Assembly (NCBI GenBank): GCA_030683605.1
Contig: JAUXPL010000048.1
Location: 1-53,224, forward strand
Direction of reading: 5' to 3'
Origin: Candidatus Altimarinota bacterium
GTDB lineage: Bacteria; Patescibacteriota; Gracilibacteria; BD1-5; UBA6164
DNA length: 53,224 nucleotides
The notes under the pieces are model-generated. The model saw only the letters and a program-made list of their open reading frames with translations. It was not told the origin of the DNA and did no database searches. Below, in pieces: positions 1 through 53,224 of this stretch. Positions within the stretch are counted from its first letter, which is position 1. Each line of letters starts with the position of its first letter. The position numbers and the translations under genes were made by a program.

Positions 1-141
1 CTCACTAAAAAGTAAAGAAAAAAATAGTAAAAAGTTTAAAATAAACTTTTTACTATTTTTTAATACTTAATTTTAGCCTATATTAAGCATAAAACTTACT
101 ATTTTTTCTTTAGCTTTTTTCTCGTTGGAACGAAAAGAGCC
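1..141. repeat. Left copy of the terminal inverted repeat
   Basis: Bases 1-141 are the exact reverse complement of 53084-53224; identity breaks at base 142. The repeat holds a perfect 20-bp hairpin (arms 19-38 and 42-61, loop AAA) of the AAAAAATAGTAAAAAG type followed by T-runs, a second smaller stem (CTTAAT at 66-71 with ATTAAG at 82-87), and another copy of the TTACTATTTTTT motif near 97-108 that could pair with the outer A-rich strand. No ORF was seen in it. It could be a terminus, a dispersed inverted repeat at which assembly broke, or a long terminator-like repeat. Confidence 0.95.
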
Positions 142-207
142 ATAATTAGTTGATATTTTTAAAATAAGTATATAATAAATGTTGATTTTATTATTTTACA
201 TAAAAAA

Positions 208-1644
208 ATGGAGTATTTAAAGAAAACAAAGATTATTACTACTCTTTGACCTGCAACAGATTCTATAGAAAAAATAGAAGAATTATACAATAATGGTGCT
301 AATATTATAAGAATTAATTATTCACATTCAAATTATGATTATTTTTCAGAAATAATTAATAATGTGAAAAAATTAAACGAGCAATGAAAAACTAATTTAT
401 CGATATTGACAGATACTAAATGACCAGAAATTAGAACTAAATCTATAGATGAAAAAATAGTATTAGACAAATGAGATATTTTTATATTTACTACAATTTC
501 TAATGAAAATAATATTACAAATAATGATAATAAAAAAGTAATAGTTTGTGATTACGAATACATAGTATCAGATTTGGAAGTATGACATGTAATAGATATA
601 GATACTGGTTTATTAAAAGCATTAGTTATAGAAAAAAGGCCTTGAGAGCTAATATGCGAAGCTTTGAATGCTCATAAAATTGGATCAAAAAGACATGTTA
701 ATTTACCATGAATAAAAATTCATTTACCATGAATAACTGAATCTGATAAACAAGATTTAAAATTTGCAATTGATAAATGAACAGATTTTATTGCATTAAG
801 TTTCGTAAGAAATAAAAATAATATATTAGAATTAAGAGAATTTTTAAAAGAAATAGAAGCACCTGAAAATATTCAAATAATTTCAAAAATAGAGAATCAA
901 GAATCACTTGATAATTTGGATGAAATAATTGAAGAATCTGATGGTATAATGATAGCTAGATGAGATTTATGAGCTGAAGTACCATTTGAAACACTACCAA
1001 TTATTCAAAAACTTATTTGAGATAAATGTAAAGAAGCTGGAAAGTTTTTCATAGTTGCTACTCAAATGCTAGAATCGATGATAGATAATCCTATTCCTAC
1101 TAGGGCTGAAGTAACAGATATATTCAATGCAGTAATGCAAAAAGCAGATTGTACAATGTTATCATGAGAAACAGCAGCTTGAAAATACCCTATTGAAGCA
1201 GTTCAAGTAATGAGAAATGTTATAAATTATTCAGAATCTCAAATTATTCATAAACATAAACATTTTAAGAAAAATCTAGGTGAAAATGAGCACAAAAAAA
1301 TAATGATAAAAAATGCAATAATTACAGCTGAGAATTTGAATTCTAAAGCATTGATAATATTCACTAAATCAACTAGTAATGCAAAATTAACTGCTGCATT
1401 TAGACCTAATTTACCTGTGTATTCATTCACATATAGTGATAGTTTATCAAAAAAGACAAATGTACTATTCTGAATTCAGTCATTTGTAATAGAAGAAACT
1501 ACTAATAAAGAAGAATTGGAAAAAGCTATAGCAATTTTAAAAGAAAAATGATTATTAAATAAATGAGATGAAATAGTTACTGTTAACTGAATGTATATAG
1601 GAGAAGAAAGAGTTCCTAATATTCATGTTTTAAAAGTAAGTTAA
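208..1644 (+). CDS. pyk: Pyruvate kinase
   Basis: 478 residues, full length for the family. It converts phosphoenolpyruvate and ADP to pyruvate and ATP in the last step of glycolysis in the cytoplasm. The N-terminus reads KIITTLGPATDS, the TDTKGPEIRT substrate-site motif follows, then SKIENQ with the catalytic lysine, the metal-site block [32 protein letters not shown] and LSGETAAGKYP. About two thirds of the glycines are UGA codons, including those in GPEIR and RGDLGAE. The start chosen is the first ATG, eight residues before the conserved KI.TLGP block; no Shine-Dalgarno site lies upstream. It stands alone and ends in an intrinsic terminator. Confidence 0.97.
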
Positions 1645-1650
1645 ATTAAA

Positions 1651-1687
1651 AAAAGTCTAACAATTAAAATTGTTAGATTTTTTTTTG
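1651..1687 (+). terminator. Intrinsic terminator after pyk
   Basis: Stem TCTAACAAT / ATTGTTAGA with a 4-base loop, preceded by A-run and followed by nine T residues, 7 bases after the pyk stop. Confidence 0.85.
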
Positions 1688-1759
1688 AAATTAATTTGCA
1701 AATATAATTATTTTCTATATAATTCTGCACCTAAAACAAAAAACAAAATGGAGTATTAA

Positions 1760-2050
1760 ATGATAAAAAATGTAATTATTGAATCAAATCATCCTGGCAT
1801 ACCTTTTGCAGACTTACTAGAAGGATTAGAAATTCCTCTAGCAAATCCAATTTGCCCCATACAAAATCACAGATTTAACTGGGATGAAGAGAGTGGGAAA
1901 ACTCATAGAAACATAACAATTCATGTAAATACTAATGAATTACTAGAAGTAGTAAGAAAAAAATGTAAGAAAAAATATAAAAAAATAAAATCACATGACT
2001 TAGGTCAAACTTTGGTTCTGCAATCACATCATTGCAGACTCTCAAAGTAA
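1760..2050 (+). CDS. Small protein of unknown function, codon use unlike neighbours
   Basis: 96 residues, not recognised. It is one of very few genes here with a clear Shine-Dalgarno site: GGAG six bases before the ATG. It contains no UGA codon; its glycines use GGC, GGA, GGG and GGT, whereas neighbouring genes use UGA heavily and almost never GGC or GGG. The protein is basic towards the C-terminus (KKCKKKYKK) with two cysteines in the second half and a His-rich end (QSHHC). The GGAG overlaps a three-codon reading frame (ATG GAG TAT TAA) whose first ten bases match the start of pyk. It may be a recently acquired gene or a chance ORF; the defined terminator downstream favours a real transcript. 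Confidence 0.5.
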   Translation: MIKNVIIESNHPGIPFADLLEGLEIPLANPICPIQNHRFNWDEESGKTHRNITIHVNTNELLEVVRKKCKKKYKKIKSHDLGQTLVLQSHHCRLSK

Positions 2051-2060
2051 TGACAAAATT

Positions 2061-2094
2061 AAAAAAACTCGAAGTTTTATACTTTGAGTTTTTT
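2061..2094. terminator. Bidirectional terminator between the 96-residue ORF and the RND pump
   Basis: AAAAAACTCGAAGT / ACTTTGAGTTTTTT stem with one G-T pair, A-run on one side and T-run on the other, so it can work on both strands. The last codons and stop of the minus-strand RND gene lie inside it. Confidence 0.8.
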
Positions 2095-5000
2095 ATTAAC
2101 CTTTTTTCTTATTACAAATCAATAATATAATATTGGAATAACATATAAAGTCATAAAACTTCAAACCATTAATCAAAAAATTATAGTATATCATAATCAA
2201 GCCCAAAATTCATCTTGCATAGCTAATGGTAAAACTCAGAAAATTGTAGTCAAAGTAGTAACTATTATTGGTTGCAATCTAGTTTTTCAAGAAATGATAA
2301 TCATTTCTAAATAATTTATATTTAAATCATTATTTTTTTCTATATTAATTAATGACCTATTCATTTTATCAATTAATATTATAGCATCATTTACTACTAC
2401 TCAAGTAAGTGCGACAAATCAAATACCAAATGGCATACTATAAGGGTTTCAAGTTAAATATAATCATACATTTACTCATAACAATGCTAATACAATAGAA
2501 TACAGAATAATGATTGGTTGTTTAAATGAATTAAACTGTAATACTAATATTGAAAATATCAAGAAAATAGAAATAAATAAAGATATAAAAGTAGAAATTA
2601 TTAAATCCATATTTTCCTGTGATTCTCATGATTTAACAAAATATATTCAATCTGGAAAATTATATTGTAAAGCAAACTTATCTAAAAGTGGCTGAATATC
2701 AGTAGGTAAAAATCATTTTTCAACCTCTGATCACACTGAAATTACAATATTTCACTTTTCTCTTGTTATTAAATCTACAGATTTTTTAAATTCATATTTA
2801 ACGAAATCTCATACCCTAATATTTCAAACCTTTGTGTTGATAATTAAATTTTCAATATTTTCTGGTGTCAATGAATCTTGGAAATCCTTCAACAAAACTA
2901 CTATTTCGTTATCTTCATATTCACTTTTAATACTTCATGACTTAATTCAATTTGTATAAAAATATAATTCTGATATTATATCATTTTGATTTAATCAAAT
3001 ATTAGAAAGTTTATCATTATTGAATGTAAAAACAAATTGTCAAGGAGAGTCACTTGAAGTAGAAATTACATTTTTAGTTCATTTTAATGATTTTAAATAG
3101 TCTTCAAAATCATCAGAAACTTTTTTTAAAGTATCAAATTTACTAGCTGAATCTGATACTAATTTAATTCATATTGCACTTCAAGTTGGAGGTCATCATT
3201 TTTGTGCTGAAACTGAAACATCAAGTCATTGTGACTTTAATATTGATAATTTTTCATTTATTAATTCCTCTACTTCAAAAATGTTTTTTAATCAATTTTC
3301 ACTTCTATATTTCTTATCTAATAAATCTATATATACTCCTATATTATTTTTTGAAACTGTAGTATAATAGACTTTTACTTCTTCAACTTTACTTAATGAC
3401 TGATCAATATAAGTCAAATATTTAGACATATATTCTTCATTTAATCAAGTTTTTCAATCAACAGAAATATTTAATACTCAATTATCAGATGATGGAAATA
3501 AAACAAATCAAATTTTTGGTGAAAGAAAAATAAAACTTAAAATCAATAATCAAATAGGTGCAAAAACAAAAATATATTTAAACACACTACTAGATAAAAT
3601 TAAAGCAAGACTTTTTTCATAAAATATACTTAATTTTTCTAATAATTTTTCTCTAAATGTGTATACCTCTCTATTTCTAGAAATTTTATTCAACCTATCA
3701 ATTTCTAATAATTCCCTATCAGAATCTCTTAAGTTTTTCTCTACTCTTAAATCTATATGATAATCTTTCTTTGATTTAGTTAATACCAAAAATAATGCAG
3801 AACTTAAAGTAAGTGATAAAACTAAAGCAGCTAATAATGTAGAAAATACAGTTATAGGAATAAATGATAAAAATTTTCATATTACTCACGGCAAAAACAT
3901 TAGAGGTAAAAATGCACATAATGTTGTCAAAGTTCAGCTTATAAGTGGAGATTTAAAATCTCTTACAGCTATTAATATTGAATTCCTTCTTGAATATCAA
4001 AGCTTCATTTTCTCACTAGCTCATTCTATAATTACAATTACAGTATCTATAGCTATTCATAAAGTTAAAACCAATGAAAAATTAGTTAAAAAATTCAAAG
4101 ATAATCACAAAAAGTTTAATACTATAAATGTTATTAAAAATGATAATGGAATAAGGATTATAGCTATTATTCATTCTCTGAGTCAAACAAAGAAAATAAT
4201 AGTTAAAAAAACTAAAATAACAGTTGAAATAGCTGTATTTGATAATTTTTCATAATCTTCCAAAATATTAACTCCCATATCTTTTGAATATGAAACTTTT
4301 AATCATTCAAATAATGAATTATTATTTATAATTTTTTCAAGCTCAGTCTTGGAATCTTTTGAGGCTTTAAATATACTAAGTCATTTAGATTTATTAAAAG
4401 ATAATGATATATAATTAAGTGTATTTTTGTTAAATCCTCAAATTTTTCTAATTTCTTTAGATGGATATTCAAAGCTAAAATCTGCAATATCTGATAATTT
4501 TACTTGAGTTATTCAATTATCTCTAATTGTTATATTCTTCAATTCATTTATATCTGACAATTCTCATTCAAATCTAAAATCATAATTTAATTCTCAAACA
4601 GAAAAATTTCATATTGGTGTATCTTTATTGTTTATCTTTATTAATGTTGATATATTATTAATAGATAATCATAATAATTCTATCTTTGATTTATCTAAAA
4701 GCACTTTTATTTGATAATCATCTTGTCAAGATGATTTTGATCACATCCTCATATCTCAAGCAGATCAAATATCTATATTAGATATTCCATATTTTCATTC
4801 TAATTTATTTTTTAATAAAATAGCTTTTTGTGTTAATGTAAAACTATCAAATTCTTTATTATCTCAATAAAGCAAAACTTCATACATCAATGAGCTATTT
4901 GTACTAATCTCAGTAACATTAGGCTCTTTAGCATCTGAAGGAAGAGTTAAATTATCTACCTTATCCTTTATGTCTGTCAATAATATCCTAGTATCTACTC

Positions 5001-5313
5001 ATGTATCAAGTTCTACTGTAATACTAGTAAATCAAACAGAAGAAGCAGAACTTATTTTTTTAATTCATTCTATATCCTTAATTTCTGTCTCTATTTTTTG
5101 AGTAATTAAATTATCCATATCAATAGGATTTACTCAAGGATATGAGACTGAAATATTTATTATTCCAAACTTAACATCAGGAGAAGATTCTTTTGGAATT
5201 GAATATACAGAAAAAATTCATGCAAACAATATCAAAAAAATCAATAAAAAACTTACTCTTATATTATTTACCCAAAAACCAAAAAATCATTTATCTAAAT
5301 TATTTTTTAACAT
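2077..5313 (-). CDS. RND-family efflux transporter (AcrB/HAE1-like)
   Basis: 1078 residues, normal for an RND pump. It is expected to be a proton-driven exporter in the cytoplasmic membrane. The N-terminal membrane segment is followed by the first extracytoplasmic loop with IPKESSPDV and ISVSYPGVNPIDMDN, typical of HAE1 pumps. TM4 reads GIAIDTVIVIIEGASE: where AcrB has a proton-relay Asp pair, only one Asp (D423) is present. The C-terminus (FGLMVGSFMTLYVIPILYY) matches the family end. Two bases of ATT separate its ATG from the stop of the adaptor gene, so the two are translationally linked. The stop lies within the shared terminator hairpin. Substrate unknown; a lipid, peptide or envelope precursor is as likely as a drug in a monoderm cell. 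Confidence 0.93.
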
Positions 5314-5316
5314 ATT

Positions 5317-7230
5317 TTAATTATCAACTTTTAAATCATATTTAGTATCATCAAAATTATCAACATTATTAATAATTATATTGGTATTTGGCTCTATTAA
5401 ATCCAAAATTTCAACATTATTTCAATAAATTTTTCAAATTCTAATATTTTTTTTAATAATTTTTCAATCATCGTAAATATTAATTAATCAATTTTTATTA
5501 TTATCTACTTTTATTATATTTATTGGTAATAATTTACTTCATATTGTAAATGGTATTTTTATATTAACAATATCTCAAACAAAATTCACTCACTCAGGAA
5601 AAGAAATTACAGATATATATTTTAAATTAGTGTCAGCCATATTAGATATAGAATAAATTGTTCAAGTATAAGTTTTATTTTCATAATCTATGTAAGCTAT
5701 ACTTCAATTTTTAATATAATTCAATTCATCTTTACTAAATCATATAATAACTTCATTTCTGTTATTATTTAACAAACTGAATAATTCTCTTCAAATTGAT
5801 ACTTCTTGTCATTCATCAATATGAATCTTTGAAATAGTTCAATTTATTGGTGATTTTATTACTAATTTTTCAATACTATCATATGCTTGTATATATGATA
5901 ATTCTGCATCTCTTATTGAATTTTCTAAATTTTTTAGTGATATTTCTTTATTTTTTTCAGCATTATCCAAATTATTAATAGCTGTCTTTAAATCAATATT
6001 CAATCAATTTAATGTTTCATCATAATTTAATAGTATTTTATTGTATCAAACTTGAGAATTCAATTCATTTGACTCAATTGATTTCAATAATATTTCCTTA
6101 TCTTTTTTTAATAAATCTATTTGCTTAGTTATTGATTCATAATTTAATTTATAATTTTTAAAAAAAGAATTAATATTATTTTTAAAAGAAATAATAGAAC
6201 TAGAATTTCAAGTATAATTAGATTGATATATATTTATACTATTAATATAATTATTTATATCTGATTGTGACAAATTTCATACACTTATTATTGAATTATT
6301 TACAGTTTCTTCCAAAGAAGATAATAGCAAATTAATTTTATTATATCAATCTAATATTATTAAAACATTATTTTTTATACTATTTTCATCCAAATTATCA
6401 AAATTAATTTTATCTAATTGATTAATTTTATAATTTAATAATGAATTAAAATTAGTTTCAGATTCTAATTTTTTTGTTATATTTTTAGCTCATAGATAAT
6501 TCTCAAATAAATCATTTTTATCTCTATTAGCAATGGTAACTCATAATATTTTATCAGAAAATTCAATTACATCATTCAAATATAAATTTAATGTAGAATA
6601 ATCTTTTTTTATTGATAAATTAAATCAATTAATTGTCTCATTATCAGCTATTTTTTTATTATCCAAATCTAATTCTTGTTTATTAATTGAATTATCTATT
6701 TTTTCAATCTCTAAAGAAGATTTAGTATCAGAATTTATAATATTAGTATTTTGTAACTCATTTTGTGCTTTTTTTAAATTTTCAGAATAATCTTTTTTAA
6801 AACTTTCTATTTTTAAATCTAATTTTTCTACAGCTATTTGAGAATCAAAAATTTGTTTATCCAAGCTTATTTTTGTAGATTCATAACTATTTTTAGCTTT
6901 ATCTAAAGAATTCTTACTCTTTTCAAGTACAAGATTATAATTAGATATATTATCATCTATTATTGCAATAGTGTCATTTATTTTTACCTGACTTCATTCT
7001 TTTACGTATATTTTTTTTATTCTTCATGATACTTGAGAACTAACTTTTATATCTTGAGAAGATCATAATTTACCAGTTTTTTCTAATAACAATGATCATG
7101 TAAAATCATTTATATTTTTAGTTTTAATTATATAATCTTGTTTTTTTAAATTATCAAGAATATTATCTTCTTTAGAACAAGATGATAAAAAAATAAACAA
7201 TAAAACTATTAAAGATAAAATTTTTTTCAT
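5317..7230 (-). CDS. Lipoprotein membrane-fusion (adaptor) protein of the RND pump
   Basis: 637 residues, well above the 350-450 usual for HlyD/AcrA adaptors. The N-terminus is a lipoprotein signal: MKKILS, a hydrophobic stretch, then lipobox LSSC at residues 16-19, so the mature protein should be anchored to the membrane by a lipidated Cys. The first half of the lipoyl-like domain (IKKIYVKEGSQVKINDT) lies near residues 70-100 and the second half (IKSPINGTISKIHIDEGQEVSIG) near 470. Between them is about 350 residues of Lys/Glu/Asn/Leu-rich coiled coil. C-terminal beta-barrel regions follow. It is second in an abrB-adaptor-pump operon. No TolC-like outer membrane partner is present in the window. 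Confidence 0.9.
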
Positions 7231-7251
7231 TTTAAATAATGTTAATAAATA

Positions 7252-7443
7252 TTAATTTTTTTCAGATTCAATATATTTCATAATTTCTCACATATCTTCA
7301 TTTTTTACAAGTCAAATATATTTATCATCTTTTAACATAATAGCCAAAGTACTACCGCTTGAAAGTCATATTTTTTCCCTCAAATCTTTTGGAATAACTA
7401 TTTGTCATTTTGGTCAAACAGTTACTATTCAAAATAGTTTCAT
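7252..7443 (-). CDS. AbrB/SpoVT-type DNA-binding regulator
   Basis: 63 residues. The fold signature is clear: IVTVGPKGQIVIPKDLREKIGLSSGSTLAI, the swapped-hairpin DNA-binding domain of AbrB, MazE and SpoVT proteins. It leads the operon with the adaptor (21 bases downstream) and RND pump, so it probably senses or sets expression of that export system and may repress itself. No toxin gene is adjacent, which argues against an antitoxin role. Two tandem AGTAAGAAA repeats (7474-7491) lie in its leader, about 30 bases before the start, and a TTTGA-TAAG-TCAAA palindrome overlaps its promoter; both are candidate operators. Confidence 0.9.
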
Positions 7444-7473
7444 ATTACATTTTATTTTATTCACAGTTTTAAT

Positions 7474-7491
7474 AGTAAGAAAAGTAAGAAA
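7474..7491. repeat. Two tandem AGTAAGAAA repeats in the abrB leader
   Basis: Two perfect 9-bp direct repeats, followed by a partial third (AGT). They lie between the abrB promoter and its start codon, a position suited to operator sites or to a translation-control element. Confidence 0.7.
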
Positions 7492-7500
7492 AGTTATACT

Positions 7501-7548
7501 AATAATATTTAATTAATTTGATAAGTCAAAACAATATTATAATATAAT
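7501..7548. promoter_or_regulatory. Divergent promoter region of abrB-efflux operon and elp3
   Basis: On the minus strand TTGACT (7529-7524), a 16-base spacer and TATTAT (7507-7502) form a good sigma-70-like promoter for abrB. On the plus strand TTGATA (7518-7523) lies 14 or 19 bases before two overlapping TATAAT hexamers (7538-7548) for elp3. The palindrome TTTGA-TAAG-TCAAA (7517-7530) covers both -35 elements, so one bound protein could repress both directions. The regulator is not known; AbrB from the next gene is the obvious candidate. Confidence 0.55.
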
Positions 7549-7606
7549 ATTTGAAAAAATCACTATTATACTTATAATCAAAAAAACTTTAAACATAATA
7601 AAAAAT

Positions 7607-9316
7607 ATGGCTAATATAACAAATATAGATAACAAAATAGAAATACTCGATGAACTTTTAAAAGTTTGAGTAAAAGCAAGTTTAGAAAATTGAGAAAAAT
7701 TCACAAAAGATGCATTTCATAAGCTAAAAAATGAAATATATAAAAAATTTAAAATTGCTAAACCTTTTCAAAGTATAGAATTAATAGAGAGATATAATGA
7801 ATTAATCGCAGATTGAACTCTTGAAGAAGATTTATTTTTCAAAAAAATTCTTAGGAAAAGATGAGTTAGAAGTCTTAGTTGAGTTACTGTTATTTCACTT
7901 TTAACTAAATTTTTTGGTTGTCCTTGAAAATGTATATATTGTCCTACTTTCGAATGATTACCTAAATCATATATACCAAACGAACCTGCTGTTCAAAGAG
8001 CAGTAATGAATGATTTCGACCCTATTATGCAAATACATAATAGACTTAGAGCACTAGAAATAACATGACATAAAATAGAAAAAAATGATATAAGAATAAT
8101 AGGTTGAACTTGGTCTGTATATCCTTTGGAATACCAAAAAATGTTTATTAAAGCTATATATGATGCTTTTAATACTTACGATGATATGAAGGTTTATTTA
8201 GAAAAAACAGATTTATCAAATGATAAATTTGCTACTTTCAAATTAAAACAATGATACAAAGAAAAATTATCTAATAGTTTAGAGGAAGCAAAAAAATTAA
8301 ACGAAACATCTAGATTAAGAGTTATATGAATAGCAATTGAAACAAGACCAGACTGGGTAAATCCAGAGGAAATAGCTAGACTTAGATATTACTGAGTAAC
8401 TAGAGTAGAAATATGATATCAAACTACCATAGATGAAATAAATAAACTAAATAAAAGATGACATGGTAATAAAGAATCTATAGAAGCAACAAGAATGCTA
8501 AAAGATGCTTGATTCAAAGTAGTTGCTCATATGATGCCAAATCTACTTGGATCAACACCTGACTTAGATATTAAATCATTAAATGAAGTATTTGAAAATC
8601 CAGATTTCAGACCAGATGAGTTAAAAATATATCCTATGATGGTTACGGATAAAAGTGAATTAACAGAAGTATGGAAAAAATGATGATTTAAAGCATATGA
8701 TGATGAAACACTTATAGAATTGACTGCAACTCTTCAAATGATGATACCAGAATATGTAAGACTTAATAGAACATATAGAGATATACCTGCAAGTGAAATA
8801 TTAGAATGATCAATAATTGCAAATCTTAGACAAATTGTAGAAAAAAGAATTAAACAAAAATGAATTAAATTATTAGATACTAGATATAGAGAAATAAAAG
8901 ATTGAAAAAATGATCCTAAAAAAGCAGTTTTACACAAATATGAGTATGAGGCTTCTTGAGGAAAAGAATATTTTATGACTTTTGAAGATCCAGCAGATAG
9001 AACAATATTTTCACTAATAAGACTTAGATTACCTGGTATTGATAAAGAAATATTAAAAGTACTTCCAGAACTAGATTGATGTGCTATAATTAGAGAAATT
9101 CATACATTTTGAGATCAATTAAGTGTAAACGAAAAAGGATCTACTTTTTGACAACATATAGGATTCTGAAAAAAATTGATAGAAGAATCTGAAAGAATAG
9201 CAATTCAAAATTGATACAAAAAAATGGCAGTAATAGCATGAGTTTGAGTAAGGCAATATTATGAAAAAAGATGATATAATTTGGAGTGAGAATATATGGT
9301 AAAAAATTTGAAATAA
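7607..9316 (+). CDS. elp3: Elp3-type tRNA uridine-34 acetyltransferase (radical SAM + GNAT)
   Basis: 569 residues, full length for single-subunit bacterial/archaeal Elp3. The radical SAM cluster motif is CPGKCIYC (C105, C109, C112). Downstream blocks typical of Elp3 are IIGGTWSVYP, IAIETRPDWVNPEEI, RVEIGYQTT, AHMMPNLLGSTP and RDIPASEILEGSIIANLRQ. The C-terminal GNAT domain has QHIGFGKKLIEESERIA and VGVRQYYEKRGY for acetyl-CoA binding. The enzyme builds the carboxymethyl group at C5 of wobble uridine 34 in tRNA. Elp3 is patchy in bacteria. In a code-25 cell it could modify the UCA-anticodon tRNA-Gly that reads UGA (inference). The EAL gene follows after 44 bases. Confidence 0.95.
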
Positions 9317-9360
9317 ATACATAGTTAATAATATAAAAATTAAAAATAACCAAAATAATA

Positions 9361-10233
9361 ATGAAATTAAATGATGAATACGAATTCAATTTATTTAACT
9401 TGAATAATGATAATACTTATTATTTAGACAAAGATATTTGTTACAAAAGAAGAGTTGATCGAATTATTAATCCTAGTTACTGTGAAAACTGTTTTTTAAG
9501 AGAAAATATATGGGTTGACAGATTATTAAAGCAAGAAGAATTATTTATTCCATATTATCAATGAATCAGAAATAATGAATCATGAATAATTGATAAATTT
9601 GAAGCATTAGTAAGATTTATAGATTGAAAAAGAATAATATTACCTAATAATTTTATAGATATTGCGAAAAAAAATAATCTATTATTAAACTTGTCTATTA
9701 ATATGATAAATAATGTATTGAAAGAAATGACAATGCATAAAAATGACATATCACTTAATTTAGAATGAGAAATTTCAAACATTGAAGTAATAAATTTAAT
9801 ATTTAGTTATTTGGATAGATATAATATTAATCCAAATAGATTAACTATAGAAGTATTAGAAACAATTGATTTTGATTCTGCTTCAGAACAATATAAAAAT
9901 ATGATTACTAACATAAAAAGACTGAAAGAAAATGGAATAAAAATTTCATTAGATGATTATTGATCTTGATATTCTAATATTTTGAGAGTAATAGATATTA
10001 TGCCAGATATAGTAAAAATTGATTGAAATTTAATAAAAAACATAGATTTAAATAATAATTTATGAAATCTAGTTGATGTTACTACATTGGTTTATTTTAT
10101 GCACAAATCATGAAAAAAAGTTATAGCAGAACATATAGAAAATCAAAATATTCAAAATAAATTATTAGAATTAAATGTAGACTATTCACAATGATTTTTG
10201 TATAGTAAACCTAGCAGGGATATAATTAAGTAA
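9361..10233 (+). CDS. EAL-domain cyclic-di-GMP phosphodiesterase with N-terminal Cys cluster
   Basis: 290 residues. It is predicted to hydrolyse the second messenger c-di-GMP. The EAL domain looks catalytically complete: E81-A-L, the Asn of ISLNLEGE, the Glu of TIEVLET, the D198-D199 pair of LDDYGSGYSN, K219 and D221 of VKIDGN, E257 and E260 of AEHIEN, and Q277 of SQGFLYSKP. The N-terminal 65 residues hold C27-X13-C41-X2-C44, which could bind zinc or act as a redox switch; I do not recognise that domain. No GGDEF cyclase is in the window. It probably shares a transcript with elp3 and is closed by a strong terminator. Confidence 0.92.
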
Positions 10234-10239
10234 AAAATA

Positions 10240-10275
10240 AAAAGTGAAAATATAATTTTATATTTTCACTTTTTT
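10240..10275 (+). terminator. Intrinsic terminator after the EAL gene
   Basis: Perfect 15-bp stem AAAAGTGAAAATATA / TATATTTTCACTTTT with loop ATTT and trailing T-run. Confidence 0.9.
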
Positions 10276-10328
10276 GTATAATATATATTAGAATATAATT
10301 TAATTACTTAAGAAAACTATAAAGAAAA

Positions 10329-11570
10329 ATGAAAATAAAACTAAAAAATATAATAAAAGCAAAACATGATTTTTGACACTTTATAAATACAACACCTTTA
10401 GTATATTCTGAAAGATTAAGTAAAAAATATGAAGCAAATATTTATTTAAAAAGAGAGGATTTACAGCCTGTAAGATCATATAAAATAAGATGAGCTTTCA
10501 ACTTGATTAATTCCCTATCTAAAAAAGAAAAAGATGCTTGAGTAGTATGTGCATCAGCATGAAATCACGCTCAATGAGTAGCTATTACTTGTAATCATTT
10601 AAAAATAAAAGGTACAATATTTATGCCTATTACAACTCCTGAACAAAAAGTATATAAAACTAAACAATTTGGTTGAAAATATATTGATGTTGTATTAGTG
10701 TGAGATACATTTGATGAAGCATTTAAGGCTAGTAAAAATTTTGAAAAAAAGAATGGTTCTACTTTTGTGCATCCATTTGATGATGATAGAATTATTACAT
10801 GACAAGCAACAATCTGACTAGAAATATATGATGAAATGGAAAATAATCCAGATTTCATTATATGCCCTATTTGATGATGATGAGTTGTATCTGGTATGAT
10901 ATGTGTTACTAGAGATTTAGATAAAAAAACTAAAATAATAGGAGTAGAACCTGCATGAGCACTATCTATGAAAACATCTATTAAAAATTGAAAAAATACT
11001 ACACTTGATAAAATTGATATATTTGTAGATTGAGCAAGTGTAGCAAGAGTGTGAGATAAAACATACGAAATAGCAAAAGAATATGATTTAGAGATAATCC
11101 CCTGTCCTGAAAATAGAGTTTGTTCTACTATATTAGAATATCTAAAAGAAGATTGATATGTTATAGAACCAGCTTGAGCATTATCTACCGATGCATTAAA
11201 AGACTTAAAAGATGAAATCAAATGAAAAACAGTAGTATTAATTGTTTCATGAGGTAATTTTGATTTCGAAAGGCTACAAGAAGTAAAAGAGAGGTCGATG
11301 AGATATGAATGATTAAAAAGATATTTTATTATAAGTTTTCCTCAAAGACCATGAGCATTAAAAGATTTTTTATGATGCTTATGAGAAAATGACGATATTG
11401 CAAGATTTGAATATTTAAAAAAATCAAATAAAAATAGAGCACCTGTATTTATTTGAATAGAAACAAATGATAAAAATAATTGGGAAAAAATAATAAAAAA
11501 AATGGAAAAACTATGATTTAAACATCATGATGTAACAAATGATGAACTATATTTTGATTTACTAGTTTAA
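10329..11570 (+). CDS. ilvA: Threonine deaminase (biosynthetic type, with short ACT-like tail)
   Basis: 413 residues. This PLP enzyme turns threonine into 2-oxobutanoate and ammonia through an enamine. The PLP lysine is K52 in SYKIRGAFN; CASAGNHAQGVA follows; the phosphate-binding loop PIGGGGVVSG is encoded with four consecutive UGA codons (10872-10883), which is direct proof of recoding. Other family blocks are VEPAGALSM and the serine-rich end VSGGNFDF. After residue 330 comes one ACT-like regulatory region (FIISFPQRPGALKDFL), so it is the IlvA type with a single regulatory domain rather than TdcB. RidA follows immediately. Whether other isoleucine-pathway genes exist cannot be seen here. 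Confidence 0.95.
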
Positions 11571-11633
11571 AACTAATTTTAGAAATAATGAATATTAATT
11601 ATTCATTATTCATTACTCATTAATTTTTTTAAT

Positions 11634-12071
11634 ATGTGATTAATTTTTTCAAACAGAAAAGAAGCTGTAGAATTAAGTAATAATAAAAATGAAACTATAA
11701 ATGATTTATTTAAAACTAATAAATCACCCAAAGCAATATGACCATATTCTAAAGCATATTTTGCATGAGATTTATTATTTTGTTCATGACAACTTGGTTT
11801 TAATTGAGATACAATGGAAATAGTAGAATGATGAATAGAAAATCAAACAAGACAAGCATGTAGAAATATATCGTACTTACTTGAGGAAAATTGATTAGGT
11901 TTAAAAGATGTTGTTAAAACTACTATTTTTTTAAAAAACTTAAATGATTTCGAAAAAGTAAATGATATATATAAAAATTATTTTATATTAAAACCTGCTA
12001 GATCTACAGTTGAAGTAAGTAGGTTACCAAAAGATGCGTTAATTGAAATTGAAGTGATTGCAATGAGATAA
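11634..12071 (+). CDS. ridA: RidA/YjgF-family reactive enamine/imine deaminase
   Basis: 145 residues. RidA proteins hydrolyse the reactive enamine/imine products released by PLP enzymes such as threonine deaminase. The family motifs are [23 protein letters not shown] at residues 34 onwards, [32 protein letters not shown] and the C-terminal [24 protein letters not shown] with the conserved substrate arginine. The gene lies 63 bases after ilvA, the enzyme whose by-product it detoxifies, so this is a functional pair. An extra 25-30 residues precede the usual start; no later in-frame ATG precedes the conserved block, so the extension appears real. Confidence 0.95.
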
Positions 12072-12108
12072 AAAACAAGTATTTTTTTCAAAAAAATACT
12101 TGTTTTTT
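12071..12108 (+). terminator. Intrinsic terminator after ridA
   Basis: Stem ACAAGTATTTTTTT / AAAAAAATACTTGT with a very short loop and T-run; it starts at the last base of the ridA stop. Confidence 0.85.
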
Positions 12109-12305
12109 ATGTAGTGGTGACAGCTATATGTCACCTAGTTTGTGGCATTAGGAATTGATTATATGATTTTTTTTAAGATAATTATTAGTATATTTATAAC
12201 TAATTACAAAAAAATGAAAAAAATGGTAGTCATAAGCATAACACTAATATATGTACTTACATACTATTATGTATTACTTGGTAATATGTAATTACACATA
12301 TATAT
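12109..12305. other. Intergenic region with a small GC-richer hairpin and a doubtful 25-codon ORF
   Basis: GGTGACA (12116-12122) pairs with TGTCACC (12129-12135) around a six-base loop; this is noticeably richer in G+C than its surroundings and has no T-run, so it looks like an operator or RNA structure rather than a terminator. A 25-residue hydrophobic ORF (12214-12291) lies just before the CAP gene, but nothing beyond a start codon and a membrane-like composition supports it. Confidence 0.45.
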
Positions 12306-13130
12306 ATGAAAAAAATAGCATTAATTCTTATTGTAATAATTATTACAATAAATTCAACATATTGAAAAGAATATGTATTAACATGAAATGATAAACTTAT
12401 TGTGAATAAGTTAATTTCTAATTTAAAAGAAAATATAGATTTATCTAATCCAGAATCTATAAAAATAGTTGAAACAAGTATTTCAAAAAATCAAAAAACA
12501 TATAAAAATAATGAAAGAATTATTGCTATTTTTGAGGAGATTAGAAATTTAGTAATTGAAAAAAAAGATTTTAGGAAAGAATATGTAAAAATAAATTATT
12601 GAGATAATTATAAAAATTATAAAATAGATATTAAAAAAATTAATTTAGAATGGACAAATTGGCATAATCAACAAAGAACTAAGTTATGATTATCTAAATA
12701 TACTATAGATGATAGATTAATGAATACTGCCTCTGAATGGTCTAGATATCAATGTAGTATAGATGAAATGACTCATAAAAGAGTTAGAAATGATTCTTAT
12801 TATAATTATCCTAGAATAGAAAAATGGTTTAATGACAGATGAGTTAATTGTGAAGTATTATGATGAGTAACAAGTAGTGAAAGTATTTCAAAATATTCAT
12901 ACTACTGTACTGACTGAGAATGTAGTGATGAATTAATTGACTCTTTAAAAGAAATATTTAATATATACATGAGTGAAAAAACTATGACTTATCCTAGTAA
13001 TGCACATTATAGAGCTATAATTAATAATTATTTTACTAAAATGTGAATGGGAATTTCTATAAAAAAATCAGATAATGATTATTATGATTTTTATGTAACT
13101 ACTCACTATTGTACCAAATTTAAAAATTAA
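12306..13130 (+). CDS. Exported CAP-superfamily (SCP/PR1-like) protein
   Basis: 274 residues. The first 20 residues form a signal peptide (MKKIALILIVIIITINSTYG). An N-terminal helical, Asn/Glu/Lys-rich stretch to about residue 110 is followed by a CAP-like domain: LSKYTIDDRLMNTASEWS (the L..D..L...A pattern), a cysteine-containing middle with 'YYCTDGECSDEL', and the typical end HYRAIINNYFTKMGMGIS followed by a beta strand and CTKF. CAP proteins act outside the cell in adhesion, host interaction or wall binding; the role here is unknown. A metal-binding His pair typical of some CAP domains is not evident, so function is only inferred from fold. It sits nine bases before the NTPase gene. Confidence 0.75.
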
Positions 13131-13139
13131 TTTTTTACT

Positions 13140-13682
13140 ATGATTATTGCTATTTGAACTACTAGATTACCAAAAGTAGAGTGAATTAAAGAATGAATAA
13201 AATCATGTCCTTATTTAAACCATATAGAAAATATAGAATATATATTAGAAAAATCAGATAGTAATATATCTGATATGCCTTTATCAATAGATGAGATTAT
13301 ACTCTGAGCCAAAAACAGATCTCAAAATATGAAAAAATCATGAATAGTAGCAGATTTCTATATATGAATAGAATGATGAACAACAAAAATTTGAAATAAA
13401 AAATATATATGATGAGTTGTATATATAGAAAATAAAGAATGAAAAGGTCATTATTGAATATCTGCTATGATGGAAGTTCCAGATATAATAGAAGATATGT
13501 TATACAATAAATGACTAGAATTATGACCTGTTATGTGAGAATTATCATGAAAAACAGATATAAGAAGTGAAAATGGTAGTATGTGAGCATGGTCAAATGA
13601 TATGTTTACTAGAATAGATGAATTTGCTACTGCATTCAAAGCTGCTATATGCCCTTTTTACAATGATTACTACAAAATGTAA
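13140..13682 (+). CDS. YjjX/DUF84-family non-canonical purine NTP phosphatase
   Basis: 180 residues, normal for the family. These enzymes hydrolyse ITP and XTP to keep deaminated purines out of nucleic acids. The N-terminus IAIGTTRLPKVEGIKEGIK, then SDMPLSIDEIILGAKNRS, the central ADFYIGIEGGT, and the GLELGPVMGELSGKTDIR and GAWSND..TRIDEFATAFKAAICPF blocks match the family in order. Almost all glycines in these motifs are UGA. It is probably co-transcribed with the CAP gene nine bases upstream and ends in a bidirectional terminator. Confidence 0.88.
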
Positions 13683-13683
13683 C

Positions 13684-13723
13684 AAAAAAATAAGGAAAAA
13701 ATTTTTTTTTCCTTATTTTTTTA
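13684..13723. terminator. Bidirectional terminator between the NTPase and the saccharopine-dehydrogenase-like gene
   Basis: AAAAAAATAAGGAAAAAA facing TTTTTTCCTTATTTTTTT, symmetrical with A-run and T-run, between two convergent genes whose stops are 41 bases apart. Confidence 0.85.
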
Positions 13724-14860
13724 TTAAATAATTTTTCAATCAATATATATTTCGAAATTTCTTTTTTTCAATTCAGTTATAAACCAATCTTCATTTACAA
13801 AATCTTCAGGATGCTTTACTCAAGGTGTATATGAATTATTTAGAATATCCTGTGCTATAAGTGAACAACCTATTCAAGTATTCATAACTCATGCTGGAAC
13901 TCAATCAACTGAATAATTAACTATTTCAACTACTAAATTATCAATTTTTATAAATAAACTTTCTTTATCTTCTACTTTGAAATTTTGTGGTGCAAAATTT
14001 GACATTATTTCATTACAAAAGTCAAAAGGACTTATTTCAACTCACTTAATATTTATTTTTTCTTTACTTAAAAATCAAAATTCATTTAAACTTTCTACTA
14101 ATTTAATTACATTATCACTATGTTTCATAACAAAGTAAAAGTTTTTTATTCACTTATCACTTAAATAATCAGGAAGAGAAAATTGTTCATCATGATTTGT
14201 AACTAAACTTCCTGGTAATAGACATTGATTTAGACTTGATACATTACAAAAATCAGCATCAATTTTTTTACTACTTCATTTTACAAAACTATATTTTCAA
14301 TTTTCGAATAACAATGCATCTCATGTTATTTCTTCTACAACAGTTTGAAAATTAAATGGTAACATTTTTTCAGGAGCATTTTTTATTTCATCTGCAAATG
14401 ATATTGTAATAGTATTTATTTCTGATATATCACGAATTGCATATTTAGTTAATACATTTACTATTCCAGGTGCAGATCAAGCTCATATACATGCAAATAT
14501 TCAGGATTCCTTTGCTAATCAATCTTTTGATCTTGATACTTTTATTCATAAATAATCATCTCACAAATCAACATAATTTTTTCCAGATTTAATACATGAA
14601 TCTAAAATAGTTTGATTAAATGTATATTCCAGACAATTGATAATTAAATCATAATTACTAAATATATTTAATAGAGATTTCTCATCTGATATATCAAATA
14701 ATACTTTTTCTACATTATTTGATTTTAATTTATTTATAAAGTTTTCTATTTTGTTTTCGTTTCTTCATCAAATTCAAACAAAAAATCATGAACTAATTAA
14801 ATCAATAGTTACTACTTGTCATACATTTCAATAAGCTCATAAGACTAAAACTTTTCTCAT
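13724..14860 (-). CDS. Saccharopine dehydrogenase-like NAD(P)-binding protein
   Basis: 378 residues. An N-terminal Rossmann fold is plain: RKVLVLGAYGNVGQVV, then GIGGRNENKIENF, and NYDLIINCLEYTFN. A second block with YVDLGDD and ACIGAGSAPGIVNVLTKYA matches the saccharopine dehydrogenase/reductase family (LYS9-like). Family members reduce or oxidise amino-acid adducts such as saccharopine or carboxynorspermidine. No lysine or polyamine genes are adjacent, so the substrate is not known. It reads away from the RelA-like gene across a 136-base AT-rich promoter region. Confidence 0.85.
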
Positions 14861-14996
14861 TTATTTATAGTTATTATATATTAAATAAATAATATCATAA
14901 TTGTTTTAAAAAGTAAAATAATATAAAAAAATATATTTTTTGATATTATAAAAAAATATGATAATATAATTATAATTATAACTAAAATAATAAAGA

Positions 14997-16880
14997 ATGT
15001 ATAATAATTTAAAAAAATTTTATCCTAGATATTCAGAAAAAGAGATAAAAAATGAAGTAGAAAACTTCAAAAAAATATATAAAATTATTGTAGAAGAAAT
15101 AAAAAGTAAAATTTGAAATATAATTGACAATAAACAAATTCACAATATAGAAAATAATGAAAAAGAGTTACTGAAATTGTTATCAAAAGAATTTCCATGA
15201 TATAATTTAGAATTAATTAAAGCATTGAAAAATCAGATAGAAAATACTTCAAATGAAATAAAATTAGATGAAATCATAAATGAGTTATTAGAAATAAAAT
15301 CAAGAAATTCTTTAATTAGACCAGATTACATAAAAAAAGTATGAGTTTGAGAAGAATTTATGAAAACAATTAAATCAATTTGAGTGATATATTTAATGAA
15401 AAATAAATGAATACCTATAAAAGATAAATATGATAATCCTCGAGAAAATCCAGATATATGAAACCATATACATAATTATAAAGATTGGGTATGAAAAAAA
15501 CTATTATTAACTGAATCAGAAATCGATTTATTAAGTATTGATTCACTAGAAAATAAAGCTATGCCATTTTTAGAATTAGCAATAAATCATATAAACAAAG
15601 TATTTGATTGAATAAAATCTGAAAATAAAAACGATTTGAAAAGTATATATTTTGAATGAATTCATTCTCAAGAAAAAAAATTATCATTTTTTATGCTATT
15701 TAAATTTTACTACAAATTAGAATTAGAAAAAAGAAAAATATTTAAAAAAGAGCAACAAAATGAATATAAAAATCATTTAAAACAAATAGAAATTTGACAA
15801 TTTGAAATACAAAGAATTATTGCATTAGCTACATTATATATTAATAGAGAAAATACACTTACATTTCAAAATGCTGAAGAAGAACAAAATTTCCTTGTAT
15901 CAAAATTAGCAGAATTAGGAAGTGAAGAAATGAAAAAAAATTATTTAGATAGTAATATAGAAAGTGATAATTTATTATATAATTATACAAAAAAATGACA
16001 ATTATATCGGAAAACTAAAAAACAAAATAATTCAAAAAATAGAAAATATGTAATAAGTAATGAAGAATGAGTATGATTTAAAAAAACTCAACTTGATACA
16101 TTTGAATTAGAATGAAAAACAAGAAATTATAGGAAAACAAAAGAAAAGATTCAATTATTACATGTTTGAACTAGAATAAGAAAAAATCCATTTTCATCAG
16201 TAGAAAAAATGCTTAGAAAATGACTTTCAAGTTTCAATGAAATACTAGATCATAAATGATTTATATTTGTAATAGAAAATTATGATAAAGATTTAGAAAG
16301 ATTAAAAAAAGTCTTAGAATATGAATTATGAACACTGAAAACTAGTTGGCTAGAAGAAACTGAAAGTATGAAAATAGCATGAAATAAACATACAAATCAA
16401 GAATATAATTCTATGAAATGAATATTAAAAGTAAGTTATAAATGAAAAATTATTAAAGATTTTTTTGATTTACTATGAAAAATAATAAATATTAAAACAT
16501 TATATAATGCTCATTCTCAACTTCAAATTCTTAAAAATAGAAATATAGAAAACTTGGATATAAGCGATTTCGAAGAAATAATAAATTATATCGATGATAA
16601 AGATTTATTCAAAATATATACAGATTTAAAAGAAAGATTCTGAATAAAAAAATATTTTATGGAGGTTGAAATACAAGTATTTGACAAGGAAAATTACATA
16701 AAAGCAGAAGTAGATGAAGAATCACCTGCATATCATGGAAAATATAAAGATGTACAAAGTTTAGAAACACTACCAATATATTTCCCTACTGAAATTTATG
16801 AATGATTAACTAAAAAAATACTGAAAGATGATTTACCTAAAACAGAAAAATATAAATATTTAATAAATAATAAAAAATAA
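14997..16880 (+). CDS. Large protein with a divergent RelA/SpoT-like synthetase domain
   Basis: 627 residues. The first 350 residues are helical, charged and not recognised; no HD hydrolase motif was found. From about residue 385 the order of blocks follows the RelA/SpoT nucleotidyltransferase: RIRKNPFSSVEKML (like R.K...S...K), SSFNEILDHKGFIFVI (like D..AFRI), EYNSMKGILKV (like GYQSLH), and MEVEIQVFDKENYIKAEV..PAYHGKYK (like EIQIRT..MH..AE..AAHW.YK). These are weak but in the right order. It might make (p)ppGpp or be a catalytically altered relative. Key catalytic positions should be checked by structure. It is transcribed alone from an AT-rich divergent region. Confidence 0.55.
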
Positions 16881-17008
16881 TTACTTAATTTTTGATTTAT
16901 ACTAAACATTTATAAAAGAAACTAAATAGGCATAATCTAAATGTTTATTAGATTTAATAAAAAAAATTTGCATTTAATATATTTTATATAAAATTAACTA
17001 TATTAAAG

Positions 17009-17222
17009 GCATTTGAGTGGCTATCAACCACAAGCTGGAGGAAGAAAAGTATTTAAAATACATAATTAGAACCTCTCGGAGTCGCAATTCTCCGTAATAA
17101 AAATAAAATCAAGTATGGCTTTCAGGTGGTAACTTCCTTCTATATTAATATAAGATGGACCGAAAGTATAAAATATAAATTTATTCAATATTTAGAATAA
17201 ATTTATATTTTATACTTTTTTA
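17009..17222 (+). promoter_or_regulatory. T-box-like tRNA-sensing riboswitch upstream of ileS, with attenuator
   Basis: This non-coding leader is richer in G+C than its surroundings. Hairpin GTGG-CTATCAA-CCAC (17017-17031) carries ATC, an isoleucine codon, in its loop, a candidate specifier on a very short Stem I. Further hairpins are 17049-17061 and CGGAG/CTCCG (17077-17094). CTTTC-A-GG (17119-17126) pairs with CCGAAAG (17160-17166), leaving the bulge TGGTAAC (17127-17133) before an upper helix (17135-17159); this is the layout of a T-box antiterminator, and TGGT could pair with the tRNA ACCA end. The GAAAG strand overlaps the left arm of a perfect 24-bp terminator (17163-17186 with 17195-17218, then Ts), so the two folds exclude each other. 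The bulge differs from the canonical TGGNACC. Uncharged tRNA-Ile would favour read-through into ileS (inference). Confidence 0.7.
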
Positions 17223-17238
17223 TTTTTTATAAAAATTT

Positions 17239-17472
17239 ATGAATAAAACTGACCTATACAAATTATATTTATCTAAACTTGAAGAATCACTTATGAGTGA
17301 TGATATAGATTGAGTAAATTATATTCTTGAATATTTATATACAAATAATTTACCTGAAGATCAAATGGATGCTATGGATCATGTATTGCATGAAGCAACA
17401 CTTTATTCAGAGTTATGAGAAAATGAATATAAGGAAGAAGCTTTAAAAATAATAGAAAAATTTAAAGGGTAA
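17239..17472 (+). CDS. Small acidic helical protein of unknown function
   Basis: 77 residues, not recognised. It is rich in Glu, Asp and Leu, predicted all-helical, with LPEDQMDAMDHVLHEATLYSE in the middle. It starts 18 bases after the riboswitch terminator and lies 52 bases upstream of ileS with no terminator between, so it should be under the same tRNA-sensing control. It contains two UGA glycine codons. No known domain can be assigned; similar small acidic proteins of CPR genomes are a possibility. Confidence 0.7.
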
Positions 17473-17524
17473 AGTAAATTGATAAAAATATATTATTTTA
17501 ATAAATAAAAATAATTAATAACAC

Positions 17525-20500
17525 ATGAAAAATTTCGAAAAAGTAAATCCAAAACAAAGTTTTCCTAAATTAGAAGAAAAAATATTAAAGTTTTGGGATG
17601 ATAATAATATTTTTGAGGAATCAATAAATATTAGAAAAGATGCAGAAGAGTTCAATTTCTATGATGGTCCCCCATTTGCAACTGGTACTCCTCATTATGG
17701 TCACATATTAGCAGGTACATTAAAAGATGTAATACCTAGATACCAAACTATGAAAGGTAAACTAGTTACTAGAGTTTTTGGTTGGGATTGTCATTGATTA
17801 CCTATAGAAAATATAGTTGAGAAAAAACTAGAAATTTCAGGAAGAGATGATATATTAAAAATATGAGTACATAAATTCAATGAAGAATGTAGAACTAATG
17901 TACTTACTTATACTGATGAATGGAAAAAAACTGTATCTAGAATGGGTAGATGGGTAGATATAGATAATGCATACAAAACTATGGATACAAGTTTCATGGA
18001 ATCAGTTTGGTGGGTATATAAATCACTTTATGATAAATGATTGATTTATGAATGACATAGAGTAGTTCCATACTGTCCTAGATGTACTACTCCCCTTTCT
18101 AATTTCGAAGTAAATCAATGATATAAAGATAAACAAAGTAAAACATTAACTGTTAAATTCAAAGTATTAGGAACTGAAAATAAATATATATTAGCTTGGA
18201 CTACTACTCCTTGGACTCTTATGTCAAATCTATGATTAGCTGTTTGAGCTGATATAATGTATAGTGAAATATTAGATAAAAATACAAATGAGACTTATGT
18301 ATTAGCAAGTGATAGAATCAAAGATTATTACAAAAATGAAGATGATTATAGTCAAGTTAGACAATATAACTGATCTTGTCTACAATGAATAAAATATGAA
18401 CCAATTTTTCCAGATTTCAAAACTCAATTAGTTGATATGTGAGCTCTATTATGATCAGATAATAAGCTATGAAAAAATGTCTATACAGTAGTTTTATGAC
18501 ATCATGTAACTACTGATACAGGTACTTGAATAGTTCATATTGCACCTGCTTATTGAGAAGATGATTACATTATCTGAAATGAAAATTCTCTTGGTTTCGT
18601 ATGACATATTGATGATAGCTGAAGAACTACAAATACTCTAAGCGATAACTGAAAATATGTATTTGATTATAATGAAGAAGTAATTCAAATATTAAAAGAT
18701 AGATGAGATATAATAAAAATATCTACTATTGACCACTCATATCCTCATTGTTGGAGATGTGATACTCCTCTTATATATAGATGAATATCAGCTTGGTATG
18801 TTGCTGTTGAAAAAATAAGAGACAAAATGGTTGAAAATAATCAAAAAATTAATTGGACACCAGATATTATAAAAAATGGTAGATTCTGAAAATGGGTAGA
18901 AAATGCTCGTGATTGGAATATATCTAGAAATAGATACTGGTGATCAGCAATTCCTGTATGGCAATCTGAAGATAAAAAAGAAGAAGTATGTATTGGTTCT
19001 GTAAAAGAAATGTATGAATTAAATAAAGAATTCTGACAAATAAAAGAAGAAAATGGTAAATTTTTCTATACTAATACAAACCAAGAAGTAGATATACATA
19101 AACACTTTGTAGATGAAATATATTTAAGTCATCCTAAAACATGAAGTAAGTTAAAAAGAATACCTGAAGTACTAGATTGTTGGTTTGAATCATGAGCTAT
19201 GCCATATGCAAGTAAACACTTCCCTTTTGAAAACTCTGATAACTTCAAATTCCCTGCAGATTTCATCGCAGAAGGTATTGATCAAACTAGATGATGGTTT
19301 TATACCTTACTAATTCTTTGAACTGCCCTATTTGAAAATACTCCATTTTTAAATGTTATAGTAAATGGTACTGTACTAGCAGAAGATTGACATAAAATGT
19401 CTAAATCAAAGAAAAACTACCCTGATCCACATTTAATTTTTGATAAATATGGTGCTGACGCTATGAGATTTTATTTAATGAATTCTCCAGTAGTTGAAGC
19501 TCAAGATTTCAGATTTGCTGAAACTTGAGTAGAAGAAATAGTTAAAAAAGTAATATTACCTCTTTGGAATACATATTATTTCTTTACTACTTATGCAAAT
19601 ATAGATAATTTTAAACCAAATTGAAATAAAACTAGAAATAATAATCTAGATAAATGGTTAATTTCTGAATTAAATGAATTAACTAAGGAAGTTACTAATT
19701 GATTTGATTCTTACAAATTAAATGAAGCTGCAAAACCAATAGTTAAATTCATGGATAATCTAACAAATTGGTATATCAGAAGATCTAGAAAAAGATTCTG
19801 GAAATCAGAAAATGATTGAGATAAAATTGAAGCATATGAAACGCTATATTTTACATTAGTAGAAATAACTAAGATTATTGCTCCATTTATGCCTTTTATT
19901 TCTGAACATATCTATAAAGAATTAACTTGAGAAAAATCTGTTCATTTAACTAATTTTCCAATTTATAATTCTAGTTTAATAGATGAAAAATTAAATGCAG
20001 ATACTGATAAAGTACAAAAAATAATTACACTATGACTTGCATGGAGAGCAAATCAAAAAATCAGAGTTAGACAACCACTTAAATCAATTACTATTACTGA
20101 AAAATTAGATAATTATTATGAAGAAATAATAAAAGAAGAACTAAATATTAAAGAAATAATTATTGTTGATGGAAATAGTTTAGCAAAACAAATATGTAAA
20201 CCAAATGGTAGAGCTATTTGACCAAAATTCTGATGAGATGTTAAGTTCATAATGTCAGAAGCAAAATCTGGAAATTTTGAAGTATTAGATAATTGAAATA
20301 TAAAAGTTTGAGAATTTGTACTTGAAGAGTGAGATTTTGAATTAGTATTTGAATCTTGAGATGCTTGATCACTTATTGAAGCTTGATTTTGAATGGTTAT
20401 ATCTATGGATAAAAATATAACTGATGAATTAAAACTTGAATGATTTGCCAGAGATTTAGTTAGACATATACAAGAAGCTAGAAAAGAAGCTGATTATAAT

Positions 20501-20674
20501 GTAGATGATAGAATAAAAGTAAATATTTCTTGATTGGATGAAGTTATAAAATTATTTAATAATAATATTGAAACAGAGACATTATCTAATATTGTTGAAA
20601 GTATTGAAAATGCTGATTTAGAAAAAGAAATAGAAATTGAATGATTAAAATTAATACTTAAAATAAAAAAATAA
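17525..20674 (+). CDS. ileS: Isoleucyl-tRNA synthetase
   Basis: 1049 residues, full length. It charges tRNA-Ile. The class I HIGH motif is HYGH at residues 57-60 in [19 protein letters not shown], and KMSKS is at 624-628. Other blocks include [13 protein letters not shown], the WTTTPWTL editing-domain motif, a '[13 protein letters not shown]' zinc-like Cys pair, and the anticodon-binding domain with [15 protein letters not shown]. The sequence resembles the eukaryote-like type 2 IleRS found in some bacteria. The first 90 residues have no UGA, then UGA becomes frequent. It is the main gene behind the T-box-like leader. The HAD gene begins one base after the stop. Confidence 0.97.
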
Positions 20675-20675
20675 T

Positions 20676-21242
20676 ATGTTTTCAGATGCTGAACTTAAAG
20701 AGTTGGAAATAAAAATAAGAAAACTAGAAAAAAAAGATATTGATTTAATTATTAGTGATTTTGATGATACTATTTTTTGTACTAAAGAAGCTGTAGAGAG
20801 TGATGTTAGAAAATGAAGAAGATGAAATGAATGAAATCAATATATATTAGATGTAATTTGAGTGAAAAAATTTATAGATATGTTTTATACGGATAGAGAT
20901 TTTCCAAAAACTATAGTTTCAAAACTTAGAAAAAATCATGATTTAATACTTACTGCTTGATATGAAGAAATACAATTAGAAAAAATTAAGGCATGTAAAT
21001 TAGATTATTTAAATTATCGTATAGTTTATGATCCTGAAGATAAAATAATTGAAACTATTAAATATGTAGTTGAATATCTAAAATTTTTACCTAGTAAAAT
21101 CACAATATATGAAGATAGACCAAAATTTTATATGGAATATCAGAGTTTTTTAGAAGATTTTCTATGAATAGATGTAGATATTATTTATGTAGAAATGATA
21201 GATAACATTTCTGAACCAAAACTGAAAAAAATAGAAGCTTAG
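20676..21242 (+). CDS. HAD-like hydrolase, probable phosphatase
   Basis: 188 residues. The first HAD motif is SDFDDTIFCT (DxDxT) near residues 32-38, motif II is LILTAGY, and the acidic motif IV region is ITIYEDRPKFYMEY. The cap is small or absent. Substrate unknown. The start ATG is one base after the ileS stop, so it is probably translated from the same message. The stop TAG lies inside the terminator hairpin. Similar stand-alone HAD genes occur widely, and the role here cannot be told from context. Confidence 0.8.
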
Positions 21243-21266
21243 CTTCTATTTTTTTCAGTTTTTTTA
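21222..21266. terminator. Bidirectional terminator between the HAD gene and the coiled-coil gene
   Basis: Perfect 17-bp stem CTGAAAAAAATAGAAGC / GCTTCTATTTTTTTCAG with loop TTA. The TAG stop of the HAD gene is formed by the loop region. Confidence 0.92.
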
Positions 21267-21270
21267 TAAT

Positions 21271-21948
21271 TTAAGCAGCTTTTTTTTGAGTTGCATGTTC
21301 TATTTGTTTCATTTTATCTAGAGATTTAATATTTTTAGAAATCATAGTTTTTTCATCAGTTAATTCTGTAACTTTATTTTCAGAAACTAATACTTCAGAC
21401 TCTAATTTAGCAATTTTATCTTTTAATTCTGAAATATTTTTTTCTTCAGTTGTAATTTCTAAAACTATTACATCAGTTCTTGTTTCCAATTCATTTATAG
21501 CTTTTTCTAAAATACTTACCATAGTTCATACATTTGACATAGAATTTATAGTTTCACTAGCATTAATTGTTGTAAAGTCAATATTACTAGATCAATTATC
21601 TACAATAGGAGTAGATTCAACAATAACATCAGTATTTTCAGATAAATCAAAACTTAAATTACTTAATGTATTATCAATATTTTCTGGAGTAGAATTTGTA
21701 ACATTTTCAGATCAAAAGCTAGATAAATCTAAACTATCATCTATATTATTATTAACTTTTTCAGTTTTTGTATCAATTCAAAAATCCATACTCATATCAT
21801 CAAAAGTAATTAATTCAGAATCTTGTTCATTAGATGCAGTAGATAAATCATCATCTAAAATTATTGTATCATCTAACATTAAAGTGTCAATATTAGAATC
21901 TTCTTCTGATAATATTAATAAATCAGAATTATCATTTGTTTGAGCCAT
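21271..21948 (-). CDS. Acidic low-complexity protein with C-terminal coiled coil
   Basis: 225 residues, no recognised family. The first 130 residues are Asp/Asn/Ser/Thr-rich and probably disordered (SEEDSNIDTLMLDD, DDSLDLSSF). From residue 145 a strong heptad pattern runs to the end (ISELKDKIAKLESEVLVSENKVTEL). No signal peptide or membrane segment. The AT-rich promoter region on its 5' side is shared with ybaB, which reads the other way. A scaffold or cytoskeleton-like role is possible but not shown. Confidence 0.75.
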
Positions 21949-22076
21949 TTTATTTTAATTAAATTTTAATATACCAAGTTAGTTTAACATATTTTTTTTT
22001 TAATTGCAAAAATTTGAATTATAAAAAAAAATTATTATAATGCTTTTACAAATTTTAATATATAAGAAAAAAAAAT

Positions 22077-22400
22077 ATGGATTTTTCAAAAGCTTGAGAA
22101 ATGATGAAATTACAACAAGAAGCAATGAAAGTTAAAAAAGAATTAGAAAATACTTTTATAGAAGCTGAAGTAAATTGATTAGTTATTACTGTTAACTGAG
22201 AAATGAAAGTTGAAAAAGTTGATTTTGAATCGTTAACTCTAATACCAGGATTAAGTGATGCTCAAAAAATAGCATTAGAATCTGCAATAAAAGAATCAAT
22301 TAATAAATGAGTTAAAAAATCTCAAGAAGTAGCTGCTGAAAAAATGCAATGAGTTATGCAACAAATGTGAATGTGAAATCTTGGTTTACCAAATATGTAA
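22077..22400 (+). CDS. ybaB: YbaB/EbfC-family nucleoid-associated protein
   Basis: 107 residues, normal for the family. YbaB binds DNA as a dimer and often sits beside dnaX and recR; neither is here. Motifs: MMKLQQEAMKVKKELENT at the N-terminus, EAEVNGLVITVNGEMKVEKV in the sheet, and a C-terminal helix ending MQQMGMGNLGLPNM. Glycines of VNG are UGA. Stand-alone gene between divergent and convergent neighbours. Confidence 0.93.
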
Positions 22401-22430
22401 TAAAAAATCCCATTTTGGGATTTTTTTTAC
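22401..22430. terminator. Bidirectional terminator between ybaB and the TPR gene
   Basis: AAAAAATCCCA / GGGATTTTTT hairpin with flanking A and T runs. The stop of the minus-strand TPR gene overlaps its right edge. Confidence 0.88.
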
Positions 22431-23161
22431 CAATCTTTTTCTGATTCATTCAAATTATTATTTAATTGAGTATTATTCTGAAATTGAATTCAAAAATTAT
22501 TATAAAAACTTCTATTATATTTTTCTTCTTCATTTAATTTATTAATATAGTTACTAATATCTATTATTTCCTGATCCGATAATTGAATATCTTTTATATT
22601 TTCAGATTCTTTCATACCTCATAATTCTTTTTTATCATTATTTTCTTCATTTTCACTATTTCATTTATTATTTTCTGATTTTTTTTCTTCATTTTGTTCT
22701 TCATTATTTTGCTTTTGTTTATCTTGTTCTTCTTTCTTTTTTTGTTCTTCTTTTTTTTGCTTTTCTTCATTATCTTTTTTTTCTTTTTCTATTTTTTCCA
22801 ATTTATTTTTTACAAAAACATAATTAAAAACTACATCTATATTCTCTTCTTTATCAAAATTATTATTTATTAATATTTTTTTATATTTTTCTATTGATTT
22901 GATATATAGATTAATTTTATCTTGTATTTTTTGTTGTTTTTCTCATATTTTATAATAAGTATTTCACAAATTAAAATCCAAATTGGATCATGATAAAAAT
23001 TTTTCTGACTTATTATATAGTTTTAATGCTCATGAAAAATTAGAATTATTATAATTTTTATTTGCTAGCAAAAAATAATAATTTCATATAATATTTTTAT
23101 AATTAATTATAAAAAATGAAATTATTAATAAAAAAAATAGAATAATTCTTTTTTTCTTCAT
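22427..23161 (-). CDS. BatC-like TPR membrane protein of the Bat operon
   Basis: 244 residues. An N-terminal hydrophobic segment (residues 5-25) is followed by a tetratricopeptide-like unit (NSNFSGALKLYNKSEKFLSGSNLDFNLGNTYYKIGE), then a 60-residue run almost wholly of Glu, Lys, Gln and Asn (residues 120-180), and a short C-terminal helix. This is the arrangement of BatC/BatE-type proteins that close moxR-VWA operons. Its ATG overlaps the end of the upstream VWA gene by 37 bases in another frame, indicating translational coupling. Partner is presumably the VWA pair. Confidence 0.78.
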
Positions 23162-24096
23162 GTAAAATTGTCAAATAATAAAAATAAAATGAAAAATGTA
23201 AATGATATAAAAATAAATAAACGTGTAAAATCGTATCTATAATCTATATTTTGTTTCATATTTAATAAATTGATATTTTTAGTAATAAAATCATCTATTT
23301 GATCATAATTATCAAAATTTATAAATTGATTATAATTAAATTTATATTTTTTTGATATTCTAGTAAACTCTATATTATTTAATTTAGTAATTACATCATT
23401 TCACTGATAATTTTTATATAATATTTTTCAATACATATCTTTTCATATTGGTATTTTTCAACCTTCTTCAGAAGCTATTCATACAATATTTACAATTAAT
23501 CATTTTTTTTCTATAGTATTTAAAGCATTATTTGAAATAATTATTTCATCATCTCATCAATCTGATATTAAAACAACTAATCATCATTCATCATCACTAA
23601 AATAATTATTTAAACTATCAAAAACACTATTTAAATTTGTTCAATTTTTGGAAATATTTGAATTATTAATTGAAAATAATATTGTATTAAATAATGATAA
23701 ATCATTTGTAAATGGTAATATTTCAATTGCTTCTCAAGAAAATATTATTAATCAATAATTATTATTTAAATTTTTGGAAATATAAGTACTAATTAATTTT
23801 TTTCATAATTCTAATCTAGTTATTTTATTATTATCAATTCAATCATTAGAATTCATACTTTTACTTACATCAAGTACAAATACAATTTTTCATCACTCTA
23901 TATTTTCTATTTTTGATTTTAGTCATCATTTAATTTCAAATATATTTATAGAAATAAAAAACAAAGAAACAAATAAAAAGAATCATGAAAAAAAATTATT
24001 ATTTTTGCTATAAATCTTATATGTAAAATATCATCACAATAATAATATTAAAATAAATATTATTACTGACAGATTATTTAAATTTGAAAAAATCAT
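23125..24096 (-). CDS. Membrane VWA-domain protein (BatB-like)
   Basis: 323 residues. Two N-terminal membrane segments (residues 10-60), then a von Willebrand A domain with the MIDAS metal site: VLDVSKSMNS (DxSxS), the threonine of NGTNLNSVFDS, and LISDGGDDE. A C-terminal membrane segment (FIFISFTFFILFLLF) follows, so the VWA domain faces outside or is held between two anchors. It overlaps the TPR gene by 37 bases and lies 15 bases after the first VWA gene. It should form a complex with that paralogue. Confidence 0.9.
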
Positions 24097-24111
24097 ATTT
24101 ATAATTTGTTA

Positions 24112-25101
24112 CTAAATTCTCTTTATATATTTTAATATTATAAATGATAAGAATAATACAATTAAAATATAAACAAAATAATTATATTTATCTTTATTTA
24201 CGTATATATTATTTGATACAATTTCTCTTTTTTCCAATTTGGAAATAGTATCAAATATATTTTCTAATGATTCTTTATCTCTAGCTAAAAAAAATTTTCA
24301 ATTAGTATTATTTGCTATTATTTTTAATACTTCTTCATTTACTCATCATATTTCCATTTGTTCTATTTGTCACATAGGATTTGTAATTGATATAGTTGTT
24401 TTTTTATCTCATCAAATTCAAATAGTATATATTCTAATTTTTCATCAGAATTCTTGCTTTATATATGACAATGCAGCTAATGGATTGATTCACTTATTAG
24501 CTTCTCAATCTGTTACCAATATTATAACTTTTTCTCTATTATCACCATTATAAAGTAGTTTTCAAGCCAGTATTAATGCATCTCAAGTAGCTGTTCATTG
24601 CATTTCAAAATAATTTTGATTTATAGTATTTATAGTAATATTTTTTATAGTTTTTTTTATAATTTCATAATCAAAACTTAATGGTAATGATGTAAATACT
24701 TTTCAGGAATAAACTATAAATCATACTCTGTCACTCTCTATTTTATCGACAAATTGTCATATAACTTCTTTTGCAACTTCCAATCTATTAGGTTCCAAAT
24801 CTTGAGCAATCATTGAATATGAAATATCTAATATTATTTGAATATCAATACCTTTTTTTGTTACTTTTTCCAATTTATTTTCTATAACAGGTTTAGAAAA
24901 AATTATTATAAATAATAAAAATATACTAAAAATTAAAACATAATATAATTTGTAATACTTTGTATTATTTTTATAAATAATTTTTATATCTTCTAATCAT
25001 GTAAAAATAATTTTTCTTCATCACTTAAAATACAATAATAAAATAAATAAAACTATTGGTATAAGTAAAAAAAAATAATTTATATGCAAAAATTTAATCA
25101 T
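24112..25101 (-). CDS. Membrane VWA-domain protein (BatA-like)
   Basis: 329 residues. Two membrane segments at residues 8-25 and 50-65, VWA domain with intact MIDAS (ILDISYSMIAQ, GTATGDALILA, LVTDGEANKG) and a C-terminal membrane helix before KYIKRI. VWA domains of this class bind partner proteins through the metal site. It starts two bases after the stop of the preceding gene, so the operon is tightly packed. BatA-type proteins work with MoxR ATPases; their exact function is not settled, with roles in oxygen or stress tolerance reported in Bacteroides and Francisella relatives. Confidence 0.92.
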
Positions 25102-25103
25102 AT

Positions 25104-25628
25104 TTATTTTATATATTTTATTAGTTGTTCAATTATTTCTTTTCTATTATTTAAGTCATCTTTCTTATCATTGAATTCATTAAAATAACTTTGCTCAAAA
25201 ATATTTATAATATTTTTATCTATATTTATACTTTTTAATTCTTTTAAAGTCAATGTTTCACTATTCATAATTCATATAAGTGAAAAGTATTTTCTAAAGT
25301 AAGTATTTAATTCTGAGTAAAAATCTGATTTTTGATATTTCTCTAAATCCTTTTTTAATTTATTAAGTCATTTAATCAATAATTTCTTTTTTTCTAGTTT
25401 TTCATCCACTATTTTATTTAACTTAATATTTTTATCAACATAAAAATGATAATATAATATTAATAAAATTAATAAAAAAATAATTACAAACTGATATAGT
25501 AAAAAATTATTTAAATTAATTAAAGGTCATCTTATTCATTTAATATCATCATTTGATGCAAAAGATATTAAGAAATTACTAGAGTAAATAAAAACAATGT
25601 AAATAAATGTAAAAATATTTTTTATCAT
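25104..25628 (-). CDS. Membrane protein of the Bat operon (DUF4381-like)
   Basis: 174 residues. A signal-like N-terminus (residues 1-25), one further membrane segment (residues 40-58: LLYQFVIIFLLILLILYYHF), then a cytoplasmic helical tail with FYSELNTYFRKYFSLIG and TLTLKELKSI. Size, topology and position between DUF58 and the first VWA gene match DUF4381-type proteins of MoxR operons, though sequence identity to that family is only inferred. Confidence 0.65.
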
Positions 25629-25641
25629 AGTAAATTTATTA

Positions 25642-26514
25642 TTAAAATAATTTATAAAACTCTTTATATATATTTTTAGTTTCATCTAAAAGAATATATC
25701 TTCATCAATTTCTCAAAACAAATTTTCTTAATTCATTAATCTTAAATTTTCTTAACTCTATATACTTTTTTACATTTTCTAAATTATCTAAATCTAAAAA
25801 AATATTTTTTGTTCAATTTGTTAATCAAGAAATACCATCTCATGATAAATTATTCTCAAATGAATTAAATATATTACAAAAAATTAAATCATTTTTTACT
25901 CATAATATTTTTAAATCTTTCAAATCAATATCTAATTTATCACTCAAGTAAAAAACAAGTGAGTTTTTAATTCTTAGTGAATTGAAATAATTCAATCAAT
26001 TATTATCAATTTTTTCAATTGTTTTTTTTCTAAATAAATCTTTTATATTAAATCATTCTTTATAATTAGTAAATTTATCTAAGTTATTTACAATATTAAT
26101 AAAGTTTTGTTTTCATTTTTTTGCTATATTTATATTTTTTTTATTAGAATCAAATATAAAAGCTCATACTTTGTCTCAATTTTTTATTGCTGAAAATCAT
26201 ATTAAATATATTAATTCATAAACTAAATCAATTTTTTCATTTTTTAATCAAATATTAAAAAATGAATCGTTCAAATCAATCAAAAAATATACACTTAATT
26301 CCCTTTCTTCTTCAAATAATTTAACTAATATTTTTCATTCCCTATCTGATTTTACAAAATCAATATTTTTAACACTATCAGAAAAATCATATTCTTTATA
26401 AGTAGCGAATTCAATCCCTCTTCACTTGAAACTTGTTTTATAATTTCATATAAATAAGCTATCAACTAAGGCGTTAGTCTTTAATTCAAGTAATCTATTT
26501 TTATTATCAGACAT
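25642..26514 (-). CDS. DUF58-family protein of the Bat operon
   Basis: 290 residues. The DUF58 signature is clear near residues 30-85: YKTSFKGRGIEFATYKEYDFSDSVKNID, then DREGKILVKLFEEERELSVYFLIDLNDSF, with the VWA-like fold start at LIDLNDS. No membrane segment. DUF58 proteins regularly follow moxR; here the gap is 15 bases. Some VWA-like metal residues appear degenerate (DLNDS in place of DxSxS). Confidence 0.85.
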
Positions 26515-26529
26515 TATTTGGAAAAATTA

Positions 26530-27459
26530 TTATTTAATTTCTACTAAATTTAAAATATTATCAATTACAAAATCTGGAGTAATTCATTCTGCTAATGATT
26601 CATAATTTAATATAATCCTATGCCTTAAAACTCATTTTAACATAAATTTAATATCTTCTGGAATAACAAAATCTCTTCATTCCAAAAAAGCATTAGCTTT
26701 AGATACTTTTATCAATGCAATGGAAGCTCTTGGTGATGCTCAATATAATAAATATTGCTTGATTTCAGGATTATTTCTACTACAAAATATTAAATCTTTT
26801 ACATAAATATAAATATTTTCTTCAACATGAATTTTTGAAATCTGATCTTGCAATAAATCTAAATCTGTCTTTTTAAGTATTTTATTTATTTTTATAATAT
26901 CATCTTTACTATACTTTTTCATTATTTCTATTTCTTCACTTTCAGTAGGATAATCTATAATAGTTTTAAGTAAAAATCTATCTAATTGAGCTTCAGGTAA
27001 TGAATAAGTTCAATCTTGTTCTAATGGATTTTGAGTAGCCAAAACCATAAATTGCTTATCCAATTTAAAAGTATCATCTCATATAGTTACTTGTCTTTCT
27101 GCCATTGCTTCTAAAAGAGCTGATTGTACCTTTGAAGGTGCTCTATTTATTTCATCTGCTAAAACTAAATTAGAAAAAATAGGTCATTTTTTTACAGAAA
27201 ATTCCTTCGTATCAGGATGATAAATCCTATTACCAATTAAATCACTAGGTAATAAATCTGGAGTGAATTGTATTCTATTAAAATTCAAAGATAGCACCTC
27301 CGATAATGTTGCTACTGATAATGTTTTTGCTAATCATGGAGCTCATTCTAAAAGTATATGTCACTTACAAAGTAAACATACCAATAATTCACGAACTAAT
27401 AATTCTTGTCAAATTACCTTTTTTGATATTTCTGCCATAACCTTATTTATTCTTTCCAT
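26530..27459 (-). CDS. MoxR-family AAA+ ATPase
   Basis: 309 residues. MoxR ATPases act as chaperones that remodel VWA proteins. Walker A is EGAPGLAKT, the Walker B region is [22 protein letters not shown], sensor 1 is LATQNPLEQ and arginine finger region AQLDRFLLK. The C-terminal lid has [30 protein letters not shown], all typical. It heads a six-gene minus-strand operon (moxR, DUF58, membrane protein, VWA, VWA, TPR) of about 5 kb whose promoter lies in the divergent region shared with the LCP gene. Confidence 0.95.
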
Positions 27460-27647
27460 AAAATAATGATTTTTTAGTAATAAAAATTTTACCTATAATA
27501 ATAATTTAAAAATAAAAATAAAGTTTTAGTATATTTTTAAATTGACAATTATTTTTTTATAAACTTAATAAAAAAATAAAAAAAATTGTAAAAATAAAAA
27601 AAAAATATACAATACTAATAATTGTTTTTCTATATAATTTATAATAC
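27460..27647. promoter_or_regulatory. Divergent promoter region between moxR operon and LCP gene
   Basis: 188 bases of almost pure A/T. For the plus strand TTGACA (27542-27547) stands 17 bases before TTAATA (27565-27570), a plausible but weak promoter. No clear operator was found; homopolymer A and T runs make other boxes uninformative. Confidence 0.35.
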
Positions 27648-29087
27648 ATGTGATTTAAAAAAAGTACAATAAAAAAGAGCCCTAATACTGAACAATCTGC
27701 ACTTATTCCAAATTTATTATGAATAATAGCAATAGTTATAATTATTTTAATTTGATTTTACTTTATACAAAATACACAAATTTTTGATTTTAAAATTGAT
27801 AAAAAAGATAGCCTTAATCCAAAAATTCAAAATAACAAAAATCAAGTAAGTGTAAAAAAAGAAATAGAGGAAAAAGAACAATTAAAATGAAAAATGAATA
27901 TATTAATTGTATGAAGATGATGAGGTTGACACGATGCAGCTGATTTAACTGATACGATTATTTTAGCAAGCATTAATTCTGAAGATAAAATTATAAGTAT
28001 GCTTTCAATTCCAAGAGATACTTATATACAATATCCATGAAAAAATAAGAAAAGTTATTGAAGAATTAATTGATTATATTCTAAATCAACAATTGAAAAT
28101 AAATCAAAAAAAATATGAATGGATAATCTAAAAGAAAAAATTACTGAGATGACTTGAGAAAAAATAGATTTTTATATTAATGTAGATTTTGAATGATTCA
28201 AAACTATAATAGATACTATATGATGAGTAGAAATTAATATTCCTGAGAATTTTGTAGATGATAGATATCCAGACTGAAATTGGTGATATAGAACTCTAGT
28301 ATTTAAAAAATGAACTTGGATATTTGATGGTGAAAATGCACTTAAATATTCTAGAAGTAGACATTCTACAAGTGATTTTGATAGATCAATTAGACAACAG
28401 CAGGTTATAAAAGCAATAAAAGATAAATTAACTTGAAATTATTTTTTAAAATCTCCATTAAAAATAAAAGCACTGTATAATGTATTTAAAGAATATGTAG
28501 ATACTGATTTATCTCTAACTACATTATTAAAAATTTCATATACTTTAAATACAAAATGAGATTATAAAATTGTATCTTCAAATTTGAATAATTCATGCTT
28601 TTATTGAAGCTCATCTTGTACTAAATGATGATTTTTGTATACACCAGAAAGAAGTGCGTTTTGATGAATGTCAGTACAATTGATTGAATGAACAAATATA
28701 AAAAATTTAAATAATTTTGAAGTTTTGAATAAATTTTCAGATATAGTATTTAATAATCCTAAAGTATTTACTGAAAACTTCAAAATTAATATATTTAATT
28801 GAACTAAATTAAAAAATACAGCATCAATAATAAGTAATGATTTGATAAAATATTGATTTAATATTCCTATGAAAAAATCAATTTGAAATGCTGATAAAAA
28901 TTACGTTAATTCAATTATATATTATAACTGAATTAATGAAAATTCAGATACAATAAAAGCATTAAAAAAATTATTTACATGAGAATTTAAAAAAACTGAT
29001 TTACCATATTTCTCAACTGATAATGCAGAAATAGAAATAGTTATATGAGAAGATTTTAAATGAAAAAATAATCCATTTAAATTTTAA
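27648..29087 (+). CDS. LytR-CpsA-Psr (LCP) family wall-polymer ligase with LytR_C domain
   Basis: 479 residues. LCP enzymes transfer polyprenyl-linked polymers onto peptidoglycan outside the cell. The N-terminal helix (PNLLGIIAIVIIILIGFYF) anchors the protein. The LCP core has MNILIVGRGGGGHDAADLTDTIIL, LSIPRDTY with the lipid-phosphate arginine, GVEINIPENFVDD, GENALKYSRSRHSTSDFDRSIRQQQVI. From residue 365 a LytR_C-type domain follows (NIFNGTKLKNTASIISNDL). The second codon is UGA. The penicillin-binding protein starts 9 bases after its stop, so both wall enzymes share a transcript. Confidence 0.95.
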
Positions 29088-29096
29088 TTTTAAAAA

Positions 29097-32000
29097 ATGA
29101 CAATTAACAGAAGACCTTTACAAAAAAGAAAATTTAATACTACATTTTCAAGTAAAATTAATTCTAAGACTCAAAGTATTCTAAATGGAAAAAAATGAAA
29201 AAAACCATTATTAAAGTTTTTAATGTTTTGATTCTGATTTTTCATAGTTTCTGTAATTCTAATATGGATATATATTTATACTACATATTTAGCTTGATTA
29301 CCTTGAGTTAGTGAATTAGAAAACTTGGAAATCGCAGAATCTTCAATAATTTATGATAAAAACTGAAAAGAGTTATATAAAATTTTCAAAGAAAAAAGAA
29401 CATATGTTTGATTTGAAAAAATAAACAAAAACATGATTAATGCTCTAATATCCATAGAAGATAAGAGATATTGGACTAATCCTGGAGTTGATGTATTATG
29501 ATTATTTAGAGCTTGACTTAATTTTGCACTTTGAAAATCTGATGATGTAAAATGAACATCTACATTAACTCAACAATTAATTAGAAATACAATAATAAAA
29601 AATGAAAAAAGTGTTGAAAGAAAAATAAAAGAAATGTATTTAGCATATAAGTTAACTTCTACACTTTCAAAAGAAAAAATATTGGAATTATACCTTAATA
29701 AAATTTCATATTGAAATAATGCTTATGGTATAGAAGAAGCAGCTAAAACTTATTTTGATAAAAGTTCTAAGGATTTATCTATTTTAGAATCATCAATACT
29801 AGCATCATTACCTAAGTGACCAACTTATTATTCACCATATAGTCATCCTGACAGATTAATATGATTTCCTTACATTTATTCATGAGATAAAGAAGATGAA
29901 ATAATAAAAGTAATTAATCAAAAAGATAAAGAATTAAATGCATTAATGGTAAAAAATTTAACTGATTTTATTTCTGGTTTAAAATCTAGTAGATTAGAAT
30001 GAACTGATAAAACATTAATATGTAATTTGGATGAAGATTATTTTAAAAAATCTATAATAATTGATTGAGATTGATGTACTGTAATAGCTTATTCAGAACT
30101 TATTACTTTTTTAAATAGTATTAAAATAAAAGTTGATAACAAATATATTGAATATGAAACTTGAAGAAAAGATAGAGTATTATGAAGAATGCTTGAAGAT
30201 AAATATATAACATTTGAAGAATACAAAGAATCAGTCGTTAATGCAATTTGATACACTTTTAATCAAAAAAGAGAGAATATTAAAGCACCTCATTTCGTAT
30301 TTTATGTTAAAGAGTATTTAGAAGAAAAATATTGAAAAGAAATAGTAAGTGTATGATGATTGAAAATATATACAACATTGGATTGGTCTTTACAGGAAAA
30401 AGCTGAAGAATTAGTTTTAAAACAAGCTAATTTAAATTCAAAAAATTTTGGTGCATCAAATGCTGCGCTAATAAGTATTGATAACAAATCTTGATGAATA
30501 TTATCTATGGTTTGATGAAAAGATTATTTTGATAATGAAAATAAATGAAATGTAAATATAATAACATCAAAATTACAACCTTGAAGTTCATTTAAGCCAT
30601 TTGTATACTCTATATGAATGTTTAATAAAATAGTATGAACTAAATCTCCCATTTATGATTTAGAAACAAAATTTCCAGGATGATATAATCCATCGAATTA
30701 TGATTGAAAATTTATGTGAAAAATGAATATTTCAACAGCATTAAATAATTCAAGAAATATACCTGCATTAAAAATGTTTTACTTAGCATGATGAGAAAAA
30801 AACATTGTTGCATTTATGAAAAAAATTTGAGTAAATTCTCTTAAAACAAATTGAACATATTGAGCATCATTATCATTATGAACTTGAGAAATGACACCTT
30901 TAGAATTAGCAACAGCATATTCAGTATTTGCAAATATGTGAGTTAAAAAAGATATAAACCCTATTTTTAAAATAATTGATTCAAAAGGTAATATAATTGA
31001 AGATAATAGTAAACAAAAAGCAAAAGAAGAACAAACAATATCAGAAGCACAAGCATATATAATAAATGATATATTAAGTGATACTAGTAGTCGTCCATCA
31101 TCATGGAATAAATATATAAGTATAAAAAATAGATTGGTAGCCGCAAAAACAGGTACATCAACAAAACAATATGAAATAAATTGAGTAAAACAAAAATATC
31201 CTAGTAATTTATGGACAGCTTGATATACACCTCAAATTACAACTATTGTATGGGCTTGAAATACTGATTGAAGTCAATTAAATAAATGATGAGATTGATT
31301 AAACTGAGCATGACCTATATGGAGAGACTATATGGAATTTGCACATAAGTGACTAGAAAATGAAAAATGGAAAAAACCATCTTCAGTAAAAGAAATATTT
31401 ATATCTGAAATATCTTGATTATTGCCAGATCCAGAAAAAACAGATAAATCTATGATAATTAGTTCATTATTTGTAAATACACCTACTACATATGATAGAA
31501 GTTATAAACAAGTAGAAGTGGATACGTTATGTAATTGAAAAGTTACGGAAAAAACACCAATAGCTGCTATAAAAAAAGTCACGGTTTTAGAATTAAATGA
31601 TATTGACCCCACAAATCCTGAATGGCAAGCTCCAGTTAGACAATGGTCAAAAACTGATTCATTTAGGGAAAAATATTGAATATTTACAGATTTAGTTACT
31701 GATGTAACTAATGAAGAATGTAAAAGAAGCTGAGCTGATTCTGATATTACAATAAAATCTATAATAAATGATAATGATGTATTATCTGCTTGAGAAAATT
31801 ATATTGAATTAGAATATAAAAGTATAAACCCTATAATAAAAATTGAAATACTTATAGATGATATGATTGTAGATGAAATAAAGATTGATAATAAAAATAA
31901 ATGAACTTATGCTTGAAATATATTTATACCAGTTTCAAAAGCATGAAAGCAATCAAAAATAGTATTTAGAGCTGTAGATGAGCAATATTTCTCTAATACA

Positions 32001-32327
32001 GTAAGTAGAAATGTATTAATAGTAAAAAAAGATACATTAACAACAAAAATAGAACTAATAAACCCTATTGATTGAAGTATAACATTATATAGTAAAGATT
32101 ATTTTAATCTAAAAGCTAAAATAAATGATAATACAGCTATTGATACTATAAATATATTATTAGATTGAGTTATAATTAAATCATGAATTACTGATAGAAA
32201 TATAGTATTCCCAATAAATTCAGAAAAAAATATGACTATTTGAAGCCATATAATAAGCATAGAAGTTATTGATAAAAATTGAAATAAAACTAATAAAGAT
32301 ATTAAAGTTGAAGTAATTGAAGGATAA
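29097..32327 (+). CDS. Class A penicillin-binding protein (transglycosylase/transpeptidase) with C-terminal Ig-like tail
   Basis: 1076 residues, longer than the usual 700-850. After a basic cytoplasmic tail and a membrane helix (residues 45-65) the GT51 glycosyltransferase has catalytic E121 in SIEDKRYW, then [12 protein letters not shown] and the [12 protein letters not shown] block. The transpeptidase has SSFK (S497, K500), S552-R-N554, and K684-T-G686. About 300 residues after the transpeptidase appear beta-rich and repeat-like ([17 protein letters not shown]), probably Ig-like wall-binding domains. It polymerises and cross-links peptidoglycan. The LCP partner precedes it, and a strong terminator follows. 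Confidence 0.95.
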
Positions 32328-32369
32328 AATAAAGCCTTAGCCTAAAAGTTATAACAATTAAAATTAATT

Positions 32370-32406
32370 CAAAAAAAAGAGTTTTTCACGAAAACTCTTT
32401 TTTTAT
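32370..32406 (+). terminator. Intrinsic terminator after the penicillin-binding protein gene
   Basis: AAAAAAAAGAGTTTTT-CACG-AAAACTCTTTTTTT hairpin with a long T-run. Confidence 0.88.
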
Positions 32407-32422
32407 TTATGAAAAATTAAAA

Positions 32423-32472
32423 TAAGAATAATTCTCATTTTAATTTGACTTTTTTATAATTATTAATATCAT
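32423..32472 (+). promoter_or_regulatory. Fur/PerR-like box and promoter of the peroxiredoxin gene
   Basis: TAAGAAT-A-ATTCTCA (32423-32437) is a 7-1-7 inverted repeat with six of seven arm positions matching, the geometry of Fur-family operators. It sits directly upstream of TTGACT (32445-32450), which is 16 bases before TATCAT (32467-32472). Control of a peroxide-scavenging gene by PerR or Fur would be natural; no such regulator is in the window. Confidence 0.5.
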
Positions 32473-32518
32473 ATTATTAGAGATATATTCTCTAAATTTA
32501 TATTAATAATTATAAAAA

Positions 32519-33130
32519 ATGGAAAATTACGAATTCCCAACAATAGCAAAAATTGATAATGAAGCTCCTAGTTTTGATTTACCATTTTATAATCCAAAAA
32601 CAGATGAAGACGGTAGAATTTCACTTTGAGATTTAAATGGAAAATGGACTGTATTATTCTACTACCCTGCTGATTTTACATTTGTTTGTCCTACGGAATT
32701 AAAAGATATGGCTGAGCAAGAAGAAAAATTTAAAGAATTATGAGTTGAAGTATTAGCAATATCAACAGATACTATATTTTCTCATAGAGCATGGGTAAAA
32801 CATGAAAAATTAATGTCATGATTTCCTTATAAAATGCTTGCAGATCATTCTACTGAAGTAGCAGATATTTATAATATATTAGATGAAGAATCTGGTATTG
32901 CTTGAAGATGAACATTCGTTATTGATCCTGATGGGGTTCTTAGAACTATAGAAGTTACTTCAGGACCTTTAGGTAGAAATAGTGATGAATTAATAAGAAA
33001 AATTGAAGCATTACAATTTATGAGAGCTCATCCTACTCAAGCTTGTCCAGCAAAATGGGCAGTATGATCAAAAACACTTACTCCAAATATAAAAATGGCT
33101 GGTGAGGTTTACGAAGCATTAAATAGTTAA
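32519..33130 (+). CDS. Typical 2-Cys peroxiredoxin (AhpC/Prx1-like)
   Basis: 203 residues. It reduces peroxides with its peroxidatic Cys in FYYPADFTFVCPTEL and resolving Cys in HPTQACPAKW. The C-terminal extension and the RGTFVIDPDGVLR and LAISTDTIFSHRAW blocks fit the typical 2-Cys class. The electron donor (thioredoxin or AhpF) is not in the window. Single-gene unit with its own promoter, a Fur/PerR-like box and a shared bidirectional terminator. Confidence 0.96.
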
Positions 33131-33165
33131 TAAAAAAAGAATTCTAAATTAGAATTCTTTTTTAT
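33130..33165. terminator. Bidirectional terminator between peroxiredoxin and the YtxH-like gene
   Basis: AAAAAAAGAATTCTAA / TTAGAATTCTTTTTT hairpin, nearly symmetrical; both stops flank or enter it. Confidence 0.88.
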
Positions 33166-33641
33166 TGCTTCATTTTATTTTTTATTTCCTCAAATGTAAT
33201 CCTAAGTTTTTCTTTTATCTCAGATAATTTTTCTGGAGCAATATCTTTTAGAGAATCTATCTCTAATCTCTTTTCATTATAAAGTACTTCTAATTTTTCT
33301 GATGCTTCAAGTATAAAAGATTTTCATTTTACTTTTAATTCTTCTAATAATTCTAATCATTGTATTTTATAAGAATCAATTATTTTTAATAATTCTTCTT
33401 TTTTTGTATAAAATAATTCCCTATTTTTTTCAGTATTTACATGATTTTTTATATCATTTATTAAATTTTGATGAGTTTCAATAAAATTATTAAGTAAAAC
33501 TTTAAACTCACCTTCTCATTCAACTTTAGATTTTTCTATATCACTTTTTAATTCTTCAGACTTTTTTGTATTATAAAGTGAAGCTATTAATCATCCTGCA
33601 ATATATCATGCAGCTAATAAAAAAATATTTTTCTTAGACAT
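33162..33641 (-). CDS. Small membrane-anchored coiled-coil protein (YtxH-like)
   Basis: 159 residues. One N-terminal membrane segment with a small-residue pattern (FLLAAGYIAGGLIASLYNTKK) is followed by a long Lys/Glu-rich amphipathic helix region to the end. The glycine-rich membrane start followed by charged helices is typical of YtxH-type gas-vesicle-like or envelope stress proteins, but the similarity is one of pattern only. Its 5' side faces the MITE-like element. Confidence 0.6.
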
Positions 33642-33673
33642 AATTAAATAATTATTAAATAAAATCTTTTTAA

Positions 33674-33832
33674 GGAAGGTCTGAAAAAGTCCTTCGTAAG
33701 AATAAAAATTATTATTTTTTTGATAAAATTTGTGAAAATAATTTTTTGATTAGTTATTCTAAGCAAAAAATTTTTGAATAAATTTTAGTAAAAAAGAATG
33801 TTTTTTCTAGATGTGAGTTTTTCAGACCTTCC
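33674..33832. mobile_element. MITE-like element with 21-bp terminal inverted repeats and TTAA target duplication
   Basis: Outer sequence reads TTAA-GGAAGGTCTGAAAAA at the left and TTTTTCAGACCTTCC-TTAA at the right; including flanking A/T the arms match over 21 bases (33668-33688 and 33818-33838). TTAA at 33670-33673 and 33833-33836 could be the target-site duplication. The 159-bp element has no ORF and its inside is AT-rich. The terminus GGAAGGTCTGA resembles ends of IS5-type elements as I remember them. A transposase must be supplied from elsewhere. It could alternatively be a long-range RNA hairpin. Confidence 0.7.
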
Positions 33833-33948
33833 TTAAAATATAAATAAATAAGTTTTTAACATAAATTAATACAACAAACTTTATTATATAGTTTTTTATG
33901 ATATAATAATTATATATAGTTTTTAAATTCTTACAAATAAATTTAAGT

Positions 33949-36516
33949 ATGTCGTATAAAAATTTTTCTGATTGATATAAAAAAGCACTAGTAAATGCTG
34001 AAAATAATATAAAACAAATTTGATTAAAAGACTTATGAATTGAAGATATTTTTCTAGAAATAGTAAAAAATTCAACAGGATGAATAAAAGAAATTTTTAA
34101 TTTGTACTGAATAAATGAAAAATTAACAATAGAAATTATAAATAAATCTATTTTTAATGAAAATTATGAAAAAAGAGCTTGAGTTTATTCTTGAATGAAT
34201 ACAAGATTAAAAAATGTTATTCTATGAAGTGTTAAAATTGCAGCAAGTTTTTCAAAACCAAAAGCTTCTTTAGAAGATTTTTTACTATCCATAATTAGAA
34301 ATGATTCTTGGATAGTTAATTTTTTAGATTATATATGAATAACTCCTAGTGATATAGAAAAAAATTTAATGGAACTAAATAATTTATGAGTAATTGATTG
34401 AATATCAAGTTGATTAGAAGATGAATTAAATATAGAATGAGATGATTGAATAAATAAAATACTTTGAGCTATAAGTCAAAATTTATTTTGACATTGAACT
34501 CAAGAATGAGTTACTACTCCTTTTGATATGAATAAAGAACAAAAATGAAAAAAAAGAGAAAGTAATACTCCTGCACTTGATTTTTTCTCTATTAATTTGT
34601 CAGAAGAAGCAAATGAGTGAAAAATTGACAATATTATATGAAGAGATAATGAAATAGAAAGACTAATAGCAATTTTAAATAGAAAAACAAAAAATAATCC
34701 AGTATTAGTTTGAGAACCATGAGTAGGAAAAACTGCAATTGCAGAGTGACTTGCTCTTAAAATAAAACAAGGTAAGGTACCTTTTTCAATGAAAGATAAA
34801 AAAATTCTTTCTCTAGATATGTCTTCATTAGTTGCTTGAACCAAATATAGATGAGAATTTGAGTCTAGAATAAAACAAGTAATAGAAGAAGCATCTAAGG
34901 TAGAAAATGAAATAATTTTATTTATAGATGAAATACATACAATAATATGAGCATGAGGTTGAGAATGAACTTTAGATGCATCAAATATATTAAAACCTGC
35001 AATGTGAAGGTGAAAAATTAGAGTAATATGAGCAACTACATTAAATGAATATAAAAAATATATAGAAAAGGATACAGCCTTAGAAAGAAGATTTCAAAAA
35101 ATAATGGTAGATGAACCAAATAAAGATACTTCTATTGAAATACTTAAATGATTAAAAGATTCTTTTGAGGATTATCACAATTTAAATATAACTGATGAAG
35201 CTGTAAAAGCAGCAGTTGAACTATCTATAAGATATATTACAGATCAAAATCTACCAGATAAAGCTATTGATTTAATAGATGAAGCATGTAGTATCAAATC
35301 TATGAAATATAATTTTGATGAGACTGAAATAAAAAATATTAAAGAAAAAATAGCTAAGATTGGTAAACAAATTGAATATGCTGTAATAGCTCAAGAATAT
35401 AAGAAAGCTTCCAACCTTAAAGAAAATCAATTTAAATTGGAAAAGCAAATTATCGAATTAAAAGAAAAATTCACAATTCCTAAAAAAGATAGAATGAATG
35501 TATGAGCTGAAGATGTTCAAAGAATACTAAGTATATCTACATGAATTCCTGTTTCAAATATCAATAAAGATGAAGTGGATAGAATAAAAAATCTACCAAA
35601 ATCAATTACAAAAGAAATTATATGACAAGATGAAGCTATAAAATCTATAGTAAAATCAATTACTAGAAGCAAAGCTTGAATAGGTGATCCAAATAGACCT
35701 CTTGGAAGTTTTTTATTCTTATGACCAACTTGAGTATGAAAAACTGAGTTAGTAAAAGTTTTAACTAAAAACTTCTATGATGATAAAGATGCTCTTATAA
35801 AAATTGATATGAGTGAATATTCTGATAAAACTTCGGTAAATAAACTAATTTGATCATCAGCATGATATGTTTGATATGAAGAATGATGACTATTAACTGA
35901 AAAAGTTAGAAAAAAACCATATAGTGTAATACTATTTGATGAAATTGAAAAGTGAGATTTTGAAGTTTATAATTTATTGTTACAAATTTTAGAAGAATGA
36001 ATTTTAACTGATAATAAATGAAAAAAAGTAAATTTTAAAAATTCAATTATAGTAATGACATCTAATATATGACAAGAAGAATTTACTAACAAAGCTTGAA
36101 AAATTGGATTTGATATTGAGGAAAATGAAGAAAATAAAATACTTAGTGATTATGAAAAAGCATGAGAAAAAATTAAAGAAAATTTAACTAATTATTTTTC
36201 TCCAGAATTTATTAACAGAATAGATAAGGTTATTGTATTTAAACCTCTTGATAAAAATCAAATAAGGAAAATAGTAGAATTATGATTAACAAATTTGAAT
36301 TCTAGATTAGAAAAAAAAGAAATGTCACTTAAATATGATTCTAAAGTATTAAGTTTTATTACTAAAACAGTTTATAATCCTGAATTTTGAGCAAGAGAAG
36401 TAAGAAGATATATTGTAGATAATATTGAAGATATTATAGCTGAAAAAATAATAAATAATAGAAATAAAAAGATATTTGATATATCAATTGAAAATGAAAA
36501 AATAGTTATAAAATAA
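33949..36516 (+). CDS. clpC: ClpC/ClpA-type AAA+ unfoldase
   Basis: 855 residues. Two AAA+ modules: Walker A1 GEPGVGKT (255-262) with [13 protein letters not shown], and Walker A2 GPTGVGKT (592-599) with [15 protein letters not shown] and [10 protein letters not shown]. The N-domain is divergent: only [19 protein letters not shown] and [16 protein letters not shown] resemble the Clp N-repeat. A short middle region with an UVR-like [29 protein letters not shown] (residues 462-490) lies between the modules, as in ClpC, and there is no long ClpB-type propeller. It feeds ClpP or acts as chaperone; the ClpP-contact loop was not identified. Terminator follows. Confidence 0.93.
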
Positions 36517-36540
36517 AAAAACCTAAAAAGGTTTTTTTAT
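36514..36540 (+). terminator. Intrinsic terminator after clpC
   Basis: AAAAACCT-AAAA-AGGTTTTTTT, beginning at the clpC stop codon. Confidence 0.85.
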
Positions 36541-36594
36541 TTTGTAAATATATATTTTTATATATAATATATCTAATAAATTATTAATCAAAAT

Positions 36595-38205
36595 ATGAAA
36601 AAAAGTATTTTATTTATAATCTGTATTATTAGCATTTTTACAAATACAAATGCTTTTTTTTGATGACCAAGTGAATTAGATTTATATAAAAACATAAATG
36701 AATGAGTTAGTGTTTTGGAAAATAATATGACTAAGTATGAGGCAAATTGATGATTAAGTGAAAATTGAATATTAAAAGAAATAAATGATTTATCAAGGAC
36801 AAAAAATGAAAAAAAATGTCTAGATGAATGAAAAGATATATCTTTTGATGAATTTGAAAATATCTCTTTAAATTCAGACATTTCAATATTATCTAATTAC
36901 ATAAGCGAAGAATGTAAAAATAATGGGAATATTTCACATAAAACATTAGAAAATTATTCAAATTTTTTCAAACAACATTATCAAGAATCAAAAAATACTG
37001 CATTAAAAAAATCAAATAAAATTTATAATATTTCAAAAATATGAATTTTTAGTGATTGAATTTTAGAAAATTCAGGATTTGATTTAATTTCAGATATAGA
37101 AGAAATAGATAAAATTATATTTAGTAGTAAAACTGATTATTTCTGAGAAGAAGATGTAAATTTAACTGATTCTATCAATTGATTATTATCATCATTAAAA
37201 GAAACATGAAATGATATTATGAGTTATTGAGAACAACAAGATTTATATCCAAAAAAATATAAGCCTACTCTTTATAATAATAATAATAATTCTATTAGTA
37301 ATAATATAAATGAAACAGAAAATATTTATATGTGTCCTATAAATAATTCCTGATTATCTGATAGTAATGTAAATATGATATTTGCAGATATAAATAAAAT
37401 TAAATTAAAACAATCTGAAAAGTACATAAATAATAATGATATAAAAAATCTTATATACTCAAATTATGAATATGATAAGAATAGTGTTTTTGATGATTGA
37501 AATTCTAATAGCGTATGATGATATAGTAAGGTAAGAGATAATTCTATATGGCCTTGTGAAAGTTTTTTTTGTATAAATATTGATTTCATAACTTATCAAC
37601 ATAATTTATTTTGATGATGAGAAAATATTACTATTGAATATTTATTAAATAGATCAAATGAGCATTTAAGTAAATTTGCAGCTACTTCCCTTATTCCAGC
37701 AAAAATGTCTACTAATCTATTTGAAATGTGATTAAAAGACTTAAATTTACCAGATATATTTCATATGGCTATGCAAGTGTCCACAAAACCTGTGCCAATA
37801 TTAAGATTAGAAAATCAAGATAAAGAAGAAGAATCAGAATTTGCATCAAAAAATTTATTAGAAAGATATTATGATTTAAATTGATTAAATTATAAAAGAA
37901 GAAATGATTTAGTGTTATTAAAATCAATAGAACAACAAAAGCAAACAATATTAGCAACTCAAGAACTAACTGTATGAAATGCTTGAAAAAAAATGGATGA
38001 ATATAATGATTTTAAAGATAATCAAAATGAAAAAATTAGATTAGTTCAAAAATCAATAGAAAAAAGAGTTTCTAATTGAGTATTAGATACTTTTGAAGAG
38101 CAATATACTGAACTAGATAAATTTACATTTTCTATATATAATTATATACAAGATCTAAGTACTATTATTAATAACATGAAAGATATACCAATTGATAAAT
38201 GATAA
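36595..38205 (+). CDS. Large exported protein of unknown function (first of a pair)
   Basis: 536 residues, not recognised. Signal peptide MKKSILFIICIISIFTNTNAFF (cleavage near residue 20). The rest is Asn/Glu/Lys/Ile-rich and mostly helical, with cysteines in pairs (CPINNS; PCESFFC) that suggest disulfides in an oxidising exterior. A heptad-like region near residues 430-500 (RYYDLNGLNYKRRNDLVLLKSIEQQKQ) is a likely coiled coil. It ends with the codons AAA TGA TAA: Gly then stop. The second exported gene starts two bases later, so they form a two-gene secreted unit, possibly a surface or prey-contact apparatus (inference only). Confidence 0.75.
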
Positions 38206-38207
38206 AT

Positions 38208-39512
38208 ATGAAAAAAATATTAATAATTATATTACTAATAAGTATAATTCCAAATTATACTTATGCTAACTGAGCATGTCTAATACAAGATAGAAGTGCT
38301 GAGGTTTTATTAGAGTATATAAAAAATAATAAAAAAGTTGTTAAAAATGTAACAAAATGAGTAGTAAAAGAAAAAAATAATGAAACTCAATGATCTAGTT
38401 GAATCTTTGATAGTACTATAAACAAAGTTTCTACTGATTTCTCTAAAGCCAAAAATTGAACCATATCTATTTTCAATGAATTATTTAATTATTCATGATT
38501 TTATTCATATTTTGATTATTTCTCTGTATATCCAATTTCAAATGAAATTCCTTATCAAGTTAAAAGAGATTATAAATTATTAGAAAGAGAAAATGAGTGA
38601 TTAATAAATTTTATTAATAAGATTGATACAAGATTATGAACTGATACATTAATAAAAAATGCATGTGATTGAGTAGATACAAATTGTAATTTGAATAACA
38701 AAACTTCTAAAGAAATTATTTGAGAATTAATACAGAATAATGATAAAATACTTGATTTATATAGACTTACTGTTATGTGAGAATCTGCTAGTTTTGAATG
38801 AAAATTAATACTAGTGGATAATAATTTCAATCTAGAAATAGAAAAAAACTACTGAATAAATTCTATAAGTGAATGTAATAGTATAGAATGATGATTTTTT
38901 GATACTATTACAAAGGCAATCAATAATATAAAATTATTAAATCAGCAATGAGAAGATTGAATTCAAATGTGGAGAGATGCTTGGGATTTAATGTTATGAA
39001 CTAATCCCGATACTCAAATTTTGGCTGAAAAAGAAGTAATGAGAGCTTATTTGTCTGATGAGTGAATTTCAATGGAAAATCAAAATATAATGAATGATAA
39101 TTTAATTGAATATCAAATGTCTTGATTAAGTGTAAATAATAATTATATTTCAAATACAATTGCAGCAACTTTTGGAAAGATAAATAACCAATTACTAAAT
39201 TGGAAAGATGCAGTAGTATGAGATTTTTTTGAACAAAGGTATCCAAATTGATGAAATGTTACATATAAACAAATACAAAAAACTACTGATAATTCAAAAA
39301 AGAGTATAGAATTAAAAGAAAGAATAGCAAAAATGTATAATGATGAATTACCTTATGCCGCTATTTGAGATATAAATACTGAAACATTAAGAGCTAAAAT
39401 AATTGAAACTCACATGAGTTTGGATGATAGTATAAATATACTAGAAAATACTATAAAAGTATCACAAAAAGTATGTACTTCACAGGATGCAAAAAGGTGA
39501 AAATGTAAATAA
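38208..39512 (+). CDS. Large exported protein of unknown function (second of a pair)
   Basis: 434 residues, not recognised. Signal peptide MKKILIIILLISIIPNYTYA with a cleavage site after AYA at residue 20 and a Cys at 23. The mature part is helical with regularly spaced cysteines (residues near 157, 163 and 225). The end ETHMSLDDSINILENTIKVSQKVC and a basic tail (DAKRGKCK) close it. It begins two bases after the stop of the first exported gene, and map starts 16 bases after it, so all three likely share a message. No transmembrane segment apart from the signal. Confidence 0.75.
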
Positions 39513-39528
39513 TTTAATAAAATATAAA

Positions 39529-40272
39529 ATGTTAAACGAAAAAGAAATAGATATAATGAGAAAAAATGCTAAAATACATAAGCAAGTTTTTAAAGAAATA
39601 TTAAAAATATCAAAAGCATGAATAACAGCAAAAGATATAGATAATTTGTGCTGAGATATAGCAAAAAATAATTGAGTATTATGCTGATTCAGATGAGTAT
39701 ATAATTTCCCTGCTAATATTTGTATAAGTGTAAATGATGTAGTAGTTCATTGATTACCAAGAGAATCAATAGTATTTAAAGATTGAGATTTAGTTACATT
39801 TGATTTCTGAATAAAAGATAAAAAATATGGAATAAATACTGATTCTGCAATATCAATAATTATTTGATGAAATAGTAAAAACCCAAAATGAGCTAAAATA
39901 ATTGAAGCAAATAAAAAAGCATTATATGCTTGAATAGCTAAAGCTAGAGTATGAAACAGAGTATGAGACATATCTGAAGCTATTCAAAAAGAAATAGAAT
40001 GAGCTTGATATAAAGTTGTAAAAGATTTAACTTGACATGCAATATGAAAAAAATTGCATGAAAAACCATATATACCAAATTTTTGAAAAGCTTGAACTTG
40101 AATAAAACTACAAAAATGAATGACTCTTGCTATAGAACCAATTGTATGAGAAAAAACTTGAGAAATAAGTGATAAATGAGATTGGGAAATATATATAAAA
40201 GATTGAAGTTTATGATGCCAATATGAACATACAATTCTTATTACTGATTGAGAACCAGAAATAATAATTTAA
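39529..40272 (+). CDS. map: Methionine aminopeptidase, type I
   Basis: 247 residues, normal for type Ia. It removes the initiator methionine from nascent proteins. All five metal ligands are present: D92 (TFDFG), D105 (NTDSA), H170 (LTGHAIG), E203 (AIEPI) and E233 (QYEHT). The substrate-site loop CISVNDVVVHGLP and GKKLHEKPYIPNFG are intact. It has no N-terminal zinc-finger extension. It sits behind two secreted-protein genes, unlike the usual place in ribosomal operons. Confidence 0.96.
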
Positions 40273-40274
40273 TA

Positions 40275-40302
40275 TTGACTTTTATTATTTATATTTTAAA
40301 AT
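40275..40302 (+). promoter_or_regulatory. Promoter of the CPFS-motif gene
   Basis: TTGACT (40275-40280), a 16-base spacer and TAAAAT (40297-40302), 42 bases before the start codon. A hairpin AAAATACA / TGTATTTT (40299-40336) overlaps the transcription start; it could terminate map transcription or cap the new message. Confidence 0.5.
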
Positions 40303-40344
40303 ACATTAAATTAATAAAATTAGTGTATTTTTTTATGTATAAAA

Positions 40345-41514
40345 ATGAATAAATGTCCTTTTAGTAAATTAAAAGAAAAATTATCAACAAAAAAAAGTGA
40401 TGTGGAAGTTCAAAATAATCCACAATATATTGTTAAAGAAGAAACTAAAATAGAAGTTAAAGATATATTAAGTTATCTAAGTCCAAAAGATTTAGAAACA
40501 GTAAAAAATCAAAATATTACTTTACAAGAGTTTATGGATTTTATAAAGTCCATTCAATCAAATGATATCGCAACAATTAAAAAGTTACTTAATGAATATG
40601 TAAAAGAAAATCTAAAAGATTTACAAAAATTGAAAAAAGAAGTAAATAACTTACATATAAAAATGTTTTGGGAATATTTAAAAGAAAAAGTAGAAGAATT
40701 ATGAGAGCATGATTTTATTTGATTTAAAGATTGAAAATTAGTAAATGTACCAATTACTGAATATACTTGAGATATTATTAAAATAAGAGATAAGTTAGAT
40801 AAAGAAAATTATATTATATATAAAAAATTAAGCAGATTAAATAATTATTTAGAAAAGTTTACATTACTAGAGTTAGTAACAAAACATTTATTTAAAAAGC
40901 TTCATAGATTCATGATATTTGAAAATATTGCATATAGATTATGGTTAATGAATTATGATACAAGTAAAAGTATACAAGAACTATATAAAATATTTATAAA
41001 TGATAATAAATATAATGAGATAATTAGAGCTTATAAGATATTAGAAGAGATAATATCAAATGAAATAAAGTTTCATTCAAATTTTGAGTTAATTTTCCCA
41101 AATACAAATATGTTATATATAGAAAGTTTTATTGAATATCTATATTTTAAGTGAAAAGGAATAGAAATTGAAGAAACTAAAAAGTTTTTTAAAGATCAGA
41201 ATCAAGAAAATATAAGAAGAGCTTTATATTCATGATCGTTTGGATCACAATTAGATAACAGACATATGATAGAATTATGAAGATATGATGAAAAAAAATG
41301 AATTGTAAGCATTGATAAAAATACTATACCAATTAATTATATTAATTCTATTAATAGTTTTCTAGATGAATATAACTTACATTGAAAGTGAGATTGAAGA
41401 TGTCCATTTTCAAGAACAAAATCAGGAACACAAAATAAGAATGCTTTTATTGAAGAATTTGAATTCTTTGATGGATATATGCTTAAAATATTTGAAGAAC
41501 TATTTCAATCATAA
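40345..41514 (+). CDS. Protein of unknown function with a CPFS[K/R] motif at both ends
   Basis: 389 residues, not recognised. CPFSK at residues 4-8 is echoed by CPFSR at 353-357, in the context GKGDGRCPFSRTKSGTQNKN. The intervening part is helical, with a coiled-coil-like start and a motif-poor centre (KILEEIISNEIKFHSN). No signal peptide or membrane segment, so it is cytoplasmic. UGA codons are concentrated in the last third, where glycines are dense. It has its own promoter and terminator. The paired CPFS motifs suggest a metal or redox pair formed by the termini, but this is only a guess. Confidence 0.75.
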
Positions 41515-41552
41515 AAAAATAAAACTATATTTGATATAGTTTATTTTTTTAT
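41515..41552 (+). terminator. Intrinsic terminator after the CPFS-motif gene
   Basis: AAAAAATAAACTATA / TATAGTTTATTTTTT hairpin with loop TTTGA. Confidence 0.88.
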
Positions 41553-41598
41553 TAAAATATGCATAACATAATATTTATTATTTAAAGTTAAAATTTCT

Positions 41599-42522
41599 AT
41601 GCTATTTACTGAAGCTCATACAAATTTCCTAAACTATTTAGAAGTTATAAAAAATAAATCACCTAAAACTGTTGAACAATACGATAGGCATTTAAGGAAG
41701 TTTGAAAGTTTTATAATAGAATGACTAAAAGCAGATATTAAAAAATTTAATGTAGAAGAAATTGTATTAAATATTGCTGAGAAATTTAGAAGTTATTTAT
41801 ATGAAAAAAATAGAACTGTCTCTATAAAAACTGCAAACGCATACATGATTACTCTAAGAAGTTTCTTGAAGTTTCTAGAAAAAAAATGACATAAAAGTTT
41901 ATCTGCTACAGCAATAGATTTAATAAAAGCTGATGAAAGGCATGTAGAATTTTTAAATGAAGATGAATTAGAAAGATTATTTAAAGCTCCAAATATCGAT
42001 ACAATAATATGAACTAGAGATATAGCTATAATGGAGTGTATTTATTCAACTTGACTAAGAATTTCAGAACTAACAGCATTAAATAAAAATGATATTAATT
42101 TGACTAGAAGAGAATTTGCAGTTAGATGAAAATGAAGAAAAGTAAGAGTTGTATATTTAACAAAAAGAGCGGCTTTATTGATTTGAAATTATTTAGAGAA
42201 AAGAAATGATCATCTTAGTCCCCTTTTTATTAGACATAATATAAAAAAAGAAAATATTGATGCATTAGAAGATAAAAATATTAGATTAACTAGATTTTTT
42301 ATCACTAATATGGTAAAAAAATATGCAATAAAAGCATATATTTTAAAAAATATATCAGCTCATACATTAAGACACTCTTTTGCAACTACACTACTATCAA
42401 ATTGAGCTGATTTGAGAGCTATTCAAGAAATGCTATGACATGCCAGTATTACAACAACTCAAGTATATACACATGTAACTAATAAAAAATTAAAAGAAGT
42501 TCATTCAAAATTTATGAAATAA
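41599..42522 (+). CDS. xerD: Tyrosine recombinase, XerC/XerD type
   Basis: 307 residues, the size of XerC/D. The N-terminal SAM-like core-binding domain starts FTEAHTNFLNYLEVIKNKSPKTVEQYDRHLRKF. The catalytic set is complete: R154 (GLRISELT), K178 (GKGRKVRV), H255 and R258 (HTLRHSFAT), H281 (GHASITTTQ) and the nucleophile Y290 (VYTHV). Xer proteins resolve chromosome dimers at dif; one Xer alone may do this in CPR cells. I could not tell XerC from XerD by sequence; the symbol is a best guess. No integrase neighbours, so it is not a prophage integrase. Confidence 0.9.
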
Positions 42523-42553
42523 AAAAATAGTAATTTACATTACTATTTTTTTT
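42521..42553. terminator. Bidirectional terminator between xer and the methyltransferase
   Basis: AAAAAATAGTAA-TTTAC-ATTACTATTTTTTTT hairpin. The stop of each convergent gene lies at or inside it. Its arm AAAAAATAGTAA is the same as in the hairpin of the terminal repeat. Confidence 0.88.
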
Positions 42554-43337
42554 CTAAAATACATACTGTTTTTTGAAAAGGTGTTCTAATATGATATGAA
42601 TATATATAAAAATTTTCATAAACTCATTCACAATTATCTATTGTTATAAAATCATTTTCAGTAATATAACATTTTCATCATTTTTTTAATATATTAAAAG
42701 CATTATCCAACGTTTTAAATGGATTTACAGTAGATTTAGTAATTACATGATTTATAAATATTATATCTGCAGAATTTTTTGCTATTCAATAATTCGCCAA
42801 TTCAATATCAGCTATTAATTTTAAATTAGTTTCTCATAAATATCATCAATTATGTGATAAAAAAATATCAAAATTATTTAAATCATCCCAATAATTAAGT
42901 TCATTTAATATTTTTTTATAACTTAACAATAAATTATCATTTTTACATAATAAAGATAAATTATTAATTTGCTTTTTGTTACTATTTAAATGTTTCAATA
43001 TATCATTTTTAAAAATTGGATCTACTATTGAGATATTTCACTTCATTCAATTAAACAAAAATGGAATTATAGAAAATCATCATCATATATCAACTATATT
43101 TTTCCCTTCTAATTGCAATACATTTATTCAAAGATATTTAAGCATATCCTCATAAGAAATATTTGATCAATTATTAATTATTTCTGACTCTGATACTCTA
43201 GTGTCATAATCAATAACTCATCAACTCAAAATTAAATCTATTTGCTCTGATACGAAATATTGACGCTGTCATCAATTCAATAAATCAATTTTTTTATTTT
43301 GAAATACTTCTCATAATGTTCTTAATTCTGGTATCAT
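42543..43337 (-). CDS. SAM-dependent methyltransferase-like protein
   Basis: 264 residues. Class I motif I is GKNIVDIGGGFSIIPFLF near residues 85-102, encoded with three consecutive UGA codons, and motif II is NISIVDPIFK. A later KKGGKCYITENDF resembles motif VI. An N-terminal helical region precedes the fold. The substrate is unknown; RNA, small-molecule or protein methylation are all possible. Stop codon is inside the terminator shared with xer. Confidence 0.75.
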
Positions 43338-43469
43338 AATATTTACTTATTATATATATAATGTATAATATATTTATAATTTAAAAAGTCAAAAATAATT
43401 AAAAATAAAAGTTTATTTTTAATTATTTTTATTTATAATAAAGTTAATATTTAAAATTAAGTTTATAAA

Positions 43470-43994
43470 ATGAAATTAGTAGTATGATTATGAAATCCTT
43501 GAGATAAATATATTAAAACAAAACATAATGTATGATTTTTATTTCTAGATTTTTTAAAAAATAAAGAAAAGTTCAGTGATTTTAAATTTGAGTCAAAATT
43601 TAAATGAGAGATATCTACTTGAATAATAAAATGAGAAAAAATATTATTATTAAAACCTCAAACATTTATGAATTTAAGCTGAGAATCTTTAAAAAAAGTA
43701 ATAGATTATTACAAAATTGATAAATTAGATATGTATGTAATTTATGATGATTTAAGTATGGATTTCTGAAAAATTAGGTACAGAAATAAATGAAGTGCTT
43801 GATGACATAATTGAATAAAAGATATAATTAGATTATTCTGAGATGATTTCAAAAGAATTAAAATTTGAATATGATATAATGATAGATTTGAAGTATCTGA
43901 TTGGGTATTATCAACATTTAAAGAAGAAGAATTAATAGATTTGGCTAATATTATATTCAATAATACTTTTAATCTATTATATGAACATATATAA
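43470..43994 (+). CDS. pth: Peptidyl-tRNA hydrolase
   Basis: 174 residues, slightly short of the E. coli length but complete. It frees tRNA from peptidyl-tRNA that drops off ribosomes. [20 protein letters not shown] carries the Asn (N9) and catalytic His (H19); [40 protein letters not shown] and the C-terminal lid VLSTFKEEEL follow. Glycines of GLGNPG and SAGGHNG are mostly UGA. It is convergent with a small membrane-protein gene only four bases away, with no terminator between, unlike other convergent pairs here. Confidence 0.96.
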
Positions 43995-43998
43995 TTAA

Positions 43999-44253
43999 TT
44001 ATTTATTTTCATTATTCTCATCAAATTTATTAAAAATAATTAAATTAATCTTTTTTGGTTCATATTCATTCTCAAATATTTCTGTCAATATTTTTTGCTT
44101 AGAAATATCATTTAAATTCATAGATAATCTAAATATTTTCAAATTAAAATAAATATATACTAATGTTACTAGTAATATTGCTGATGGTATTATTACGTAA
44201 GTAACAAATTCTAATCAATTTAAATAATATCAGAAAAAATATAAACCTTTCAT
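43999..44253 (-). CDS. Small single-span membrane protein
   Basis: 84 residues, not recognised. Residues 14-38 are a membrane segment (LEFVTYVIIPSAILLVTLVYIYFNL) shown here only by its ends, followed by a 45-residue charged cytoplasmic tail (SKQKILTEIFENEYEPKKINL). It reads divergently from murC through an 88-base AT-rich gap and converges on pth. It may be a small envelope protein linked to wall synthesis; no function can be assigned. Confidence 0.6.
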
Positions 44254-44341
44254 TGTAATTTAATTATTGATAATATAATATGAATATAATATCACATTAA
44301 CAAATAAATAACAAATATTTTAATAATCTAAATAATTTATA

Positions 44342-45676
44342 ATGCAAAAATACAAAGTATACATAATTTGAATTGGCTGAATTTGAATTTCAGCATTAGC
44401 TAGATATTACATATCTCAATCATATACAGTTTACTGAAGTGATAAATCTAGTTCAGAACTTATAGAAAATCTAAAAAATGAATGAATTAATATTACAATA
44501 TGAGAAAATCCTAATAATATAAATGAAGAATTTAGTTTGGTTGTATATTCTGAAGCTATATGAGAAAATCAATCAGAAAGACTTAAAGCAAAAGAATTAT
44601 GAATTAAAACTATAAGTTATCCAAAGGCATTATCTGAAATAGCAAATACAAAAAAACTTATAACTATAGCTTGAACTCATTGAAAATCAACAACAACTTC
44701 TATGACTAGTTTAGTACTTAAAAATTCTAATATAGATTTCACAAGTATTGTTTGAACTATACTTAAAGAATTTTGAAATAAAAATTTCTATCATAGAAGA
44801 GATACTCAAGAAGATGAATATTTCATAATTGAAGCATGTGAATATAAATGAAGCTTTTTAAACTATAAACCAAGTGTATGAATTATAACTAATATTGAGT
44901 TAGATCATGTCGATTATTATAAGAATATGGACAATTATTTAAATGCTTTTAGACAATACTTAGACAATATTATTCCTTGATGATTTGCCATATTAAATTG
45001 AAATGACATCTATTGTAAAAAATTATTATGACAAAGAAATGACATTAAATATATAGAAGTATTTAATGAATACTTTATTTATGATGGACAAATAATTAAT
45101 TATCCAATTGTAGACATAAAAATTCCTTGAGAACATATTAAGTTTGATTCAAGGATAGCTTATGTTATTTGACATATGATATGAATACTAGACAAGTCAA
45201 TTATAGACAGTCTAGAATCATATAATTGAGTATGGAGAAGAATGGAAATAATATGAAAAACTGTCCATAATAATATTTTAGTTAGTGATTATGGACATCA
45301 TCCTACTGAAATAAGTTTGACAATAAAATCAATTAAAAATAGCAATATGGACAAAATATTATTAACAATTTTTCAACCACATCAATATTCTAGAACATAT
45401 GAATTATTAGAAGATTTTAAAAATTGCTTCTCAAAAACAGATAAACTTATTATTCCTAATATATATGAATCAAGAGATACTAAAGAAGATAAAGAAAAAA
45501 TAAATACAGAAAAATTGGTGGAGTTAATAAATCATAATGATAAAATTAATTGAAAATGATTAGAAAATACTTTAAAATTAATTGAAGAATTTGATAAAAA
45601 TAATACAAATGCTATAATATTATTACTATGAGCATGAGATATTGATAATCTAAGATACAAAATAAAAACAGTTTAG
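44342..45676 (+). CDS. murC: UDP-N-acetylmuramate-L-alanine ligase (MurC)
   Basis: 444 residues. It adds the first amino acid to UDP-MurNAc in peptidoglycan precursor synthesis. Domain 1 starts VYIIGIGGIGISALARYY; the ATP loop is TIAGTHGKSTTT; the carboxylated/metal-site region is [30 protein letters not shown]; and the ligase hallmark SDYGHHPTEI is followed by IFQPHQYSRTYEL. These match MurC rather than MurD/E/F; the related recycling ligase Mpl is less likely. The stop TAG is inside the terminator. Confidence 0.92.
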
Positions 45677-45703
45677 CTATTATAGCTAAACTGTTTTTAT
45701 TTT
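45663..45703. terminator. Bidirectional terminator between murC and the giant exported protein gene
   Basis: Perfect 16-bp stem AAAAACAGTTTAGCTA / TAGCTAAACTGTTTTT with loop TTA; the murC TAG stop is within the left arm. Confidence 0.92.
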
Positions 45704-48700
45704 AGTTTTCAAATCACTTAGGTGGATTTAATTGTATTTTTGAATCATATTTTATTAAAAATGAATAATTATCATTTCAGTTACATTGATTTGCTACCTT
45801 TCTGATATAATTTAAATCATATCTTTCTGCTAAAAAATAATTAGTAGTTGCTTGTCATCATGGTAGTAAATAACTTAAATTTGCTTTTACTGCTCATCAA
45901 ACAGTATTTCTAGTAAATAATGTTCAATTTAGTGTTAATATTTTATTAAGTTCTAAATCATTGTATTTTTCTCAATTTGAATAAGCACTAAAGAATCATC
46001 AATCTGCATATATTACAGCATTTATTTTTTCTACATCCTTATTTACATAAACATTTCATTTTTCATTAAAATCAGATGTAACTAAATACTTATCTTTTAA
46101 TACTATAATTCAAAGTTTTTTTCATAAAGTATTCAAATCACCACTAATAATTACATTTCAATTATAAACTACCAATGTTTCATATTTTGATAACTGTAGA
46201 TCACTTGAAATATCTATATCTCATTCAACATACTTTATTCAATTAAGAATTTGTCATTTATTCATTGATTTTATTAATTTAAATCAATTAGATCTAATTT
46301 TTGTTCTTAAATCTAATTTTGTTAAATCAGAAAAATTTGACTTTTGTCATGTTATTGATGATTTTCAATCTCATTGAATATTTCAAATTATTTTTAATCA
46401 CAAAGTACTTACATTACATCAACTTATTCAAAAATTATCTAAATAATATTTAACTAATTCTCATCATATTTTATAAGATATAATTAAATCTTTTGTAGAT
46501 ATACTAGTAGAAGATAAAATATTTTCATTTGCATCAATACTTCATGAAAAAAACAATGGAGTATTAATTTTATCAGTAAAATTATTATTTATCAGAACAA
46601 AATTATTCCAAAAATGTCAATTTGTTTTATGAACTATAGTAGATTCTTTAATATCAATACTAGCACCCGAAAATAATAAATTACCTGATTTTTCAGTTAA
46701 TGATATATTATATTTTTGATTTTTTCAAATCTCAGGTATAGTTCATCATTCAACTATAGACATAGTTCAAGTAACAGGCTTTAAAAATTCATTAACATAA
46801 CTTGAAAATCATATATCATATGTGTTAATTACATTTACATTGTCTGTATAATTTATATTCCAGTCATATAATTTTATTTTAAATACTTCTGTAAATTTTC
46901 AAGGTACTAATGATTTTAAATCAAATACATACTCTCAATTATCATCTGTTGGTATATTTATATCATATATTTCTAATCATGCATCTTTTCATTTTCCTAA
47001 ATCGGTATATAATCAGTTACAATCTCAAGGTATATTTTTACAATCAGTATTTAAAAATAGTAATTTTTTATTATAAATTGGATTTAAAAATTTATCTTTT
47101 AATGATAATTTATATTTATATATATCATGATTATTTCAAAACTTTTTATTTTTATCTAGAATATTAACTAAACTAACAGTAGATGTTAATACATTAATCT
47201 TATCTGGATTAATAACGAATTTAATTTCTTTTTCATTTGAATTTCAATATTTATCAGTTGCTTTAATGTTAAAAGTATAAGTTCATATTTTTTTAAACAA
47301 ATCTTTAACTGTAAAACTCGTATTTACTCAATTTAAAATTCAATTATATAATGCTTTTCAATTTAATTTGATATCATAATTAACTTCTGGACTACAATTC
47401 TCTGTAGTTCTTTCATAAAAATCTATTTTTAAATCATCATCATTTGCTAAATAAGTATAATCTGAAGATAAAAGTGTGTTAAGTCATTTAGTAAGAGTAA
47501 TAATTGGTGCAGTTGTATCAACATGATTAATTGTATATAAATACTCTTTAGTATTAAATGCATTATCTTGAATAGTTAATGATCATTTTTTACCATTGTC
47601 TGACTCTTTATCATAAACAGATTTGGTATTTTTAATAATATTACATCAACTAAAATTATCACTAGTACATACAAAATTTACTGTTACACTTTTTCAACAC
47701 TTTATACCAACTAGATTAGACTGTACTGGTTGCTTAATTCTAATACTCATTTTTTGATCTCAATCAAACAAATTTGATGGAACTACATTTTTAATTGTAT
47801 TATAAGTATATGGAATATTATAATTATTTATATCTGACTTTGTTTTAACTGTTATATCAAATCAATTTAATACATGATATCATGGTTCCCTAACTCTAAA
47901 TTTGAATTTAACTTTATTATTATTAGTTTTTAATCATGTTATTTTATCTGAAAATAATCAATCTCATACAGCTAACTGAATATCGCTTGAACTACCATCT
48001 GATAATAAAATATCATAACCAATAATTTCATCAAAATGTATGTTTCAAAATCAATCATACAAACTCAGCTCTACTTCAAAAGGAGAGTCTTGATTAAATC
48101 ATGATGTATTTAATTCTTTACTAAAAGCTGATGTTATAACAGATTGAGATGATTTAACATCATCATTAGGTAATACATTTAATGGAATTTTATTAACCAA
48201 TTTAATATCAAATTTATCATTTGAAGTTTTATTTTCTACAGATAAGTAAAAATTAACTTTTCAAGCTTTTGATAGTCTAATTCATTCTTTAATTCATAGC
48301 CTAATTTTTTTATCATGCTCATCAATTATATCTAATTTATATAAAGAATCTGCATTTTTATTATCAGAAATTATACTAAAATCACTTCAATTAATTTTAA
48401 ATTTTTCAGTTAAAAATAAATCATCATTAGTAGGAATTCAATCTCACTCATAATTGTAATATATTTTATATTCATACTCTGTAAGATTTCAAAACTGATT
48501 TAAATAATCTTCAAATCAAAAATTAAAATTTACATATTCTCAAGCTTTAATATTTATACTTGATATATTATAATCATTTGATACTTTAAAAGTATCCTCT
48601 TTAAAAAAAGTACTTTGTTTAATTAATCAGCTTACAAAATAATAAGTTTTATCATCACTAAAATTTATATTTTTTTTACTAGATTTAGTACAAAGAAATT

Positions 48701-49256
48701 TATCACAAACATTTTTAATATTAAAATTGTTTGTATTATTAGAGTAAGATAATATATTATTTAAAATATCACTTAAATAAGGTTTTAAATCTCAATTAGG
48801 AAATCAATCATGCAAACTATTAATTACACCAGTAAAATTAGTTAATAAATAATCTGTTCAAGAATCATAAGTAGCAATAATTTCATTATCAGAGAACCAC
48901 CAAAAGCCTTTTTTTCATATTTTGAATTCAGATTTAATAGCTAATAACTCTGATAATGATAACTTTTTATTATATAAATCATTACAATCTCACTCACAAT
49001 ATCAAATTAAATCAAATTTTGTATTTCAATAATAGTCAGAATAAGATAATAATTTTTGTATTATATAATCAGAAAAATTATCAACTTTTATCTTTTCAGC
49101 AGGAAATATGTAATACTTGTCAGATACAATATCATTTTTAGTATTATGACATGTAGAATTATCACACACATAATTATAATAATAATCATTTGCTGCACTT
49201 ACAAAATCTGAAGAATAAAAAATCAGAATTAATATTAATACAATTTTTTTAATCAT
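45702..49256 (-). CDS. Giant exported surface protein with Ig-like repeats
   Basis: 1184 residues, no named family. Signal peptide MKKIVLILILIFYSSDFVSAAN (cleavage near residue 22; first codons ATG ATT AAA AAA). The mature part is beta-rich with repeated Asp/Asn/Thr modules, at least one Ig/cadherin-like end (DTTAPIITLTKGLNTLLSSD near residue 580) and several Cys pairs. The C-terminal 250 residues contain a solenoid-like stretch (VVYNGNVIISGDLN, VYVNKDVEKINAVIYADG) and end with FLAERYDLNYIRKVANQC. No C-terminal membrane anchor was seen. Adhesion to a host or prey surface would fit (inference). Two exported protein genes lie upstream in the same direction. Confidence 0.85.
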
Positions 49257-49283
49257 ATTTTATTGTTATGTATTATAAAGAAT

Positions 49284-49697
49284 TTATTGAATTTTTCATT
49301 CAGGTGGAACTATATCTTCTTCAGTTATAGAACAATCAACTGATTTAGAAACATAATCTGCTGTTTGTCTTCAACTTGATCAATCAGACTCACTACGAGA
49401 ATATCTTGTATATCAAGATTCACAACTAGTACGTCTTAAAAGATAACGTACTTCTGTTGCCTTCTTTCAAGGACAAGTTCTTTTTCAATTAATCCCCCAA
49501 GCACTACAAGATGCAGGATAATTAGTTGCAATACAAGGTTGATCAGTAAGGGCTTTTACACATATATAATCAGGATTAGCATTTACTCATAATATATCTA
49601 TTTTTCAATAATAAAATATAACAGAAACAAATATAGAAAAAGATAAAACTAATAATAAACATTTTGATTTATTAGTAACAAAAATATTAGTATTCAT
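49284..49697 (-). CDS. Small exported cysteine-rich protein
   Basis: 137 residues, not recognised. One N-terminal membrane segment (residues 13-32) serves as signal or anchor; the mature part has six cysteines in YIC, QPC, ASC, RTC, TSC and VDC, enough for three disulfides. The spacing with an early Trp (CSAWG) recalls small thrombospondin-1-like modules, but no family call is safe. It uses CGT for arginine three times and GGG and CCC, which nearby genes avoid in favour of AGA and UGA, yet it also carries UGA glycine codons. Located 27 bases upstream of the giant surface protein gene and probably co-expressed. Confidence 0.75.
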
Positions 49698-49727
49698 AAA
49701 ATATATAATTAAAAAATAAATAAATTA

Positions 49728-51305
49728 TTATTGTTTATCATCAATATGATAAAATGGTAACTCTACTAATCAATCTACACTGATTACTTTTACTCATACA
49801 TTATGCCATATACCAGTAATTCTATCAAGTGACCACCGAGCTGGCCATCTAAGTATTTCATTCTGAATTATGAATTCAAAATCTATTGGATATCATCATA
49901 ATTCTTCAGATTTTTTAACTAAAAACTCCATATCCTCCTTTGTCAATTCCTCATAAATTTTATCATAGTTTTCATATAATTCTTTCATATGATATACTTG
50001 ATCTTGTAATATCATTGGATCTGATGACTTAACAAATAATTCTCTTCAAGAATCTTTATCTATAAATTGAATATAAGGCATACCAAATGTTTTCATAATA
50101 TTTCCTACATATCAATATACAGGCTCAAAAGTATCATTTTCTAATAATGAATCCATATTAGATGATTTTTTAAATAAATATGTATATACATTTATATTAT
50201 CTCAAACAAAATTTGTTCAATCTTGATAATACAATCATTTAATTGGTATAAAATATTTAGAATTATCAGACTCTATTATATAATATTTTCATTTTATAAA
50301 TTTTGACTTATTATTTTTGTTTATTGAAAAATAATTATTTGATTTAAATAAATCAAATTTTATTTCAAAGTCAATATTTTTAGAAAAAGTATTATTTAAA
50401 CTAATAGTAGAAAATCAATCCGAAAATCATTCTAATGAAGATTTTAATCTTAAATGTGAGAATGATGAATTTTTAAAATTCAAAGTAAAATTTCATTCAT
50501 TATCAGTTTTTGTATTTATAGTATTATTGTTGAGCAATTCTATTTTTACTCACTTGATTGGTATTCAATCTTGTCAAACTACATTTCAATAAATTTTCAC
50601 ATCTATGTCAGTATCACATTTCTGATTATATTTTTTACAAATATTTTTTCTTGTTTCTATTCATTTATTATATTCTCATGTTAAATCATATAGATAAGCT
50701 AATAATTCCATATTAGAAATTCAAATATTATCTGATACCTCCAATAATTTAATTTTATCATATACATTATTATTTTCATCAAAAACATTAACAGTAAATA
50801 TTTTATTTAATTCATCTGTTGCTGGATGTACAAAGTCATTTTCAAATAATATTTTGTTTCAATATTTAGAATCAATTCATCAATATATTTTTCAATCTTT
50901 ATAAGCTTTATAAATATCCAAAATTGCCAAATTTTTATTTGTAATATCATCAAAATTATATTTATAATTTTTAAAATCAAATGGTATAAATAATAAATCT
51001 TTACTGTTTATATTCAATCATATAACAAATTTTTCAGTAATAGGATCTACTAACACTCAAGTAAAAGTTTTGAAATCTTGTAGAAATGCTTCAAATGTAT
51101 TATATTTATCTGGATTTATTCCTATTTTTTTATAATTATCCTCTGTCAATATTTTTGATATATCTATTCAATTATGAATATTTACCTGTGAATCAATAAC
51201 AATTGGTTCTTTTTGAGGTAAATTTAAATAAAAAAATAATAATAATCATATAAATATTAATAAAACAAAAACAAATAGTTTTTTAATAGATATTTTTGTA
51301 AACAT
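49728..51305 (-). CDS. Membrane-anchored exported protein with a carboxypeptidase-regulatory-like module
   Basis: 525 residues. An N-terminal membrane helix (KLFVFVLLIFIGLLLFFYL) anchors an extracytoplasmic body. Near residues 230-275 YGNVVGQDGIPIKGVKIELLN and TDNEGNFTLNF give the beta-sandwich pattern of carboxypeptidase regulatory-like (transthyretin-like) domains. The C-terminal region LGGYPIDFEFIIQNE and ILRWPARWSLDRITGIWHNV is unusually Trp-rich. Overall function unknown; it is likely a surface or wall-binding protein. It precedes the Cys-rich and giant proteins by about 30 bases each, so three exported proteins form one minus-strand unit, after secD. Confidence 0.75.
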
Positions 51306-51364
51306 ATTATATATTTAATAATTTAAAACTTAAATTGATTATATAAATAAATATTAAAAATACA

Positions 51365-51398
51365 AAAAAAAACATCTAATTTTAAGATGTTTTTTCGT
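51365..51398 (-). terminator. Hairpin terminator between secD and the exported-protein unit
   Basis: AAAAAACATCT-TAATTTTA-like loop-AGATGTTTTTT, symmetrical with A- and T-runs; it lies just downstream of secD on the minus strand and so separates secD from the three exported-protein genes. Confidence 0.8.
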
Positions 51399-51414
51399 TG
51401 ACATAACCTAATTA

Positions 51415-53019
51415 TTATTTTTTAAATCATACAAAGTTTTTTTCTGATTTTATAGTTTTTGATAACAAATCTATTAATACTCTACTTATCCACATAACTG
51501 AAAATAAAGAAACAAGTAATCAAATAGCTAACATTAATCAAAATCATTTTATCATATTTATACCAAATATGAACAAAATAAGTGCTACTAATAATCAAGT
51601 AATATTTGAATCCCAAATAGCAGACCAAGATCATTTAAATCATATATTTATAGATTCTGTTATACTTTTTCAATTTCTTAACTCATCTTTTAATCTTTCA
51701 AATATTAATATATTTGCATCAATAGCCATTCAAACCGATAATATAAGTCAAGCAACTGAAGCTAAAGTTAATACAATACCTAAAGATTTAACAATAGCTA
51801 AAACCAACAATATATATATCAATAAAGCAATAGCAGACATTAATCCTGATAATCTATAAACAAAAACTAAAAATACTAAAATTAATAAAAAACCTGTAAT
51901 TCATGCAAAAGCCATTTTTTCCAATGATTCAGCTCATAGTCTAGAATCAATAGTTTTTTCTGATGTTAAATATATAGGAGCAGGAACAACTCATGTATTT
52001 ATATCTTGAGATAATGCCCTAGCTGACTCAGGAGTATAATTTCAAGTAATTACTGCTTTTCAACCTAATATTGGTTCATTAATATTTGGAGCAGTCAATA
52101 ATTCTCATCATACAAATATTGCCATCTGTTGACCAACTAACCTAGTAGATAATTCTCAAAATATTTTTGCTCACTCATTATTAAATGTTAATTCAACCAT
52201 TGGAGTGAAAGCTTCATTAAATTGAACAGAAGATTTTATAAAATACTTATCATTTAGAATTCTTCATTTTGAATCTTTAGCAGAAATCCATGCAGAAGGA
52301 GTTTTTGAAATAAATAAAAAATTATATTTTTCATTAACAATTTCTGATACAATTAAATATCATTCATCTTTTGAACTTAGGTCAGTAGTTTCAATAATAG
52401 TATTATATTTAATATCTTTTATCTCATATAACTCAGTTATTTTTTCTACTTCTCAAATTATTATATTTTCATAGTTCAATTTATATTTATCAGATACTTC
52501 TTTAAAATTTTTTGTATTAGCTATTTCTAAAATAGCAGATTCAGCCATTTTTTTTCTATCTAATAAATCTTGTTCTGTAATTTCACTTCTCTGTTCTTTA
52601 AATTCAATTTTAACAACTTTTCAGATAGCATCCTTAGCTTTTTCTATATTTTTACTATTTTCTAATGTATTATTTCATTTCAATGGAATTTGAACTATGA
52701 TATGTTGTTCTCAGCCATAATTAGCAGAACTAATAACAGAATCATTTATATTAAGAGTAGCAACTCTTTTATCAATAATAGATTTCAATCATTCTACTAT
52801 TTGTGTTTCTTTTTCTTTTGTATAATCTACATCTTTTTTTGCTTCTTCCAAATCAATTTTGTAATCAAGCTCTATTCATCATTGTAAATCTAATCACAAC
52901 TTATAATCTCTTCATGTAAATGGTATATTAATACCGTAATTAGACCAAGGAAAAACATAAGAGAATAATCCTATTCAAAAAATAACTATTAAAAAAAGTC
53001 TAAATACTAAATGTCTCAT
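51415..53019 (-). CDS. secD: Protein translocase subunit SecD
   Basis: 534 residues. SecD works with SecF and uses the proton gradient to help pull exported proteins across the membrane. The N-terminal DYKLGLDLQGGIELDYKI and RVATLNINDSVISSA motifs, the P1 domain with PLKGNNTLE, the QFNEAFTPMVELTFNNEGAKIF block, GELLTAPNINEPI and the TM core GMAIDANILIFERLKDELRNGKS are all present. Six membrane segments are expected. The usual secF neighbour is not found downstream: a terminator and unrelated exported genes follow. This is odd unless secF lies upstream of the window edge or elsewhere. Confidence 0.96.
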
Positions 53020-53083
53020 AAATATTATATCAAAAATTAATCTTAACTATTATATGATATTATAAAAAAAGTAAAGTAAAAAC
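53020..53083. promoter_or_regulatory. Short leader between secD and the right terminal repeat
   Basis: 64 AT-rich bases. TTGATA-like and TATAAT-like words occur on the minus strand but the sequence is too A/T-rich to choose a promoter. secD must be transcribed from here or from within the repeat. Confidence 0.3.
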
Positions 53084-53224
53084 GGCTCTTTTCGTTCCAA
53101 CGAGAAAAAAGCTAAAGAAAAAATAGTAAGTTTTATGCTTAATATAGGCTAAAATTAAGTATTAAAAAATAGTAAAAAGTTTATTTTAAACTTTTTACTA
53201 TTTTTTTCTTTACTTTTTAGTGAG
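53084..53224. repeat. Right copy of the terminal inverted repeat
   Basis: Exact reverse complement of bases 1-141. The unique sequence inside differs from the very next base, so the inverted identity is exactly 141 bp within this window. Confidence 0.95.

Follow-up and report, generated by a model that had tools for sequence, protein, structure and literature searches.

An ileS leader with a short Stem I in a code-25 bacterium of the Gracilibacteria, very probably an isoleucine-specific T-box riboswitch acting on transcription

The window, meaning the whole stretch of 53,224 nucleotides that was analysed, carries an ileS gene whose product is an isoleucine--tRNA ligase of ordinary length (1049 aa), preceded by a small open reading frame for which a family search gave no convincing family and, further upstream, by a structured leader (Table 1). 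The whole element occupies 17005-17229; the initial annotation had set its limits at 17009-17222, where the leader indeed lies, and the start is now moved to about 17005, the basal helix of Stem I. The promoter-like match ahead of it belongs to a kind whose count is not above chance, and the sister leaders are repeatedly preceded by TTTGC-like and TATA-rich stretches. Placement of the host in the CPR, also proposed initially, agrees with the names of its relatives, as related ileS loci fetched by name were mostly deposited as Candidatus Gracilibacteria and one as Candidatus Altimarinus.

Table 1 Features of the ileS leader and of the genes that follow it, in window coordinates.
Feature	Coordinates	Strand	Basis
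Candidate promoter, TTTGCA - 16 nt - TAAAAT	16967..16994	+	inference
Probable T-box leader, tRNA-sensing domain and antiterminator	17005..17173	+	models R1 and R2 match 17005-17173; covariation
Short Stem I	17008..17036	+	basal helix GGC 17008-17010 / GCU 17034-17036; kink-turn-like AUUUGA / AA; specifier hairpin
Putative specifier AUC, complementary to anticodon GAU of tRNA-Ile	17023..17025	+	AUC in ileS-type, AAC in aspS-type leaders
Stem II with S-turn-like motif (AGAA ... UUAGA)	17037..17076	+	helix covaries
Stem IIA hairpin and F-box-like CCGUAA (17092-17097)	17077..17097	+	helix covaries
Antiterminator, helices A1 and A2	17118..17167	+	A1 and A2 covary
Putative T-box bulge UGGUAAC and U; UGGU complementary to ACCA-3' of tRNA-Ile	17127..17134	+	sequence; tRNA-Ile ends ACCA in genome G000
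Intrinsic terminator, 24-bp stem and U-tract, exclusive with antiterminator	17163..17229	+	sequence, folding, survey of leaders
77-aa ORF (code 25), conserved between Ile T-box and ileS	17239..17472	+	homologs in 24 leader loci, window included
ileS, isoleucine--tRNA ligase (code 25)	17525..20674	+	TIGR00392, 972 bits

The hairpin at 17017-17031, GUGG-CUAUCAA-CCAC, holds the AUC codon in its loop, just as initially annotated. The basal helix, RGC/GCY, is compensated across the class by A-U, G-C, C-G and U-A pairs; an enclosing helix UUUGA/UCAAG, part of the two earliest models, was discarded for its many uncompensated C-A mismatches in distant relatives. The S-turn signature, as the motif is defined in PMC7583486, is represented by AGAA in 124 and by NUAGA in 125 of 127 leaders, and an F-box-like CGUNA by about 88 of the 127 (the F-box of Nocardia farcinica being CCGUCA; PMC7583486), both elements being recognisable as sequence motifs. 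No hairpin that could serve as Stem III with its RRRxG ... AA purine string, an element called indispensable in the T-boxes studied (PMC7583486), is evident between the F-box and the antiterminator, where a conserved purine-rich AAAUYAAGUA stands instead, and a covariation search of the leaders for the IIB pairing of a IIA/B pseudoknot brought up no convincing candidate.

The antiterminator CUUUC(A)GG ... GGACCGAAAG spans 17119-17166, with UGGN at the 5' edge of its bulge, adjoining helix A1. Initially described as seven bases starting with UGGU, this bulge does open with UGGUAAC at 17127-17133 and comes to 8 nt once the next unpaired U is counted. Sister leaders carry UGGUACC or UGGCACC, plus U, so that the A of UGGUAAC in the window is a local variant; the bulge UGGUAAC, initially taken as a possible sign of a divergent class, is insufficient by itself to mark one, since close sisters carry UGGUACC.

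Downstream, the arms 17163-17186 and 17195-17218 pair perfectly over 24 bp and are followed by a U-tract. As had been noticed at the outset, this terminator and the antiterminator are mutually exclusive, because AAAG at 17163-17166 is common to both. The fold of the whole leader is the terminator (-52.6 kcal/mol, z -5.3), and the fold without the 3' terminator arm contains the specifier hairpin, Stem II, the IIA helix and the antiterminator. Since this antiterminator-state fold is no stabler than those of shuffled sequences (z -0.1), the proof must be comparative. A terminator-like hairpin follows downstream in 112 of 125 leaders, and in 105 of these its start falls within the antiterminator's 3' strand; shuffled sequence yields 23.

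Nine leaders, found by reading upstream of ileS, were aligned without any structure, and 14 pairs changed on both sides compared with 5.6 in shuffles; sliding the structure lowered pairing from 94% to 31-56%. With the refined structure, changes on both sides were seen in 24 of 28 pairs among 67 leaders and in 26 of 28 among 60 further leaders, with 98% and 95% of cells paired against 28-55% in slid versions; the model was used in fitting both of these alignments (A2 and A3), which are biased in its favour, whereas the nine-leader alignment was not fitted to it. Covariation far above the shuffled and shifted controls thus establishes a conserved leader structure. In the related ileS leaders, whose alignment the initial annotation had proposed as a check, the antiterminator helices covary and both AUC and UGGU are conserved.

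Covariance models were built from the nine leaders (R1) and from the 67 (R2). While ileS is present in all 48 genomes of the family, R1 matches 45 of them, many with two copies, the window's own genome having the ileS copy only in this search. At E <= 0.01, R2 matches 66/77 genomes of the order, 82/288 of the class and 71/380 sampled from the phylum, and it finds the leader in 16 of the ileS loci retrieved by name.

In the second copies the specifier loop reads AAC (Asn) and the bulge UGGC, and aspS is the gene downstream. Among leaders with an aminoacyl-tRNA synthetase identified downstream, all 52 that combine AUC with UGGU precede IleRS and all 39 that combine AAC with UGGC precede AspRS, counts that are not independent, as the leaders share ancestry and the switch may be a few evolutionary events counted many times. 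Exceptions are AAC with UGGU before AspRS (L083), where the bulge would form a G-U pair with the tRNA, GAC (Asp) with UGGC before AspRS (L110), GAC with UGGU before an AspRS of nondiscriminating type (L159), and a small number of ileS leaders that are weak or align poorly; the specifier loop of L165 reads AAC. Genes for tRNA-Ile(GAU) and tRNA-Asn(GUU) are present, the window genome's own tRNA-Ile(GAU) among them. In each of the six genomes in which a tRNA-Ile gene was read it ends in ACCA, and tRNA-Asn ends in GCCA in seven genomes; UGGU fits the former and UGGC the latter, which gives the discriminator match that the bulges require. This joint switch of specifier, bulge base and downstream gene is, at the level of sequence, the decisive test of T-box identity, and it bears out the initial proposal of an isoleucine-specific T-box with a short Stem I in a code-25 CPR bacterium, along with the covarying helices, the conserved AUC and UGGU and the ACCA end of tRNA-Ile. 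A ribosome-mediated attenuator for isoleucine, working through a leader peptide, would likewise place mutually exclusive hairpins upstream of an amino-acid-related gene; it is nevertheless exceedingly improbable, as a single Ile codon is found, in the loop of a covarying hairpin and not in a run, the flanking sequence varies as RNA helices do, and the AAC/UGGC variant before aspS would be left unexplained.

The class II D/K/N enzymes of the window's genome comprise AspRS and LysRS with no AsnRS among them, and for this reason its AspRS probably charges tRNA-Asn too. GatC is encoded in 11 of 11 genomes tested. The same logic of indirect charging would explain the Asn codon before aspS in the relatives.

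Some Ile leaders precede operons starting with ilvA or a threonine synthase-like gene. One such gene, the first after its Ile T-box (L140:277-2127), encodes a protein resembling threonine synthase that carries a LeuA allosteric domain at its C terminus; a RidA-like gene and ileS come next. Within the catalytic part of the IleRS at L339:63-5261 (-) in genome G005, Pfam identifies whole inserted enzyme domains (NUDIX, serine hydrolase and histidine phosphatase), and long or split IleRS frames likewise occur in G032, G020, G002, G031 and G038; inteins, considered as the cause of the split frames, were set aside in view of these Pfam domains. Free-standing genes for NUDIX, MazG, serine hydrolase and inosine/xanthosine triphosphatase-like proteins, partly the same enzyme types as the IleRS inserts of G005, lie between the Ile T-box and ileS in five loci of sister genomes (L058, L062, L063, L118 and L119).

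A search with the Rfam model RF00230, also proposed at the outset, gave no match in the window, where Rfam at E <= 10 yielded chance-level matches only; RF00230 matches five class-level relatives at the coordinates of R2 with 30-46 bits (E 2.6e-7 to 2.5e-3), below its gathering cut-off of 93 bits. Some of these relatives keep the canonical GGUGGUACCGCGG, whereas the window, with UGGUAAC and an unpaired U, departs from the 7-nt UGGNACC bulge of the model. That the leader is an ordinary intrinsic terminator or attenuator resembling a T-box by chance would suit the missing RF00230 match and the unremarkable stability of the antiterminator-state fold, but the covariation, the joint change of specifier, bulge and gene, the tRNA ends and the RF00230 matches in relatives refute it and leave it a negligible probability.

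The leader is therefore read, with high confidence, as an isoleucine-specific T-box riboswitch that would control transcription of the 77-aa ORF and ileS. Its conserved structure, the agreement of specifier, bulge, gene and tRNA, and the exclusive terminator are direct observations on these leaders, and by analogy with the T-box literature tRNA binding, charge sensing and antitermination are likely to accompany them. The nascent leader would fold a short Stem I whose apical-loop AUC pairs with anticodon GAU of tRNA-Ile, a pairing that the S-turn of Stem II would brace. With uncharged tRNA-Ile, the ACCA end would pair with UGGU in the bulge and stabilise the antiterminator, the 24-bp terminator would be blocked and RNA polymerase could read into ileS; charged tRNA could not hold the bulge, so that the terminator would form and transcription would stop.

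Four T-box classes have been distinguished, of which class III has a short Stem I, an apical-loop specifier, an obligatory Stem II and mostly translational control (PMC10482949). Because the nearest architecture is that of this actinobacterial ileS class, and since R2 matches just upstream of ileS in several Actinobacteria, weakly (E 0.0015 to 0.6), a T-box acting on translation, with the hairpin as a sequestrator or a chance terminator, deserves weighing. It is very unlikely given the long perfect stem with its U-tract in the window, the position of that U-tract upstream of the first start codon, and the terminator-like hairpins recurring across the leaders and mostly sharing the antiterminator strand. 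Transcriptional control remains the preferred reading.

T-boxes have been described mainly from Firmicutes and Actinobacteria. A survey of 2008 listed them in Firmicutes, Actinobacteria, Chloroflexi, Deinococcus-Thermus and two Proteobacteria only (PMC2494555), and no report of a T-box in Gracilibacteria, Patescibacteria, Parcubacteria or CPR was found in the open-licence literature, subscription papers aside. To that extent the initial statement that none had been described in Gracilibacteria stands, although T-boxes are not absent from the CPR: at E <= 0.01, RF00230 has matches in 96 of the 287 genomes sampled from the phylum, nine of them above the cut-off. T-boxes in CPR are thus visible to the standard model, and the short form described here mostly is not. 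Other RF00230 T-boxes of the phylum fit the Rfam model better than the present leader form, some above the cut-off; those at L240, L243 and L242 include some before genes resembling tyrS and proS by sequence.

It appears somewhat more plausible than the contrary that the Gracilibacteria possess a T-box class of their own, combining a short elbow-free Stem I with transcription termination, lacking Stem III, carrying an 8-nt bulge and having broadened its specificity from Ile (ileS and ilvA operons) to Asn (aspS). The elbow motif is held to be dispensable in translational T-boxes and essential in transcriptional ones (review, PMC7583486); if the proposal is true, a transcriptional T-box can work without that contact to the tRNA elbow, and the short form is no actinobacterial speciality. 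A compact "translational" architecture joined to a terminator makes the need for elbow contact in co-transcriptional decisions testable. That a form missed by the standard Rfam model is conserved in most genomes of a family whose members are recoded and ultrasmall suggests that tRNA charging is sensed there, and the Asn-type leaders ahead of aspS hint that indirect Asn-tRNA synthesis is regulated.

With reference to known systems, the leader resembles class III, as in ileS of Nocardia farcinica and Mycobacterium tuberculosis (PMC10482949, PMC7583486), in its short, covarying Stem I hairpin (17017-17031) with no room for a tRNA-elbow motif, its apical-loop specifier, kink-turn, Stem II S-turn signature (AGAA/NUAGA), F-box hairpin, UGGN bulge and ileS target. 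It differs from that class in having a terminator, with terminator-like hairpins in 112/125 leaders, in place of sequestration of the ribosome site, in the 7-nt specifier loop of the window compared with 5-6 nt and the 8-nt bulge, in the additional Asn-specific form before aspS, and in belonging to another phylum. With class I and RF00230, of the Bacillus subtilis tyrS type, it shares the layout of transcription antitermination, the UGGN antiterminator bulge, the S-turn and the F-box, and it differs from them in that a long Stem I and a double T-loop motif are absent and a Stem III is not evident. As judged from sequence, the leader is a T-box by its functional features and a strict member of neither class III nor RF00230, its architecture being that of class III and its predicted output that of class I.
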